Assembly (NCBI GenBank): GCA_030432565.1
Contig: JAUIGV010000004.1
Span: 124,001-188,000 of the forward strand
Source: Verrucomicrobiia bacterium
GTDB taxonomy: Bacteria > Verrucomicrobiota > Verrucomicrobiia > Verrucomicrobiales > Akkermansiaceae
Direction: 5' to 3'
Length of the DNA stretch: 64,000 nt
Shown one piece after another: positions 1-64,000 of this stretch. The notes under the pieces were generated by a model, which saw nothing but the letters and a program-made list of their open reading frames with translations, was not told the origin of the DNA and made no database searches. Each line of letters opens with the position of its first letter. Positions within the stretch are counted from its first letter, which is position 1. Position numbers and translations under genes: made by a program.

Positions 1-229
1 CCTTGATGTCGCGCGGAAGAAGATCAAATTTAAAAATCTCGTCGACTTCCGGCTCCACAAAATCTTCCCCGTCATCCTTGGTTTCCTCGGTAAAGGACGG
101 AGTCTCAGCACCGGGGAAGGTAAACGCACCCTTCCCTAATTTGCCAAACATCCCCTCGAGGGCCTTTTTGATTTCCTCTGGATCGGGATAGTTCGGCCCC
201 TTGGGCCCACCTTTGTCGTCGTCGCTCAT
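1..229 (-). CDS. N-terminal part of a ClpX-like AAA+ ATPase (partial, runs off the window)
   Basis: The minus-strand frame is open from an ATG at 229 to the window edge, giving 76 residues. It begins MSDDDKGGPKGPNYPDPEE, followed by a charged acidic stretch and then FKFDLLPRDIK. The last segment resembles the K-P-x-D-I-K-x-Y-L-D start of the ATPase core in ClpX-like proteins that lack the zinc finger, a family recalled from PVC and Bacteroidota genomes. The ATPase motifs lie outside the window, so the product is inferred from this short segment only. An unspecified acidic protein remains possible. Confidence 0.45.
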   Translation of the reverse strand, partial: MSDDDKGGPKGPNYPDPEEIKKALEGMFGKLGKGAFTFPGAETPSFTEETKDDGEDFVEPEVDEIFKFDLLPRDIK

Positions 230-276
230 GATGGGCAATATCGGCGGCCCTGCCACCGGAGCAAGAGGGAATTTTC

Positions 277-3200
277 CTAACGAAAATCAACCTCGCCGAC
301 AAAGACAATCTCCTTTTGACCCTTCAGTTGAAGCGTGATTTTCCGGCTCTTCTGATTGGGTCGACCCCAGTTGGTGAAAATCTCCGCTTGCACGGTCGTG
401 CCGCCTGCAATGATTTGCTGCGAGGTGCCGAAATAATTAACCTCAATTTTATAGGCCCCGTGAAGCGCACGCCTGATGAGAAATTCCTCAGGTCCGTATC
501 CATTCGTAAAATCCTCAGACATCCGGCCACCGGAACGGGTTCGGTTATGAGCATAGCTGCACCGTTCTCCCAGCACATCGGTCACCCAAAGATCCATATC
601 GGAATCATTCGAGTCCCACGTCAGAACAATGCGGGCATCGCAATCCAAATTCCCTGCAAATCGTTGATCGAATCCCGATGGCCTGACCCGGTGGCGGGTC
701 ATAATTGCGTTGAGTTCGACGAGCGAAACAAGGTGCACGCCCTCAAAACGATCATCCACAGGCTTCTTTATCAGCTCCCACAGCAAGGTGACCGCCTCCT
801 GGTTCCGCCCCAATGATGCGAGGGTCAACGCGAGATCACGTTGGCTTTGAGGCTCTTCCGGCCGAAGCTCGCGAACCTCCTCAAAAATTGCCAGCGCATG
901 CTTATGTTGACCGAGTTGATTCAAGCGATGGGCCAGAGTTCTCATCAATGGCACGCTCTCAAGATCCAATTCAGCGACATTGGTTAAGACCCGCAGCGCC
1001 AAATCCTTCTCGTCCTGCCCAATGAAAAAACCGCTGACATCGAGGTAGAATGCAGAACTCTTGAGGTTCTTTTTCCTCCACTCGAAGTAGACCTTCTCGC
1101 GCTTGGATTTTGGAGCACTCTTGAGAGCTTTTAAATAAGGCGTCCTGGGATCCCATCCGGCCAGTTTGATCTTTGCTTCGTGGCCTTCGTCATCACTTCC
1201 CCCCATCATTGGCAATACCATGGGAGCTGGCGGCGGAACGGAGTCAGCCACGCGATTGCCTCGACTCAGCAAGGCATCGATCGAATTTCGACTGATCGCC
1301 GACGCCCCGGAGCGAAGCCCCGCCGTGATAATACTGGAAACATCTCCCTTTCCAGCAGGAACCCCCGGAATTCTTATCCTTCCCTGCGTCTCCTGAAAGT
1401 CCCCAACTTTCGATTGATCAAGCTCGCTGATCGCTCTTTCGAATCGTTTTGCATAGCTCAGAATCACTTCGCGTCGCTTACCTTCCTCAACCTGCCCGAG
1501 CTTGGCCAAATCGTCCTGAACTCTCGCCAGCTCTGCATCAAGTTTTCTGAGCTTCTCCTTCTCTCCCTTGGGCTGATTTCGGAAAACCTTCGAGAGACGC
1601 CAGGACAAAAGTTCCTTCAAAGATTTTCGAGTTTCAAAAAGCCGGTGATGGAGAAGAACGTCGATGGGATCAAAATCCTCTGAATGCCACTTTCTCATCT
1701 CCATCCATTGGCTGGCCAGTGTATCGAGATGAGTCCTAGGGTCATCTTGAAAGCGAGCCCTTTCCTCCTCCTCCTTCAACAACTCTTCATACTCCTTACG
1801 GAGCTTTGCGGTCGGTGGGACAATCCGGTGCTCGACGTAATCCCAGACCCGATCCAAGACCAGCAAGGACGTGTAGGGTGTCACCAACCCAAACTCTTTC
1901 CCGAGTGATGTGATCGCTTTCTTATTCTTGTGCCGGTCACCAAGGAGAGATTCCAGACGATGAGCCGCCCACAGTTTCGCAACCATCGAAGACCGGTACT
2001 CTGAGTTTTGAGGATCAATCGTAATCGTCCTGGTCAGCAACACCTCATTTCCCATACCATACTTAAGGGTCAAGTTCAGCTGCTGATCACCCGGCAACCG
2101 CCCCGTAAGATTCACGACGCCACCAAGGGAGACCGGCACACGGTGTTGGGGATAAATTTCCTCTCCACCTTCAATGGAAAGCAACGAGAATACCTCACCC
2201 GTCATTCTCGCTACAGCCTCCTCGACCGGAATGGATTGTAAATTCTGATAGCTTCCTCCCGTCTTCAGGGCCAGATTCTTAAGAGCATCATGTTCGGCTG
2301 ATTCCGCAGCGTGAAAGACATGGACCGGAGCGTCTCCCGGCTCCGCCTTCCCAAGTCCCATCGTCCCAATCCCATCACTGACCAAAAAGATAAGATCCTG
2401 CTCCGTCTCCGAAAAGTCCAGCTGTCCGGAATCAGTCCCGCCGTCGTAAGAGATCTCCTTCAGAGCCTTCATGATCGCCGGGGCACCCCGAAACCTCCCG
2501 ATATTCTCGAGGCGATGTCTCATCAAAACCAAATCAACAACCGCTCCCTGGTGAAACTCCAAGAGCTGTCCGAGGACCTCAAATTCCTTTTCGTGATCGC
2601 GCGATGCTCCCGAACCGGAAGCATCCCAGATCAAAAGAATCGATGACGCCGTGGGACCAGCCTGACTCGGATTCTCGGGAACTTCCACCTGATCGACGAC
2701 ATGAAAATATTCCGAGCCCTTCGTTCCTTTACCAATCGTGACCAAAGGTTCATTGCCAACGGGAATGGCTAATTCAATGGCACCGGTTGCCAGGTAATTC
2801 TTTTCAATCGCCTCCCACTTCCATCCCTCTCTCGCGAGGTGCTTGAATTCCAACCCCGAAGAATCATCCTCCAAAACTGCGAAGGGGCCAATCGCCTGGG
2901 GAACTTGCATTGAGATCGAAAAATGCGAGAGCTTGTCTCTGAACTTCAGAGGCAGGCGATACCTCAAACCACCGTCTGATTTTGGCAAGACCTCCTGATA
3001 CCCCAACCTCACCCTCTTCGTCCCTTGTGCAGGAATGGGATAAACCCGGGTCCGGAAATTTCGCCCTTTGGTCCACTCGATCAATCCAGGATCAATTCCC
3101 TGTCGGACAATATCCTCGAAAATGACGCGCGCCCGCTGCTTCTCAACGACAACACCTTCACGCATCTCACCCTCAATCCCGAGGGCGTAACTCGAAATCG

Positions 3201-3438
3201 TTTGTCCTTCTTGTAGAGGAAAAATCAACTCACCCTCCAAAACCCGGTCGGTATCATTGCGGAAACGCAAGGTCATCGTTGTCTCGGCGACATTACCAAT
3301 CACCTCAACCCGAACCTCAACCCGATCCACGGTGAGAGGTTTGGAAGCCTTTCCATCCTCCTTAACCAACAACGCCGGAGATTGCTGGGCGGATAAAACA
3401 CCAACAAGGCAAAAAAAGAGGGGCAAAAATAACTTCAC
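277..3438 (-). CDS. Secreted VIT / von Willebrand A / TPR / DUF2135 protein
   Basis: This 1053-residue protein starts with a signal peptide (MKLFLPLFFCLVGVLSAQQ), so it is probably periplasmic or surface exposed. A VIT-type domain (inter-alpha-trypsin inhibitor heavy-chain N-terminal fold) occupies about residues 20-150. A VWA domain follows from about 265 with a MIDAS-like D-A-S-G-S. A charged coiled segment spans about 540-720, TPR-like helices lie near 840-930, and the C-terminal 100 residues match DUF2135 (D-S-D-M-D-L-W-V and G-Y-G-P-E-E-F). The modules suggest metal-dependent protein adhesion, but the partner is unknown. It lies downstream of a cytochrome c protein on the same strand with a 45-base gap that holds a small hairpin. 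Confidence 0.85.
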   Translation of the reverse strand: MKLFLPLFFCLVGVLSAQQSPALLVKEDGKASKPLTVDRVEVRVEVIGNVAETTMTLRFRNDTDRVLEGELIFPLQEGQTISSYALGIEGEMREGVVVEKQRARVIFEDIVRQGIDPGLIEWTKGRNFRTRVYPIPAQGTKRVRLGYQEVLPKSDGGLRYRLPLKFRDKLSHFSISMQVPQAIGPFAVLEDDSSGLEFKHLAREGWKWEAIEKNYLATGAIELAIPVGNEPLVTIGKGTKGSEYFHVVDQVEVPENPSQAGPTASSILLIWDASGSGASRDHEKEFEVLGQLLEFHQGAVVDLVLMRHRLENIGRFRGAPAIMKALKEISYDGGTDSGQLDFSETEQDLIFLVSDGIGTMGLGKAEPGDAPVHVFHAAESAEHDALKNLALKTGGSYQNLQSIPVEEAVARMTGEVFSLLSIEGGEEIYPQHRVPVSLGGVVNLTGRLPGDQQLNLTLKYGMGNEVLLTRTITIDPQNSEYRSSMVAKLWAAHRLESLLGDRHKNKKAITSLGKEFGLVTPYTSLLVLDRVWDYVEHRIVPPTAKLRKEYEELLKEEEERARFQDDPRTHLDTLASQWMEMRKWHSEDFDPIDVLLHHRLFETRKSLKELLSWRLSKVFRNQPKGEKEKLRKLDAELARVQDDLAKLGQVEEGKRREVILSYAKRFERAISELDQSKVGDFQETQGRIRIPGVPAGKGDVSSIITAGLRSGASAISRNSIDALLSRGNRVADSVPPPAPMVLPMMGGSDDEGHEAKIKLAGWDPRTPYLKALKSAPKSKREKVYFEWRKKNLKSSAFYLDVSGFFIGQDEKDLALRVLTNVAELDLESVPLMRTLAHRLNQLGQHKHALAIFEEVRELRPEEPQSQRDLALTLASLGRNQEAVTLLWELIKKPVDDRFEGVHLVSLVELNAIMTRHRVRPSGFDQRFAGNLDCDARIVLTWDSNDSDMDLWVTDVLGERCSYAHNRTRSGGRMSEDFTNGYGPEEFLIRRALHGAYKIEVNYFGTSQQIIAGGTTVQAEIFTNWGRPNQKSRKITLQLKGQKEIVFVGEVDFR

Positions 3439-3447
3439 CCCTTAAAT

Positions 3448-3465
3448 GTGCTGCTTTTGCAGCAC
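3448..3465 (-). terminator. Short perfect hairpin between two minus-strand genes
   Basis: GTGCTGC and GCAGCAC form a perfect 7-bp stem around a TTTT loop, between the stop of the propeller/HEAT/cytochrome gene (3484) and the start of the VIT gene (3438). On the minus strand only a weak T-rich stretch follows. It may be an attenuating terminator or an mRNA-processing hairpin. The structure is visible; the function is a guess. Confidence 0.35.
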
Positions 3466-3483
3466 TTAGTCAAGTTCAAGGAA

Positions 3484-6462
3484 CTACTCCTTCATCGAGA
3501 CCAAGTAAGCGATGAGGTGGTTAAACTCGTCGACCGTCAGTGTCAATGCGAGCCCGGCAGGCATCATCGACTGCGGCTGATGATCACGCTTTGTGATCTC
3601 ATCCTCTTTGATTTGGGTCACGATGCCGGCGATGTTACGCAAATCGATCACACCATCTTCCTCTCGGGTGACAAAGCCCATGTGAACCGACTTATCCTTC
3701 ATCGTAATAAGTTCGGTCTGGAATCCCTGTGCAACCACGGCATTGGGATCCAAGATGGATTGGATCAGATAATCCTTGGTGAACTTGCTCCCGGCAGAAC
3801 CCAGGTATGGCCCCTTCTGGACTGCTTTTTGATCAACCGCGTGACACGCAATACATCCCTGGCGGGTGTAGATTTTTTCTCCAATGGCAGCATCTCCGTT
3901 TGAAGCCATGGCCAACTTGGTGATGGCGGCCGGCTTTAGATCGGCCAGCTTTTTACCAGCGCTCGCTTTGGCGGTCGCGATGAGCTTTTTTGCCCGCTCC
4001 GCCGCTTCAATGAGAGTGTCGTTGTCACTGTCGATGGCGTTCTCGATCTGCTTGTCAAAACCAGGCAGGAGAAGATCCGCGAGGGCCAGGAACAAGCCTT
4101 CCTCACGCGGGTTCTTCTCAATCATTTTGAGAATGGGCGTTTTTTGATTCTCCTTAATGAGGGGGCTTTGCGTGAATGTCAGCAGCGTTCTCCAGGCCAC
4201 CCGGCTTTCCGACTTGCTACCCTTCGCTGCAAGCTGGCGAAGGGCTTTGGTGGAAAGGATGAGCGCAGGCTGGTTCACAAAATCATTCAACTCGCGCTCC
4301 ACATCTGCGGGCTTCACTCCCTGATCGACCCAGGCTCCAAGAATCTCAACTTGATTCGTCACAGTGACTCCTTCCAAGCGCCCCAGAGCCCGGTAGGCGG
4401 CTACCCTTTCGCCCCAGGGACGCTTCTTGTCTTTGGCGGCACCGGTCAGAATTTTAATTTGTGATTGATCGGGAGTCGGAGTCGCCAACGCGATTGTAAA
4501 GGGATCCTGGTCACCCAGTTTCAATTCGGAAACAGGCACGCGATTCACCCCAAGAATCCCGAGCATTTTAGACTGTTCGGTCTTGGCGAGTTGCCCGAAG
4601 ACACCTTCCAGAGCGGCCTTGATATTGGCGGTTTCCTCCCAGATCTCAGGAGCGAAATAAGGTCCCCGATCATCGGGGCGGGTTCCCCACCAAGCCTTGA
4701 GATCCCACTTTGCTTCGCGATGAAAGAGACGTGCCAAAATTTCGATCAAGCCCAGTCGCTCGCTCCCCTTGGACTGCTGCAACTTGGCCGAAACACCGGA
4801 GATGACTTCAGGTTGGTGAAGTCGCATAAGGGCGAGCCGGGCCGTCCAATCGTTGGTGTGTGCGAGGAGACTTTCAACATCTCCAATGGCCACGAGCGCG
4901 CCAATGGCGGTGTTTTGAATCCGGGGGTCGTTGGCCTCGGCGACAGCTTTAAGAATCTGCGCGGTGGCATTCTTTCCAGGATTGTCAGTCCGCATCATCG
5001 CGACCACAGCCTGCAGACGCGTCCGCTCGTCATCAGACTTCAGAGCTCCCTGAAGAAAGCTCAGGCTGTTGCCCGAAAGCTCTCCACCCAAGTCACCGGC
5101 AGCCCGGACAAGATATTGCTGCACCTTCTTCAGCTCGTTCCAGTCTCCCGCAAAGGTCTGAAGGAAACGATCCGCGGTGATTCCCTTCATTTGGGACAGG
5201 GTGAAAATGGCAGCGATACGCGATTCGATGGCCAGGTTCGAATCCTTGATCAAATCGACGAGAGGCATGGCCGCACCGGTATCCCCTTTGGCAAGAAGCT
5301 CGCGCTGGACCTCCAGTCTCCGCACAGCCGAAGCGCTCTTAAGTTGGCCGACCAGTTCTGCAGTCGACATCTTGGCGAGGTTTGGGAAAGGCTCGGACTT
5401 GAGCCCTTTTCTGGTCATTTTCTGAACCATCCCAACTTTCTTTCCTTTTCCGGCAAACTTGAATCGACCGTCACGCCAGTCGCAAACGTAGAGATTGCCG
5501 GATCCATCAACATCGATGTCAATCGCGCGCGTCAGATTCATGTAAACGCTTTCCTTGAGAGAGTAGCTTGCTCCCTTTTCAGAAATCTCGTCGTTGTAAA
5601 TCTTTCCAGTCGTCCAATCGCAGGTCAGCAGAAGCTCATCATGGCCGGGCTCGGCCAGATAGAGCGCGCCCGTTCCACTTCCGCCGCCGAGATCAAGCAT
5701 CGGCTTCACGGCCTCATCGGTGAAATTCTTATAAAGACGAGGGTATCCATGCTCGGAACCATTGGTGAGATGATGCACGCGGATATTCCACCCTTTGCCA
5801 TCGTTGGTATTGTCGCGGGTGAAGAGATCGAGCTTTGGACTGATCGCGATGTCGCAGATATTGCGGGTGTGGTAGGAGTAAACTTCAAGGTCGCTGCCAT
5901 CGGGTCTCACCCGGGCCACTCCACCACCACGCAAGGTCACCACTTTGCCATCGGTGCCCTTGGTTGCTTCCATCCCAAAATCGCCCACCGCAATGTAAAG
6001 CCACCCGTCGATTCCCATGCGACATCCGTTGGTGGTGTGATCGGATCCCCGGGGATGCCTCAAACCGAAGCCAATATTCTCCAGCAAAACCTTGTGCTCG
6101 TCCGCCACTCCGTCGCCGGTGGTGTCTCGGAATGAGCTCAAAAACGGAGGGTGGATCAAATAAAGGGTGTCCTTCACAAAATGTCCGCCACGGGGGCTGT
6201 CGACATTGGGGACAAAATCAACGAACTTGTCAGCCTTGCCGTCACCATTGGTATCGCGGCAGGATACGATCTTCCCCATGTTCTTCTCTTTCCCCAGAGA
6301 TCCGTTTTTATCGACCGAAACGTAAACTGTTCCATCAGCCGCCGCCGTCAATGCGGTTGGATAATCGACATCGAAGGGCTCGGCCCAATTTGAAAGTTCG
6401 TAGCCATCGGGCAAAGCCATGGCCGGAGCAGCGAGCAGGAAGAATGCGAGAGATCTTTTCAT
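3484..6462 (-). CDS. PVC-type beta-propeller / HEAT-repeat / c-type cytochrome protein
   Basis: The ATG at 6462 is preferred over an upstream in-frame start at 6576 because it gives a clean signal peptide (MKRSLAFFLLAAPAMALP) and a 992-residue protein. Residues 20-370 resemble the soluble sugar-dehydrogenase-like propeller of the 'membrane-bound dehydrogenase' family of Planctomycetes and Verrucomicrobia, with repeated D-x-N-G-D-G-x-A-D calcium-type loops. Alpha-helical HEAT repeats fill about 400-850. The C-terminal 110 residues form a haem-binding domain with one C-I-A-C-H motif, starting G-E-K-I-Y-T-R-Q-G. It is probably a periplasmic redox enzyme acting on sugars or polysaccharide fragments; the substrate is unknown. 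Confidence 0.85.
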   Translation of the reverse strand: MKRSLAFFLLAAPAMALPDGYELSNWAEPFDVDYPTALTAAADGTVYVSVDKNGSLGKEKNMGKIVSCRDTNGDGKADKFVDFVPNVDSPRGGHFVKDTLYLIHPPFLSSFRDTTGDGVADEHKVLLENIGFGLRHPRGSDHTTNGCRMGIDGWLYIAVGDFGMEATKGTDGKVVTLRGGGVARVRPDGSDLEVYSYHTRNICDIAISPKLDLFTRDNTNDGKGWNIRVHHLTNGSEHGYPRLYKNFTDEAVKPMLDLGGGSGTGALYLAEPGHDELLLTCDWTTGKIYNDEISEKGASYSLKESVYMNLTRAIDIDVDGSGNLYVCDWRDGRFKFAGKGKKVGMVQKMTRKGLKSEPFPNLAKMSTAELVGQLKSASAVRRLEVQRELLAKGDTGAAMPLVDLIKDSNLAIESRIAAIFTLSQMKGITADRFLQTFAGDWNELKKVQQYLVRAAGDLGGELSGNSLSFLQGALKSDDERTRLQAVVAMMRTDNPGKNATAQILKAVAEANDPRIQNTAIGALVAIGDVESLLAHTNDWTARLALMRLHQPEVISGVSAKLQQSKGSERLGLIEILARLFHREAKWDLKAWWGTRPDDRGPYFAPEIWEETANIKAALEGVFGQLAKTEQSKMLGILGVNRVPVSELKLGDQDPFTIALATPTPDQSQIKILTGAAKDKKRPWGERVAAYRALGRLEGVTVTNQVEILGAWVDQGVKPADVERELNDFVNQPALILSTKALRQLAAKGSKSESRVAWRTLLTFTQSPLIKENQKTPILKMIEKNPREEGLFLALADLLLPGFDKQIENAIDSDNDTLIEAAERAKKLIATAKASAGKKLADLKPAAITKLAMASNGDAAIGEKIYTRQGCIACHAVDQKAVQKGPYLGSAGSKFTKDYLIQSILDPNAVVAQGFQTELITMKDKSVHMGFVTREEDGVIDLRNIAGIVTQIKEDEITKRDHQPQSMMPAGLALTLTVDEFNHLIAYLVSMKE

Positions 6463-6536
6463 GAGAGTGTGTGCGCAACTCTGCGCTGGCGGGATTGTTC
6501 CTTCCATTCGCCCGTTGATCAAATCATTCTTTGCCC

Positions 6537-7430
6537 ATGCGCAAAGCCTTCCTCCTCGGCGCCGGACTGGGAACACGACTCCAACCGATGACCGGAACTC
6601 TCCCCAAGCCTCTCATCCCGTTCGCCAACCGTCCCCTCATCACTCACGTTCTCGATCACTGTCTTGAGGCCGGAATCACCGACTTTGCCATCAACACCCA
6701 CCACCTGCACGAGACCTGGCACGAAACCTTTCCGGACGGGAAATACCGCGGGGCCAGCCTTACCTTTTTTCACGAAGCAGAACTCCTCGAAACCGGCGGC
6801 GGCATTAAAAACATCGCAAGTTGGATCAAAGGAGATCCTGTCTTGATTTACAATGGAGACATCATCACCGACCTCCCCATCGACCGGCTCATGACCGCAC
6901 ACATGGCTTCCAACAATACCGCAACATTGGCCGTGCAGGATCACGGTCCCGACCTGCGCCTCACGGTCGACGGCCGCCGCGTCACCGACGTCCGCGGCTT
7001 GATCCATCAGCAGAAAGGAACCCATCAGTTCACGGGAATTTACGTCATCGACCCCGAAATCCTCGACCTGATCCCACCGAACGAGAAAGTCTCCATCATT
7101 CCCGCTTTCGTCGGGCTCATCAAACGGGGCGAACTTGGGGCCTACCACGTGAAGGGCGCTCCTAAATGGCTCGATTTGGGAACACGGGAGTCTTATCTTG
7201 AGGCGAGCTTGGCGATGCCCCCCGAAGTATCGCCAAACGCCCGAATTTCTCCGGATGCCCATGTCGAAAACTCATGGATTGCTCAAAACGCTGTTGTCGA
7301 GTCCGGTGCTGTGATCAAGAACTGCATTCTTTGGCCCGGAACTCATGTTTTGCAGGATGCGCAATTGACAAATTGCATCGTTCACAGCAATTCCCCAGCG
7401 TCGGGCGTGCACGACAACGCCGACCTCTAG
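6537..7430 (+). CDS. murU: MurU-like nucleotidyltransferase (N-acetylmuramate-1-phosphate uridylyltransferase family)
   Basis: The first ATG (6537, protein beginning MRKAFLLGAG) fits the family better than the TTG six bases upstream. The Rossmann-type transferase signature G-L-G-T-R-L-x-P-M-T is at residues 10-19, followed by L-P-K-P-L-I-P, the E-T-G-G-G-I sugar loop and N-G-D-I-I-T-D at the metal site. The last 50 residues look like a short left-handed beta-helix tail. Single-protein similarity would allow a mannose-1-phosphate guanylyltransferase. The gene directly after it encodes an AmgK-like sugar kinase, and the AmgK-MurU pair is the known route from free MurNAc to UDP-MurNAc in peptidoglycan recycling. 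The symbol therefore rests partly on context. Confidence 0.75.
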   Translation: MRKAFLLGAGLGTRLQPMTGTLPKPLIPFANRPLITHVLDHCLEAGITDFAINTHHLHETWHETFPDGKYRGASLTFFHEAELLETGGGIKNIASWIKGDPVLIYNGDIITDLPIDRLMTAHMASNNTATLAVQDHGPDLRLTVDGRRVTDVRGLIHQQKGTHQFTGIYVIDPEILDLIPPNEKVSIIPAFVGLIKRGELGAYHVKGAPKWLDLGTRESYLEASLAMPPEVSPNARISPDAHVENSWIAQNAVVESGAVIKNCILWPGTHVLQDAQLTNCIVHSNSPASGVHDNADL

Positions 7431-7452
7431 AAATCCGCCCCGCCTACGAAAG

Positions 7453-8394
7453 ATGCCTGCCGACACTCTGCTCACCGCCGTCCGCGCCCACCTGAATCTC
7501 GCGCCCACCCACCGTGTCCTCATGGAGCCGATCCAAAAAGGTGCTTCCGGACGAACCATCATTCGAATCAGACCCGACAATCACCCCAGCTTCATCGGCA
7601 TCCACTACACCCTCGAACGCTCCGACAACGCCAACTTCCTGCCGGTTGCAGAATTCCTGAAGGAAGCCGGACTCAACATCCCCGAGGTCCTTTACGACAA
7701 CACCCGACGTCAGGTCGCCCTCATTGAAGATCTGGGCGATCAGGATCTCCTCAGCCTCAAGGACGCCCCCTTCGAAGAACGCGAAACCTACTACCGCTCC
7801 GCCTTCGAACAACTCGACAAGCTGCTCTACACCCGCCCGCCCAAGGACTTCGAACTCCAGCCCGCCTTCGACGAGCCACTCTATCGCTGGGAGCAGGAAT
7901 ACTTTTTCGAGCACTTCGTCGAAACACACCTCGGCAAGGATTCATCTGAACTGGCGGAGGATCCCATCCTCCTGGGCCTGGCCAAACGCCTTGGCGCCAC
8001 GGCACCTCATATGGTGCATCGCGATTTCCAGTCGCAAAACCTCATGCTCCACAACGACACCGCCTACCTGATCGATTTTCAGGGCTTGCGTATGGGTCGA
8101 CAGGAATACGATCTCGCCTCCCTGCTTTACGACCCCTACATGAACCACTCGGCTGACGATCGTCGAAAGCTTCTCGATCTTTGGGAAGAGGTTTGCGAGG
8201 AAGAGCCCATCGAACCCATCCTCAACGATTGCGCGGCCCAGCGACTCATGCAGGCTCTCGGCGCCTTCGCCAATCTCGGACACAACCAGGACAACGAATG
8301 GTATCTCGAGCAAATCCCTGCCGCAGTCGCTTTTCTCAAAGAAGTCATCGATGACACCCCGCTGGAAGACTCCCTCGGGCCTGTCCTCGACTAG
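7453..8394 (+). CDS. amgK: AmgK-like anomeric sugar kinase (aminoglycoside phosphotransferase fold)
   Basis: This 313-residue protein starts 22 bases after the MurU-like gene. It has the APH-type kinase motifs: Brenner loop H-R-D-F-Q-S-Q-N near residue 192 and metal-binding I-D-F-Q-G near 207. The tail R-M-G-R-Q-E-Y-D-L-A-S-L-L-Y-D-P-Y is the pattern of AmgK, which phosphorylates N-acetylmuramate and N-acetylglucosamine at the anomeric carbon. With the upstream uridylyltransferase it would bypass de novo UDP-MurNAc synthesis. That the substrate is MurNAc is inferred from family and neighbour. Aminoglycoside resistance is unlikely given the pairing. Confidence 0.75.
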   Translation: MPADTLLTAVRAHLNLAPTHRVLMEPIQKGASGRTIIRIRPDNHPSFIGIHYTLERSDNANFLPVAEFLKEAGLNIPEVLYDNTRRQVALIEDLGDQDLLSLKDAPFEERETYYRSAFEQLDKLLYTRPPKDFELQPAFDEPLYRWEQEYFFEHFVETHLGKDSSELAEDPILLGLAKRLGATAPHMVHRDFQSQNLMLHNDTAYLIDFQGLRMGRQEYDLASLLYDPYMNHSADDRRKLLDLWEEVCEEEPIEPILNDCAAQRLMQALGAFANLGHNQDNEWYLEQIPAAVAFLKEVIDDTPLEDSLGPVLD

Positions 8395-8427
8395 CCCCCG
8401 CGATCCTGTTAGAAGCCTGCCGTAGCC

Positions 8428-9618
8428 ATGCCACCCCTGCGGCCTTTTCTTTCAGTCATCCTCCCACTCTCGATGGGAGTAGGCCTGCTTCTCGGGCTAC
8501 CGCATCTCGCTCCACTGGTTCGCTTCGAGCACTTCTCCTTTCTCTTTCCGGAGCGCTTCCAAAACGACCGTTATTTTGCGGACCGTGGCGGTCTCAACGA
8601 GCTCAAAATCACCGTCCTCGATTTTTCAGCAGATCCGGATGCCAAACTGAATCTCGAAAGTTACCTCTTGGACGAGGAAGCTCTCGACATCATGGGACCC
8701 GAAGGTGGCAAACCCATAGAATGGGCGCAGTTCCTCGCCCAGACCCGTCTCGATGACGACCGCCTCACCGTGATCACTTCATCCCTGTCATGGGACGATG
8801 CCACCGAAATCGCCCTCCTCGCCTTGCAGGAACAGGTCGATTCCACTCCATCGCTTGTCATTGGAATTCAAGGCGAATTCATCAACTCGGAAGCACCACT
8901 TCCCGATTACCTAAAAGACTCTGTCCTTCCACTCAAAATTCCCGACAGTTTCGATCTCCCCGAGATTGACCACATCCAGCGCCCACCTTCGATTAATTCC
9001 AGTTCCTTTGGAATTTCCGAAATCAGAGGGCTGAAATTAGAACCAGCCGGAGAGCTGAAACTCATCCCGATGCTCGTCCGCTGGGGTGACCAGACGCTAC
9101 CAACCCTGCCTCTTGCCAGTCTTCTCAAATCCCATCGCCTTTCCCCAACCGACCTCATTCTTGACGAAGAAGGCTACCTCCGCCTTGGCCGGGAAGGCTC
9201 CATTCTCAAACTGGACCACGAGGGGCGGACCGCACTTCCAATGACCGAGAGTCCGCAACAATCGGCTTCCAAACTTCAAATCTACCCCAAACAAGCCGAA
9301 ATCTATAAAATCATCTCGCCTCAAGATGCCCCAAAAGCCACCCGCAGCCTGAAATCGCAAATCCAGCAAGCCCTCTCCCAAAAACCCAGGCAAAAAACAA
9401 CCTATCAACGCTGGCCGCTCCCGTTCGAACTCGGCCTGCTCCTGACTTCCATCCTCCTTCTCCATCTCCGTAAATTTTGGGTCGCCCCCCTCATCCTCGT
9501 TGCCGCAATCGGAGGATCCGTCCTCGCGGATCAATGGGTCCTTCTGTCTCCCCTCGCTCTCGTCATCATCGCCTTTCAGTGCTTTCCGCCCAGCCGCCCG
9601 GTAAAACAGAAAAGCTGA
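8428..9618 (+). CDS. Membrane protein with CHASE2-like topology, no output domain
   Basis: I do not recognise the sequence. The 396-residue protein has one N-terminal membrane segment (about residues 7-30), a soluble region of about 300 residues with alternating beta and helix character, and two or three membrane segments at the C-terminus (about 330-385). One TM, extracytoplasmic domain and three TMs is the layout of CHASE2 sensors, and the ITVLDFSADP segment could match the start of that fold. No kinase, cyclase or other effector follows. The gene starts 33 bases after the amgK-like gene and may be co-transcribed with it. Confidence 0.5.
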   Translation: MPPLRPFLSVILPLSMGVGLLLGLPHLAPLVRFEHFSFLFPERFQNDRYFADRGGLNELKITVLDFSADPDAKLNLESYLLDEEALDIMGPEGGKPIEWAQFLAQTRLDDDRLTVITSSLSWDDATEIALLALQEQVDSTPSLVIGIQGEFINSEAPLPDYLKDSVLPLKIPDSFDLPEIDHIQRPPSINSSSFGISEIRGLKLEPAGELKLIPMLVRWGDQTLPTLPLASLLKSHRLSPTDLILDEEGYLRLGREGSILKLDHEGRTALPMTESPQQSASKLQIYPKQAEIYKIISPQDAPKATRSLKSQIQQALSQKPRQKTTYQRWPLPFELGLLLTSILLLHLRKFWVAPLILVAAIGGSVLADQWVLLSPLALVIIAFQCFPPSRPVKQKS

Positions 9619-9669
9619 AGATCTTCCTTTCCCCTTCCCCCGCAAGCGCGAAAACGCTAGTTCTCTGCC

Positions 9670-10374
9670 ATGCGCGATGATGTGAAGCAATTGCTCGCCC
9701 TCCAGGACACCGATCAAAAAATCCAGGCCCTGGAAGCGGAACTTGTTCGAATCCCCCAACTGCAGGAAGCCGCCAAGGATCGCCTCGCCAATGACACCCA
9801 GTCTCTTGCCACCGCGAAGTCCAATTATCAGGCCAACGAGATCGAGATCAAAAATGTCGAACTTGATATCGGCACCCGTAAAAACACCATTGATCGGCTC
9901 AAGAATCAACAATTCGAGACCAAAAAAAACGACGAATACACCAAGCTTGGCGAGGAAGTCGTTCGCTACGAACGCGAGGTCGATGAACTCGAAACACGCG
10001 AACTCGAGTTGATGGAAATCGCCGACGACCTTCGCTCAAAAATCGCCGGGGCCGAGGCGAATCTCAGCAAAACCCAAGGGTTCGTGGATGAGGAAATCGC
10101 CGAACTTCAGGCTCGTCTCGACGACCGCAAGGCTGAACTGGCCGAAACCAAAACCACCCGTGAAGGATTGGTTGCCCAAGTCGATGACGAAGATCTTCTC
10201 GACACCTACCACCGGCTTTACAACAAGCGTGAAAGCCAGGCTGTCGTTCGCGTGACCACCGAGCGCAGTTGTACCTCCTGCCACGTTCAGGTCACACCTG
10301 CAACCTACGCTCTCGCCCAATCGGGAGCCGCCATCGCCTACTGCGACAACTGCAGCGCGATTTTGTTTCCGTGA
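9670..10374 (+). CDS. Coiled-coil protein with C-terminal C4 zinc ribbon
   Basis: The 234-residue protein is a long helical hairpin rich in heptads (residues about 5-180) followed by a zinc ribbon with C-T-S-C at about 201-204 and C-D-N-C near 225-228. This is the architecture of the CT398/CdsZ-like 'zinc ribbon domain' proteins found in Chlamydiae and most bacteria. In Chlamydia a member has been linked to type III secretion and sigma-54, but a general role is not established. The stop codon overlaps the GTG of the following small lipoprotein gene (GTGA at 10371-10374). Confidence 0.8.
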   Translation: MRDDVKQLLALQDTDQKIQALEAELVRIPQLQEAAKDRLANDTQSLATAKSNYQANEIEIKNVELDIGTRKNTIDRLKNQQFETKKNDEYTKLGEEVVRYEREVDELETRELELMEIADDLRSKIAGAEANLSKTQGFVDEEIAELQARLDDRKAELAETKTTREGLVAQVDDEDLLDTYHRLYNKRESQAVVRVTTERSCTSCHVQVTPATYALAQSGAAIAYCDNCSAILFP

Positions 10375-10553
10375 AGGCATTCTTTGTTCTCGTCATCCTG
10401 GCAGTGTCAAGCTGCTCTCTGATTTCAGAACAAGTGACGAAACGGCGACATTACTTGGCTGAATACGCCCTTACTGCCGGGAACACCCAAGGGGCCCGAA
10501 CTACTTTGGCCCTACTTCCTAAAACTGGGAAGACTGCAGCACTCATTAAGTGA
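10371..10553 (+). CDS. Small lipoprotein, apparently truncated by a frameshift
   Basis: A GTG overlapping the previous stop opens a 60-residue frame with a lipoprotein signal (VKAFFVLVILAVSSC, lipobox A-V-S-S-C). The frame ends at 10553. An overlapping frame one base later stays open to a TAG at 10663-10665 and continues with protein-like sequence (S-L-S-E-V-D-E-L-E, K-Y-L-Q-D-D-Y-W). The simplest reading is one lipoprotein of about 97 residues split by a single extra base around 10510-10545, where an AAAA and a GGG run occur. It may be a real mutation or a read error. Function unknown. Confidence 0.5.
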   Translation: MKAFFVLVILAVSSCSLISEQVTKRRHYLAEYALTAGNTQGARTTLALLPKTGKTAALIK

Positions 10554-10717
10554 AGTCGATGAACTGGAAGCTCATTCATCAAAATACCTCCAGGATGATT
10601 ATTGGAGAAGCAGTCCGCTTCAAATGCTGATCGAGAAAAATCTCGCCCCGTTTCGAAAGCAATAGCGATCCGCAGGTTTCAATATTTTAAGGACGGACTG
10701 TCTCCAGACTGCCCGCC

Positions 10718-12481
10718 TCACCCTCGGAGCTCCGGTGAACGTCGCTCCTTATCCAAGATCCCAAGGGCAAGCCTCATCATCATCCAGAGGAAGCCCGCAA
10801 CCAGACCGGTCACCGCAAACCAATCGCCAAACCGGGCATAGAGCGTAAAACCACCTTCCGAAGGAACATAGACCGAAGCCAGCAAATACCCGCGATGGAA
10901 ATAGCTTCCATTTTCATCCACCAAGTGTCGCATTTCCTTCGTATAAGGATCCACAAGGGAACCCGCCACCGTCACCACACCGGTCACCCCTCGATTGGCA
11001 CATCGAACCGTCGGACGACGCAACTCGATGCTCCGGAAGAGGGCATTCCGGAAATGCTGCACCGAGCCCTCGCTCTCTTGAAACCACCCGTCGTTCGTAA
11101 CATTCACTAAAACCTGGGGACCGCTCCTCACAAATTTTCGTGTCAATCGTGGAACAGTATCTTCGAAGCAAACCGAAGGGATGACCCCGACCGATTGTCC
11201 GCCAATCTCTACCTTCCGGGGTTCGAAATTCGTACCACGACTCAGCCCCTTCCCGAATTTCACACCTGTCGTCTGAAAATAGAGATCATGCAAAAACGGC
11301 AGATCGGGAATGAACTCTCCCAGAATCACCAGATGATTCTTCTGATAACTGTCTCTTTGCCCCATCCCCCCGTCAATGATCAGCGAATTGTAAACATCGA
11401 CATCAGGATCAGCCACCGTTTCGCCATGAACCTCGTTCATTCCCAGGACAAAAGTGAAATCGCCCAAACTGTGGATATAGTCAAAAACACTCTCAACATT
11501 TGGACCACCCGCCAGTGACCCATCTTGTTGCGCATAAAGATAAGCGGGCAAACAGGCCTCCGGCCAGATGACGAGATCAGGCATTTTGATCCCGACGATC
11601 TCATCTTCGGAATCCGTCTCTTGCGCGGCCTCCGCAGCCTCGCGAAAAACCTCTTCCATCCCCGCCTCGGTCAATTCTTCAAAGCCAGCCACGATTTCAG
11701 ACGGCTCCCAAAGAACCTTGTCCGCAAACTGCGGAATATCCTGCTGAACCATTAAAACCCGCCCCTCAATCTTCGGAGCATTGGTCACCGAAGAAAGTCG
11801 GATCGTCCCCGAGGTAAATGACAGCATGATCACCAGCAACGCGGTCGCAAAATCCCAGTGAAGCATCTTCACTTCGTTTGCCTGGAACTGTTGGTAGAAA
11901 CGCCGCGCGGTTTGCACCGCCACCGCACTTAGAAAGACCGGTAGAAACGAAAGCCCGATCACCCCGACATACTCGGCGTTTTGCGCCAAAATAAGATTTT
12001 TGGCAAAAGCGACCCCGAGACCATTCCAGCCAAACCCCGTCATGAGCCAACCACGCACCCACTCCAACCCACACCAAAAGCCACCCAGCAACGCTGCGTA
12101 ACCAAGGCTTCGCAGACTTTGCCTGACTCGATCGCGGATCGTCTTGGCGCTTTCATATTTCGCGAGCCAGGGATTGGCCGGACCTGCCGCGAAGGCCCCA
12201 AAAAACCCGAAGTAGAGCGAAAGGTAGGCCGACAAAGCCACCGCCCCCGGCCAGGTCACGGTCCCCAGCCATTTGAGATTGATGACCCAGAATCCCATGC
12301 CGGCCAGCCAGGCGAGACCGAAGCCCTTGAGACGACGTCGCTTGCTCGAAACCTTCCAAAGCAACGGGAAAAGCAGCCACATCCAGCCCCAGACGAGCCA
12401 CGCCTGATCAAATGGCGCAAAGCTCATCGCAAGGGCAACTCCGCTCAGCACTGCGGCCGGAATTTTCAAAAAGCGTGCCAT
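10718..12481 (-). CDS. lnt: Apolipoprotein N-acyltransferase
   Basis: Lnt transfers the third acyl chain to the N-terminal cysteine of lipoproteins at the periplasmic side of the inner membrane. The 587-residue protein has about six N-terminal membrane segments (to about 220) and a carbon-nitrogen hydrolase domain with the catalytic triad: Glu in I-W-P-E-A-C-L-P, Lys in Q-K-N-H-L-V-I-L-G-E, Cys in S-V-C-F-E-D. A final membrane segment lies near 555-575. It is longer than E. coli Lnt, partly from an acidic insert (E-T-D-S-E-D-E) in the hydrolase domain. Its start codon overlaps the stop of the upstream mutase gene by one base (TAATG), so translation is probably coupled. Confidence 0.92.
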   Translation of the reverse strand: MARFLKIPAAVLSGVALAMSFAPFDQAWLVWGWMWLLFPLLWKVSSKRRRLKGFGLAWLAGMGFWVINLKWLGTVTWPGAVALSAYLSLYFGFFGAFAAGPANPWLAKYESAKTIRDRVRQSLRSLGYAALLGGFWCGLEWVRGWLMTGFGWNGLGVAFAKNLILAQNAEYVGVIGLSFLPVFLSAVAVQTARRFYQQFQANEVKMLHWDFATALLVIMLSFTSGTIRLSSVTNAPKIEGRVLMVQQDIPQFADKVLWEPSEIVAGFEELTEAGMEEVFREAAEAAQETDSEDEIVGIKMPDLVIWPEACLPAYLYAQQDGSLAGGPNVESVFDYIHSLGDFTFVLGMNEVHGETVADPDVDVYNSLIIDGGMGQRDSYQKNHLVILGEFIPDLPFLHDLYFQTTGVKFGKGLSRGTNFEPRKVEIGGQSVGVIPSVCFEDTVPRLTRKFVRSGPQVLVNVTNDGWFQESEGSVQHFRNALFRSIELRRPTVRCANRGVTGVVTVAGSLVDPYTKEMRHLVDENGSYFHRGYLLASVYVPSEGGFTLYARFGDWFAVTGLVAGFLWMMMRLALGILDKERRSPELRG

Positions 12482-14388
12482 TATCCCATGCGCTCGTGGG
12501 CGTCTTTCTCGAGAGCCGCCCAGAGATCATCCAGTGACTTCTGAACCCCGTCCCGATCCTCACCTTTCCCGAAGAGGTAGTATTTGATCTTGGGCTCTGT
12601 TCCGGACGGACGAACCGCAAAGCGACGCCCATCCGCCAAATCCACAAAGAGCATGGCAGCCTCCGGGATTTCATCGCCCTCTTGGTCGTAAAATCCACCT
12701 TTGGCATAATCTCGCACGGCGATCGCGGCCGAGCCATCGACTTCCGAAGGCGGATTCGAACTGTAGGATTCGACCAAGGCGGCAATTTTCCGCGCACCCT
12801 CGCCACCCTCCATCACGAGTGATTTCCCCTGCTCGAGGTGAACACCGTATTCCGCCCAAACCTGGTCACGAAGACCGGCTATGGTTGTCCCCTCGCTCAT
12901 CGCGTAAGCCGCCAATTCCGCGAACATCACCGCTGAGGCATTTCCGTCCTTATCGCGGACAAAGTCGCTTCCGAGATACCCGTAACTTTCTTCTCCACCG
13001 AAGACGAAAAACTTGGAATACTCCAAGCGTAGCTTACGGCTCTCTTCCTCGGTGAGGCTTCGGTAATCGCCCTTTTTATCGGCCGGGATCGCGTCTTCAT
13101 ACTTCTTAAGCTTCTCTCCGATATACTTAAACCCGGTCAAAGTATCGACTACGCTAATGCCGTATTTTTCAGCGACAGATCGCTGCAATTCAGTTGTTAC
13201 CAGCGTTTTAATCAACACCGCCCGGCTCCGGTTACTCTCCGTGAGCCAGCCCAGCTCAAACATCGTCTTGATGCGATACCATCCAAGCAAGGAGCCGATC
13301 TGATTCCCTGTTAATAACTCCATTTCACCTTCGCCGTTCCGCACCGCGACGCCCATACGGTCACAATCGGGATCAGTCGCGATGACGGCGTCCGCGCCCA
13401 CTTCTTCGGCGAGAGCAATCCCCTTGGCAAGCGCCGGAGCATTCTCGGGATTTGGAGAATCGACGGTGGGGAATCGCCCGTCTCCCCCATCTTGTTCGGG
13501 CACGGTGACGACCTCGAAACCGAGCTCTCGAAGCATCGGGACGATAATAATTCCACCTGTTCCATGGAGGTTGGTGTAGACAACTTTCGCTTTACGACCC
13601 TCAAGCAAGTCCGGGCGCAGGAGAACGGTCTTCAGCTTATCCATGTATGTCCGGTCCATCTCCGCTCCCAGAATGGTCAATTCGCCCTGCTCCTCCTTGG
13701 GAAGGGCCTCGTAATTCTCACTTTTCAGCGCATTCACCTCACTGATGACCCCGGTCGCATGAGGCTCAACCAACTGCCCCCCATCATCAATGTAGGCTTT
13801 AAAGCCATTGTCGCGCGAAGGATTGTGGCTCGCAGTGAGACAGACTCCTGAATCCGCGCGCAGGTGACGAATTGCGAAGGAAATCTCGGGCGTGGCCCGC
13901 TCCGCCTCGAAAAGATAGGCATCACATCCCAAATCTGTGGCCACCTTGGCGCAGGTCTCGGCAAAATCGCGCGAAAAATGCCGGGTATCATGACCAATCA
14001 CGAGGGAGGGGCGACCTTCACCGGAGAAACTCTTTTTCACATAGGTCACCAAGCCGATCATCGCACGCTTGAGGTTGAAAAAATTCATTGCCGCTGTTCC
14101 AACACAAGGATGCTCGGGCCGGTCCAGCGGCCCACCCGCTCCCTGCTCAGCTTTCGTAACGATCTTGCCAACTGTCCGCCCCCTGAGACCACCGGTCCCG
14201 AAAGCCATGGTTTTGAAAAAGCGATCGTCAATTTCCTGCCACTCCCCCGCTTCGAGCAATTCCGTAATGGCCGCGGCACCCACCGGGGAATTGGTGCCCT
14301 GAAGGTAAAGATCTATATTGATTCCAGCCTCCGCAGAGACATCGCCACGCTGCACAGCATCATCGAGAAGGGATTTCCATTCGCTCAT
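12481..14388 (-). CDS. Phosphoglucomutase/phosphomannomutase family enzyme
   Basis: The ATG at 14388 (MSEWKSLL) is preferred to one 13 codons upstream, which would crowd the divergent methyltransferase gene. The 635-residue alpha-D-phosphohexomutase has all four signatures: catalytic serine loop T-A-S-H-N-P, metal loop T-D-P-D-C-D-R, sugar loop G-G-E-E-S-Y-G, and phosphate loop R-P-S-G-T-E-P-K. The length fits the PgcA-type phosphoglucomutases rather than the shorter GlmM. It should interconvert glucose-1- and glucose-6-phosphate for glycogen or nucleotide-sugar supply; mannose specificity cannot be excluded. Confidence 0.88.
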   Translation of the reverse strand: MSEWKSLLDDAVQRGDVSAEAGINIDLYLQGTNSPVGAAAITELLEAGEWQEIDDRFFKTMAFGTGGLRGRTVGKIVTKAEQGAGGPLDRPEHPCVGTAAMNFFNLKRAMIGLVTYVKKSFSGEGRPSLVIGHDTRHFSRDFAETCAKVATDLGCDAYLFEAERATPEISFAIRHLRADSGVCLTASHNPSRDNGFKAYIDDGGQLVEPHATGVISEVNALKSENYEALPKEEQGELTILGAEMDRTYMDKLKTVLLRPDLLEGRKAKVVYTNLHGTGGIIIVPMLRELGFEVVTVPEQDGGDGRFPTVDSPNPENAPALAKGIALAEEVGADAVIATDPDCDRMGVAVRNGEGEMELLTGNQIGSLLGWYRIKTMFELGWLTESNRSRAVLIKTLVTTELQRSVAEKYGISVVDTLTGFKYIGEKLKKYEDAIPADKKGDYRSLTEEESRKLRLEYSKFFVFGGEESYGYLGSDFVRDKDGNASAVMFAELAAYAMSEGTTIAGLRDQVWAEYGVHLEQGKSLVMEGGEGARKIAALVESYSSNPPSEVDGSAAIAVRDYAKGGFYDQEGDEIPEAAMLFVDLADGRRFAVRPSGTEPKIKYYLFGKGEDRDGVQKSLDDLWAALEKDAHERMG

Positions 14389-14419
14389 TTCGCTTGTGAT
14401 GCTAGAACGGCGGCGCGCA

Positions 14420-15346
14420 ATGTCCAACCCTCGCCTTCATGAAATCATCTCACGCGCCCTCAAAAAGCGCGAAAACCTCCAGGACGGCCGAACCGATCTA
14501 ATTCGCTTGATTGACGGGCAGGGCGATGACCTCCGGGGCATTGTCCTCGAAAGCTATGGCGATGGCTGGCTCATTTCCACCTCCGGGCCCGGACTGAACC
14601 CGGAATTGCGCAACGAGATCGCCAACTATGGCAAACCACTCTACTGGAAACGACTGGATCAGCATCAAAAGGAATCGCCGGTTCACCTGAGTGGCGAAAA
14701 GCTCCCCGAATTCTTCACCGGTCTGGAGAACGGACTCAAATGCCGGCTCTCCTTCGAGTCCGGCTATTCCCAGGGGATCTTCATTGATCAACGGGACAAC
14801 CGTGACGCCTTGAGGAAAATGGTCAAACCCGGCCAGACCGTCCTGAACACCTTTGCTTACACCGGTTTTTTTTCCATCGCTGCCGCGGCTGCCGGCGCGA
14901 TCACCTCCACGCTTGACCTTTCCCAGGTCTATCTCGACTGGGCCCGCGAGAACTTCCGCCTCAATGGCATGACTCCCGAAGATCACTACTTCTGCAAAGG
15001 TGACACATTTCACTGGCTCCGTCGTTTCGCAAAGCAAAGCCGTACCTTTGATTACATCATTCTGGATCCCCCGACCTTCTCACGTGATGACAAGGGCAAG
15101 GTCTTCCGAGTCGAAAAAGACTACGGTCGCCTCTTCGACCTCGCCGCCGCCTGCCTTGCTCCCGGTGGCAAAATCCTGGCCTGTACCAATTTCCGAGGCA
15201 TGAGCACCCGTGAATTCATGAAGCAACTCGAAGGAGCCCGCCTTGAACCAGTGGAGATGCCAGAGGACTTCACCGACACTCCATATCTCAAATCGATCTG
15301 GGCCAGCTTTGATTTATCGCCCATCGCTCCGCGGGAAAACCCATAG
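14420..15346 (+). CDS. Class I SAM-dependent rRNA methyltransferase, RlmI/RlmK type
   Basis: Starting at the ATG at 14420 gives 308 residues. An in-frame start at 14318 would overlap the divergent mutase gene. The N-terminal 90 residues resemble the PUA/EEHEE region of RlmI-like enzymes. The Rossmann core follows with N-T-F-A-Y-T-G-F-F-S (SAM loop), L-D-L-S and the active-site L-D-P-P-T-F-S. The family methylates cytosine C5 or guanine N7/N2 in 23S rRNA; which position is modified here cannot be told from sequence. Confidence 0.8.
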   Translation: MSNPRLHEIISRALKKRENLQDGRTDLIRLIDGQGDDLRGIVLESYGDGWLISTSGPGLNPELRNEIANYGKPLYWKRLDQHQKESPVHLSGEKLPEFFTGLENGLKCRLSFESGYSQGIFIDQRDNRDALRKMVKPGQTVLNTFAYTGFFSIAAAAAGAITSTLDLSQVYLDWARENFRLNGMTPEDHYFCKGDTFHWLRRFAKQSRTFDYIILDPPTFSRDDKGKVFRVEKDYGRLFDLAAACLAPGGKILACTNFRGMSTREFMKQLEGARLEPVEMPEDFTDTPYLKSIWASFDLSPIAPRENP

Positions 15347-15349
15347 AAA

Positions 15350-16885
15350 ATGAAAAACAGATTACTCTTTCCCGTCCTATTGGTGGCCGGCCTTCTTGGT
15401 TTCGCATCACCATTCTCATTTGCAGAACGCCCACCGAACATTGTCCTCTTCCTTGTAGACGACATGGGCTGGCAGGACACGTCGGTTCCCTTCGCTGAAG
15501 CACCGACGGAATTTAACAAGCGTTACCGCACGCCAAACATGGAGAAACTTGCCGCGCGCGGGATGAAGTTCACCCAGGCCTACGCCTGCTCGGTGTGCTC
15601 GCCGACGCGCGTCTCATTGATGACCGGACTAAACGCAGCAAGGCACCGGGTTACCAATTGGACCCTAAAAAAGAACGCATCGAACGACCGAATGCACCCG
15701 CGGTTGGCCTTCCCGGGTTGGAATGTCAACGGGCTCAGTCCGGTTGCCGGGATTCCGCGCACCGTGCACGCGCAGACGCTGCCATTCTTTTTACAAAAAG
15801 CAGGCTACCGAACGATTCATGTCGGAAAGGCTCACTTTGGAGCGATCGACACACCGGGCGCAGACCCAAGAGAGCTTGGCTTCGAGGTGAACATCGGGGG
15901 CCACGCGGCCGGCGGACCTGGGAGCTACCTGGGAAAGCAGAATTTTTCCGCCGCCTTCCGCAATGCCTCGAGAGTATGGGATGTTCCGGGCCTCGAAAAG
16001 TATCATGGGGAGGATATTTTTCTTACCGAGGCACTCACCCTCGAAGCGAATCTCGCCGTCGATGCTGCCGTGGCAGCCGATCAACCATTTTTCCTCTACA
16101 TGGCGCACTATGCGGTTCATGTCCCCTTCGCGAATGACAAGCGGTTCATCGACCGCTACCTGAAAGCAGGACTCAGCAAGACTGAAGCAATGTATGCCGC
16201 GATCGTTGAAGGCATGGATAAGAGTCTGGGCGACATCCTGGCGAATTTGAATCGTCACGGACTCACTGACAACACGGTCTTCTTGTTCATGAGCGACAAC
16301 GGAGGGCTCAGTGCTCACGGGCGTGGGGGCACTGCGAACACACACAATAAGCCGCTATCGAGCGGTAAGGGTTCGGCTCACGAAGGCGGCGTCCGGGTTC
16401 CCATGATTGTGGATTGGCCTGGCGTGACCAAGAGTCGCAGTGTTTGCCATTCCCCCGTCATCATCGAGGACTTTTTCCCGACGATTCTCGATATCGCCGG
16501 GGTAGGACCGGTGGAACAGATTGGCGGGAAAATCGACGGAAAGAGCTTCGCCCCGCTTTTGAAAGGCCATACGCAATTGGATCCTGATCGTTCGTTTTTT
16601 TGGCATTATCCCAACAACTGGGGACCGGGCGGACCAGGCATTGGAGCCACGAGCACCATCCGAAAGGGTGGGTGGAAGTTAATTTACTACCATGACCCCG
16701 GGCGGAAAGTCCGCTACGAGCTCTTCAATTTAATCGATGATCTTGGCGAGACCAAAAACCTCGCACTGGAGAACCCCGGGATCCGCTCGAAGCTGGCCCG
16801 CGAACTCGCCAATTATTTACGCGAGGTCGCTGCAACGATGCCCATTATTAAAGCAAGCGGTCAATCGGTCCCGCTGCCAGAGTAA
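15350..16885 (+). CDS. Secreted sulfatase (formylglycine-dependent, S1 family)
   Basis: The 511-residue protein has a signal peptide (about residues 1-25) and the arylsulfatase fold. Metal-binding D-D-M-G-W is near residue 38. The C-S-P-T-R motif places the cysteine that becomes formylglycine at residue 83. S-D-N-G-G, the H-E-G-G-V-R-V-P segment and W-H-Y-P follow. It probably removes sulfate from algal or animal polysaccharide in the periplasm. Sulfatases are abundant in marine Verrucomicrobiota. The substrate subfamily cannot be assigned by eye. It starts three bases after the methyltransferase stop, so the two may be co-transcribed. Confidence 0.9.
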   Translation: MKNRLLFPVLLVAGLLGFASPFSFAERPPNIVLFLVDDMGWQDTSVPFAEAPTEFNKRYRTPNMEKLAARGMKFTQAYACSVCSPTRVSLMTGLNAARHRVTNWTLKKNASNDRMHPRLAFPGWNVNGLSPVAGIPRTVHAQTLPFFLQKAGYRTIHVGKAHFGAIDTPGADPRELGFEVNIGGHAAGGPGSYLGKQNFSAAFRNASRVWDVPGLEKYHGEDIFLTEALTLEANLAVDAAVAADQPFFLYMAHYAVHVPFANDKRFIDRYLKAGLSKTEAMYAAIVEGMDKSLGDILANLNRHGLTDNTVFLFMSDNGGLSAHGRGGTANTHNKPLSSGKGSAHEGGVRVPMIVDWPGVTKSRSVCHSPVIIEDFFPTILDIAGVGPVEQIGGKIDGKSFAPLLKGHTQLDPDRSFFWHYPNNWGPGGPGIGATSTIRKGGWKLIYYHDPGRKVRYELFNLIDDLGETKNLALENPGIRSKLARELANYLREVAATMPIIKASGQSVPLPE

Positions 16886-16899
16886 GGGCAAGGCGAAAC

Positions 16900-16930
16900 A
16901 AAAAAAACGCCACTTCGTTTAAAGTGGCGT
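16900..16930 (-). terminator. Rho-independent terminator of the bactofilin gene
   Basis: On the minus strand a perfect 9-bp stem (ACGCCACTT / AAGTGGCGT, loop of six bases) is followed at once by eight U, a textbook intrinsic terminator 28 bases after the bactofilin stop. Read on the plus strand there is no T-run, so it is less likely to stop the convergent sulfatase transcript. Confidence 0.88.
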
Positions 16931-16957
16931 CTCTCATAACTGTTTAACAGCGGCAAA

Positions 16958-17278
16958 CTAGCTCCCGATCTGGGTGCTCCCCTGAAGAGTCGCGCCCTCC
17001 TCCATGCTGAGGGTCTTGGTTTTGATGTCACCCTTGAGAAAAGACTTCTCCTTGAGTTCGCAGCGGTCTGAAGAAATCGTTCCTTCAACCTTACCATAAA
17101 GCTTCACCTCACCAGCCTTGATGTCGCCCTTGATGTTGGCGTTCTCGGCAATCGTAACCTTGCCCTTCTCGGAGATGATTTCCCCGTCGATTTTACCGTC
17201 AACGATCATGTCGTTTGAAAACTTGATCGATCCGTTGATTTCAATCCCTTGGGTGAGGACGTTTGTTGCGTTTGCCAT
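16958..17278 (-). CDS. Bactofilin (polymer-forming cytoskeletal protein)
   Basis: The ATG at 17278 gives a 106-residue protein that is almost entirely the bactofilin domain. Short repeated beta-strand units (I-N-G-S-I-K-F, V-D-G-K-I-D-G-E-I, A-N-I-K-G-D-I-K, L-Y-G-K-V-E-G-T) build a right-handed beta-helix. Bactofilins polymerise without nucleotides and organise cell shape, stalks or chromosome-associated scaffolds. An upstream in-frame start at 17392 would run into the divergent thiH gene and adds no domain. It is a single gene with its own terminator. Confidence 0.9.
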   Translation of the reverse strand: MANATNVLTQGIEINGSIKFSNDMIVDGKIDGEIISEKGKVTIAENANIKGDIKAGEVKLYGKVEGTISSDRCELKEKSFLKGDIKTKTLSMEEGATLQGSTQIGS

Positions 17279-17374
17279 AATGTTCGGCGCAATACACCAG
17301 TTTTGGATGCCTCTGGCAATGCCATTTTTAGGAAAGCTTTTGACAAAAAGGCCCGCAAAGAGGACCTCTCTGAC

Positions 17375-18511
17375 GTGAGTTTTGCCAGCCAATTCGAAAC
17401 CCTCATGGAGGATCCGACTCCTCTGATGCGGAGGTTTCGTAAATTACTTGACCCCTGCCCCGACCGACAGCTCGAAAGCATGGCGCGTCAAAGTCAGACC
17501 CTGACGCGTCGGCACTTTGGCAAAACGATGCGACTTTTTGCCCCGCTCTACCTCTCGAACGAGTGTGTGAATAACTGCCAGTATTGCGGATTTTCCCGGG
17601 ATAACCCAATTCTTCGCACCACTCTCACCGTCCCCCAGGTCGTCGCCGAGGCCAAACATCTTTACGATTTGGGCTTTCGAAATATCCTCCTCGTCGCGGG
17701 CGAGCACCCGAAATTCGTCTCGGACGGCTACCTTCAGGAGTGCATCGATGCCCTCAAAACACTCATCCCGACGATCGGAATCGAAGTTGGCCCGATGGAG
17801 GACGACAAATACGGGGAACTGGTCGACCACGGAGCCGAAGGGCTCATCGTTTATCAGGAAACCTATCATCAGAAAACCTACGAAGTTCTCCATACTGCCG
17901 GCCCGAAAAAGAAATTCCACTGGCGGCTCGACTGCCCCGAGCGCGCCTACGCGGGAGGATTTCGCAGAATAGGCATTGGGGCCCTCTTTGGCCTCGCCAA
18001 CTGGCGCTTCGAAGCAATCGCACTCGCCACCCATCTTGATTACCTCCTCCGCCATTGTTGGAAAGCCAGTTTCACCATCGCCTTCCCACGCATGCGGCCT
18101 CACGCGGGCAACTACCAATACACGCCTGACCCCGAGCTCTCCTTGGACGACCGCAGCCTGGTGCAGCTTCTAACCGCCTTCCGCATGTGTTTTCCCCAGG
18201 TCGGAATCGTCCTGTCAACCCGGGAGCCAGCCGATCTCCGGGACTCGCTTTTCTCTCTCGGAGTCACCCATATTTCCGCCGGTTCCCAAACAGATCCCGG
18301 TGGTTACACCGGCGCTGGAACCGACGACCTGCACCTCACACTAAAGGGTCGGCGGGTGGAACTTGAAGAAGAACAAACCTGCAGCCGGGCCACCGGACAA
18401 TTTGAAATCGATGACAAGCGGCCTGTCGACGAAATCGCCCGCATCCTCAAAAACCAGGGATTTGATCCAGTCTGGAAGGACTGGGATCCCGCGATCCTCG
18501 CAAATTCATGA
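17375..18511 (+). CDS. thiH: 2-iminoacetate synthase, radical SAM (thiazole biosynthesis)
   Basis: ThiH cleaves tyrosine to dehydroglycine, the glycine-derived precursor of the thiamine thiazole. The radical SAM cluster motif is C-V-N-N-C-Q-Y-C (C-x3-C-x2-C). G-E-H-P-K, V-G-P-M and Y-Q-E-T-Y are conserved in ThiH. The GTG at 17375 is chosen: it gives 378 residues, the usual length, and has an AGAGGA-like site about ten bases upstream. A more upstream start at 17249 would overlap the divergent bactofilin gene. The last four bases overlap thiS. Neither thiG nor thiF is beside it, so those steps must be encoded elsewhere. Confidence 0.9.
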   Translation: MSFASQFETLMEDPTPLMRRFRKLLDPCPDRQLESMARQSQTLTRRHFGKTMRLFAPLYLSNECVNNCQYCGFSRDNPILRTTLTVPQVVAEAKHLYDLGFRNILLVAGEHPKFVSDGYLQECIDALKTLIPTIGIEVGPMEDDKYGELVDHGAEGLIVYQETYHQKTYEVLHTAGPKKKFHWRLDCPERAYAGGFRRIGIGALFGLANWRFEAIALATHLDYLLRHCWKASFTIAFPRMRPHAGNYQYTPDPELSLDDRSLVQLLTAFRMCFPQVGIVLSTREPADLRDSLFSLGVTHISAGSQTDPGGYTGAGTDDLHLTLKGRRVELEEEQTCSRATGQFEIDDKRPVDEIARILKNQGFDPVWKDWDPAILANS

Positions 18512-18708
18512 ACCTCACGATCAACGGAGAAAGCAAACACTTTGACAACGGCACTACCCTGCAAGCCCTGCTGGTGGAACTGGGCCTCGCCGAAAAGCCG
18601 GTGGTCATCGAACTCAATCACAAAGCGCTCGCGCCCTCGGAGTTCGAAGCCCAGCCGCTCAGTGATGGCGATCAACTCGAAATCATCACCATCGCCGCAG
18701 GCGGATAA
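18508..18708 (+). CDS. thiS: Sulfur carrier protein ThiS
   Basis: This 66-residue ubiquitin-fold protein ends in the required Gly-Gly (I-A-A-G-G). The C-terminus is adenylated by a ThiF-type E1 and converted to a thiocarboxylate that donates sulfur to the thiazole ring. Its ATGA start overlaps the thiH stop, so the two are translationally coupled. The only E1-like enzyme in this window is the UGA-containing ThiF/MoeB-rhodanese protein at 43021, which is a candidate partner. Confidence 0.92.
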   Translation: MNLTINGESKHFDNGTTLQALLVELGLAEKPVVIELNHKALAPSEFEAQPLSDGDQLEIITIAAGG

Positions 18709-18714
18709 CCCACA

Positions 18715-20481
18715 TCAGTTCGTTTCAGTGTCTGGCTTTGGGTCGACCTGTTCCGATTGCCGGGGGGTGTTGGGCTCGTCATTATTCTTGATCACCGTGA
18801 AGACAAGAACTCCGATCACCACCATCAGGCAGCCCAGAAAAATGTACTGCATGACCGCCATGTTCCGCTGAAGCCGGACCATGGTATCGCTCACCTTTTC
18901 CTCGGTGTTCTGGACATTCTGGAAAAGGTTCTCCATTCGGATATCGGAATCCCTCATCCGCTCCTGCACGCGATCAAAGGTCTTCATCGTCGCCTTGCTG
19001 GTGTCGTCCATGCCCTTGAGCGTGTCATTAAATCCATCCATGGAAACCGCGAGACGTTCATCCTTGTCGTTGTATGTTTTCATTTGGGTGTGAATTTCAC
19101 CCAAGGCCTTGCCCACCAATTGCTGGGACTTGCTGAAGCGATTCAACCCTTGATCGAGCCCCTTCATCGCCTGCGGCAAATGAGAGAGCGTTTCCCTCAG
19201 AATCACGTTATTTTCGTTCTGGGATTCCAATTGTCCGCGAATCGCCCGAACGAGATCGATCATTTCAAAATATCCTTCTGAGATCCGCGCCAGTTGTTGA
19301 TCACGCTTGGATGGGCGTTTCCAAAACGCCCATTTGCTCACCTTCTCCTCCGGCACCGAGAGCTCCTCTCGCTGCGGCCCCAGCACTTCGATCGGGTTGG
19401 CAGATTGCAGCTTCTTTGCAACCAGTTCCGCCACCTCATCCGGGTCGGGAACAATCGGTTTACTCTCATCTGTTTTCGTCCCTTGAGAAGGCCCGTCCAA
19501 CTCCGCGTCATCACTTTCGAAGGCACTTTCCTCATCCAAGGTCAGCTCAATATCATCAAGAACAGATTCACCGGAATGATCGTCTTCCACTTCAACCTCC
19601 TCGTCCTTCGATTCAAGCCCTTCGTCTTCCGATGTCACGCCCTCGTCTTCCTTCTCCACGGCCTCGTCTTCCGATGTCACGCCCTCGTCTTCCTTCTCCA
19701 CGGCCTCGTCTTCCGTTTCCACGGCTTCGTCTTCCGTTTCTACGGCTTCGTCCTCCGTTTCAACCTCCTCGTTTTCCTTCTCCACGGCCTCGTCTTCCGA
19801 TTCCACGGTCTCGTCTTCCGATTCCACGGCTTCGTCTTCCGATTCAACCTCCTCGTCCTCCGATTCCACGGTCTCGTCTTCCGATTCAACCTCCTCGTCT
19901 TCCTTCTCCACCGCCTCGTCCTCCGATTCCACGGCCTCGTCCTCCGATTCCACGGCCTCGTCCTCCGATTCAATCTCCTTGTCCTCCAAGGCCTCAAACT
20001 CAGCGACAGAAGTTACCTCTTCGCCGTCCGGGTCGCCCGGCTTGGTCGAAGCGTCATTCGGCTTAGTCTCGATCGTCACCGCAGGCTCCAAAGGATCTTC
20101 ATCACTCAAATTTGGCTCGCCCAGAAATCCTTCCGTAACAGGTGAGGGAATTTCATGCTCAACGATAGGCTCACTCATTTCCCTTTTTGCGTAAACTTTT
20201 GCCGGGTCCAACAGGGCAACTTTCACAGCAGGCTTCCTCACCGGGTAGCTGGCGAGAATCGGCTTCAAGGTCGAAGGCGAGGAAACCCCGGCCGCTTCTT
20301 CTACCTTCGGTTGACTGGAAAGATCACTCGGCTTCATGATTGGGGGCCGGGGCGGCGGGGTTGGCGAAGGGACAGGAGGTGGAGCAAGAGGCGCAAAACC
20401 CGGAGGAAGATTTACCTGACCTCCCGTATCCTTTCTTGAATTTTCAGGTGAAGTTGTTGGCTCTTTTTCGTAGTCACTCAT
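18715..20481 (-). CDS. Membrane-anchored protein with acidic heptad repeats
   Basis: I do not recognise this 588-residue protein. It has a proline-rich N-terminus (about 24-50), then 19 near-identical seven-residue acidic units of the type A-V-E-S-E-D-E (residues 169-301). A predicted coiled-coil follows at about 385-530, with repeated M-K-x-F/M-D-x heptads. One membrane segment (Y-I-F-L-G-C-L-M-V-V-I-G) lies near 545-564 before a short polar tail. The layout suggests an inner-membrane tethered, highly negative spacer that could bind cations or basic proteins. The open antisense frames across the repeat are composition artefacts. Confidence 0.7.
   Translation of the reverse strand: MSDYEKEPTTSPENSRKDTGGQVNLPPGFAPLAPPPVPSPTPPPRPPIMKPSDLSSQPKVEEAAGVSSPSTLKPILASYPVRKPAVKVALLDPAKVYAKREMSEPIVEHEIPSPVTEGFLGEPNLSDEDPLEPAVTIETKPNDASTKPGDPDGEEVTSVAEFEALEDKEIESEDEAVESEDEAVESEDEAVEKEDEEVESEDETVESEDEEVESEDEAVESEDETVESEDEAVEKENEEVETEDEAVETEDEAVETEDEAVEKEDEGVTSEDEAVEKEDEGVTSEDEGLESKDEEVEVEDDHSGESVLDDIELTLDEESAFESDDAELDGPSQGTKTDESKPIVPDPDEVAELVAKKLQSANPIEVLGPQREELSVPEEKVSKWAFWKRPSKRDQQLARISEGYFEMIDLVRAIRGQLESQNENNVILRETLSHLPQAMKGLDQGLNRFSKSQQLVGKALGEIHTQMKTYNDKDERLAVSMDGFNDTLKGMDDTSKATMKTFDRVQERMRDSDIRMENLFQNVQNTEEKVSDTMVRLQRNMAVMQYIFLGCLMVVIGVLVFTVIKNNDEPNTPRQSEQVDPKPDTETN
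19579..19977 (-). repeat. Tandem 21-bp repeat encoding acidic heptads, 19 units
   Basis: Nineteen consecutive in-frame 21-bp units encode variants of A-V-E-S-E-D-E. Unit variants (S/T/K at position 4, A/T/E/G at position 1) appear in blocks, as if groups of units had been duplicated by slippage or unequal exchange. All units keep frame, which implies selection on the protein. Confidence 0.9.
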
Positions 20482-20657
20482 AATCGCAATCCTTGGTTAA
20501 GATCACTAAAGCGAGTTCAAAAAAAACTGCAATCAATCCTCACAAAAAGAATGAGAAAATAGAGGCGACCGACCTGACCACTTTCTTGTGACCTCCCGGA
20601 ATCTTTCCCCGCGACAACTCCCGTTCACTGGGATATCAAAACACCGCCGCTTCCCCC

Positions 20658-22613
20658 ATGTCCTCCCCTCACCAAGCTCTCAAGGAATACTTCGGTCACG
20701 ATGCGTTTCGCGGTGGTCAGGAAGCGGTCATCGATTCCGTCTTGGCAGACCGGTCCGCCCTCGCGGTCTTCCCGACCGGAGGAGGTAAATCGCTCTGCTA
20801 CCAACTCCCCGCCATGCTCCTCGAGGGACTCACCCTGGTGGTTTCCCCGCTCATTGCACTGATGAAGGACCAGGTCGATTCGCTCGTCGCCAAAGGGATT
20901 CCGGTGGCAAGACTGGACTCCACCTTGTCGGCCGACGAAGCAGGCAACCTTTATCGCAGACTTGAAAACAACGAACTGAAACTCCTCTACGTGGCTCCCG
21001 AGCGCCTGGCCAACGAAAAATTCCGGGCTCGCCTGGCCAGAACCCCTCTCGCCCTCCTCGCAATCGACGAAGCGCATTGCATCTCGGAATGGGGACACAA
21101 CTTCCGGCCCGACTACCTTAAGCTGACCCGCTTTGCCGCCGAACTCAAAATCCCACGCGTCCTCTGCCTCACAGCAACCGCCACCCCAAAAGTCGCCGGG
21201 GATATTTGCAGGCATTTCAGCATCCAACCGCAGGACCATCACCAACTCACCTTCTATCGGCCCAACCTTAACCTTGTGGTCACCCCGATCACCGATCAAG
21301 ACCGCCGCCAGCATCTGCTCGACCGGCTCCGCGCGGCCCCGATCCAGCCGACCATCATTTACACCACGCTCCAGCACGGAGCCGAGTCCCTGGCTTCCTT
21401 TTTGAAGCGCAAGGGCCTCCCCGTTCGACCCTACCACGCCGGGCTTAGACCCGAGGCCCGCTCGGAAATTCAAGACGCCTTCATGTCCGGCGAAGTTCCC
21501 ATCATTTGCGCGACCATCGCCTTCGGGATGGGAATCGACAAATCAAACATCCGCGCGATTTATCATTACAACCTCCCCAAATCGCTCGAAAACTACACCC
21601 AGGAGATCGGGCGCGCCGGACGGGATGGCGAAAAAGCACACTGCGAACTCTTCGCCTGCGAAGACGATCTCCGCACCCTCGCCAACTTTACCTATGGCGA
21701 CACCCCGCAACCGGATGCCCTCCGCGCTATTCTCCGCATTCTTCTCGACCAACCCGGCGAATTTGACATCTCGACCTACGAACTCTCGCGCTCCCACGAC
21801 ATCCGCCCCCTCGTCATCAACACCCTGCTCACCTATTTGGAACTGGAGGGATTCCTGAAAGCCACCTCCCCGTTCTACTCCACCTACAAGGTCTCGTTCG
21901 CCCGCGATCTCGATCACCTTTTGAATGGTTTCGATTCGAACCGGCAGACCTTCCTCCGGAAACTTTTTGACACCGCCAAACCCGGCTACAAGTGGCTCGA
22001 GCTCAATCCGGAAGAAGCAGCTGCCGTCATTGGTGAACCTAAAGACAAAATCGTAAAAGCCATCGGCTACCTCGAAGACCTTGGAGACATTGCGGTCAAA
22101 CCGTCCGGAGTCCGGCAGGGCTATCGTCTCCTCAAAAAACCCGATGATCTCTCCGCCCTCACCCGGCGAATGATCGATCTCTTCCAGCGTCGCGAGAATT
22201 CAGACCTCCAACGCCTTCAGGAAGTTGTCGATCACGCCCTCGTCCCGTCGTGTCTTTACGCCTCTCTTCTCAACCACTTTGGCGAGGAGATGGCATCCTG
22301 CGGCCACTGCTCGCGCTGCCTTGGCGACATTCCGCCAGAAGCTCTTCCGTCATCCTCACCACCCGGGATCACCACCGACGACCTGGCTCTCATTCAGGAT
22401 CTCATCAAACTCAAACAACCCGGTCTCCGCACCCCCCGTGCCCTTGCCCGCTTTCTTTGTGGAATGACCTCCCCCGCCACCACCTACTCATGGTATCTTC
22501 CCGAAGGAGCCCGACGTAAACAGCGGCTCACATCCCACGACGCCTACTCCCTCCTCGAACTCCATCCCTTCCAATCCGTCCTCGAAATTTGCGAGGCTCA
22601 AATCATCCATTGA
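20658..22613 (+). CDS. recQ: ATP-dependent DNA helicase RecQ
   Basis: This 651-residue superfamily 2 helicase unwinds DNA 3' to 5' in recombination and fork repair. Walker A is F-P-T-G-G-G-K-S, the DEAH box is I-D-E-A-H-C-I-S-E-W-G-H, and motif VI is Q-E-I-G-R-A-G-R-D-G. A RecQ-C zinc site is present in changed form, with C-G-H-C-S-R-C near residue 550, followed by a winged-helix-like tail. No clear HRDC domain is visible. The stop is five bases before the next start, so it may be co-transcribed with the phosphatase gene. Confidence 0.92.
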   Translation: MSSPHQALKEYFGHDAFRGGQEAVIDSVLADRSALAVFPTGGGKSLCYQLPAMLLEGLTLVVSPLIALMKDQVDSLVAKGIPVARLDSTLSADEAGNLYRRLENNELKLLYVAPERLANEKFRARLARTPLALLAIDEAHCISEWGHNFRPDYLKLTRFAAELKIPRVLCLTATATPKVAGDICRHFSIQPQDHHQLTFYRPNLNLVVTPITDQDRRQHLLDRLRAAPIQPTIIYTTLQHGAESLASFLKRKGLPVRPYHAGLRPEARSEIQDAFMSGEVPIICATIAFGMGIDKSNIRAIYHYNLPKSLENYTQEIGRAGRDGEKAHCELFACEDDLRTLANFTYGDTPQPDALRAILRILLDQPGEFDISTYELSRSHDIRPLVINTLLTYLELEGFLKATSPFYSTYKVSFARDLDHLLNGFDSNRQTFLRKLFDTAKPGYKWLELNPEEAAAVIGEPKDKIVKAIGYLEDLGDIAVKPSGVRQGYRLLKKPDDLSALTRRMIDLFQRRENSDLQRLQEVVDHALVPSCLYASLLNHFGEEMASCGHCSRCLGDIPPEALPSSSPPGITTDDLALIQDLIKLKQPGLRTPRALARFLCGMTSPATTYSWYLPEGARRKQRLTSHDAYSLLELHPFQSVLEICEAQIIH

Positions 22614-22617
22614 TCGC

Positions 22618-23613
22618 ATGAAAAAACTCCTCTTCCTCGCTACCTTCCTACCCGGCTTTGCCCAGGAAACCATCACCCGCATCGCCTGCGGATCCTGCTA
22701 CAAGCCGGAACGTGACAACGGAATCTTCAAAGTCATCGCAGCTGAAAAACCGCAAGCCTTCCTCTTCATGGGCGACAACATCTACGCCGACACCTCCGAC
22801 CCAAAGGTGATGAGGGAAAAATACCACCAACTCAACATCCAGCCCGACTACGCCGCTTTCGCAAAGACCGTCCCGATCATTCCAATCTGGGACGACCATG
22901 ACTACGGCCTCAACGATGCCGGCAGCGACTTCGAAATGAAGGAGACCTCGGCCCAACTTTTCTTCGAAGCCTTCAACTTTCCCAAAGACCACGAAGCCCG
23001 CAAAACCCCGGGCGTGTATCACTCGCGGATCATGGGCCCACGAGGGAAACGGGTCCAGGTCATCATGCTCGACACCCGCTACTTTCGAAGCCCGCTCGTC
23101 AAGGTGAAGAAGGGAAAAAGAAGGGTTTACGAGATCGAAAAGGGCCCGAACGCCACCATCCTGGGCAAGGCCCAGTGGCAATGGCTTGAGGCTCAACTGG
23201 AGAAGCCCGCCGAACTACGAATCATTGTCAGCTCCATTCAAATCCTCAACACCGACCACCGATTCGAAAAATGGAGCAACATCCCCGACGAGCGGGTGAA
23301 ATTCCTCAAGCTGCTCAGTGACTCAAAACCCGGACCAACGATTCTCCTCAGTGGCGACCGACACCTTGCGGAAGTTTGCTACCTGCCGAAGGCGGCGGGC
23401 AAACTCCCGTTCAATCTTTTTGAAATGACCTGTAGCGGAATGACCCATGCGGGCGCCCCCGACGATCCCTCCCCTCTTCGCGTCCCCGGCACTTACACCC
23501 GAAGCTCAAACTACGGCCTCCTTGAAATTGCCTGGAATGGGAACAGACCCGGTGTGATCCTCACCATCAAAGACGCCAAAGGAAAAATAGAAAGCCGGAC
23601 AAAAGCCTTCTAA
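22618..23613 (+). CDS. PhoD-like alkaline phosphatase/phosphodiesterase
   Basis: The 331-residue protein has a short signal peptide (MKKLLFLATFLPGFAQ) and the PhoD metallophosphatase core: A-C-G-S-C at residues 22-26, M-G-D-N-I-Y-A-D, I-W-D-D-H-D-Y-G, L-D-T-R-Y, and S-G-D-R-H-L-A-E. It lacks the long N-terminal domain of Bacillus PhoD and resembles the compact family common in marine bacteria. It probably hydrolyses phosphate mono- or diesters in the periplasm. It converges on dinB, sharing four bases at the 3' ends. Confidence 0.85.
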   Translation: MKKLLFLATFLPGFAQETITRIACGSCYKPERDNGIFKVIAAEKPQAFLFMGDNIYADTSDPKVMREKYHQLNIQPDYAAFAKTVPIIPIWDDHDYGLNDAGSDFEMKETSAQLFFEAFNFPKDHEARKTPGVYHSRIMGPRGKRVQVIMLDTRYFRSPLVKVKKGKRRVYEIEKGPNATILGKAQWQWLEAQLEKPAELRIIVSSIQILNTDHRFEKWSNIPDERVKFLKLLSDSKPGPTILLSGDRHLAEVCYLPKAAGKLPFNLFEMTCSGMTHAGAPDDPSPLRVPGTYTRSSNYGLLEIAWNGNRPGVILTIKDAKGKIESRTKAF

Positions 23614-24641
23614 AGAAGGTCGAGCTGATTCTCCTCTTCTTCAAACTTCACGCCAACTCCGAGGAGTCTCACCGATTTCCCGCCCCCCCGGCTCCAAGCC
23701 AACCTAAGAAGTTCTTCATACACGGATTCCTCCATCAGCCCACCCGCCTTCTCGGCCGTGGTCTGGGTGAAGTCCTCGAACTTCAGTTTCACCACACGTG
23801 ATTTGATTTCCTGATCGGACTTCCGCTTCACCGCCTCTTCCACTTCCGTCCTCAACTTTCGGAGAACATTCATAAGCCAATCCACATCTTCAATATTTTC
23901 CCGAAAAGTCCGCTCCTTTGAGAGTGACTTCCTCGTCCGATCCACCGAGACCTCCCGCTCGTCCCGGCCCCGGCATCGCTCGTAAAGTTCGAGCCCCCAG
24001 CGTCCGAGCTTCTCCGAGATCTCCACCTTGCTGAATTGCTGCAAGTCACCACAGGTTTCGACCCCAAATTTAGCCAGGGTTTCCTGGCCCTTTTTGCCCA
24101 CCCCCTGCAATTTTGCGACACGCAGGCCTCGCATAAAACCATCCACGTCTTCCGGCCTCACCTCCAACTGCCCGTCGGGCTTGTTCCAATCACTTGCCAC
24201 CTTGGCAATCATCTTGTTTGGAGCAATTCCCGCCGAAGCCGTAAGTCCGGTTTCCAGATAAATCGCCCGGCGGATCTCCTTGGCAAGGGCCGCTCCGGAC
24301 TCCAAACGATGAGTGACGTCGAGGTAGGCTTCGTCCAGCGAAAGCGGCTGCACGAGATCGGTGTAGCGACCAAAGATCGCCCGAATTTTAGCCGACTCCT
24401 CACGGTAAACATCAAAGCGAACCGGAGTCAGGATAATCTCCGGACAAAGCTGCCTCGCTTTAAAAACCGGCATTGCCGAGCGACACCCAAACTTCCGCGC
24501 TTCGTAATTTGCCGTGGTCAAAACCCCGCGCCCCGAACTCCCGCCAACACCCACCGGCTTTCCTTCCAGCGAAGGATCATCGCGCACCTCAATGGCCGCG
24601 TAAAAGCAGTCCATGTCAATGTGAATGATCTTCCGAATCAT
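23610..24641 (-). CDS. dinB: DNA polymerase IV (Y family)
   Basis: This 343-residue translesion polymerase carries the Y-family active site I-D-M-D-C-F-Y-A-A at residues 7-15 and S-L-D-E-A-Y-L-D-V-T near 103. Helix-hairpin-helix residues follow (K-L-Q-G-V-G-K-K), then a little-finger domain to about 335. The C-terminal F-E-E-E-E-N-Q-L-D-L-L resembles a beta-clamp binding peptide (Q-L-x-L-F/L). No LexA box was identified in the 43-base gap upstream. Confidence 0.92.
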   Translation of the reverse strand: MIRKIIHIDMDCFYAAIEVRDDPSLEGKPVGVGGSSGRGVLTTANYEARKFGCRSAMPVFKARQLCPEIILTPVRFDVYREESAKIRAIFGRYTDLVQPLSLDEAYLDVTHRLESGAALAKEIRRAIYLETGLTASAGIAPNKMIAKVASDWNKPDGQLEVRPEDVDGFMRGLRVAKLQGVGKKGQETLAKFGVETCGDLQQFSKVEISEKLGRWGLELYERCRGRDEREVSVDRTRKSLSKERTFRENIEDVDWLMNVLRKLRTEVEEAVKRKSDQEIKSRVVKLKFEDFTQTTAEKAGGLMEESVYEELLRLAWSRGGGKSVRLLGVGVKFEEEENQLDLL

Positions 24642-24684
24642 GGCAGCAGGCTAGCCGCACAAAATCACCGGAACAACCGACGAT

Positions 24685-26274
24685 TTAAATATCGAAAAAG
24701 TCCTCACCAAAGGCTCCGGACTTCTGCAAATAGTAATCGTAACCCCCGGAGTATTTCTTCACCTCTCCATCGGCAATATGCCAGGTGTGTTCCGCCAGCG
24801 AACGGATGAAGTGAACATCGTGGGAAATGAAAACAAGGGTTCCTTCATACTGCTTGAGCGCCGAAACGAGGGCTTCGATCGAGGTCAAATCAAGGTGGGT
24901 TGTCGGCTCATCCATGAGGAGCAGATTCGGCGGGTCGACTAGAAACTTCACGAGCGACAGACGGGATTTTTCACCACCGGACAGGATCTTCACCCGTTTG
25001 GAAACGTCATCCTTCTTGAAGAGAAATGAACCCAGAATGGAGCGGGCTTCGTTCTCGCGCATGCCACCACCGGCTTCCACAACTTCCTCGAGCACCGAGT
25101 TATTCTCATTCAAGGTCGCGGCGCGGTGCTGGGAGAAGTATCCGATCTTCGTGGTCGTGCCGACATTCCGGCGACCGGCGTCTCCTTTTTCAATGCCTGC
25201 AAGCATCTTCATGAGAGTCGATTTACCGGCACCGTTTGGCCCCACCAGAACAATCCGATCCCCCCGTTCAATGTGAACATCGAGATTCTTATAAAGCACG
25301 TTATCGCCGTAGGCCTTGTCGACGTTTTCGAGCGAAATCACCCGCTGGGTCGAGCGCGGTGGCTGGGGAAAGTGAAAGTGGAAAAGCTTCCGCGGCTTTC
25401 GCGGCTTGGGCAGCTTGTCCATCTTTTCAATCATCTTCACCCTGCTTTGCACCTGCGAAGCCTTCGAACCGACCGATCGGAATTTATCGATGAATGACTG
25501 AATGCGGGCGATCTCTTTCTTTTGGTTCTGGAACGCCTTCATTTGCTGATCGTAGCGCTCGTCCTTCAGCTCAAGATACTTGGTGTAGTTTCCGGTGTAG
25601 GCGATGAATTTTTGCTCATCGATTTCGTAAACTTTCTCAACGACACCATCCATGAAGGAACGGTCGTGGGAAATAATCAGAAGCGCACCGGGGTATTGCT
25701 GGAGATATCTCTGAAACCACATCAAGGAATTCAGATCCAGGTGGTTTGTCGGCTCGTCGAGCATGAGCAGATCGGGCTCCTCGACCAGCAGGCGGGCCAG
25801 GTGCGCACGCATGATCCACCCCCCTGAAAACATATCGGCGGGACGAGCGAAATCCTCCTGGGAATATCCCAGGCCAGCCAAAATCTTTTTCGCCTTGGGC
25901 TCAAGTTGGTAACCGTTCAGCTCCTCCCAGCGATCCTGGGCCTTGCCAAATTCCCCGGAGTCCTCGGCTGCCGTTCGCATCGTTTCCAAAACCTCGCGAT
26001 GCTCTTCGGTGATCCCCATGGCAATTTCCAAAATGCTGGCGCTTCCAGGATTCCCGGCCTCCTGGGCGAGATAGCCCACCATGCCATATTCATCGAGTTC
26101 AACGGTGCCCTGATCAGCATCCTCTTCCTTCAAGATTATCTTGAAGAGAGTCGACTTACCCGCCCCGTTCGGCCCCACCAGCGCGACTCGCTCGCCCCAG
26201 TTGATGGTCATCTCCGAGTCTTCGAACAGCACGCGGCCACCGAGGGCCTTGGTCATTTTCTTGATCGTCAACAT
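24685..26274 (-). CDS. ABC-F family ATPase (duplicated nucleotide-binding domains)
   Basis: Two ABC domains without membrane segments make this an ABC-F translation factor. Walker A G-P-N-G-A-G-K-S-T appears near residues 34 and 347. Signature motifs are F-S-G-G-W and L-S-G-G-E-K-S-R, with D-E-P-T-N-H-L-D and D-E-P-T-T-H-L-D. The linker (about 240-300) is rich in lysine and arginine. The family binds the ribosomal E site to relieve stalls or protect against antibiotics. Within it this looks like the YbiT/Uup branch, but the assignment by eye is uncertain. Confidence 0.9.
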   Translation of the reverse strand: MLTIKKMTKALGGRVLFEDSEMTINWGERVALVGPNGAGKSTLFKIILKEEDADQGTVELDEYGMVGYLAQEAGNPGSASILEIAMGITEEHREVLETMRTAAEDSGEFGKAQDRWEELNGYQLEPKAKKILAGLGYSQEDFARPADMFSGGWIMRAHLARLLVEEPDLLMLDEPTNHLDLNSLMWFQRYLQQYPGALLIISHDRSFMDGVVEKVYEIDEQKFIAYTGNYTKYLELKDERYDQQMKAFQNQKKEIARIQSFIDKFRSVGSKASQVQSRVKMIEKMDKLPKPRKPRKLFHFHFPQPPRSTQRVISLENVDKAYGDNVLYKNLDVHIERGDRIVLVGPNGAGKSTLMKMLAGIEKGDAGRRNVGTTTKIGYFSQHRAATLNENNSVLEEVVEAGGGMRENEARSILGSFLFKKDDVSKRVKILSGGEKSRLSLVKFLVDPPNLLLMDEPTTHLDLTSIEALVSALKQYEGTLVFISHDVHFIRSLAEHTWHIADGEVKKYSGGYDYYLQKSGAFGEDFFDI

Positions 26275-26358
26275 GGCGGCGTTGATGTCGGGGCTGATCG
26301 CCCGAGAGTCAAGAAGTTTGCGGTCAACTCCCCACGGGACTCGAAAACAGAAAAAGGG

Positions 26359-28047
26359 CTATTTCTTGACCGCCTCAATCCGGGCCTCCAGTAATTTGGC
26401 GGACTCGGTTTTCCCCATCTTCTTCAAGACTTGATAAAATCCCTGTAAGGTTGCGAGGTGGTTGGGGCGTAAGGCCAACCCCTCACGAAAGGCCTCCTCG
26501 GCCTTCTCAAGCTTTCCTTCCTCGAGGTAAAAAAGGCCCAGACGCCACTTCATCGGGTAATCAACGGTGGGCGGAAGCAAATTGGCAGGACTCCCCTGTC
26601 GGTCGGCAGCAGAGCGGAACCAAGTCGATGCCGAGAGGCGGGTTGCCCCCTCCTCATTCTGGGCAATCAAGCCTCTGAGCTCCGACACCATCATCATCAG
26701 TGTATTCATCGCCCGTGCCCAACTGGAATAACTGCTGGTCTTTGATGCCAGTTGCTGGGTTTTTCCCAGGGCATCGACACGGACCAAAAATTGATCGAAG
26801 AGCGCCTTGCTGCTCTTCATATCCTGATCGGTGATGGCCATGCGGACCGCCAAATAGACCGCGACACAGTTCCGGTAAGGAAGCGCGAATGATTTTTCCT
26901 TGAACCACTGCTCCTCGGGCAGGGTCTTGAGAATTTTTTGACCTTTCTCAAAAGAGGCAATGTCGCTCCGCCCCATCATGAGGCGGGCCCCCACGGTGCG
27001 ACCTTCCCAGAGAAGCAAACCCGCACCGCGCGAAAAAAGCCGCTCTTCATCCACCTTAATACCGGCAAGTTCATTCGCCACCTCCTCGGCCTTGGCTTGC
27101 GCCCCTTTCATCTCATGAAGCACCGCGAGGTAGACCTTGGCACGAATCCAGCCATCGCAGTCGTAGAGACTTACTTTCTCCTCATCCATGTAGGATTGAT
27201 AGAGTTTGGCAGCATCGTTTGCGGCCTGAATCGCAAGAGCCGCATTGCCGCACCGGGCCTCAACGTGAGCCAACATGAGCCGATAGGGAGGATATTCCGG
27301 CAGCAGCTTCACCAGCTTGCGAGCCACCGGTAAAACCTCATCACGCAGGTTTGAGACGTTCAAGAGCGCCTCGGCCTGACTACTCACCCAAAAAGCCATG
27401 ACCGAATAATGATCGGGATGCTCTTCAAGCATCTTCTTGATTCCGGCATTCGCCCTTTGTTGTCCCACCAAGGGCTTTCCTCCGCTATCGAATCCATCCC
27501 GCTGCAGGAACAGAGAAAACAGACGCCCCTGAATATCTGCCGGATACTTTTCTGCAAGCGCATTGAAGGCCAGTCCCGCGGCTCGCACGCCACTGGTCAG
27601 CAAATAACCTGCGGCCTGGGCGTATCGTTTCTCAAGATCAGACCAGCGGGTTTCTTTCGCCGCCGCCTCCGACTCCAGCAGATCGAGCATTCTTTCGACC
27701 GCAGCCTTCCGCTCGTCGAAAAATTCATGCTGGCTTCCGGCCAGGCTCATCGCGATCCCCCAGTAGGCCATCAGGCAATCCGGATCCAACCTGGCCGCCT
27801 CGCAAAAGTGGCGATAAGCTTCAAAATCCCACGAAGCATTCATCCGCCCCAGCCCCTGGGTCACGTGTTTCGCCGCCACTTCCGAGCTGGAGGAAACAGC
27901 CATATGCCCCTCGCCGAGCGCCTCAATCACCTTCGGTTTCCCCAGTTTCGCGACGACCGGATGGATCACATCATCCACTTTGAATTCCTCGGCAGCCAAC
28001 CCACCGCAAACCACGAGGGAACACATCAACATCAAAAATGATCTCAC
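26359..28047 (-). CDS. Exported TPR-repeat protein
   Basis: I choose the GTG at 28047 because it opens directly onto a signal peptide (R-S-F-L-M-L-M-C-S-L-V-V-C-G-G-L-A-A). A TTG at 28065 and an ATG at 28032 are alternatives. The mature part is alpha-helical, with TPR-like units near residues 60-120 (F-C-E-A-A-R-L-D-P-D-C-L-M-A-Y-W-G) and at the C-terminus (L-E-K-A-E-E-A-F-R-E-G-L-A-L-R-P-N-H-L). No catalytic domain is visible. It is probably a periplasmic scaffold of unknown partner. Confidence 0.75.
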   Translation of the reverse strand: MRSFLMLMCSLVVCGGLAAEEFKVDDVIHPVVAKLGKPKVIEALGEGHMAVSSSSEVAAKHVTQGLGRMNASWDFEAYRHFCEAARLDPDCLMAYWGIAMSLAGSQHEFFDERKAAVERMLDLLESEAAAKETRWSDLEKRYAQAAGYLLTSGVRAAGLAFNALAEKYPADIQGRLFSLFLQRDGFDSGGKPLVGQQRANAGIKKMLEEHPDHYSVMAFWVSSQAEALLNVSNLRDEVLPVARKLVKLLPEYPPYRLMLAHVEARCGNAALAIQAANDAAKLYQSYMDEEKVSLYDCDGWIRAKVYLAVLHEMKGAQAKAEEVANELAGIKVDEERLFSRGAGLLLWEGRTVGARLMMGRSDIASFEKGQKILKTLPEEQWFKEKSFALPYRNCVAVYLAVRMAITDQDMKSSKALFDQFLVRVDALGKTQQLASKTSSYSSWARAMNTLMMMVSELRGLIAQNEEGATRLSASTWFRSAADRQGSPANLLPPTVDYPMKWRLGLFYLEEGKLEKAEEAFREGLALRPNHLATLQGFYQVLKKMGKTESAKLLEARIEAVKK

Positions 28048-28146
28048 TCCGGAGTTCTCTGACAATCAGCTCCTCTTGGCAACCCCTCAATCAGGAACAA
28101 AGACCCGGACTCGACAAAGCACCTCCTCCCGGTTCAGGGTCCCCCC

Positions 28147-28947
28147 ATGACTATCGGTCTTATCGGATGTGGGAAAATGGGATCAGCCCTCACCTTGGGG
28201 GCAATCAAAGCGGGAGTTTTTAAATCCACCCAGGTTTTGGCTTACGACCCCGTCCCCGAGGCCATTGCAGCGCTCGGCGAAGGAATCACGGCGGCAGGAT
28301 CGCTCGAAGAAGCGATCAAGGGCAGTGATGCTATCCTGCTCTGCGTCAAACCCTATCAGGTTGCCGAAATCCTCACTCAGGTCGCTTCTCTGATGGAATC
28401 TCCGGACAAACTTCTCGTCATTTCGATCGCCGCCGGAGTCAAAATCGAGGCCATGGAAGCCGCTTGCGACAACAAGGCCCGAATCGTGAGAACAATGCCA
28501 AACACCCCCTCTCTGGTGGGCGAGGGCGCGGCGGCCTTTGCTCTTGGCGCCGGGGCCACCGGTGACGATGCCCGGTTTACCGAAAAGCTGCTGGGCTCGG
28601 TCGGAGTCGTCTATCAGGTCAAGGAAGCCCTTCTCGACACAGTCACCGGGATTTCCGGCAGCGGCCCCGCCTATGTCTACACCTTCATTGAAGCGCTGGC
28701 CGACGGAGCCCTCCTCGAAGGTCTGCCACGCGATCAAGCCCTTGCGCTGGCGACCCAAACCGTCCTCGGGGCCGCCCGCATGGTGTCGGAATCCGGCGAA
28801 CACCCCGCTCTTCTGCGCGATCGGGTCACTTCGCCCGGCGGAACCACCATCACCGGACTTGCCGCTCTCGAAGAGGGGGCATTCCGCTCCACAACCATCA
28901 AAGCCGTGAAAGCGGCCACCGAGAAGGCCCGCGAACTGGGCCGTTGA
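28147..28947 (+). CDS. proC: Pyrroline-5-carboxylate reductase
   Basis: ProC makes proline from pyrroline-5-carboxylate with NAD(P)H. The 266-residue protein has the N-terminal G-C-G-K-M-G dinucleotide loop, V-R-T-M-P-N-T-P, G-I-S-G-S-G-P-A-Y-V and the C-terminal dimer segment S-P-G-G-T-T-I-T-G-L, all standard. It stands alone between the divergent TPR gene and parA. Confidence 0.94.
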   Translation: MTIGLIGCGKMGSALTLGAIKAGVFKSTQVLAYDPVPEAIAALGEGITAAGSLEEAIKGSDAILLCVKPYQVAEILTQVASLMESPDKLLVISIAAGVKIEAMEAACDNKARIVRTMPNTPSLVGEGAAAFALGAGATGDDARFTEKLLGSVGVVYQVKEALLDTVTGISGSGPAYVYTFIEALADGALLEGLPRDQALALATQTVLGAARMVSESGEHPALLRDRVTSPGGTTITGLAALEEGAFRSTTIKAVKAATEKARELGR

Positions 28948-29021
28948 AATTCACTCCCGTCACCCCCCTTTTTGCTTCCTCTCAGGGGACTCTCGGGTCA
29001 CTTTCGGTTTAGGAAACTTAA

Positions 29022-29789
29022 ATGAAAATTATTGCCATCGCCAACCAGAAAGGAGGAGTGGGAAAGACCACAACTGCGATCAATCTTTCAGGTGCCTTGG
29101 CCACGAAGGGCAAAAAGATCCTCCTGATCGATCTTGATCCCCAGGCCAACACCACCAGCGGCATTGGCGAGGAAGCAAGCTCGGACGGATGCCTTTACCT
29201 TCCGCTCATCGGCCAAGCCCGGATTGAGGATAAAATTATTCCCACCCGGATCGACAATCTTTCCCTGATTCCGGGTGACATGGATCTCGCCGGGGTGGAA
29301 ATCGAGCTCGCACAAATGCCCGACTACCTGTCCCGTCTCCGCGACATGCTCGAAAAACTGGGCAAAAAACAGGATTACGACTTCATCATCCTCGATACCC
29401 CGCCATCCCTCGGAATCCTGATGACCTCGGCCCTGGCCGCCGCCGACGAAGTGATCATTCCGCTGCAGTGCGAGTGGTTTGGGCTGGAAGGGTTGGCCAA
29501 AATCGTCCACATCATCGATCAAATTCGCGATTCAGGCTCCGGCGCCTCGGTTCAACTCGAAGGCATCCTCATGACCATGTATGACAGCCGCACCAATCTC
29601 TCCAAGGAAGTGGTCGCCCAGGTCAAAAGTTTCCTCCCGAAACAACTCTACAAAACCCTCATTCCCCGCTCCATCAGGATCGGGGAAGCTCCCAGCTACG
29701 GCCTCACGATCTTCGAACATGATCCACACGGGGCCGGCTCCGAAGCCTACGAGAAATTCGCCAAAGAATTTTTGCGAAGGAGACGCTAA
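29022..29789 (+). CDS. parA: ParA/Soj chromosome-partitioning ATPase
   Basis: This 255-residue deviant-Walker ATPase has Q-K-G-G-V-G-K-T-T-T at residues 9-18, D-L-D-P-Q-A-N and D-T-P-P-S-L-G. These features fit chromosomal ParA/Soj rather than MinD, since no C-terminal amphipathic membrane helix is visible. No parB follows: the next gene is mreB after 164 bases, so parB must be elsewhere. Confidence 0.88.
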   Translation: MKIIAIANQKGGVGKTTTAINLSGALATKGKKILLIDLDPQANTTSGIGEEASSDGCLYLPLIGQARIEDKIIPTRIDNLSLIPGDMDLAGVEIELAQMPDYLSRLRDMLEKLGKKQDYDFIILDTPPSLGILMTSALAAADEVIIPLQCEWFGLEGLAKIVHIIDQIRDSGSGASVQLEGILMTMYDSRTNLSKEVVAQVKSFLPKQLYKTLIPRSIRIGEAPSYGLTIFEHDPHGAGSEAYEKFAKEFLRRRR

Positions 29790-29953
29790 GGTCCTCCTGA
29801 AATTTTGCAATGTCAAAATAAATGAGGAACAAGGATGCTGCTTGACCATCCCAGACTCTCTCTCCATCGTCTGCCCCCTTGGCGAAAGTTGTTTTTTGCA
29901 ACCTCCGTTCCCTTTTACCAAAAAACTCCCTTTTCTAAACCTAACTCTTTTTT

Positions 29954-30985
29954 ATGTCAGTGTTTGCACGACTTTTTGGCCTCCTGTCGAACGATATCGG
30001 TATCGATCTCGGCACGGCCAACACCCTTGTTAACGTCAAGGATCACGGAATTGTCCTCCGTGAACCATCCGTGGTCGCGGTGAAAGCCGGAACCAATGAA
30101 GTTCTCGCCGTTGGAGACGACGCCAAACGCATGCTGGGCCGGACGCCCGGCAACATCGTTGCCATCCGTCCTCTCAAAGACGGTGTCATCGCCGACTTTG
30201 AGGTGACCGAAGCAATGCTTCGCCACTTCATCAAAAAAGTCAGTGGCAAGCGCCGCAGCCACCCCCGCGTCGTTATTGCCATTCCATCCGGCATCACCGA
30301 GGTGGAACGCCGGGCCGTCAAGGAATCCGCCGAACAAGCCGGAGCCCGTGAAGTTTACCTGATTGAAGAGCCCATGGCGGCCGCAATCGGGGTGGGCCTT
30401 CCCGTCCAGGATGCTTCCGGAAACATGATTGTCGATATCGGCGGAGGAACAACCGAAGTTGCTCTCATTTCGCTCTCGGGCATCGTCTACGCCCGCAGTG
30501 TTCGCACCGCCGGCGATGAACTGGACGAGGCTATCATTTCCTACATGAAGCGGGGCTACAACCTGATGATTGGTGAGCGCACCGCCGAAGACATTAAGAT
30601 CCGCATTGGCTCGGCCAATACCCTTCCCAAGGAAACTTCCATGGAAGTCAAAGGTCGCGACCTTGTTTCCGGCCTGCCAAAAACCATCACAATCACTTCC
30701 GAGGAGGTGCGGGAGGCCATGGCAGACCCGCTTACGACCATCGTCGATGCCGTCCGCACCACCTTGGAACGCTGCCCACCCGAACTCGCTGCCGACCTCG
30801 TCGATCGCGGGCTCGTCCTTGCTGGTGGTGGAGCGCTTCTTCGCGGGCTTGATAAACGACTTCGTGAGGAAACCGGACTTCCGGTTCACGTTGCCGAGGA
30901 TCCCCTCAGTGCCGTTGCGGAAGGAACCGGAAAAGTTCTTCAGGAAATCAGCTTCCTGAAACGTGTCACCAATTCTGATCACTAA
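29954..30985 (+). CDS. mreB: Rod shape-determining protein MreB
   Basis: This is a 343-residue bacterial actin. Nucleotide-binding motifs I-D-L-G-T-A-N-T-L near residue 17, D-I-G-G-G-T-T-E near 160 and L-A-G-G-G-A-L-L near 290 are intact. An amphipathic N-terminus ([11 protein letters not shown]) suits membrane binding. It heads the mreB-mreC-mreD-mrdA block and should guide lateral wall synthesis. The 164-base gap upstream probably holds the promoter; no convincing -35/-10 pair was found by eye. Confidence 0.95.
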
Positions 30986-31002
30986 GCATCCGGACCCCGG
31001 AG

Positions 31003-31827
31003 ATGAAGCCGCTCAATTTTTTCGCTCTGATCCTCTTTGTTGCAGGACTCGTGTGGGTTTTCACCCTCAGCGAAAAATCAGTGCGCCAGATTCAGAAATC
31101 ATACTACTCGGCAATCTCCCCGCTCATCTCGAAAGGGAGTGAAACCGAAGCCTTCGCAAACAAGTTTCTCGAAGAGGTCCAGCATTCCGAGGATCTTGAA
31201 AAACGGGTTGAGCAAGTGATCGAAGAACGTGATCGCTTCAAGCTCATCGCCGGACGAGTCCGCGAGCTCGAAGCGGAAAACAATGAACTCCGGAACGCGC
31301 TCGACTTCAAAAAGAAGACCCAATTTGACGTGGTCGCTGCCCGGGTCATCCGGAAGCAACCACAAATGTGGGGCAAAACCATCGAGATCAATCGCGGAAC
31401 CGATGACGGTTTCGAGGCCGATCCCGGGGTTGACCTCTGCGTTCTTGCCTCAAACGGCGGCTTGGTGGGCCGCCTGCAGCTTTCCGGCGAGCAAATTTCA
31501 TCCGTGCTTTTGATTACCGACGAGATCTCGCAGGTCTCTGCACGGGTCGAGGGCACCAGCGAGGTTGGCATTGTTGTCGGCCGACAAACCACCTTTGGCC
31601 AGACGCCTCGTTTGCGACTGCGCTACCTCTCAAAGACCGCCATTCTTCGCAAGGGGATGAAGGTCTATACCGACGGGCGGGGAAAACTATTCCCTGCAAA
31701 TATTCCTATCGGAACCATCGAAGACTTTGAAGTAGGCCCCGTTTACGGCGAGGCGGAAATCAAACCCGCGGTTGACTTTACCAACCTAAGAAACGTCTTC
31801 GTCATTACCGATTCACCCGGTGATTAG
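31003..31827 (+). CDS. mreC: Rod shape-determining protein MreC
   Basis: The 274-residue bitopic protein has one N-terminal membrane segment (about 5-22), a coiled coil (about 48-100) and a beta-rich periplasmic domain containing D-E-I-S-Q-V-S-A-R-V, R-L-R-Y-L-S-K-T-A and I-P-I-G-T-I. MreC links MreB to PBP2 in the elongasome. It lies 17 bases after mreB and 9 before mreD. Confidence 0.92.
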   Translation: MKPLNFFALILFVAGLVWVFTLSEKSVRQIQKSYYSAISPLISKGSETEAFANKFLEEVQHSEDLEKRVEQVIEERDRFKLIAGRVRELEAENNELRNALDFKKKTQFDVVAARVIRKQPQMWGKTIEINRGTDDGFEADPGVDLCVLASNGGLVGRLQLSGEQISSVLLITDEISQVSARVEGTSEVGIVVGRQTTFGQTPRLRLRYLSKTAILRKGMKVYTDGRGKLFPANIPIGTIEDFEVGPVYGEAEIKPAVDFTNLRNVFVITDSPGD

Positions 31828-31836
31828 GACCAAGAC

Positions 31837-32397
31837 ATGTTTCTCTACTCCATCAGCCTGATTGGTCTCCTTCTCCTGAGCTGCATTGTCCAGCAGTTTC
31901 TACCATCGGTCTCGTCCTGGTATGACGCGCGGATCCTTATCCTCCCTTTGATCGTTCTTTGCGGATCAGTCACCGTATCAACCGGAATCATGCTAATCCT
32001 GGCCTATCTCGGAGGATTTCTCTGGGATGCCCAACAGATCCTCTCCGTCACACAAGGCGACCCCATCGTGTATCAAAACCCACCCGACTCACTCAAGTTT
32101 GGCTACTCCATCATACTCTATACCCTCATGGGATTTCTCATGCAGGGAATCAGGCCGATATTCAGGGAAGGCAAATGGTATCTCTCCGCCGCACTCACCG
32201 GAGTGGCCATTTTTCTTTATCTCTTTGTGGAGTATCTTCTCCGCGGATTTGTCGGCGGTGGATTCCATCCCAATGACGGGATGATCCAACAAATTTGGGC
32301 GACTTCCATCCTCACCATGCTTCTTTCTCCGGTCATCTTTTGGATCCTGTTCCGCGTCGCAGATCTCTGCGGTCACACCATTCGATACAAAAACTAA
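31837..32397 (+). CDS. mreD: MreD-like membrane protein
   Basis: This 186-residue hydrophobic protein has about five membrane segments. Its sequence is weakly conserved, as usual for MreD. The assignment rests on size, topology and its place between mreC and the PBP2 gene, which starts four bases downstream. Confidence 0.78.
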   Translation: MFLYSISLIGLLLLSCIVQQFLPSVSSWYDARILILPLIVLCGSVTVSTGIMLILAYLGGFLWDAQQILSVTQGDPIVYQNPPDSLKFGYSIILYTLMGFLMQGIRPIFREGKWYLSAALTGVAIFLYLFVEYLLRGFVGGGFHPNDGMIQQIWATSILTMLLSPVIFWILFRVADLCGHTIRYKN

Positions 32398-32401
32398 AAT
32401 C

Positions 32402-34564
32402 ATGGAACCAAAGTATCGCCTCAGGCTCTACCTCCTCACTGCCCTCATTTTGGCCGGCTGCGGGGCGCTTCTTTCGCGGCTTTACGAATTTCAAATCGAC
32501 CGCCGCGCCCAATTTGTCGCCAACATCCCAACCACCCACACGGTGGAGATCCGTGAACCGGGGGTTCGAGGTCGCATCGTTGATCGCAATGGCGTGGTCC
32601 TCGCCCGCAATCGCCGATCCTATGAGATCGTCTTCAATCTCGAAGACATCTACTACGGATACCAGGAGTACAAAAAATCTCTGACCCAGGCCGAAGAAGA
32701 AACGGGCGAGGGCCGGGACGAGATCAGGGAACCACTCCAAACACAAGAGGAGGCTCCCAATGAAGACGTGATTGTCGAAGCTGTCCGCGAGTGGGTGATT
32801 CCTCAACTCGAGTCCTTCGGGCTCACCGGAGAGCGCTACACCAAGGATATCAAGACTCACTATCTGACTTATCGCGGCCTCGTCCCCTACCGATACCGTC
32901 AAGATCTAACCGCCGATCAATTTGCCAAGATCGCCGTCCGCAGTCACGAAATCCCCGGGGTGGAGGTTCGTGTCATGCCCCGGCGGGTCTACCCCTACGG
33001 TGCCCTTGCCGGACATATCATCGGCTACGTCAAACAGTGGGCCAAAGGTGATATTCCCGACGAATATCGCGGAAAGGAAAATAAAAACCGACACTTCCAG
33101 GGAGATGCCAAGGGCCTGACCGGTGTGGAGTTCACCACCGATGAATTCTTGAGAGGAGAAGGCGGAAAACGAGTTCTGGTTCGCAACGAGAGAAACAAGG
33201 TTATTGCGACTGAAGACTATCAACCCGCCCGCGAGGGAGCCGAGGTACAGCTCACCATCGATAGCCGGATCCAATTTATCGTGGCCAACGTCATGCGCCG
33301 AATTGGACGCGGTGCCGCTGTGGTGATGGATCCCAACACGGGTGAGGTCCTGGCCATGGTTTCCGTGCCCAACTTTGATCCGAACGACTTCATCCCCGCA
33401 ATCACAAGGGAGCGGTTTGCCGAATACAATACGAACCGTGCCCGCCCGCTAATTAATCGCGCCATCGGACGCTACATTCCGGGCTCGACCTTCAAACTCC
33501 CCACCGCGATCGCCGCTGCGCGAAACGACAAAACAGGCACCTGGCACAACTGCATTGGATTCAGCCAATTTGGAAAGACCAAAATCCGCTGCTGGAAAAC
33601 CTACGGCCACGGGTCCCTCGATCTGACTGATTCCATCCAACGTTCCTGCAACCCTTACTTCATGTCACTGGCCGGAACGCTGGGTTCCAGGGCCATGGTG
33701 GATACCTTTGAACTGGTTGGGTTTGGCAAGAAGTCTGGAATTCTGCTCCCGTCCGAAGACCCCGGATTCCTTCCCGGAAGCGATACCTGGAAGCGAAAAT
33801 ACCCCGCCGCATCCATGACCCGGGCCACCCTTGCGCAATTTGCGATTGGTCAGAGTCAGTCGCTTGCCACTCCACTTCAAGTTTGCTCCATTGCAGCAAC
33901 CATTGCAAACGGAGGCAAATACTACCAACCGCGCATTGTTCGCCGCATCCTGGGCAAAAACCAGAAAGGCGAAACCGAGGTCCTCAAAGAAAACATCCCC
34001 ATCGTCAAAGCCAACCTCATGGATGAGGGTGTCAGTGAGGCTGAGATGGACATCATCCGGCAGGGCATGTGGAAGGCCGTCAACAAGCTGGGAGGAACTG
34101 CCACAAAGGTCGCCCTCGAGGACGTCTTCATCGCCGCAAAAACAGGGACTGCACAGACTGGCAAAACAAGCATCGAACACACCCACAATGCCTGGACCAC
34201 TTCATTCGCCCCCTTTGACACGCCCCGTTACGCGATCTGTGTGATGGTCGAGAACGGCAAGAGCGGCGGGGCTGTTGCCGGAGTTCTTTCACAGCGAATC
34301 TATCGCGAAATATTCAATATGGAAGCCGGCCTGAATACGCGGATTACGCGACTCGGGACTTATGCTGGAAACTTCGATGCCTTCGAAAAAATCGAATTCC
34401 CGGAAGGCGAAGTTTCCCCCCTGAACAACAGTGACGAGGGTGAAACCGGCGACGAAGTCGATGACGCTCTTCTTCCCGATGATCATCCTGTCCAGGTTGT
34501 CCCGAACAAGCCCCCTCTCCCATCAATCGCGCCGACACCCGATCAGCCGGCGGAAGATGAATAA
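32402..34564 (+). CDS. mrdA: Penicillin-binding protein 2 (elongasome transpeptidase)
   Basis: The 720-residue class B PBP has an N-terminal membrane anchor (about 10-28), a pedestal region starting G-V-R-G-R-I-V-D-R-N-G, and a transpeptidase domain. The catalytic serine is in P-G-S-T-F-K near residue 361, S-C-N is near 413 and K-T-G near 579. An acidic, proline-rich tail follows (about 665-720). An extra acidic segment near 95-125 (E-E-E-T-G-E-G-R-D-E) is less usual. The position after mreBCD supports the assignment. rodA is not adjacent; rng follows instead. Confidence 0.93.
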   Translation: MEPKYRLRLYLLTALILAGCGALLSRLYEFQIDRRAQFVANIPTTHTVEIREPGVRGRIVDRNGVVLARNRRSYEIVFNLEDIYYGYQEYKKSLTQAEEETGEGRDEIREPLQTQEEAPNEDVIVEAVREWVIPQLESFGLTGERYTKDIKTHYLTYRGLVPYRYRQDLTADQFAKIAVRSHEIPGVEVRVMPRRVYPYGALAGHIIGYVKQWAKGDIPDEYRGKENKNRHFQGDAKGLTGVEFTTDEFLRGEGGKRVLVRNERNKVIATEDYQPAREGAEVQLTIDSRIQFIVANVMRRIGRGAAVVMDPNTGEVLAMVSVPNFDPNDFIPAITRERFAEYNTNRARPLINRAIGRYIPGSTFKLPTAIAAARNDKTGTWHNCIGFSQFGKTKIRCWKTYGHGSLDLTDSIQRSCNPYFMSLAGTLGSRAMVDTFELVGFGKKSGILLPSEDPGFLPGSDTWKRKYPAASMTRATLAQFAIGQSQSLATPLQVCSIAATIANGGKYYQPRIVRRILGKNQKGETEVLKENIPIVKANLMDEGVSEAEMDIIRQGMWKAVNKLGGTATKVALEDVFIAAKTGTAQTGKTSIEHTHNAWTTSFAPFDTPRYAICVMVENGKSGGAVAGVLSQRIYREIFNMEAGLNTRITRLGTYAGNFDAFEKIEFPEGEVSPLNNSDEGETGDEVDDALLPDDHPVQVVPNKPPLPSIAPTPDQPAEDE

Positions 34565-34602
34565 TCAACTTAACTTCAAACTCTTTAGTCAAATTTAATC
34601 AT

Positions 34603-36195
34603 ATGATCCAAAAAATCAAAAATGCGCTTGGTCTCACCAGCGTGGACCCTCGTGAAGGCCGCACCATCATCGTTAACTCCGAAACACTCGAACGCCGGAC
34701 CGCTCTCCTTGAGGACGGTGTTCTTGAGGAATACAATGTCGAACGCGATGGCGACGACAACATCGTCGGTGGAATCTTCAAAGGTCGCGTCAAAAACATC
34801 GAGCAGGGCCTCAAAGCCATGTTCGTCGATATTGGCCTCGATAAAAATGCCTTCCTCCACTTTTGGGATGCCATTCCAGCCGCTCTTGATGGTGGCCTCG
34901 AGGAAATCCGCCGCGAAGGGCGCCCCCAGAAAAAACAGAAGAAGATCTCTTCGAAGGATATTCCAAGCATTTATCCGGTTGGATCCGAAATCATGATCCA
35001 GGTTTCCAAAGGTGCCATCGGCAACAAAGGCCCCAGGGTCACCACAAACATTTCACTGGCCGGACGCTATCTCGTCTTGATGCCTTATTCCGAACAGTTC
35101 GGAATCTCGCGACGCATCGATGATCCCAAGGAACGCCAGCGACTTCGTAAAATCATGCAGCGTCTCAGCGTGCCTGAAGGCATGGGTATCATCATGCGCA
35201 CCGTGGCCACGGGAACCCGCGCCCGCCACTTCGTCCGGGATCTCGCCATGCTCCTCGAGCAATGGGAGCAGGTGGAAGACATTCGAAATAAAAAAAGCGC
35301 TCCCGTCTGCTGTTTTCGTGAACCCGACCTTGTTGAAGGAACCGCTGCCAACTTCCTCACCGATGAGGTTGATAAAATCATTTGTGACGACGAGAAAACA
35401 ACCGAGCACATCCGCGAGATTGCTTCCAAAGTTTCGCGACGGGCCAAACGTAAGATCCACTACCTCTACTCGAAGCAAACAATCTTCGAGCGCTTTGGGA
35501 TCCAAAAGCAGATCGACGAAGCCTTCATGCGTCAGGTTTGGCTTCCTTGTGGCGGTTATATCGTGATCGACGAAACCGAGGCTCTGATTTCCATCGATGT
35601 GAATACGGGCCGGAACCGCGGCTCAAAGGACGTCGATAAAATGCTCCTCCAAACCAACATCGAAGCAGCCGAGGAAGTCGCACGCCAGCTCAGGCTGAGA
35701 AACATCGGCGGGCTTGTCGTGGTCGACTTCATCGATATGCGCCATCGCCGCGACCAGCAGGCGGTCTACCGGGCAATGAAGGAGCGACTCAAGCGGGATA
35801 AAGCAAAAACCCAGGTTCTCCAGATTTCCTCCGTCGGGCTCATGGAAATGACCCGCCAGCGACTCAACGAAAGCCTTCTCGATTCCACCCTGGAGCCTTG
35901 TCCTTATTGCCAGGGACGCGCCCGTATCAAGACGACCATGTCGATGAGTATCGAGATTCAGCGTCGCCTCAATACCGTGATCCAGCGCCAGAAGGAAAAC
36001 AACGAAGACGGAGACCTTATCGTCATGGTAAACACCGACGTTTTGAATCGCTTCAAGTCGGAAGATTCCAAGATTCTCATGGAACTGGAGCGCTCGCACA
36101 GTGGACGACTCATCTTCCGAAGTGACGCCAATCTCCACCGGGAGCGCTTTGCGATCATTGACGCGAGATCAGAAAAACCTATTGTTCAGTATTAA
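34603..36195 (+). CDS. rng: Ribonuclease E/G family endoribonuclease
   Basis: This 530-residue protein has an S1 domain (about 38-120), the 5'-sensor/RNase H-like region, and catalytic aspartates in S-I-D-V-N-T-G-R (near 331) and V-D-F-I-D-M (near 375). The zinc-link C-P-Y-C is near 432. There is no long C-terminal scaffold, so it matches RNase G better than full-length RNase E. It should process rRNA and tRNA and start mRNA decay. It follows mrdA after 38 bases. The link of rng to mre genes also occurs in Proteobacteria (mreBCD-maf-rng). Confidence 0.9.
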   Translation: MIQKIKNALGLTSVDPREGRTIIVNSETLERRTALLEDGVLEEYNVERDGDDNIVGGIFKGRVKNIEQGLKAMFVDIGLDKNAFLHFWDAIPAALDGGLEEIRREGRPQKKQKKISSKDIPSIYPVGSEIMIQVSKGAIGNKGPRVTTNISLAGRYLVLMPYSEQFGISRRIDDPKERQRLRKIMQRLSVPEGMGIIMRTVATGTRARHFVRDLAMLLEQWEQVEDIRNKKSAPVCCFREPDLVEGTAANFLTDEVDKIICDDEKTTEHIREIASKVSRRAKRKIHYLYSKQTIFERFGIQKQIDEAFMRQVWLPCGGYIVIDETEALISIDVNTGRNRGSKDVDKMLLQTNIEAAEEVARQLRLRNIGGLVVVDFIDMRHRRDQQAVYRAMKERLKRDKAKTQVLQISSVGLMEMTRQRLNESLLDSTLEPCPYCQGRARIKTTMSMSIEIQRRLNTVIQRQKENNEDGDLIVMVNTDVLNRFKSEDSKILMELERSHSGRLIFRSDANLHRERFAIIDARSEKPIVQY

Positions 36196-36214
36196 ACTTA
36201 ACCTCAAACCCACA

Positions 36215-37198
36215 ATGATCTTCCCGATTCTACGCGGCATGCTCGTGGGGATCGGGATATTTTCACTGGTCCCCATCGCCTCCTGCTCCGCCCAAAACCC
36301 TGTGCCCAAGCAACCCCAAATTCAGCTGGATCAAACGCACCTCCATTCTTTTGACGGCGATAAACTTCCCTATACCAAGTGGCTGCCCAAGCAAGAACCC
36401 GAGTTGGTGATCATTGGCGTTCACGGGATCAGCGGGGCCACTTCGGACTTTCGCCCTCTTGCCAAACATGTTCTCGCTGAACTCCCCAAGGTTGCCATTT
36501 ACGGAGCCGAGACCCGGGGACAGGGAAAGGATCCCATCAAAGAGCGACGCGGCCACATTCACAACCGGGAGGAATGGTTCAAAGACCTGACCACCTTTAC
36601 CGGCCTGATCCGTAAGCGCCATCCCGACGCGAAAATCGTCTGGTGTGGTGAAAGCATGGGCTCGCTCATCGTTCTCCACACCTATGCATGGTCGGAAGAC
36701 CGCGAAAACCTCTGCGACGCAATGGTGCTGGCTTCACCGATCACCGCCATCCGCTCGGAGTTTCCTCAATGGAAAATTTCAGCAGCCAACATCGCGGGGT
36801 TTCTTTTCCCAAAGGCAAGGGTCTCGCTGGAAAGCCTCTCGGGCGAGGATGAGGTTCGGGTCACCAAAGACACCATTCACCAGGAGCAAGCCGCCACAAA
36901 TTCCTACCATATCAAAAAGCACACCCTCCGCCTCCTGACGACCTTGGGAAATATGATGCAAACCTCCCGGAAGGCATCTGAGAAGCTCGACATCCCCCTC
37001 CTGGTGCTTCATGGCGGGAAAGACGTATTCTCAGACCCCAAGGACGTGGAACGGTTTTTCGAGGGACTCCCTGCGGAAATTCCCTCCACCCGTATATACT
37101 ACCCTGAAAGCTTTCACCTCCTCTTTCACGACCACCAAAGCGACAAGGTCGTCGCCGACATCGCGAAGTGGATCAAGGCTCTCCCTGACGCAAAATAG
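36215..37198 (+). CDS. Alpha/beta hydrolase lipoprotein (monoacylglycerol-lipase-like)
   Basis: The ATG at 36215 gives 327 residues with a lipoprotein signal (lipobox I-A-S-C near residue 24). An upstream start at 36101 would lie inside rng. The hydrolase has the oxyanion H-G-I-S-G, nucleophile elbow G-E-S-M-G-S with serine near residue 146, a late aspartate in H-G-G-K-D and a histidine in S-F-H-L-L-F-H-D-H, the layout of lysophospholipase/monoglyceride lipases. It may act on lipids at the envelope. The substrate is not known. Confidence 0.8.
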   Translation: MIFPILRGMLVGIGIFSLVPIASCSAQNPVPKQPQIQLDQTHLHSFDGDKLPYTKWLPKQEPELVIIGVHGISGATSDFRPLAKHVLAELPKVAIYGAETRGQGKDPIKERRGHIHNREEWFKDLTTFTGLIRKRHPDAKIVWCGESMGSLIVLHTYAWSEDRENLCDAMVLASPITAIRSEFPQWKISAANIAGFLFPKARVSLESLSGEDEVRVTKDTIHQEQAATNSYHIKKHTLRLLTTLGNMMQTSRKASEKLDIPLLVLHGGKDVFSDPKDVERFFEGLPAEIPSTRIYYPESFHLLFHDHQSDKVVADIAKWIKALPDAK

Positions 37199-37273
37199 GC
37201 ATCACCATTTTTAATACACGTATTTTTTTGCATGTTTTAATTTACGCTCTACCTTCTCTTAACCCCCGAGAAA

Positions 37274-38329
37274 ATGAGCTACGTAAACCTGCGCAAACAA
37301 ATCATCGCACTTGCCAACCTGCCAAGCTGCGACCAGCCCGTGATCAGCGCCTATTTTGATCTCAGCCAGCCAATCGAGTTGATCGTCGAGGAATTCTCCA
37401 ATTGGGTTAAAGCGGCTCATCGATCTTACGATGGACAAAATCAAGCTCACTTCATCAAAGCAGCTGAGCGCATTCAGTCATGGCTCCTGAACCATACCGA
37501 GGACGCCCGCAGTGCCGCCGTATTCTCGCGCGCTGGTCATCCCGATTATTTTCTCCCCCTTACCTTCCAGGCCCCCCTTGAAAATTTCTTCAAGGCGGAT
37601 ATTCAGCCCGCCATCTTCCCGCTCGTCGAACTTCGTGATCGCTTTAGCCGCTTCGTAGTGGTGATGACAAACCGGAATTCCGCCCGGATTATCGAGATGA
37701 ATCTCGGAGAAACCTCCCTTGAACTCCTGGCGGAAAGACCCGAGGCAAAGGAACGTCACGGCCGGGAATGGACCCGCGAGCACTACAACAGTAACACCCG
37801 GGAAAGGAACAAACGCTTTGTTAGGGAAAAGGTGGAGATCATCGAGCGCCTCATGGGTAAGCGCGGGCACAACGCCCTCATCATGATAGGTGAGCCCCAG
37901 TATGTGAACCGTCTCAAGTCCGCCCTTCCAAAGCACCTTGCCGAAAAGGTGGTCGATCAAATTCGCACCGGATTCAGCGACTCCCGTGTCCAGTCGGTTC
38001 TCGAAGACGCCGTTCAAAGCTACCTCCAGGTCGAACACGATGAATCAGAGACTGCGGTAAAACGACTCTTTCGTGCTCATCGGGTCAATCGACTGGGAAT
38101 CTTTGGGATCGCCGCCACTGCAGCAGCTCTTCAAATCGGCCAGGTCGAGGAACTCATCATCTCAAGCACTCTGGGGCACGCCGACCGTGAGGTTCTCGTT
38201 CGCCTTGCAAGTCAGCACAACGTCCCCATCGAAACTGTCCGCAATTCGGAATCGCTCGATGAACAAGGCGGGGTCGGCGCGATTTTGAGATACTCGACTC
38301 CTCCCTACCGAAACGAAGATGCGGCCTAA
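37274..38329 (+). CDS. Bacterial release-factor-fold protein (baeRF / Vms1-like family)
   Basis: The 351-residue protein resembles the bacterial archaeo-eukaryotic release factor (baeRF) families. A central H-G-R-E-W-T-R-E-H-Y segment precedes the G-H-N-A-L-I-M-I-G-E-P-Q-Y strand. The C-terminus ends with G-G-V-G-A-I-L-R-Y, very close to the last strand of eRF1/Pelota domain 3. No G-G-Q tripeptide is present, so peptide release by the eRF1 mechanism is not implied. Relatives include ribosome-rescue and hibernation factors (Vms1-like proteins, Balon). An AT-rich 75-base gap with a small palindrome (37213-37224) precedes it. Confidence 0.65.
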   Translation: MSYVNLRKQIIALANLPSCDQPVISAYFDLSQPIELIVEEFSNWVKAAHRSYDGQNQAHFIKAAERIQSWLLNHTEDARSAAVFSRAGHPDYFLPLTFQAPLENFFKADIQPAIFPLVELRDRFSRFVVVMTNRNSARIIEMNLGETSLELLAERPEAKERHGREWTREHYNSNTRERNKRFVREKVEIIERLMGKRGHNALIMIGEPQYVNRLKSALPKHLAEKVVDQIRTGFSDSRVQSVLEDAVQSYLQVEHDESETAVKRLFRAHRVNRLGIFGIAATAAALQIGQVEELIISSTLGHADREVLVRLASQHNVPIETVRNSESLDEQGGVGAILRYSTPPYRNEDAA

Positions 38330-38348
38330 TTCCATATCCTTCCTTCTT

Positions 38349-39074
38349 ATGAAAAAGCATACCATTCCACTCGTCCTCGCAATCATCTCTTCCATCCTCA
38401 TCTACGGCGACGAGAAGGAAAAGACCACTCCCGCTCCCAGGAAGGAAGATCCTTTGCAACCCACTGCCGAGATCCAGAAGGCTTTGGATCCCGAAGAAGT
38501 TCTCGAGATTTTGATGGCTGGAAATGAAAAATACGTTGAAGGCGTTTTGCGTAATGTCGACATCGGAGCCCGGCGTGATCGGGCGGTTGAAGGTCAGTTC
38601 CCAAAGGCCTACATCCTTTCATGTGTCGACTCACGTGTTCCGGTCGAAAAGGTTTTTAATCTCAGCATCGGAGACATCTTTGTCGGACGTGTTGCCGGCA
38701 ATATTGAAACCACAGAACAACTTGGTTCCATGGAGTTTGCCTCGGCAGTCAGCGGAGTTAAGATCGTTATGGTTCTTGGCCACGATGCCTGCGGTGCCGT
38801 CAAGGGCGCTTGTGACAAGGTGAAGCTGGGCAATCTAACCGCCCTGCTAAATCAGATCCAACCGGCCGTTGACCAGGTCGAAGGGCACGCCGGTGACCGG
38901 TCTTCAAACAACGCCAAATTTGTCGACGATGTCATCAAACAGAATGTCCTCACAACTGTCAGCGACATACGCAAGAGGAGCCCGGTCCTTCTCAAACTCG
39001 AAAAAGATCGGAAAATCAAAATTGTGGGAGGGGTTTACTCTCTCGCGACAGGAAAGGTCACCCTGCTTGACTGA
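38349..39074 (+). CDS. Exported beta-carbonic anhydrase
   Basis: The ATG at 38349 opens a signal peptide (K-K-H-T-I-P-L-V-L-A-I-I-S-S-I-L-I-Y-G), giving a 241-residue, probably periplasmic enzyme. Zinc ligands are clear: C-V-D-S-R near residue 91 and the H-D-A-C-G pair near 144-147. The catalytic Asp-Arg dyad is in C-V-D-S-R. It hydrates CO2 to bicarbonate and may supply bicarbonate or buffer the periplasm. The next gene is a small regulator; no transporter is adjacent. Confidence 0.9.
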   Translation: MKKHTIPLVLAIISSILIYGDEKEKTTPAPRKEDPLQPTAEIQKALDPEEVLEILMAGNEKYVEGVLRNVDIGARRDRAVEGQFPKAYILSCVDSRVPVEKVFNLSIGDIFVGRVAGNIETTEQLGSMEFASAVSGVKIVMVLGHDACGAVKGACDKVKLGNLTALLNQIQPAVDQVEGHAGDRSSNNAKFVDDVIKQNVLTTVSDIRKRSPVLLKLEKDRKIKIVGGVYSLATGKVTLLD

Positions 39075-39152
39075 TGGCCACCGACTCGGCTCCCACCCTC
39101 GAATCCCATTCTTTTCACGAACTACAACTTGAACTCTAACGCATTTTAAAGC

Positions 39153-39479
39153 ATGAAACCAAGTGCCAACAATAATATGCCCATGAGTTCCAAGCAACCG
39201 GATTCAAGGACTCCTCATTGGACTTTCCTGACAAACCACTTTCACATCATCGTGAGTCTTTCCCGTGAGCCATATTCGCGGATCAGGGACTTATCGGACC
39301 AAGTGGGCATCACCCAGCGCGCCGTGCAACGAATTCTTGCCGAGTTGGTGGAAGACAAGGTCCTAAAGGTCCGCAAAGAGGGGCGTCGGAACCACTACAC
39401 GATCAACCGGAAAAAGCGACTTCGCCACCCGCTTGAACATCAGCACAGTATTGGCGACCTTCTCGACATTCTCAGCTGA
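39153..39479 (+). CDS. Winged-helix DNA-binding regulator
   Basis: The 108-residue protein consists mainly of one winged helix-turn-helix (about residues 25-90): [19 protein letters not shown] as helix-turn-helix and [13 protein letters not shown] as wing. It resembles MarR/ArsR-type regulators without metal ligands or an effector domain. It lies between the carbonic anhydrase and hprK genes on the same strand. Its target is unknown. Confidence 0.75.
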
Positions 39480-39508
39480 TAAAACAACGACTCGCCCAGA
39501 GAGGCCTG

Positions 39509-40492
39509 ATGTTCTATTCTCCGCTCATGGTTGCAGGCGGAAAAAGGAAAGTCATCAAGAGCATCACCGTTCAGGAATTTCTGGAACGGCACGGTGATGA
39601 CCTCGAACTAAGCACCGAGCATCCGGTCACGGGACTCAACCGGCTGATCGAAGAACCCGCTGTCAACCGCCCCGGTCTTGCCTTCGCAGGATTTATCGAC
39701 TACTTCGCCAAGAAGCGCGTTCAAGTCTTGGGGAATTCGGAAAACTCCTACCTTGAGCAACTCCCGGATACACTCCGTCTCGAACGCTTCACCCTTCTTT
39801 GCGAGCAAGATATCCCCTGCCTCATTATTGCTCGCGGTCATGACCTTGCCCCGGATCTCAAAGAGGTTGCGAGGGAGAAAAACATCGCCATACTTCACAC
39901 TCCCCGGCCGACCATGTCACTGCTAAACGCCGCGACAATCAGCCTGGAGAACGATTTCGCCCACCGTACGACCTTGCACGGTTGCATGGTGGACTACCGG
40001 GGCATTGGCGTTTTGATCATGGGAGAAAGCGGATCCGGAAAAAGCGAGACTGCAATTGGTCTGCTGGAAAAGGGAGCCGCACTTGTCGCCGATGATTCCA
40101 TCCAGCTTAAGCAGATCAGCGGAGAGCTCTCAGCAAGCGCCAAGGAGTTCGCACGGGGATATTTGGAGATGCGAGGGATTGGAATCATCAATGTCGCTAA
40201 TCTCTATGGCCTTTCCGCGATCCGACCCGAGAAGCGCCTCGATTTAGTGGTGGAACTCAAATCTGCGAGCGATCTCAACAAGGTGGACCGTATCGGGATC
40301 TCACAGAAAAAGATGAGGATCCTTGATGTCGATATTCCCCTCGTGGAGATTCCGGTCGCTGCCGGTCGCGACACCGCACGCTTGATCGGGGTGGCCGCAC
40401 TCGATCTCCAACTCCGGAAAATCGGCTACGACATGGCGGATGAATTTAATCAAAGGCTTCTGGCCCGGATGAATCACAAGGCGGATGGCTAG
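39509..40492 (+). CDS. hprK: HPr kinase/phosphorylase
   Basis: HprK phosphorylates and dephosphorylates a serine of HPr and so couples carbon status to regulation. The 327-residue protein has an N-terminal regulatory domain (about 15-140), Walker A G-E-S-G-S-G-K-S near residue 172, and the HprK signature E-M-R-G-I-G-I-I-N-V near 230. The ATG at 39509 has an AGAGAGG site five bases upstream. No HPr or PTS enzyme is in the window. Many Verrucomicrobiota keep hprK with an incomplete PTS, where it acts in regulation. It overlaps the next gene by eight bases. Confidence 0.93.
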   Translation: MFYSPLMVAGGKRKVIKSITVQEFLERHGDDLELSTEHPVTGLNRLIEEPAVNRPGLAFAGFIDYFAKKRVQVLGNSENSYLEQLPDTLRLERFTLLCEQDIPCLIIARGHDLAPDLKEVAREKNIAILHTPRPTMSLLNAATISLENDFAHRTTLHGCMVDYRGIGVLIMGESGSGKSETAIGLLEKGAALVADDSIQLKQISGELSASAKEFARGYLEMRGIGIINVANLYGLSAIRPEKRLDLVVELKSASDLNKVDRIGISQKKMRILDVDIPLVEIPVAAGRDTARLIGVAALDLQLRKIGYDMADEFNQRLLARMNHKADG

Positions 40493-40760
40493 AAACTCAC
40501 TGTGGTCGGTCTATCTCATTCGCTGTGGCGACGATTCCCTTTACTGCGGAATCTCAAATGATGTCACACGTCGTGTGAAAGACCATCAATCACAGGGCCC
40601 AAAATGCGCCAAGTATTTGCGAGGGCGGACTCCGCTGAGATTGGTCTATGAGCGTAAGATCGGCACTCGAGCTCAGGCTTCCAGCGAGGAATACCGGATC
40701 AAGAGGCTGTCCCGAAAATTAAAAGAGGCTCTCATCTCAGAAACTTCCGCCTCGCAATAA
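40485..40760 (+). CDS. GIY-YIG nuclease-fold protein (YhbQ/UPF0213 type)
   Basis: This 91-residue protein is a single GIY-YIG domain. S-V-Y-L-I-R-C-G-D-D-S-L-Y-C-G-I-S gives the paired G-x-Y strands in the short UPF0213 form. R-R-V-K-D-H carries the catalytic arginine region, and E-Y-R-I-K-R-L-S-R matches the family end. It may nick or resolve DNA ends, but its biological role is not settled. Confidence 0.85.
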   Translation: MARNSLWSVYLIRCGDDSLYCGISNDVTRRVKDHQSQGPKCAKYLRGRTPLRLVYERKIGTRAQASSEEYRIKRLSRKLKEALISETSASQ

Positions 40761-40761
40761 T

Positions 40762-40777
40762 TGGTAAAGATTTACCA
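40762..40777. promoter_or_regulatory. Palindrome upstream of a lipoprotein gene, possible operator
   Basis: TGGTAAA and TTTACCA are perfect inverted 7-base arms separated by GA, 55 bases before the lipoprotein start. A TATGAT hexamer at 40813-40818 could be a -10 element, but no good -35 was found. The palindrome may be an operator or a weak terminator of the preceding gene. Only the symmetry is certain. Confidence 0.4.
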
Positions 40778-40832
40778 TGCATATCTCGAATCACCGTGCA
40801 AATCGGGACACATATGATACTCTCATCATCCT

Positions 40833-41354
40833 ATGCACAAACGAATGATAATCCTGCTCCCCTTGCTGGCGTTCTTGACCCATTGCTCGACGAACAATCC
40901 TAATTCCGGATCCGGAACCTCAACTCTACCGGTTCTTTCGAGCCCGGCCCGGGCTAAAGCCTGGGGCGCACCTCAAGTAGTCCCAACCAAGGACGGCTAC
41001 AAGATGACCTATACCAACCCCGCCAACGACAAAGAAAGGGTCACCATCACCGGGTCCCGCGAACTGATGTTCTTCCTTTATTATCCGCCGAACCTCAAGG
41101 GCACCCGCATGGTCGAAGGCACCGCCACCAAGGTCGATGAAGCGCAACTTTGGAAAACAGCACTGATCGCCGGACAAAAAGTGAAGTGGTATCACGCTCA
41201 TCTTCCTTCGGCGAATTACGGCAACATTTTCCGAACCCTGGGAGCCGAACTCAAGGACGGCGCGGGCAACGCCGGCCACTACCGGATCGAAGTCGAAGGC
41301 ACAAAAAACCAGATGCAAAGCTGGCTTTCGGAGCTACGGTTCGATCCAAAATGA
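40833..41354 (+). CDS. Lipoprotein of unknown function
   Basis: The 173-residue protein has a lipoprotein signal (lipobox F-L-T-H-C near residue 18). The mature part of about 155 residues is beta-rich (Y-K-M-T-Y-T-N-P, E-R-V-T-I-T-G-S) with no domain I can name. Its last four bases overlap the SDR gene (ATGA), so the two are probably co-translated. Confidence 0.7.
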   Translation: MHKRMIILLPLLAFLTHCSTNNPNSGSGTSTLPVLSSPARAKAWGAPQVVPTKDGYKMTYTNPANDKERVTITGSRELMFFLYYPPNLKGTRMVEGTATKVDEAQLWKTALIAGQKVKWYHAHLPSANYGNIFRTLGAELKDGAGNAGHYRIEVEGTKNQMQSWLSELRFDPK

Positions 41355-42088
41355 CAGCCCCAAAAACAGCACTGATCACAGGAGCCAATGGAGGCATTGG
41401 CTCTGCTCTTGCCCGCAAACTTCACTCAGCTGGAACCAAGCTCGTTCTGGCCGGACGAAACGAGACCGCCTTGAACAGTTTGGCCTCAGAATTGGGGGCC
41501 AAGGCAATCATTGGTGATTTCACCCAAGCGGACCAAGTCGCCTCGTGTGTGACTACAGCCCTCGAAGAGCTGGGCGAAATCGAGGCCGTTGCCCATTGTA
41601 TCGGATCGATTCTTCTCAAACCCGCGCATCTGACTTCCACGACCGACTGGAAGTCAGTCATGGACACCAACCTCAACTCGGCCTTTTACCTTCTTCACAA
41701 TCTGGGCAGGCCCATGAGCAAATCCGGAGGCTCCATTGCCTTTGTCTCCTCGGTCGCAGCCGAGAAGGGACTCTCAAACCACGAAGCAATTGCGTCAGCC
41801 AAAGCCGGACTCGCCGGACTCACCCGCTCAGCCGCCGCAACCTATGCCAAAAGTCAATTGCGGGTGAACTGTGTCGCCCCGGGCCTCACCGACACCCCGC
41901 TGGCCGCACCTATCACCGGTAACGAATCAGCGAGGAAATTCTCCGAAGCGATGCACCCGCTCGGGCGCCTGGGCACTCCTGAAGAGATTGCAAGTGCCCT
42001 CTACTTCCTCCTCTCCCCTGACAACAGCTGGATCACCGGGCAGTCCCTTTCCGTCGACGGGGGACTTTCGTCCCTGCAGACTAAATAG
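41351..42088 (+). CDS. Short-chain dehydrogenase/reductase with altered active site
   Basis: Starting at 41351 gives 245 residues; the upstream in-frame start at 41150 lies inside the lipoprotein gene. The Rossmann fold is standard: T-G-A-N-G-G-I-G at the cofactor site, V-S-S-V-A-A as the serine strand, N-C-V-A-P-G-L. The catalytic Y-x-x-x-K reads I-A-S-A-K (in N-H-E-A-I-A-S-A-K-A-G), so the usual tyrosine is isoleucine. I recall this variant from an SDR subgroup of unproven activity. Substrate unknown. Confidence 0.82.
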   Translation: MTAPKTALITGANGGIGSALARKLHSAGTKLVLAGRNETALNSLASELGAKAIIGDFTQADQVASCVTTALEELGEIEAVAHCIGSILLKPAHLTSTTDWKSVMDTNLNSAFYLLHNLGRPMSKSGGSIAFVSSVAAEKGLSNHEAIASAKAGLAGLTRSAAATYAKSQLRVNCVAPGLTDTPLAAPITGNESARKFSEAMHPLGRLGTPEEIASALYFLLSPDNSWITGQSLSVDGGLSSLQTK

Positions 42089-42096
42089 CCCCACCT

Positions 42097-42942
42097 CTAG
42101 CCTCCGTGCCAGTGCAGTTTCTTTCGCAGGGTCTCATAAAAGGAATGGCCCGGGAGCCTGACAAGGCGAAGATGAACTTCATGGCAGGAGACACGAACGA
42201 CACTGTCTTTTTCAATCCTTAGAATATCGCGCCCATCGACCGAGAAAAGAATCGGCTCTTCCCCGTCTCCAGCCGGTGAGAGCTCAATTATGGAATTTTC
42301 TCCCACCACCAAAGAGCGATTACTCATACTGTGAGGACAAATCGGAGTGATGACAAAGACCCCGGCCTGTGGCCCCAGCAAAGGCCCTCCGGCGGCCATT
42401 GAATAAGCCGTCGAACCCGTCGGCGTCGCAACGATCAATCCGTCGGCACGATAGTGATTTAGCAATTCTCCATCGACCCGTGCTTCCAGCGAAACCAAGC
42501 GACCCGTCTCCCCCCTCATCAAAACCGCCTCGTTGAGTGCTAGAAATTGATGAGCTTTCCCACCCTCCTCAATCATTTCCACCTTGAGCATGCTTCGCTC
42601 CACAATGTTCATTTCGCCATTTGCCAAATGATCACCGAGAAGGTCGATTTCTTCATCCGTGCACGCCGTCAAAAAACCAAGCGTTCCGATATTCACACCC
42701 GCAATCGGGATCGGCCCGGGCCCCAGGCGATGCAAGGTCTCCAATAAAGTGCCATCGCCACCCAGTGAAATAACAAGGTCTGCGCCCTTGGCAAAATCCT
42801 GCACTCCCGTTTCCTGAATGAGACCGGCCGTTGCCTCCTCAAGCACAACCTCAATTCCTCGTTTCAAAAGACACTCTCGCACATTTCGCACCGCCATTGG
42901 CGCATCTGGCTTGCGGGGATGAGCGACGATAGCGACCTTCAC
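42097..42942 (-). CDS. nadK: NAD kinase
   Basis: NadK makes NADP from NAD and ATP. The GTG at 42942 gives 281 residues and begins V-K-V-A-I-V-A-H-P, the expected first strand. The longer frame from 43062 would overlap the divergent ThiF-like gene. S-L-G-G-D-G-T-L-L near residue 60, N-E-A-V and T-G-S-T-A-Y-S-M-A-A-G-G-P are the family signatures. A GGGTCGGA stretch lies just upstream of the GTG. Confidence 0.92.
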   Translation of the reverse strand: MKVAIVAHPRKPDAPMAVRNVRECLLKRGIEVVLEEATAGLIQETGVQDFAKGADLVISLGGDGTLLETLHRLGPGPIPIAGVNIGTLGFLTACTDEEIDLLGDHLANGEMNIVERSMLKVEMIEEGGKAHQFLALNEAVLMRGETGRLVSLEARVDGELLNHYRADGLIVATPTGSTAYSMAAGGPLLGPQAGVFVITPICPHSMSNRSLVVGENSIIELSPAGDGEEPILFSVDGRDILRIEKDSVVRVSCHEVHLRLVRLPGHSFYETLRKKLHWHGG

Positions 42943-43020
42943 GAATCCGACCCTAGCACCACCGATGAACTCCGGCAATCGTTCCTTGCCTGACCACCTC
43001 TCAAACGACATCTTCTCCCC

Positions 43021-44121
43021 ATGCCTCTGACCCCGCTGGAAGCGAACCGCTATCTGCGACAAACCATGCTCGCCGAACTGGGCGAAGCCGGACAGGAGCG
43101 GCTCAAGAACTCTTCCATCCTCTGCATCGGGAGTGGTGGTCTCGGCTCCCCTGCTCTTCTCTATCTTGCTGCAGCAGGAGTCGGAACAATCGGCATCATC
43201 GACCCTGATAGAGTCGATCTCTCCAATCTACACCGCCAGATCGTCCACGACACCGATCGTGTCGGCACCTCTAAAATGGAAAGTGCCAAAGCACGGCTCC
43301 ATCAGGTCAATCCGCATGTCAAAATCGTGCTTCATGAGGGGCGATTCGAGCCCGACAATTGCCTTGATCTGCTAAATCTATACGATGCCATTCTCGACGG
43401 CTCTGACAACTTCCCCACGCGCTTCGCCGCCAACGACGCCGCCTTCTTTCTCAAAAAGCCCCTCATCCACGGTGCCATTTTTCAGTTTGAAGGCCAGGTG
43501 ACCGTCTTCGCGCCACACCTCGGTGGACCGTGTTACCGCTGCCTTTTACCAGAGCCGCCTCCCGACGGCGCGGTCCCGACTTGAACCGAAGCTGGTGTCC
43601 TGGGCGTGCTCCCGGGAATTATTGGAAGCCTCCAGGCGATGGAAGCGATCAAGCTTCTTGCATGCCTTGGGCAAGCTCCGCTGGGTCGTCTGATCCACTA
43701 CAGGGCTCTCTCGACCGCCTTCCGCGAGATCAAAATCAAGCGCGACCCGGGGTGCCCGCTCTGCGGAGACAACCCAAGCATCACCAAACCATTCACTGAT
43801 AAAAAAGACATGATCGAGCTCCCTGAAATCACCACTCTCGAACTCCGAAAAATTCTCGCCGAAGGCTTTGAAGGCATCCTGCTCGACGTCCGCGAGCAGG
43901 ATGAATACATGATGGCCCATATCGAGGGCTCCGAGCTTCTCCCTCTGTCAGGCTGGCCTGCCTCGGCCCACAACCTCCCAAGGGATGCCAAGTATTACGT
44001 CCACTGCGCCGCCGGAATGCGAAGCGCCAAAGCCGGCGTTTGGATGCTTCAAAATGGTTTCACCGACGTTACGAACGTCGCAGGCGGCATGAAACAATGG
44101 CTTCAGGAAGAGACACAGTAG
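43021..44121 (+). CDS. ThiF/MoeB-rhodanese E1-like enzyme with in-frame UGA (probable selenoprotein)
   Basis: One continuous frame of 366 codons is broken only by TGA at codon 188 (43582-43584). Before it lies an E1-like adenylyltransferase: I-G-S-G-G-L-G-S-P nucleotide loop, D-G-S-D-N-F-P-T-R. A C-Y-R-C pair (171, 174) and C-P-L-C (245, 248) form the zinc site split across the UGA. After it come E-A-G-V-L-G-V-L-P-G and a C-terminal rhodanese domain (about 260-366) with active loop H-C-A-A-G-M-R, cysteine 329. Homologues read G-A-V-P-S-C-x-E-A-G; here the cysteine is UGA. That cysteine is the E1 thiol (Cys184 in E. coli ThiF, and its equivalent in Uba4/MOCS3). With the SECIS-like hairpin downstream, selenocysteine insertion is the best explanation. 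A nonsense mutation or sequence error is the alternative. Likely role: activating ThiS, MoaD or a Urm1-like carrier. Confidence 0.82.
43598..43617 (+). promoter_or_regulatory. Bacterial SECIS-like hairpin downstream of the in-frame UGA
   Basis: TCCTGGG and CCCGGGA pair over seven bases (one G-U) around the loop CGTGCT. The loop begins 20 bases after the UGA and has G at its second position. This meets the published general rules for bacterial SECIS elements: loop 16-37 bases after the UGA, a short loop, and a G in its first two positions. The hairpin lies inside the coding sequence, as bacterial SECIS elements do. It was folded by eye only. Confidence 0.65.
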
Positions 44122-44145
44122 AATAATGCATCCCGATCGTTGTTC

Positions 44146-45474
44146 CTAATCCCAATCTTCCTCAATTTGAATATCCCCAAATGCTCCATCTCCATCACCG
44201 AAGGTGGCTTTTGATTTAAGGGCTTTGATCATTCCCGCCACGAACTGGTCGCTAATATCCAACTCTGCAAGTTCCCTCTGAAATCTCGCCGGGTCTCCGA
44301 AATCTGCCAAAAGTCTAATTGAACTTCGCGATGAGGATCCTCCAACCATCATCATTTGGCGGAACAAACGTTCGCGTTCCGTTTTGTGCAGACAGAAAAC
44401 CAACAAGCGCCTGAGGATCTGTCTCTCATCCGCATCCGGAGAACTACCCGCTAATTCTTCGAATAAGGCCGGAATGAGTTCCCGGTGATCTCTGAACCAC
44501 TTCACCGCATCCTCCGGCGATTTCAACAACCAGCAGAGTGCGGCCCGAATTATCGGAGTTTCCTCAAGCGGAACAGCATTACCATAAATCTCAAATTCGC
44601 GAAGATTTTCCCGCCACCAAACCCTCCTTGATGCCCGAAACACAGCCTTGGAAGCTTCGCTTTCATACCAAGTTTCAGCTGCTTTCACATCGGCTTCCAA
44701 CCATCTTCCAAACAGCGGTCCTTGGGCCACTCGCAGGGTCGGACGTTGATCGTGTCGAAGTTCATTTTCGAGACGCCCAAAGAGCTCGGCCCAATCTGTG
44801 TCATTAGGCAACCCCTCCGCAAGCCCCGCCAAAAGGTAGGGCCGCATCTCCACTCCAAGGTCATCACTAAGGCCCGCCCTCTGAAATTCGCTAAATACAA
44901 ACTCAGGATGATCCTTCGCCAAGGGACCCAACATTTCATGGACAATGAACGCCTCTTGATGCACCAGGTCCCGAAAAACCCCCATCTTCCGATGCTCGCT
45001 CTCCAGGTCTGTAAAGTGCTGCCACGCTTCCCTCGGATTACTTCTTGCCCAGCCCGCAAAAATCCGGACCAAGGCATAACCTGCATTTTCCTCGGAATAC
45101 TGCCTGAGAGAAAAGTGCCCTTCTCTCGCAGGCCAGGCATGTTCAATCCGAGCCCGATAAAGCCGATCCAAAAAGAATGACAAGGCCGATTCGTGATCAA
45201 CCATCCCCCACCGCTTGATCACCGGAGTCCACCAACTGTCTTCCTCCCTAAAATTCTCGTTCCGCGCCGCAATCTCCAACTCGGCAACCTCCCAGGTTTT
45301 CACAAACCTCCACCTTAATTCCTGTGACCCAATTTTCTCAATTTCAGCAGGAGTCCAACTCGACGACTCCGCCGTCATTGCTTCACGTAACTCTGTGAAA
45401 ATACGCGAACGGTCTTCCGCCAGAGCAGAAACACTCGTTAGGAAAAAAATCAGATTAGGAATCAACCATTTCAT
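44146..45474 (-). CDS. Exported W-A-x-x-D/N-P repeat protein (paralogue C)
   Basis: The 442-residue protein has a signal peptide (MKWLIPNLIFFLTSVSALA) and a helical body with the motif F-A-G-W-A-R-S-N-P-R-E-A-W near residue 140. G-L-A-E-G-L-P-N-D-T-D-W-A-E-L and G-R-W-L-E-A-D-V-K-A-A-E-T-W-Y occur in the second half. The same landmarks occur in order in the proteins at 46926 and 48276, so the three are paralogues. No catalytic motif is visible. It is last in an eight-gene minus-strand run and overlaps the hydroxylase gene by 20 bases. Confidence 0.72.
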   Translation of the reverse strand: MKWLIPNLIFFLTSVSALAEDRSRIFTELREAMTAESSSWTPAEIEKIGSQELRWRFVKTWEVAELEIAARNENFREEDSWWTPVIKRWGMVDHESALSFFLDRLYRARIEHAWPAREGHFSLRQYSEENAGYALVRIFAGWARSNPREAWQHFTDLESEHRKMGVFRDLVHQEAFIVHEMLGPLAKDHPEFVFSEFQRAGLSDDLGVEMRPYLLAGLAEGLPNDTDWAELFGRLENELRHDQRPTLRVAQGPLFGRWLEADVKAAETWYESEASKAVFRASRRVWWRENLREFEIYGNAVPLEETPIIRAALCWLLKSPEDAVKWFRDHRELIPALFEELAGSSPDADERQILRRLLVFCLHKTERERLFRQMMMVGGSSSRSSIRLLADFGDPARFQRELAELDISDQFVAGMIKALKSKATFGDGDGAFGDIQIEEDWD

Positions 45475-46276
45475 CGTTCTTCAGAAGCCTGGCACCCCAG
45501 CGACGGGGAAGCATGGGATAAATTAACTGCCCCCAATACGTCCGCGGAATAGGTTCATGAATTCCAAAAGCCTCGGGCTCGTGCTCGGGGCATCGATAGG
45601 TTCCAAAAAGCAAGTCCATGAGCGGTGAAATATTTGCATAATTCCCGGCATCGCGAGCGCGGTCATGGTGCCAATGATGCAGCTCGGGCGCTCCGATAAA
45701 CCACCGTAGCGGACCAATCGGCAGCCTCACATTGGAGTGAATGAAGATGGCCCAAACTCCCCGGAAAGCAATCAGCCCCGCGATGACATGAGTCGGAAAT
45801 GCCAACAGGAAAATCGGAAGATTGATCAGGCCAATTGTATAGATGCTATCGACCGGATGTTCACGATGGGCCGCCAACCAATCAAGATGTTCCGCGCTGT
45901 GATGCACCGCATGAAACCTCCAAAGAAACGGGACTTTGTGCTGCAAGCGATGCCCCCAATACACAAAAAAATCACTCAGAAAAATTACCTCGACCGCCTG
46001 CAACCACAGCGGTTGATTTCGAACCGCTTCATGAAAGCCCGAAGGAATCACCCCCTGCAACCACCCTCCCCAGGTGTTCAGCACCCACACCACCAAAGCG
46101 GTAAACACAAGATACTGCCCCAGGAAAAAGAAAAGATCCAGCCACCACTCGGGGCGTAAAAACTTCTGCTCCTTTCGTGCTGGAAAAACCATCTCCAGCG
46201 GCCGAAACACCACGCATAGGGCTAAAAACGCCACACCCACCGACAGAGCCATTAAAGCGAATTGAAAAAGAGTCAT
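45455..46276 (-). CDS. Sterol desaturase / fatty acid hydroxylase family membrane protein
   Basis: This 273-residue membrane di-iron protein has about four membrane segments and the three histidine boxes: H-R-L-Q-H near 108, H-A-V-H-H near 121 with S-A-E-H, and H-H-W-H-H near 208. Members hydroxylate or desaturate lipids with O2. The substrate could be a fatty acid, hopanoid or carotenoid and cannot be told here. Its start overlaps the stop of the small membrane protein upstream (ATGA). Confidence 0.88.
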   Translation of the reverse strand: MTLFQFALMALSVGVAFLALCVVFRPLEMVFPARKEQKFLRPEWWLDLFFFLGQYLVFTALVVWVLNTWGGWLQGVIPSGFHEAVRNQPLWLQAVEVIFLSDFFVYWGHRLQHKVPFLWRFHAVHHSAEHLDWLAAHREHPVDSIYTIGLINLPIFLLAFPTHVIAGLIAFRGVWAIFIHSNVRLPIGPLRWFIGAPELHHWHHDRARDAGNYANISPLMDLLFGTYRCPEHEPEAFGIHEPIPRTYWGQLIYPMLPRRWGARLLKNDEMVDS

Positions 46277-46524
46277 TCTTCTTCTACCGGATCAGAATTC
46301 TCCTCAAGCGGCGGCACCGCCAGCTCCCAGGCTTCGTCAACTTCCATAAGCATTTCACTGCGAGTCTTTGAACCCGACATCAACGGCCTTTCATTTGCAT
46401 CACTCGACTCTCCGCTCCCTTCGACCTCTCCGGAGAGTTTCCGGGTGCTTTGCCAGGTAAACACCCCACCCGCCACCAGTGAAAACAAGACAACCAAAAT
46501 TCTGAACCAGGCTTTTTCAAACAT
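46273..46524 (-). CDS. Small one-TM protein, paralogue of its upstream neighbour
   Basis: Starting at the ATG at 46524 gives 83 residues: an N-terminal membrane segment (I-L-V-V-L-F-S-L-V-A-G-G-V), then W-Q-S-T-R-K-L-S-G-E, an acidic linker, and R-P-L-M-S-G-S-K. The upstream gene has the same order of motifs. Function unknown. The 3' end overlaps the hydroxylase start by four bases. Confidence 0.65.
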   Translation of the reverse strand: MFEKAWFRILVVLFSLVAGGVFTWQSTRKLSGEVEGSGESSDANERPLMSGSKTRSEMLMEVDEAWELAVPPLEENSDPVEEE

Positions 46525-46543
46525 GACGACGTAATCAACAAGG

Positions 46544-46894
46544 CTACTCTGCGAAAGGATCCTTCCCCTCCTCTGAATGATCATCAGATGGAGCAGGCGG
46601 CACGCCGGGAATCGTGACCGCCTCGGTTGGCAGAATGACAGGACTCTTCGATCCCGATAGCAGGGGGCGTTTCGGAGGCTCCGGCTCAAAATGCTCCGTC
46701 ACCCCCAGCGCGCCTCCAACCGACTTGGGACCAATTGGCATCACCTCGGTCTTTTCGTCGACATTCGGATCAGCACTGCCGACCGCGTTTTCCCCGGAAA
46801 GATTACGCGACAGCTGCCAAACCACCAACCCACCGGCAGTGATCGAAAAGAGAACGACGAATAGCTTAATCAAGCGGCTTGAAGTCATCATCAT
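46544..46894 (-). CDS. Small one-TM protein, paralogue of its downstream neighbour
   Basis: One of three adjacent ATG codons (46894, 46891, 46888) starts a protein of about 116 residues: M-T-S-S-R-L-I-K, a membrane segment (L-F-V-V-L-F-S-I-T-A-G-G-L), W-Q-L-S-R-N-L-S-G-E, an acidic and proline-rich segment, and R-P-L-L-S-G-S-K. The shared L-S-G-E and R-P-L-x-S-G-S-K motifs mark it as a paralogue of the 83-residue protein next door. Function unknown. Confidence 0.65.
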   Translation of the reverse strand: MMMTSSRLIKLFVVLFSITAGGLVVWQLSRNLSGENAVGSADPNVDEKTEVMPIGPKSVGGALGVTEHFEPEPPKRPLLSGSKSPVILPTEAVTIPGVPPAPSDDHSEEGKDPFAE

Positions 46895-46925
46895 GGATAC
46901 ACTTTTTATGTTGCTCAAAATCGCC

Positions 46926-48206
46926 CTATCGAAGCTTACTAAAAATCCGATCCCCAAGCTCATCATTCACCTCCAATTCATCAATGGCATCACTCAACGC
47001 CCGCTCCGTCTGATAACCAAAGAAGTCACGAGTGCGATCCGGGCTAAAGATGTCATCGGCCGAAATCAACGCCTCCAGAAACTCCTCCCGCTTCTCCTTC
47101 GACAAACAATTCTTTAAGATTTTTCGCCAGTCTTTCGGACCCAGCAACTCACTCAAGCGAAGTCCTCCTCCAAAGAAAAGATCGTTGATTGTTTCGGGTC
47201 GGTTCTTTAACCAGGCCAACCCACCATCGAGATCCCGCTCCATCCAATAAACCACAGCTGGTGCGAGCGATGCCGGCGTCTTGTATAAAAGCCCTTCGGA
47301 AAAACGACCTCCGGTTAGGAAATGAAAAAGCCCCGGTTCGACAAAGAGGGTTCTTTCCTGGAGGGAAATCGCTTTACCCTCCTCACTTCGAAACCATTCT
47401 TCAGCGGCTGAGGCATCCGCTTCCAACCACCTCCCCATCATGAGTCCTCGAAGAACCCATCGATATTCGGGAGCTGGCGGATTTCCGGACTCAAGAACCT
47501 GCTCAAAGACCCCTCTCCAATCTGACCTCACCGGCAAACCGTGACCAATCCCAATCAGCATCGATTCCCTGAACAAGACATCGGTCTCGCCCGTGAATTC
47601 CCGCCACACCAGTTCTGGATCAATCTTCACCAAATTCTCGAAGATTGATCGAGGTGCCAAATATCCGTAGTCGTTCAAGATACTTTGACCATGGAACTCA
47701 CCATCGGGATGCCTCACCGCTTTCCAGGCTGCACGTGGGTCTCGCCGAGACCAGCCAGCCAAGGTAGCCTCTGCCGACTTCCAATAAAACCGGGCGATGT
47801 TTTCTGCAGAGTTGCTCTCCAGACCACGCCCCGCTTCCTCTTGAATCTTTTTTAATTCGGCATCGAAATTCTTGAAGAACTCAACCTGATTCCGGTGATC
47901 GTAAAATGCGCTTTGCTCACCCATCGGAAACATCCAATCAGTAAAAACCTTTCCCGGAGATCCTTCCGCATAGAGATCCAATTCCTCCTTGGTCCAAGAC
48001 TTCAAGAATTCCCTGCTGAACAAACGCTCTCGACTCCAGGTGAACTCACCGGCGTATAGAATTTCGTCTGCCTCTTCGATGACCTTCACCAGTTCCTCCA
48101 GCGCGCGAGCCTGATGCACCTCCGTCTTCGCCTCCACGGGTTCGACTTCTTGCGCCAAAGCAAACGAAATCGTCCCCAAGGCAAGAAACAACCCCTTTCC
48201 TCTCAT
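46926..48206 (-). CDS. Exported W-A-x-x-D-P repeat protein (paralogue B)
   Basis: The ATG at 48206 gives a signal peptide (R-G-K-G-L-F-L-A-L-G-T-I-S-F-A-L-A-Q) and 426 residues. The body has L-A-G-W-S-R-R-D-P-R-A-A-W near residue 150, G-I-G-H-G-L-P-V-R-S-D-W, and G-R-W-L-E-A-D-A-S-A-A-E-E-W-F, shared with the neighbours at 44146 and 48276. It is all-helical and without catalytic residues that I can identify. An ATG seven codons upstream is possible but less signal-like. Confidence 0.72.
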   Translation of the reverse strand: MRGKGLFLALGTISFALAQEVEPVEAKTEVHQARALEELVKVIEEADEILYAGEFTWSRERLFSREFLKSWTKEELDLYAEGSPGKVFTDWMFPMGEQSAFYDHRNQVEFFKNFDAELKKIQEEAGRGLESNSAENIARFYWKSAEATLAGWSRRDPRAAWKAVRHPDGEFHGQSILNDYGYLAPRSIFENLVKIDPELVWREFTGETDVLFRESMLIGIGHGLPVRSDWRGVFEQVLESGNPPAPEYRWVLRGLMMGRWLEADASAAEEWFRSEEGKAISLQERTLFVEPGLFHFLTGGRFSEGLLYKTPASLAPAVVYWMERDLDGGLAWLKNRPETINDLFFGGGLRLSELLGPKDWRKILKNCLSKEKREEFLEALISADDIFSPDRTRDFFGYQTERALSDAIDELEVNDELGDRIFSKLR

Positions 48207-48275
48207 TCCAAAACCTTTGGCCCGCAAAAACGAAAGGTCAAGGTCACGATTCGCAGGGCAGGCGGAAGGCTTGCA

Positions 48276-49670
48276 CTACTCGCTTCCGAACGGATCGGGG
48301 CCCATTCCACCTTTGGGATCTTCATCGCGCAAGCCACGCACTCGCGAAATACTCTCAACAATCTCCTCCCCGAGTTCCTCACTCACCACAAGCTCAGCAA
48401 CCTCCTTTCGCAACTGTTCTCTCCCGTTTGCCACAAACAATCGATTGAGCGGACTATGGAAAACGTCTTCAGCATCGAGATACCCCCTGAGGAGTTCCTC
48501 ACGCTGTCCGGCAGGATAGCAGGCTACCAAAATCTCCCGGATCCCGCCTGTTCCCAGATCGTCCGGATCCAGCCAATTCTCGGCTCCCGGGATTTCAGGG
48601 ACCAACTCACTGCGTTCCCTCAACCACGCAATCGCGCCCTCCTTGTCACTCGCAGCCCAATGACGAACGGCCGGGGCCAGGGAAACATCGGTCACTACGA
48701 CTTTCGTGATGACGTCCTTGTAGTCGTCACTCTCAAAAGGATCAGGCCACTGTCTCTCGACGGTTTCCTCAACCTTCCTCGAAATTGAAATACCCTCGTC
48801 GCCCCGGAACCAACTCTCGGCCTCTTCCGCATTCACCTCCATCCATCTCCCAAGCACCCCACCCCGGAGAACCGCCGTGATATCCCGATGCTCCACATTT
48901 TCTGTCGATAGGACTTTCCTCATAAGCTCAGCCCAATCGGTCGCAGGGGATAAACCACGCACCATCCCCTTCAGCATCGATCCCTGGAACATCGGATCTT
49001 CATGCTTCATAAATTCCTCGAGCGCAAAATCAGGATCTTTCTTCGACAAATGCTCGAAGACTTTAATTGGGGCAAGATAACCATAGCCTTCAAACGCCTC
49101 CGATTTCCGAATCAGACCTTCCGGGTCGTCGGCCGCCAGCCACGCCGCATGAGGATCACTCCGTGCCCACCCTGCCAAGACCGCATTGAGATCCAGACCG
49201 ACTTCCCGAACTTCGGCCTCTCCCGGACCTCCCTCCAGGCTGTTTCTTGCCTGCATAAATTCTTCCGCATACTTCTTCTCGAGACTCAACACGAAGGAAA
49301 CCGCTTCCTCTTTCACCTCGAGGCCCCACCTTTCGAATAGGGCTTCCGACCAATCGCCGCCCGATTCCTGACGACACAGTGCTTCAACTTCGGCGAGTGG
49401 CCATGCCTGAATCACTTCCCAGTGCTTCTCCGGGAACTCTTCATAATCAACCCCGGCGTCATCCCAACGGTCTTCATACGCAAACATCAGCTCAACGAGT
49501 TCATCGACCGATCGTTGATCACTACTCTCAAGTGATCTCCGGGCCGAGTGGTTCCGCTCTCCACCCCGGTCAGTTTCCGTTGGCTCTCGCGAAACAACTT
49601 CCCGCCATTCATCCACCAATACGATGGAGAGCAGAAGCACCAGCACGACGATAGCCGCTCCCCATTTCAT
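48276..49670 (-). CDS. Membrane-anchored W-A-x-x-D-P repeat protein (paralogue A)
   Basis: The 464-residue protein has an uncleaved-looking N-terminal membrane segment (A-A-I-V-V-L-V-L-L-L-S-I-V-L-V) and the family landmarks L-A-G-W-A-R-S-D-P-H-A-A-W, G-M-V-R-G-L-S-P-A-T-D-W and G-R-W-M-E-V-N-A-E-E-A-E-S-W-F. It is the first of the three paralogues in this operon. Its start overlaps the stop of the FAH-family gene (ATGA). Function unknown. Confidence 0.72.
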   Translation of the reverse strand: MKWGAAIVVLVLLLSIVLVDEWREVVSREPTETDRGGERNHSARRSLESSDQRSVDELVELMFAYEDRWDDAGVDYEEFPEKHWEVIQAWPLAEVEALCRQESGGDWSEALFERWGLEVKEEAVSFVLSLEKKYAEEFMQARNSLEGGPGEAEVREVGLDLNAVLAGWARSDPHAAWLAADDPEGLIRKSEAFEGYGYLAPIKVFEHLSKKDPDFALEEFMKHEDPMFQGSMLKGMVRGLSPATDWAELMRKVLSTENVEHRDITAVLRGGVLGRWMEVNAEEAESWFRGDEGISISRKVEETVERQWPDPFESDDYKDVITKVVVTDVSLAPAVRHWAASDKEGAIAWLRERSELVPEIPGAENWLDPDDLGTGGIREILVACYPAGQREELLRGYLDAEDVFHSPLNRLFVANGREQLRKEVAELVVSEELGEEIVESISRVRGLRDEDPKGGMGPDPFGSE

Positions 49671-50320
49671 CGCGGTGTCTCAATAATCTCCTGTCGGATC
49701 TCGCCCACTCCCTCCACTCCCAATTCCACGACATCCCCAACCTTCAAAAACTGCGGTGGCTTCATTCCCGCCCCCACGCCTCCCGGTGTTCCGGTCGCGA
49801 TCACATCTCCAGGCAACAAGGTCATGAATTGCGAAATGTAGCTCACCAACTCCCGCACTCCGAAAATCATGTCACTCGTCGAGCTGTCCTGACGAATCCC
49901 CCCATTCACCTTCGACCAAATTCGTAATTTTTGTGGATCGGCAATCCCGCCCGCCGGAACAATCTCCGGTCCGGCCGGACAAAAACCATCGTGACTCTTG
50001 CCCTTGTTAAACTGCCCGCCACGCTCTTTCTGCCACGCCCGTTCGGAGTAATCGCAAAGCACGAGATATCCTTGGACAAAGCTCATCGCCTCCTCCCCGG
50101 TCACCCGTTTGGCCTTCCGGCCAATGACAACGCCCAGCTCAACTTCATAATCCAATTTTTCCGCTCCGGGAGGCAACTCAACCGGATCAAAAGGCCCGGC
50201 CCAGCTGCTCGGTGCTTTTTGAAAAAGGACAGGCTCGGTCGGAATCGGATTACCCAACTCCAGCGCGTGAGCCTTATAATTCTGGCCGACGCAAACAATT
50301 TTCGAAGGCCGGGCAATCAC
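49667..50320 (-). CDS. Fumarylacetoacetate hydrolase family protein
   Basis: The 217-residue protein matches the single-domain FAH family (YcgM/FAHD1 type): C-V-G-Q-N-Y near residue 10, the metal-binding D-Y-E-V-E-L-G-V-V-I-G near 57, and I-A-T-G-T-P-G-G-V-G near 180. Members act as acylpyruvases, oxaloacetate decarboxylases or isomerases, and specificity cannot be predicted. The GTG start overlaps the stop of the RDD gene (GTGA). Confidence 0.88.
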   Translation of the reverse strand: MIARPSKIVCVGQNYKAHALELGNPIPTEPVLFQKAPSSWAGPFDPVELPPGAEKLDYEVELGVVIGRKAKRVTGEEAMSFVQGYLVLCDYSERAWQKERGGQFNKGKSHDGFCPAGPEIVPAGGIADPQKLRIWSKVNGGIRQDSSTSDMIFGVRELVSYISQFMTLLPGDVIATGTPGGVGAGMKPPQFLKVGDVVELGVEGVGEIRQEIIETPR

Positions 50321-50895
50321 TGCGGCTGAGGCGGGGCGGATAGCTTGATGACACGGGTCTTGGCAATATCATCGTGAAGGCAATTTCGGTCCTGACGGAA
50401 GATCAAAAGCACACCCACAAAATAGATCAGACTTCCGACAAAGGGCACGTTGGCAATCAGAGCCATGATGCCGTAGCGCTTAAAAGCAATCGTGTTCACG
50501 TCCGCCTGGGAACCGTCAAGATTGACGATTTGGGTCTTCATGACTTTCTTGCCGATACTCTGCCCCGTCGATTTCCAAAAGGTCCACTGAATCCCGATGT
50601 AAGCGGCAAGCCCGATCACCCCTATGAGAAATGTTTCCGCAAATCCGTAACCCGAAGCCGAACCGTTAAAGGCATCAGCGAAATTTTCGACAATCACTAC
50701 CTTTGGTGGAGAGATCAGAGCGTAAACAAATCCAATCACCAGCCCCACCGGAATCATGATCAGACCGTCAAGCAGAGCACCCGCAAACCGCTCTCCCAAG
50801 CTGGCGTAATTGTGCGGCCCCGGCACCCCCGACTGCAGGGGAGAAGGAGGATCAACATGGGTTGTGGGCGGGCTATATGGATTTTCTTCGGACAT
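50317..50895 (-). CDS. RDD family membrane protein
   Basis: Starting at 50895 (MSEENPYSPP) gives 192 residues. A proline-rich cytoplasmic N-terminus precedes the RDD domain with three to four membrane segments. Conserved residues are in E-R-F-A-G-A-L-L-D, G-Q-S-I-G-K-K-V-M and R-Q-D-R-N-C-L-H-D-D. RDD proteins may act as ion transporters, but most are uncharacterised. It heads the eight-gene minus-strand run. Confidence 0.85.
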   Translation of the reverse strand: MSEENPYSPPTTHVDPPSPLQSGVPGPHNYASLGERFAGALLDGLIMIPVGLVIGFVYALISPPKVVIVENFADAFNGSASGYGFAETFLIGVIGLAAYIGIQWTFWKSTGQSIGKKVMKTQIVNLDGSQADVNTIAFKRYGIMALIANVPFVGSLIYFVGVLLIFRQDRNCLHDDIAKTRVIKLSAPPQPQ

Positions 50896-51049
50896 AGTGA
50901 AATTGCTAACAGTTCCCGTTTCTCCTGACAAGGTGAGACTCCATCGCGGAATAATTTCTGAAAGCTCGCGATGTCGGAGCAAACTTGCAGCAGCCCGAAC
51001 AAATTCCGTGTTCATTTTCCCGAGCCTGAGTTAACACCCGTCCGTCTCC

Positions 51050-52177
51050 ATGTTCGAACTCCTCAAGACCGACCCCGATTGCAAGGCCCGCCGCGGACGC
51101 CTTACCACTCCTCACGGAGTCATCGAGACCCCGATATTCATGCCCGTCGGCACCCAGGGTTCGGTCAAGACCCTCCATCCCGAGGATCTTCATCTCATGG
51201 AAGCCCAAATCATTCTGGGCAACACCTACCACCTTTGGCTACGCCCCGGCACCGATGTCATCAGCGAACTGGGCGGGCTTCACTCATTCACGACCTGGGA
51301 CGGGCCCATGCTGACCGATTCCGGCGGCTTTCAGGTCTGGTCCCTTTCCAAGATTCGCAAAATCAGCGAGCAAGGCGTGCAATTCCAAAGTCACCTCGAC
51401 GGCACCCGCATGATGCTCAGCCCCGAAAAGAGCATGGAAATCCAAGCGATCTTCGGTTCGGACATCGCAATGCTCTTCGACGAATGCCCGCCCTATCCGT
51501 GCGAGCGCAAATACGCCGAGGAATCCACCGGTCTCACCACCCGCTGGGGAAAACGTTGCAAGGAATGGATCGAAGCCAACAAGCCTGCCAGCGGAAACGG
51601 GCGGCAACTCCACTTCGGAATCGTCCAAGGCTCTGTTTATCCCGATCTCCGTGAGGAGTCCGCACGAGCCCTCGTCGATCTCGATCTCGATGGTTACGCC
51701 ATTGGCGGAGTCTCGGTCGGTGAACCCGAGGAGGAAATGTTCGCCGCCATTCAAAATGCCGAGCCCTTCCTGCCCTCGAACAAGCCCCGCTACGCGATGG
51801 GACTGGGAACCCCGACCCAGCTTCTGGAAATGATCGGCCAGGGCGTCGACATGTTTGACTGCGTTCACCCCACTCGCTGCGCGCGCCACGGGCAGGCCTT
51901 CACTCCGGACGGCCCCATCCACATCAAAAACAAGGCCTTCGAGTTCGATTCCGCTCCGCTCACCGCAGAAGCCCATCCGCACGTCGCCCGCTTTTCGCGT
52001 GCTTTTTTGCGCCATAGCTTTCGCGCCGGCGAAATAATCGCCCAACGCGTTCTCTCCTTCCACAACCTGCACTTTTACCTCCAGCTGATGGAAAACGCCC
52101 GCCACGCCATCTCCGAGGGACGTTTCCGCGAATTCCAACGCGAGTTCGTCGCCCGCTACACCGCAGGTGCGAAATGA
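51050..52177 (+). CDS. tgt: tRNA-guanine transglycosylase lacking the zinc cysteines
   Basis: Tgt exchanges guanine 34 for preQ1 in queuosine-family tRNAs. The 375-residue protein keeps the catalytic core: G-N-T-Y-H-L, T-D-S-G-G-F-Q-V, G-V-D-M-F-D-C-V. The usual C-x-C-x2-C zinc motif near position 302 of the E. coli enzyme is absent. The aligned segment here reads T-A-E-A-H-P-H-V-A-R-F-S-R-A-F, with the fourth ligand (H-N-L-H-F-Y) retained. The family is otherwise certain. It precedes yajC, the classic tgt-yajC-secDF order. Confidence 0.9.
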   Translation: MFELLKTDPDCKARRGRLTTPHGVIETPIFMPVGTQGSVKTLHPEDLHLMEAQIILGNTYHLWLRPGTDVISELGGLHSFTTWDGPMLTDSGGFQVWSLSKIRKISEQGVQFQSHLDGTRMMLSPEKSMEIQAIFGSDIAMLFDECPPYPCERKYAEESTGLTTRWGKRCKEWIEANKPASGNGRQLHFGIVQGSVYPDLREESARALVDLDLDGYAIGGVSVGEPEEEMFAAIQNAEPFLPSNKPRYAMGLGTPTQLLEMIGQGVDMFDCVHPTRCARHGQAFTPDGPIHIKNKAFEFDSAPLTAEAHPHVARFSRAFLRHSFRAGEIIAQRVLSFHNLHFYLQLMENARHAISEGRFREFQREFVARYTAGAK

Positions 52178-52297
52178 CCCTCTTTCCCCGAAATCAAGCG
52201 GTTTAGGGTTGCTTTCCTTCGCCAATCCTAGTTTTTTCCTCCCCCGCAACAAACTTCGCATCTAGCGGATATTTTCAAACAAACTACTTTCTTCAAA

Positions 52298-52663
52298 GTG
52301 ACTCCAATTTTATCAATTCTTGCAGCTGGAGAGGCCAATCCTCTCACCGGCACCCTTCCCATGATCATCATCATGATCGTGATGTTCTACTTCCTGCTGA
52401 TTCGCCCGCAGAAAAAGCAGCGTCAGGAACAGGAAGCTCGTGTCGCAGCCCTTAAAAAGGGGGACAAAATCGTAACCATCGGCGGAATGCACGGGATTGT
52501 GCACCACGTTTCCAAGGAAACCATCACCATCAAGATTTCCGAGGGCGTTTTCGTCCCCTTCAATAAAGTGGCCATCGCCAGCGTCGAAAAATCCGGTAAA
52601 GGCGATAAGAAGGCCGAAGAGAAGACTTCCGACGAAGATTCCAAGGAAGAGAAGAAGGCCTAG
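52298..52663 (+). CDS. yajC: Preprotein translocase subunit YajC
   Basis: The 121-residue protein has one membrane helix (I-I-I-M-I-V-M-F-Y-F-L-L) followed by R-P-Q-K-K and a YajC beta domain (T-I-G-G-M-H-G-I-V). A lysine/glutamate-rich tail ends it. The start is GTG at 52298. YajC binds SecDF at the Sec translocon. Confidence 0.92.
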   Translation: MTPILSILAAGEANPLTGTLPMIIIMIVMFYFLLIRPQKKQRQEQEARVAALKKGDKIVTIGGMHGIVHHVSKETITIKISEGVFVPFNKVAIASVEKSGKGDKKAEEKTSDEDSKEEKKA

Positions 52664-52687
52664 TTCCGCTTTCAATCCCCCCCTCTC

Positions 52688-53242
52688 ATGCTCCGCAACT
52701 TGTCAGGCCCCTTCGTCAAAGCCCTTCTTCTGGGCTTTTTCTGCTGTCTGGGGGCATCGGCGAAAGATGAAACCGAACCAGAGCCCAAAGGCGGATTCAC
52801 TTTCGCTCTCCGGGAAGTGCACCCAAATAATACGCAAATTCTTGCGCAAATTAAATCAGGGGAAGCCAAGCTACCTCCAGGGTATAAGATTTACCAAATC
52901 CGGATCTCCGACCCTGAAACTGGCAAAATCACCGATCAGGAACCCATTGTCTTGGCCAGTAAAGCGATCGTGACCGGGACCCACATTGAAAAGACCAGCC
53001 CCGGCCATGGCCTTGGCACCCTTAACGTTCGTCTGAACAAGGAAGGCGGGAAACGTCTGGGCATCGCCACCAAAAGAATGGCGCTGGGAAGAGACCGCAT
53101 CGCAATTGTTTTTGAAGGCCAATGCGTCATTGCCCCAACAGTCAACGGTGTATTGGGTGAGCAATTTGTTGTCGAGGGACTTCAAGACAAACAAGAAGTC
53201 AGCCGCGTCGTAAAAGCTCTCAACGAGAAGCGCAAAAAGTAA
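52688..53242 (+). CDS. Exported stand-alone SecD periplasmic-head (P1-like) domain
   Basis: The 184-residue protein has a signal sequence (V-K-A-L-L-L-G-F-F-C-C-L-G-A-S-A) and no other membrane segment. Its body repeats, nearly in parallel, a part of the first periplasmic region of the SecDF protein encoded just downstream. L-R-E-V-H-P-N-N-T-Q-I matches L-K-E-V-H-P-N-S-S-Q-I. N-V-R-L-N-K-E-G-G-K-R-L matches N-V-T-L-N-K-E-G-G-R-R-L. A-P-T-V-N-G-V-L-G matches A-P-T-V-N-A-V-L-G. It looks like a partial duplication of secD that became a soluble or loosely bound periplasmic protein. A regulatory or chaperone role at the translocon is conceivable. Confidence 0.8.
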   Translation: MLRNLSGPFVKALLLGFFCCLGASAKDETEPEPKGGFTFALREVHPNNTQILAQIKSGEAKLPPGYKIYQIRISDPETGKITDQEPIVLASKAIVTGTHIEKTSPGHGLGTLNVRLNKEGGKRLGIATKRMALGRDRIAIVFEGQCVIAPTVNGVLGEQFVVEGLQDKQEVSRVVKALNEKRKK

Positions 53243-53269
53243 ATTTTCAGATTCTAAAGTAAGTAATTC

Positions 53270-55906
53270 ATGGACCTCCAAGACAACCCTCTCATCGTCG
53301 TCGGTGCCGGTATCGCCATCGTCGCCCTCATCTTCTGGTATGTCGCGACCGAAATCGACCGCCGCAAGCGCAACGTCGGCTCCATCGCCATCGGCATCGT
53401 GATCATCCTTTGCCTGATGGCCATCCTTCCCGTGAAGGAGAAGCTTAAAGGCGGAATCGATCTCGTCGGTGGTTCCTCCTTCATCGTCGAAATCCAACCC
53501 GGAAAGGACGAGGACGGAAACCCCCTTCCAGTCAATGAAGGCGCCATCGAGCAGGCCAAGGCCACCCTGTCCAAACGCCTCTCCAACAGTGGCCTGAGCG
53601 ACAACCTCATGCAGCCTCTTGGCAAGGATCGCCTCATTATCGAGATGCCGGGAGTTGGACCGGAACGCCGCGATGAAATCCGTGAGACCATCGAGAAAAC
53701 CGCCCGTCTTCTCCTCAAGGAAGTTCACCCCAACAGCAGCCAAATCATTGCCCAAATCGAGGCTGGCACGAAGACCCTGGAACCCGGATATCAAGTCTAC
53801 CCGATTCGCATTACCGACAAGGAGACCGGCAAGATCACCGGGATGGATAAGATCCTCCTGAGCAAAAAGACCATCGTGGGTGGCGACAAGGTCGATCTTG
53901 CACGTCCGGGAGAAGGCATGGGTGTCATCAACGTGACCTTGAACAAAGAAGGGGGCCGACGACTCTCCAATACCACCGGCAACATGACCATTGGGAGAGA
54001 CCGTATGGCGGTCGTTCTCGATGACGAGGTTCTCATCGCCCCCACCGTGAATGCCGTTCTAGGACGCCGGTTCATCGTGGAAGGTCTCGACGGACGCGAG
54101 GAAGTCCGCACTGTTTCCAACGCGCTCAACAATCCTCTCAAATACCCTCTGACCATCCTCTCCGAGCGGAATGTCTCCCCCCGCTATGGCGAGGAAGTCG
54201 TCAGACAAGGCATTACCGCCGCGATTGCCGGCCTGAGTCTTACCTTGTTTTTCGTCTTGATCTATTACCGTATCGCCGGCCTTGTCGCCCTCGCCGGCCT
54301 CATGGTGAACATGCTCATCCTTTTTGGGGCAATGGCGATGTTCGGAGCGACCTTTACCCTTCCGGGAATCGCGGGAATCATCCTGACCATCGGTGTTGCA
54401 GTTGATGCCAACGTCCTCATTTACGAAAGACTGCGGGAGGAAATGGCAGGCGGCAAATCTCTCGGGAACGCCCTCCGCGCCGCTTATGAGAAAGCCTTCA
54501 GCGCCATCTTCGATGCCAACATCACCACCCTTCTCACCGCGATCATTCTTCTTTGGCGTGCGTCCGACCAAATGAAAGGCTTCGCCATCACTCTGACGAT
54601 CGGAATTCTATCCTCGATGTTTGCCGCGCTCCTCGTGACCCGCGTCCTCTTCTTCTGGGGTCGCGATACCGGAGCCCTCAAGAAGCTCAGCTTCATGAAC
54701 CTGATCCCCGAGAAAACGATCAAATTCATGGAAATGCGGAAGCCCGCCTTCATGATTTCAGCAGTCCTCTTCATCGGTTCACTCGTCGTCATGGGAACCA
54801 AGCGCGATTCCTCACTCGGCATCGACTTCCTCGGTGGAAGTATTGTGAACATCCAGCTCAATGAAGAGCAGATCTTAAGCGAGGCCACGGTGAGAGAAGC
54901 CATCAGCGATCTCACCTTGAAGAAAAACGCGACCATCCAGCTCGAACAACCCGTGGGTGCGGAAGGAGAACTGATCTCAATCAAGTGCGACTCTGATGAC
55001 CTTGCTCAGATCACGGACAAGCTGCGCTCGGATATTGGAATCCTTGGCGCGGTCAGCTCAAAGACCCTTGAAATTCCGCTCAAGAAGAGCGACTCGGAAA
55101 TCACGAAAGAGGCCATCGAAAAGTCCCTTGAAAGCCTCGGATTGGAAAATACCAAGGTTGAGATCAAAGCCGAGGCTGCCAGTGACAATCGCTTCATCAG
55201 TATCAACAGTGCCGCCGACAGCGAATCCACCATCGCGACCAAGCTCAAGGAAGACTTCCCGTCTCTCAAGATTCCCGAAGCCAAACCGAACTACGAAATC
55301 CCCATCGATGGCCAAACAATCTCGGCCTCTCTCGGTGGCGAGTTCTTAAAGAACTCCCTCTATGCACTCGGTCTGGGGCTTCTCGCGGTTTTGATTTACA
55401 TCAGCCTGCGATTCGAATTCTCCTTCGCCGTTGGTGCCTTTACCGCGCTCTTTCACGATATCGTAATCTGTATTGGTGTTGTGATCCTCTTCGGAACAGA
55501 GCTCTCCTTAATCCACGTCGGAGCCTTCCTGACAATCGCGGGTTACTCCATTAACGACACGATCGTGGTGTTCGACCGGATGAGGGAAACCCTTCGTTCG
55601 AAGCGTGGCGATGTTTCCGACGTGATGAACCTCGCGATCAACGCCACCCTTTCCCGAACCATTCTGACCTCGGTCACGACCTTTGTGGCCGTGTTCGTCC
55701 TCTGGATCTTCGGCGGCGCTGCCCTCAAGGATTTCTCCTTCGCCATCATGATCGGCGTGATTATCGGAACCTACTCCTCGATCTTCATCGCAGCTCCTGT
55801 TGTTTACATCTGGAGTAAGTCCCGCGGCACCAATCTCCGTAAAGAGCTCCTTGATGCCTCGCTGGACATGTCGACCGAAGTTGTCGAGCCAGCCCCGGGC
55901 AAGTAG
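53270..55906 (+). CDS. secDF: Protein translocase SecDF fusion
   Basis: The 878-residue protein fuses SecD and SecF. The SecD half has the first membrane helix, L-K-G-G-I-D-L-V-G-G, a large periplasmic domain (to about 310), and a six-helix RND-like core with G-V-A-V-D-A-N-V-L-I-Y-E-R. The SecF half starts near 490 with L-G-I-D-F-L-G-G and has G-Y-S-I-N-D-T-I-V-V-F-D-R. It uses the proton gradient to pull exported proteins through SecYEG. A hairpin at 55926-55961 ends the operon. Confidence 0.94.
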   Translation: MDLQDNPLIVVGAGIAIVALIFWYVATEIDRRKRNVGSIAIGIVIILCLMAILPVKEKLKGGIDLVGGSSFIVEIQPGKDEDGNPLPVNEGAIEQAKATLSKRLSNSGLSDNLMQPLGKDRLIIEMPGVGPERRDEIRETIEKTARLLLKEVHPNSSQIIAQIEAGTKTLEPGYQVYPIRITDKETGKITGMDKILLSKKTIVGGDKVDLARPGEGMGVINVTLNKEGGRRLSNTTGNMTIGRDRMAVVLDDEVLIAPTVNAVLGRRFIVEGLDGREEVRTVSNALNNPLKYPLTILSERNVSPRYGEEVVRQGITAAIAGLSLTLFFVLIYYRIAGLVALAGLMVNMLILFGAMAMFGATFTLPGIAGIILTIGVAVDANVLIYERLREEMAGGKSLGNALRAAYEKAFSAIFDANITTLLTAIILLWRASDQMKGFAITLTIGILSSMFAALLVTRVLFFWGRDTGALKKLSFMNLIPEKTIKFMEMRKPAFMISAVLFIGSLVVMGTKRDSSLGIDFLGGSIVNIQLNEEQILSEATVREAISDLTLKKNATIQLEQPVGAEGELISIKCDSDDLAQITDKLRSDIGILGAVSSKTLEIPLKKSDSEITKEAIEKSLESLGLENTKVEIKAEAASDNRFISINSAADSESTIATKLKEDFPSLKIPEAKPNYEIPIDGQTISASLGGEFLKNSLYALGLGLLAVLIYISLRFEFSFAVGAFTALFHDIVICIGVVILFGTELSLIHVGAFLTIAGYSINDTIVVFDRMRETLRSKRGDVSDVMNLAINATLSRTILTSVTTFVAVFVLWIFGGAALKDFSFAIMIGVIIGTYSSIFIAAPVVYIWSKSRGTNLRKELLDASLDMSTEVVEPAPGK

Positions 55907-55925
55907 ATCTGATTCCTTTTTTTTT

Positions 55926-55961
55926 AAAAGCCTGCCCGGAGTTCGCTCCCGGCAGGCTTTT
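55926..55961 (+). terminator. Terminator hairpin after secDF
   Basis: A 16-bp stem with one mismatch and a TTCG tetraloop (AAAAGCCTGCCCGGAG / CTCCCGGCAGGCTTTT) lies 20 bases after the secDF stop. Flanking T-runs occur on both sides, so it could act in both directions. Confidence 0.88.
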
Positions 55962-56006
55962 CCATCATTGCCAAAATTTGTTTACGAAACTAAACTATCC
56001 CCCCTG

Positions 56007-57188
56007 ATGACAAAGACTTGGTTCACCCTCCTGCTTGCCGCTCTCTGCCTCGGCCTGCAAGCACAAGAAACCCCGATTAATGCAATCGAAACCAACCTCG
56101 CCACCACTCCTCCTGTCAAAGATGCCGTCGAGGTTTTAGAGGACGATGGCTCACGCGTAGCGGTTTTGGGCTATCATGTCTTCCACGCCACGCTCCCGGC
56201 AACCCAAATGCGGATTCCCACTTCAAAATTTCGCAGCCAGATGGAGGCCATCAAAAAGTCCAACATCCCGGTTATCACTCTTGAGCAATTTCTCGCCTGG
56301 CGTCGAGGTGAAGGTGAACTCCCACCGCAATCCATCCTGATCACGATGGACGACGGCTGGAGATCGGTTTACACCGAAGCCTTTCCCATCATGAGGGAAT
56401 TGCAGCTACCCTTCACCGTCTATCTTTACAAAAACTACGTGGGAGCCAATCGCGGGAGCCGGGCCCTTTCTCTCGACATGATTCGCGAAATGGTTTCCAG
56501 CAAGCTCTGCTCCATCGGCTCACACTCGGTCAGTCACCCCTTTCCCAGCAAAGTCAAAAGCGCAGCGAAGGCAGGCCCCGAATCCTACGACAAGTTCCTC
56601 CGCAACGAACTGGGTACGTCCAAAAAATTTCTCGATGACACCTTTGGTATCAAAGTCACCACCTACGCCTACCCGGGTGGATACCATACCGACGAGATGT
56701 TTCCTTTGGCCGATGAATTCGGTTACGACCATCTTTTCACGGTGAAACCGGGCAAAATCCGCCGGGATTCGCCCCGCTACACCCTTCCTCGTTACATCGT
56801 CCTGGGAAATCATGATGGAGCCTTTAATGCTGCAATGGTTTTTCGAAATGGGGCCAGAGTTGCCAGCATCCCCGTCACACTGCCACACCCAACCAAGCCC
56901 GAACCCGGTGAAATCATCGCCTCGCGTCTTCCCACAATTCAGGTTGATCTTTCTGGAGTGGAAAATCTTGATCCCGATTCGGTCGTCATGAGAGTCGCTG
57001 GCTTCGGCAAAGTCCCCCTCATGGTCGATCCTGAAACTCTTGTTTACCAATGGACCGTGAGCCGACCTCTTCGCCAGCCCTTGTGCGAAGTCACAACCCA
57101 ATGGCGAATTAAAGACAACGAAGACTACGAACCGGTCATGCGATGGTCCTTCCGCATTGATCACGAAGCGGCATACCAGGCTCAGTAG
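56007..57188 (+). CDS. Exported polysaccharide deacetylase (NodB homology domain)
   Basis: The ATG at 56007 gives a signal peptide (M-T-K-T-W-F-T-L-L-L-A-A-L-C-L-G-L-Q-A-Q) and 393 residues; an earlier frame start lies inside secDF. The NodB domain (about 55-285) has G-Y-H-V-F, I-T-M-D-D-G-W (general base aspartates), S-H-S-V-S-H-P (metal histidines) and A-Y-P-G-G. A beta-rich C-terminal domain of about 110 residues follows. It probably de-N-acetylates or de-O-acetylates an envelope or exopolysaccharide. Confidence 0.86.
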   Translation: MTKTWFTLLLAALCLGLQAQETPINAIETNLATTPPVKDAVEVLEDDGSRVAVLGYHVFHATLPATQMRIPTSKFRSQMEAIKKSNIPVITLEQFLAWRRGEGELPPQSILITMDDGWRSVYTEAFPIMRELQLPFTVYLYKNYVGANRGSRALSLDMIREMVSSKLCSIGSHSVSHPFPSKVKSAAKAGPESYDKFLRNELGTSKKFLDDTFGIKVTTYAYPGGYHTDEMFPLADEFGYDHLFTVKPGKIRRDSPRYTLPRYIVLGNHDGAFNAAMVFRNGARVASIPVTLPHPTKPEPGEIIASRLPTIQVDLSGVENLDPDSVVMRVAGFGKVPLMVDPETLVYQWTVSRPLRQPLCEVTTQWRIKDNEDYEPVMRWSFRIDHEAAYQAQ

Positions 57189-57350
57189 GAACTTCAAGCT
57201 ACCCAGGCCAGAAAAAATCGAAAACCGACGAAAAAGCGCGATTTTCAATGCTGTCAGCTCGATAGATAAGCTCTTTTCTCTGAATTTCATCAATTTTCGC
57301 TTGATTAAGACGCCGACTCAACCATTTTTCACCGAAATTCCTCAAACTTC

Positions 57351-59078
57351 ATGAGCAACCAATCACTCGACGGAGCACAGGCTCTCATCAAAACCCTCGA
57401 CGATCTCGGCATTGAGTTCATTTTCGGCTACTCCGGCGGAGCAGCCATCCCCATTTTTGACGCGCTGGAAACGGTCGAAACCAAAATGAAGTTCATTCTC
57501 GTGCGCCACGAACAAGGAGCCGTTCATATGGCCGATGGCTACGCTCGCGCGACCGGAAAGCCGGCAGCTGTACTCGTTACATCCGGGCCTGGCGCAGGCA
57601 ACACCGTCACCGGTCTCATGACCGCCCAGATGGATTCAGTCCCAATGCTTGTCATTTGTGGACAGCAAGTCACCTGGATGCTTGGGAAAGACGCCTTCCA
57701 GGAAGCGGATATTTTCGGAATTACCGTTCCCGTGGTAAAACACAATTACCTCGTCAAAGAGACCAATGACTTGGTCCGCGTGGCCAAGGAGGCCTATCAC
57801 ATCGCCACCACCGGTCGCCCCGGCCCCGTCCTCATCGACGTTCCCAAGGACGTTTCTTCCGGTGATTTTACCGCAACCATGGATCCGGAACTGGATCTTC
57901 CCGGTTACGATCCATACGAATCTCTCAACATCGACCCCGCCGGAATCGAGGAGGCTGTCGCCCTCATCAAGAAAGCAAAACGACCTGTGATCCTGGCGGG
58001 TCAGGGCACCATGATCGCACGTGCCGACAAGGAGCTCATGGAACTGGCAACCAAGCTCAATTGCCCCGTCACCTCCACCCTTCTCGGCAAGGGCGTCTTT
58101 CCTGAAACCCATGAGCTTAGCCTCGGCATGCTGGGCATGCATGGCACCGCCTACGCCAACAAGGCCATGGTCGAGTGCGACCTTCTCCTCAATGTCGGCT
58201 CTCGATTTGACGATCGCATCATCGGCCAGCCCGACAAGTTTTGCTCCGATGCGAAAATCATTCACATCGACATCGATCCAGCGGAAATGGAAAAGATGAT
58301 CCGCCCCGACGTGCAAATTGTTGGAGATGCGAAAGCAGCCCTCACCCTGCTCAATCAGGAAATCGAAGAACTGGAAACAGCCGACTGGCTCAAGACTCTG
58401 GACGGCTACAAAAAGAAGTTCCCGCTTGGCTACAAAAAGCAAGGCGGACTCAGAATGCAGCAGGTCATCGAGGAACTCTACGAACAGACCGGGGGCAAAG
58501 CCATCGTTTCGACCGATGTGGGGCAACACCAGATGTGGGCCGCACAATTCTACAAGAACGACGAGTCCTATCACTGGCTTTCGTCGGGTGGCGCCGGAAC
58601 CATGGGCTTCGGCTTCCCCGCTGCCATCGGAGCCCAACTCGCTCATCCTGAAAAAATCGTGATTTCGATCTCGGGTGATGGAGGCTTCCAAATGACTCTT
58701 TTTGAATTGGCGACCGCTGCGATTCACAAACTCCCCATCAAGATTGTCGTTCTCAATAACCACTACCTCGGCATGGTCCGCCAATGGCAGGAGCTCTTCT
58801 TCGAAAACCGGGAGTCGGGCGTCGATCTCGAGGGCAACCCCGATTTCTGCAAGCTCGCCGGCGCCTATGGCATTCCAAGCGTCCACTTTAAACGCCCGGC
58901 CGACTGCCAACGTAAGATCGAGGAAGCACTCGCCTACAACGACGGGCCCATCCTCATTCACGCCGAGTGCGTCAAATACGAGAATGTCTTTCCCATGATT
59001 CCTGCCGGTGCAGCTCTTGAGGACATGATCACCGAGCCGCCCAAAACTCAAATGGCAAAACCTGTGGGATCAACCTAG
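57351..59078 (+). CDS. ilvB: Acetolactate synthase, large subunit
   Basis: IlvB joins two pyruvates, or pyruvate and 2-oxobutyrate, in branched-chain amino acid synthesis. The 575-residue thiamine-diphosphate enzyme has the cofactor glutamate in R-H-E-Q-G-A, the ThDP/Mg motif G-D-G-G-F-Q near 445 with N-N-H-Y at its end, and S-R-F-D-D-R in the FAD-like middle domain. It pairs with ilvH, 39 bases downstream. The 162-base leader shows no clear leader peptide rich in Ile, Leu or Val. Confidence 0.95.
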
Positions 59079-59117
59079 GACCTCCCTCCACTTTTCAAAA
59101 ATTCACCATCACTTGAA

Positions 59118-59657
59118 ATGTCTAAAACGATTGTCACCACCGACACTCCTATGGAAAATGCCACGCGTGGCGCTTCAAATACGCTCTCCATCCTCGTCAA
59201 CAACAGCCCGGGGGTTCTAATGCGGATTTGCCAGGTCTTCTCGCGAAGAGCTTACAATATCGATTCACTTGTCGTCTCCGAAGGCCGCACCGGTGCTTTC
59301 TCCAGAATGACCATCGATATCTCAGGAAATCCCCAGGGGCTCGAACAGATCATCAAGCAAGTCAACAAGCTCATCGATGTGATCCATTGCTACGAGCACA
59401 CCGCGGCAAACTCGGTCGTTCGTGAAATGCTCTTGGTCAAAATTATCGCTGACAAGGACGAGCGCTCCGCTGCACTTCAGGTCATTGAACACTTTGCAGG
59501 AAAGACGGTCGACATGAGCCCGAATTCGATGATCGCGATGTTTACCGGGACCACCAGCAAGATCGATGCCGTCGTTCTCATGCTCGGCCAATTTGAGGTC
59601 ATAGAGACCATCAGAACCGGAAAGGTCGTCATGGCACGTGGAAGCCAAGCCACCTAA
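59118..59657 (+). CDS. ilvH: Acetolactate synthase, small regulatory subunit
   Basis: The 179-residue protein has an N-terminal ACT domain (about 20-95: L-V-N-N-S-P-G-V-L, R-R-A-Y-N-I-D-S-L) and a second C-terminal half (about 100-175). It binds valine and controls IlvB. A 15-bp hairpin follows the gene. Confidence 0.94.
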   Translation: MSKTIVTTDTPMENATRGASNTLSILVNNSPGVLMRICQVFSRRAYNIDSLVVSEGRTGAFSRMTIDISGNPQGLEQIIKQVNKLIDVIHCYEHTAANSVVREMLLVKIIADKDERSAALQVIEHFAGKTVDMSPNSMIAMFTGTTSKIDAVVLMLGQFEVIETIRTGKVVMARGSQAT

Positions 59658-59683
59658 AGTTGCATCCCCAAAAAATTCGATCG

Positions 59684-59718
59684 AAATCCCCGGTCTGGCT
59701 ATTCCAGGCCGGGGATTT
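59684..59718 (+). terminator. Terminator hairpin after ilvH
   Basis: A 15-bp stem with one G-U pair (AAATCCCCGGTCTGG / CCAGGCCGGGGATTT) and a five-base loop lies 26 bases after the ilvH stop. The T-run is short, so termination strength is uncertain. Confidence 0.8.
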
Positions 59719-59750
59719 GCGATATCAGGAAACGTTGTTAGTATTACGCC

Positions 59751-61055
59751 ATGATTTCCAAACCGGTCACCGTCCATGGCATCTGGGGAGCCGCCATGAT
59801 TGGCGCATTTTTTGTCGGAACAAGTTGGCAGAAGGCTGAATACGAAACCAATTCCGGCAAGGTCGCATCCGTGCCTAGCACCCGGACCCCATCGACCCTC
59901 CCCCTCGGCTCCGGCACCGACGCTTCCGGGCCACAGTCGCAACGCTCCCGCTCCGGGCGAAAGGATGTTGTTTCAGAGGTTTTCGAAGCCAATGCATTTT
60001 CAGAGATGGGAATCGATGGCCTGGCCGCCATGGCTTTTAAGGATCCGAATCAAGTCAAACGCCGGCTTGCCTTTAGTCGCCTGCTCGCAGAAATGACCAG
60101 CGACAATGCGATGCAAATCCGCGAGAAACTCATGGCATCAGGAATGAATACCCGTGACCCGGAGTGGCGCGACTTCAACTATGCCTGGGGCACCATTGCC
60201 GGAGAATCCGCCTTCTCGGAGTCCCTCGACATGGAGCAAAAAGATCTTTACTCCGTGATCAGTGGTTGGGCAACGACTGACCCGACAGGCGCCATGGCTA
60301 TGCTTGATCGCCTGCCCGAGAATCTGGCCGACCAGAAGAAGCGACTCGAAGAAGGCGTCGTAGCCGGATTGGCGGACCGTAATCGCGACGAGGCCACCGC
60401 TTATGTTTCCAAGCTTCTCGCCGGAGGAAGAACCGATGCCGCACGTTTGATGGAAAATGTGGCCAGCGAGGTCATCCGTCAGGAAGGCCCGGTGGAAGCC
60501 TCCAATTGGATTTCAACTCTGGAAGATGGACCGCTTAAAGGTTCGGCAATGAACAAGGTGGCCGAACGATACGCGCGAACTGATCCGGAGGCTGCGGCGG
60601 GATGGATTCAGGCCTTCGCAGCCGAGGATTACGCCACCCGCGCGGTCGCCCAGGTCGGAGAGAAATGGGCCGAGCGCGAACCCCTTGCCGCAGTCTCGTG
60701 GCTCGATCAACTTCCAGAGGGTCCCGGCCAAAAAGCGGGACTCAACTCCGCCTTCGGCGACTGGGAAGATCGCGATCCCATTGCCGCCGGCCAATATCTC
60801 CTCGACATGCCAAATTCCCCAAAACGTGACTCAGCCATCAAGGGCTTTGCCGAGGGATACGCGTGGCAGGATCCCCAGACAGCCATCGCGTGGGCCCAGG
60901 ACATCCAGGATCCCGCAATTCGCAGCGAATCTCTGAAGAAGGTTGGCTATGCCTACTACCGCCGCAAACCCGAGGAGGCGAAGGCCTGGCTCACAAACAG
61001 CGGTCTTTCGGCAGAGGTCCAAACCGAGATTCTTAACTCTCGAAGAAGGCGCTAG
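59751..61055 (+). CDS. Membrane-anchored W-A-x-x-D-P repeat protein
   Basis: The 434-residue protein has an N-terminal membrane segment (about residues 10-25), a serine/threonine/proline-rich linker and a helical array. Its repeats of about 30 residues include G-W-A-T-T-D-P-T-G-A-M, Y-A-R-T-D-P-E-A-A-A-G-W, W-A-E-R-E-P-L-A-A-V-S-W, W-E-D-R-D-P-I-A-A and Y-A-W-Q-D-P-Q-T-A-I-A-W. It belongs to the same broad repeat class as the three paralogues at 44146-49670 but is more regular. It is probably a protein-binding solenoid outside the cytoplasm. Confidence 0.72.
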   Translation: MISKPVTVHGIWGAAMIGAFFVGTSWQKAEYETNSGKVASVPSTRTPSTLPLGSGTDASGPQSQRSRSGRKDVVSEVFEANAFSEMGIDGLAAMAFKDPNQVKRRLAFSRLLAEMTSDNAMQIREKLMASGMNTRDPEWRDFNYAWGTIAGESAFSESLDMEQKDLYSVISGWATTDPTGAMAMLDRLPENLADQKKRLEEGVVAGLADRNRDEATAYVSKLLAGGRTDAARLMENVASEVIRQEGPVEASNWISTLEDGPLKGSAMNKVAERYARTDPEAAAGWIQAFAAEDYATRAVAQVGEKWAEREPLAAVSWLDQLPEGPGQKAGLNSAFGDWEDRDPIAAGQYLLDMPNSPKRDSAIKGFAEGYAWQDPQTAIAWAQDIQDPAIRSESLKKVGYAYYRRKPEEAKAWLTNSGLSAEVQTEILNSRRRR

Positions 61056-61132
61056 GCAAAAGTGGTGAATCTCCAGAAAACCTCCCCTTCTTCCAAATTG
61101 AAATCTCATCAATTTCACCGTAGCATGGGAGG

Positions 61133-64000
61133 GTGAAACAATCGCCCCTCGTCTCCGCATTGGTACTACTCCCGCTTCTTGGCGCGCTTGCCGGCGACCG
61201 GGTCGCAAACACCTCGATTACTCTCCCGGCGAACCCTCCCACTTCGGTCATTGAAGTAGAGAACGCATTCGCCGGGCTTTCGTTTTCCTCACCTCTCTGC
61301 CTCCGCAGTCCCGCCGGAGAGGCCAGACGTCTCTTTGTTTGTGAGAAAACCGGAGACCTCGAACTCATCCCGGATGTCACCGCAGTCACACCGACAAAAA
61401 CTGTCTTTCTTGATCTCGATCAAATCATCAACAATCGTGGCGAATCGTTCCTGACGAGCAGCGAACAAGGACTCCTCAGCGTCGCCTTCCATCCCGATTA
61501 CGCGAATAACGGAGACTTCTTCGTGGTTTATAATGTTCGCTCGGCTGGAGTGAATTATCAAAGACTCTCGCGTTGGAACGATCCGGATACTACCGATACG
61601 GTCGCCGACCCAAACTCGGAAACCATCTTGATCGAGATGGCGAACAACGCTTCCAATCACAATGGCGGCGATCTTCAATTTGGCCCCGACGGATATCTTT
61701 ACATGAGCTGGGGAGACGAAGGAAATCAAAACGACTCCCTCAACAACAGCCAGTTCCTGGACAAGGATTTTTGGTCATCCATTATCCGCATCGATGTCGA
61801 CCTGGAGCCTGAAGACTATACGGCCTCTGACGGAACGGGGAGCGATGACGACAACCTGCGCCCCAATAATCATCCGGCAGTGAGACTGGCAAACGGAAAT
61901 CCGCACTACGAAATCCCAGCAGACAACCCTTGGGTTGGAGTCGCTTCCTTCAACGGGATTTCGGTCAATCCAACGCAGACCCGCACTGAATTTTTTGCCC
62001 TTGGTTTCCGCAATCCATGGCGCATGAGCTTCGATGGGGATGAGCTTTGGGTCGGAGATGTGGGCCAAGGCGCGCGCGAGGAGATCACCCTGGCCTCAAT
62101 TGGAACAAACCACGGGTGGGCCTGGTATGAGGGCGATATTAACGGCCCAAAATTCAGCAACACCATTAACGGGGCTTCTCGTACTTCCGCAACCCACACT
62201 CCACCCGTCTGGGCCTACAATCACGGCCTCGGAGAGTTCCAGGGGCGTTCGGTCACCGGCGGATTCGTCTATCGTGGTGGCAATGTCCCTTCCCTTGCCG
62301 GTAAATACATCTTTTCCGACTACGTCTCCGGAAACATCTGGGCGCTGAAACGGAACGAGATACCCGGCGAGCCGGAAGTTGAAAGAATCGCAGGCGAAAC
62401 CGGCATCGCAGGCTTCGGCCCCGACCCATCCAACGGAGACATTCTCATGGCCGACCTTGGAAACAATGTCATCCGGCGAATTGTATCACGTGATCTCGAT
62501 TCCAGTTTCCCCGAAACGCTTTCCGCCACCGGTATCTTCTCAAACCTGACAGCCCTCACCCCAACTCCCGGCGTCGTCCCTTACGAAGTCAACCTTCCCT
62601 TCTGGTCCGACCACGCACTTAAACAGAGATGGTTCGCCATCAAAAACACCACTGATGTAATCAATTACTCCGCGAAAGAAGCATGGACCTTCCCGAACGG
62701 AATGATCTGGGTAAAACACTTTGATCTCGAGCTGGAAAGAGGGAACCCCACCACGAGGAAACGAATTGAAACACGTGTCATCGTGCGCAACCAAACCGGG
62801 GAGACAAGCCCGGTCACTTTACTCTCCGAAGGAACCCCGGCTCGCTATCTCATCCCCACCAACTCGTCCCTCGAATCGATATGGCCAACCCCTTCATTTG
62901 ATGACACCGGGTGGCCCTCGGCCACTCCGGGGATCGGATACGACGAAGACTCGACCTACCTCTCCGAATTCGGAACCGGTGGCAATCTCGGCGACAGTCT
63001 CAACGGAGAAAACACTTCTGTCTATTTGCGTATTCCTTTCGACGTTGCTGACGCAGCAGCCATTGCGACCCTGACGCTGCGAATGAAATATGATGATGGC
63101 TTTGCCGCTTTTCTCAATGGACGGCCCGTGGCCTCTGCCAACGCCCCTGAAACACTCACCTGGCAATCAGGAGCGACGGGTAACAATTCCGATTCGAGCG
63201 CAGTGTCTTTTGCCGACTTCCCCATCGATGCCGCGCTCCTCGTCGAAGGGCAAAATGTTCTCGCCATCCAGGGACTTAACAACGGGATCGGTAGTTCCGA
63301 CATGCTCATCAGCCCTGAAATCATCGGAGGCCGGTTCACCAACTTTGTTGATGGAATCTATGGTGTGTCATACCGGTGGAATGAGGCTCAGACTGAAGCG
63401 ACTCTCGTTCGCAGCGCCGGCGAAAACATCGACCTCACAATCAACACCCCGGATGGCGTTCGAAATCAAGTCTGGACCATTCCCTCCCGGGCTTCCTGCC
63501 TCGCCTGTCACACCGAACAAGCGGGCTTTGCCCTCTCATTCAACACTCCCCAACTCAACCATCCCGGCACCATCGAGGGAACCTCCGGGAATCTGCTGAG
63601 CCTCCTTCACTCCAGTGGCTACCTTGACCAGGACCCCGGAGTTCCCCTGACTCTGCCAAAGCACATCACCCCGGAAAACTCGACTTACTCTCTTGAGGCC
63701 CGGGTCCGCTCCTACCTCGAAGTCAACTGCACCTATTGCCATCAGCAAGGTGGCATCGAACCCGAAAGTTGGTTTGGAAATCTGGACCTCACCATGCACG
63801 AGACCGGACTCATCAACGGGATGCTTTCCGGAGGCGCCCAGGATCCAGGTGACCGGCTTATTATCCCCGGAAATCCGAACCGCTCGGCCTTGCTTTCGCG
63901 GGTCGCCTCCACCAACGGCTATTCCCGAATGCCCCCGCTTGCAACAAACGAGTCCGATCTCGTTGCGATCCAACTCCTTACCGACTGGATCAATCAAGAA
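61133..64000 (+). CDS. Secreted sugar-dehydrogenase-like propeller with dihaem cytochrome region (partial, runs off the window)
   Basis: A GTG at 61133 opens a frame that stays open for 956 codons to the window end. After a signal peptide, residues about 35-450 form a glucose/sorbosone dehydrogenase-type propeller (H-N-G-G-D-L-Q-F-G-P-D-G, L-G-F-R-N-P-W-R, D-V-G-Q). A domain like the SO2930-type dihaem cytochromes follows, with C-L-A-C-H and C-T-Y-C-H. It is split by an inserted beta-sandwich of about 170 residues (62815-63330) with M-K-Y-D-D-G-F-A-A-F-L-N-G and N-V-L-A-I-Q. It is likely a periplasmic or cell-surface electron-transferring oxidoreductase for carbohydrates. A GGGAGG lies immediately before the GTG. 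Confidence 0.85.
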   Translation, partial: MKQSPLVSALVLLPLLGALAGDRVANTSITLPANPPTSVIEVENAFAGLSFSSPLCLRSPAGEARRLFVCEKTGDLELIPDVTAVTPTKTVFLDLDQIINNRGESFLTSSEQGLLSVAFHPDYANNGDFFVVYNVRSAGVNYQRLSRWNDPDTTDTVADPNSETILIEMANNASNHNGGDLQFGPDGYLYMSWGDEGNQNDSLNNSQFLDKDFWSSIIRIDVDLEPEDYTASDGTGSDDDNLRPNNHPAVRLANGNPHYEIPADNPWVGVASFNGISVNPTQTRTEFFALGFRNPWRMSFDGDELWVGDVGQGAREEITLASIGTNHGWAWYEGDINGPKFSNTINGASRTSATHTPPVWAYNHGLGEFQGRSVTGGFVYRGGNVPSLAGKYIFSDYVSGNIWALKRNEIPGEPEVERIAGETGIAGFGPDPSNGDILMADLGNNVIRRIVSRDLDSSFPETLSATGIFSNLTALTPTPGVVPYEVNLPFWSDHALKQRWFAIKNTTDVINYSAKEAWTFPNGMIWVKHFDLELERGNPTTRKRIETRVIVRNQTGETSPVTLLSEGTPARYLIPTNSSLESIWPTPSFDDTGWPSATPGIGYDEDSTYLSEFGTGGNLGDSLNGENTSVYLRIPFDVADAAAIATLTLRMKYDDGFAAFLNGRPVASANAPETLTWQSGATGNNSDSSAVSFADFPIDAALLVEGQNVLAIQGLNNGIGSSDMLISPEIIGGRFTNFVDGIYGVSYRWNEAQTEATLVRSAGENIDLTINTPDGVRNQVWTIPSRASCLACHTEQAGFALSFNTPQLNHPGTIEGTSGNLLSLLHSSGYLDQDPGVPLTLPKHITPENSTYSLEARVRSYLEVNCTYCHQQGGIEPESWFGNLDLTMHETGLINGMLSGGAQDPGDRLIIPGNPNRSALLSRVASTNGYSRMPPLATNESDLVAIQLLTDWINQE

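Follow-up and report, generated by a model that had tools for sequence, protein, structure and literature searches.

A predicted selenocysteine at the E1 cysteine of a MoeB/ThiF-type adenylyltransferase fused to rhodanese in an Akkermansiaceae genus

The stretch of verrucomicrobial DNA analysed here (64,000 nucleotides; hereafter the window) contains a gene of 366 codons plus a stop whose sole internal stop is a TGA at codon 188. Does this codon end a protein, mark a gene in decay, or stand for selenocysteine (Sec)? We consider it very probable that the gene encodes a functional selenoprotein, namely a MoeB/ThiF-type E1 adenylyltransferase fused to rhodanese with UGA-188 read as Sec, because the domain architecture, the alignment column in which the TGA falls, the Sec machinery of the host, a SECIS signature, and purifying selection upstream as well as downstream of the UGA all point to this reading.

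One frame across the UGA and the column of the E1 cysteine

Upon re-reading of the frame, both Pfam domains of the protein, ThiF/E1 adenylation and rhodanese, were found in it (Table 1). Thus, a single reading frame holds both, and the ThiF domain itself crosses the TGA, which bears out the earlier note's description of one TGA interruption in an otherwise continuous frame of 366 codons. The C-terminal rhodanese retains its active Cys, as in E1-rhodanese proteins of the MoeZ/Uba4 type, a layout that MOCS3 shares. Two CxxC pairs, presumably a zinc site, are present as expected of the E1 superfamily, and so are nucleotide-site Arg, Lys, and Asp residues, which were recognized by eye in an alignment to MoeB. 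The nucleotide-site residues named for MoeB are Arg14, Arg73, Lys86, and Asp130 (PMC13139853). Among 25 listed NCBIfam families, the only cut-off passed is that of PRK05690, the MoeB subfamily (296 bits vs a cut-off of 266); the gene misses the cut-off of the MoeZ equivalog NF005902 (371.7 vs 647 bits) as well as those of ThiF and the remaining listed families. The product resembles MoeZ/Uba4 in its ThiF-type E1, its two CxxC pairs, the position of its E1 cysteine, and its C-terminal rhodanese with an active Cys, but it scores below the NCBIfam MoeZ cut-off and is predicted to have Sec in place of the E1 cysteine. E. coli MoeB and ThiF align with it across the whole E1 part, including residue 187 or 184, although their aligned chains (249-253 residues) lack a rhodanese and carry Cys at that residue.

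Table 1. Features of the window that bear on the E1 gene and its putative substrate
Feature	Coordinates	Strand	Basis
ThiH (2-iminoacetate synthase), thiamine pathway	17249..18511	+	TIGR02351, 405 bits vs cut-off 380
ThiS sulfur carrier, ends in GG	18508..18708	+	PF02597, 45.3 bits vs cut-off 22.5; translated from ATG
Predicted Sec-containing MoeB/ThiF-rhodanese E1, 366 aa with TGA as Sec	43021..44121	+	Frame and profile searches
ThiF/E1 adenylation domain, residues 11-246	43051..43758	+	Pfam PF00899, E 6.8e-77
Zinc site, first half, Cys171 and Cys174 (CYRC)	43531..43542	+	Invariant in 25/25 Sec and 59/59 Cys rows
TGA codon 188, predicted selenocysteine at E1 cysteine	43582..43584	+	Homologue column, structure-sequence alignment
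Predicted SECIS hairpin, 7 bp stem, 6-nt loop CGUGCU	43598..43617	+	Loop starts 20 nt past UGA
Zinc site, second half, Cys245 and Cys248 (CPLC)	43753..43764	+	Invariant in 84 rows examined
Rhodanese domain, residues 274-362	43840..44106	+	Pfam PF00581, E 1.3e-15
Rhodanese active-loop Cys329 (HCAAGMRS)	44005..44007	+	Cys in 84/84 rows examined

The four-cysteine zinc site and the rhodanese active cysteine had been described in the earlier note as intact, and both are indeed invariant in the 84 rows (25 Sec, 59 Cys) examined out of 125. The residue that follows the rhodanese active Cys (44008-44010 of the window) is Lys in 51 of the 59 Cys forms, and in the 25 Sec forms it is Ala in 17 and Lys in eight; the Ala might be a compensating change or a mere lineage effect.

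Phmmer alignment to solved structures places TGA 188 opposite Cys187 of E. coli MoeB (1jw9, counted along the printed row), Cys184 of ThiF (1zud numbering), and the E1 cysteine of Chaetomium Uba4 (6yub chain A, chain position 200, taken to be the Cys202 of PMC7527816). The UGA column is thus that of the E1 cysteine, as the earlier note had supposed. In 110 loci gathered by tblastn (L021-L130) this column holds 30 TGA, 57 TGC, and 23 TGT codons; nine further fetched loci contribute six TGA, all picked for a TGA already flagged, and three Cys, and 23 additional loci from the class-wide sample are all Cys among the matches listed. After identical proteins are removed from the resulting 142 rows, 125 distinct homologues remain with 27 TGA, 68 TGC, and 30 TGT, a ratio of 27 to 98 that is no estimate of frequency since six loci were fetched for a flagged TGA. 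Two later loci beyond the 142 rows have Cys (in genome G238) and TGA (in G095). The in-frame TGA accordingly aligns to a conserved Cys of homologues, as in a selenoprotein gene. No row gathered has TAA or TAG in the column, and none of the 36 loci behind the 27 TGA homologues has any other stop inside the aligned stretch, the kind of disruption in relatives that the earlier note had named as a point against its own reading.

Selenocysteine machinery, SECIS hairpin, and selection

The host genome (5.9 Mb in 82 contigs, 97.3% complete) encodes SelA, SelB, SelD, and tRNA-Sec, so that all of selA, selB, selC, and selD, which the earlier note had proposed to look for, are in place. The matches reach 489 bits for selA, 315.6 bits for selB (cut-off 242), and 54.4 bits for tRNA-Sec (cut-off 47), the last also called by ARAGORN with anticodon tca. 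The selD match (387 bits; L018:1480-2532) has an in-frame TGA of its own at codon 18 (LASCGG(U)ASK), and therefore its product is probably a Sec-containing selenophosphate synthetase. The tRNA-Sec gene lies elsewhere in the genome: ARAGORN found no tRNA inside the window, and an Rfam search across its 64 kb returned nothing above gathering scores. A selA match is present in all 18 sampled genomes in which Sec-MoeB was seen vs 95 of the 288 genomes sampled in the order, an association that is given no p-value because congeners are not independent; in G124 the match is a fragment at a contig end and falls under the cut-off. Similarly, tRNA-Sec scores above its cut-off in 17 of these 18 genomes, the exception being G277, vs none of four controls that lack a selA match; two of these controls reach 46.8 bits, just short of the cut-off of 47. 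In G178, a 79% complete genome with selA in which no MoeB-type E1 was found, no tRNA-Sec scores above the cut-off.

One may argue that a near-cognate or reassigned tRNA inserts Cys or some other residue at the UGA, given that the homologue residue is Cys. This reading is very improbable in view of the full Sec system with its tRNA-Sec, the codon constraint downstream of the UGA (see below), and the 10 of 36 mechanically listed ORFs of at least 300 aa in the window that end in UGA, which is thus apparently still a stop.

Downstream of the UGA, the predicted hairpin (-10.4 kcal/mol, with G second in the loop and a spacing of 20) fits the bSECIS consensus as given in PMC13188914, namely a loop of 3-9 nt, a stem of 4-16 bp, G in one of the first two loop positions, and a spacing of 16-37 nt. 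Codons 195-197 read GGC GTG CTC in all 19 Sec-clade rows, though every synonym of these three codons occurs among the 66 Cys rows with more than 52% identity. Synonymous diversity at codons 193-199 is the lowest of 101 codon windows in the 17 Sec-clade rows of full length (without L065 and L066, which contig ends truncate), and the same codons rank 22nd of 50 and 28th of 78 in two sets of Cys rows (21 and 20 rows, 17 of them shared). At least six of the seven hairpin pairs are formed in 19 of 19 Sec-clade rows vs none of those 66 Cys rows (66 of 98). Fold-energy z-scores, computed on 54 nt from the UGA with 100 mononucleotide shuffles each, do not tell the two gene forms apart (mean z -0.45 for Sec vs -0.36 for Cys), and hence the case for a SECIS rests on codon-level constraint and register-specific pairing. 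We read the bSECIS rule with its -7.5 energy cut applied to the hairpin alone; taken in this way, it accepts 16 of 27 Sec rows and also 17 of 98 Cys rows. In the Sec-clade row L027, no hairpin satisfies the limits that the rule sets on stem, loop, G, and spacing. Two distant Sec lineages, in which only 57% of cells are paired in the hairpin register of the clade studied here, form other hairpins of allowed geometry, with a spacing of 20 (-7.5 to -8.2 kcal/mol) or 32 (-6.8 kcal/mol).

The hairpin also bears on a second alternative, in which the UGA terminates a short protein and the second half restarts, for example at GTG 43606, to give two subunits. The mechanical ORF list does divide the gene at the TGA and includes a GTG-started ORF at 43606-44121, and gene callers that take UGA as a stop would likewise split Sec-MoeB genes in two. 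Nevertheless, the invariant GTG sits in the hairpin loop, so its conservation is otherwise explained, and such a split would cut the ThiF domain within its length. In addition, all 27 distinct homologues that have a stop have it at the Cys column and as TGA, never as TAA or TAG, and every one of the 18 TGA genomes tested has a selA match. Two separate subunits are therefore hardly to be expected, about as little as a reassigned UGA.

Selection was compared in three segments of the gene in the Sec clade, with 136 pairs per segment from which saturated pairs and pairs with too small a dS were left out. Ahead of the TGA the median dN/dS is 0.087 (99 pairs); from that codon onward it is 0.146 for the remainder of the E1 part (121 pairs) and 0.105 for the rhodanese (106 pairs), values that are rough because dS is high and near saturation. 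These ratios indicate that the sequence following the UGA is translated and under constraint. A pseudogene with a nonsense mutation at the cysteine codon would account for the in-frame stop, but not for low dN/dS on both sides of it, a TGA in 27 distinct homologues with no other stop in the aligned stretch of 36 loci, or the position of the gene as the only MoeB/ThiF-type E1 found in three of the 11 genus genomes; this explanation is less probable still than the two above. Least credible of all is a single-base sequencing or assembly error, for although the analysis used assembled sequence, the TGA recurs in MAGs from many different accession series. Homologue column, Sec machinery, codon-level SECIS, and conservation across species thus converge on Sec at the E1 cysteine, as the earlier note had proposed.

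Distribution among Verrucomicrobia and the history of Cys and Sec

From a larger group, 288 genomes of the order were sampled, of which 11 belong to the genus. All 11, the host included, carry the TGA, each time at codon 188. Among the matches listed, a TGA is also found in three genomes of another genus of the same family (G221, G249, and G277) and, within a second family of the order, in four genomes (G104, G124, G164, and G095), and it occurs as well in the named loci L071 and L086. Outside the order, the distribution is that of the matches listed from a class sample of 384 genomes and of the best 80 of 520 relatives, and in the latter the nearest named relatives are Verrucomicrobiota, Akkermansiaceae, or Verrucomicrobiales MAGs. 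A search of a plasmid collection (426 records) gave relatives only below 60% identity.

Both forms occur in the genus of G221, G249, and G277, with a TGA in loci L131-L133 of three genomes and a Cys codon in L171 of a fourth member, G238, and G238 still has selA and tRNA-Sec. A single origin of Sec was considered and rejected, since a quick tree requires three or more changes of the Sec label, two of them forced by starred branches. Thus, the history of Cys and Sec is not one simple gain, and gains and losses cannot be told apart on this tree, in which several branches are long. One contig labelled Pelagibacteraceae (locus L074) groups deep among the Verrucomicrobia rows and probably belongs to a mislabelled or contaminated MAG.

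Selenium in the activation of sulfur carriers

What would a selenol do at this site? By homology, the E1 domain would adenylate the C-terminal Gly-Gly of a ubiquitin-like sulfur carrier (ThiS and/or MoaD), and a persulfide on rhodanese Cys329 would be the sulfur source. Sec188, on the crossover loop, might accept the acyl group as a selenoester, similar to the thioester at Uba4 Cys202, or, as the main alternative, might resolve an acyl-persulfide as a selenenylsulfide, with release of the carrier thiocarboxylate. In Uba4, Cys202 is reported to bind Urm1 as a thioester, which gives way to an acyl-disulfide by means of the persulfide on rhodanese Cys397; Cys202 is also reported to protect against oxidative side reactions (PMC7527816). 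In E. coli, Cys184 of ThiF and Cys187 of MoeB are reported to form no thioester (PMC13139853). The selenoester at Sec188 is therefore extrapolated from Uba4, and the catalytic role of the residue is to be taken as putative. The earlier note had assigned to this cysteine the attack on the adenylated carrier, which agrees with the thioester reported for Uba4 Cys202 (PMC7527816) but not with what is reported of E. coli ThiF and MoeB (PMC13139853).

Further matches to the E1 part in the host are only two: L164, a TcdA-like protein whose best match is NF011696 (272 bits vs a cut-off of 304), and L163 (1486-2220, minus strand), a MoeB-like protein of 244 aa beside a PF13531 solute-binding protein and a PF00005 ABC ATPase. 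We take PF13531 to be the family of the molybdate-binding ModA. A second MoeB-like E1 of the L163 type is present in eight of the 11 genus genomes, and in all eight the E1 cysteine of the crossover loop is missing; if active, such an E1 would have to work without it. In the remaining three, G267, G268, and G275 (91-96% complete), no second MoeB-like E1 was found. Since the other MoeB-like E1 has no such cysteine, the Sec enzyme alone, among the MoeB/ThiF-type E1 proteins found in the genome, would have a nucleophile at the E1-cysteine site, and its selenol is probably the only MoeB/ThiF-type E1 nucleophile there.

Two carriers come into question. The ThiS frame in the window overlaps the end of the thiH frame (Table 1), and ThiS is a likely substrate of the Sec E1. 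Elsewhere in the genome, a gene on the minus strand (L169:1498-2421) fuses a MobA-like domain to a C-terminal domain of the MoaD/ThiS family that ends in GG, and is followed by moaE. We infer that ThiS is the first candidate for the carrier served by the Sec E1 and MoaD the second, because L163 may serve MoaD if its neighbours import molybdate. A broader proposition would make Sec188 the obligate nucleophile of the only MoeB/ThiF-type E1 of the genus capable of a covalent adduct, with Se adducts to both ThiS and MoaD, Se-dependent synthesis of thiamine and perhaps of the molybdenum cofactor, and a trait arisen more than once from Cys in Verrucomicrobia; we advance it tentatively and as a whole think it rather doubtful.

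Selenoproteins related to this one have been reported before. MoeB with a UGA codon was introduced in 2005 as a new family of selenoproteins with 11 Sargasso Sea sequences (PMC1088965), 19 sequences were reported in the 2008 GOS survey (PMC2398784), and reviews mention the family with MBT7809913.1 as an example (PMC9312934, PMC13188914); these 11 and 19 sequences bear out the earlier note's mention of UGA-containing MoeB-like genes in marine surveys. Hence, with the family listed since 2005, the Sec-MoeB described here is no new class. It is similar to published Sec-MoeB in being a MoeB/COG0476 homologue with an in-frame TGA, there in marine bacteria. The comparison is by description, as the published accounts, in the parts consulted, give no host lineage, cysteine identity, or context; what differs here is an Akkermansiaceae genus with the trait throughout its sample, further Sec lineages, a mapped E1 cysteine, and codon-level SECIS evidence. 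Among the open-licence papers listed, none deals with the host lineage or mechanism of Sec-MoeB, as judged by titles and the first part of abstracts. As far as the literature was searched, what is new is the fixation across the sampled genus, the recurrence in further lineages, the SECIS evidence at codon level, and the apparent lack in this genome of any other nucleophile in a MoeB/ThiF-type E1.

Selenoproteins of known function are described as mostly oxidoreductases (PMC2398784). With Sec at the reactive site of an E1-like activating enzyme, selenium would take part in acyl or sulfur transfer to ubiquitin-like proteins. Furthermore, E. coli MoeB and ThiF are reported to form no thioester at the E1 cysteine and Uba4 to form one, and with Sec-MoeB nature provides a way to examine whether this residue works covalently in bacterial sulfur-carrier E1s. 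If the proposed role holds, synthesis of vitamin B1 or the molybdenum cofactor would be selenium-dependent in this lineage.
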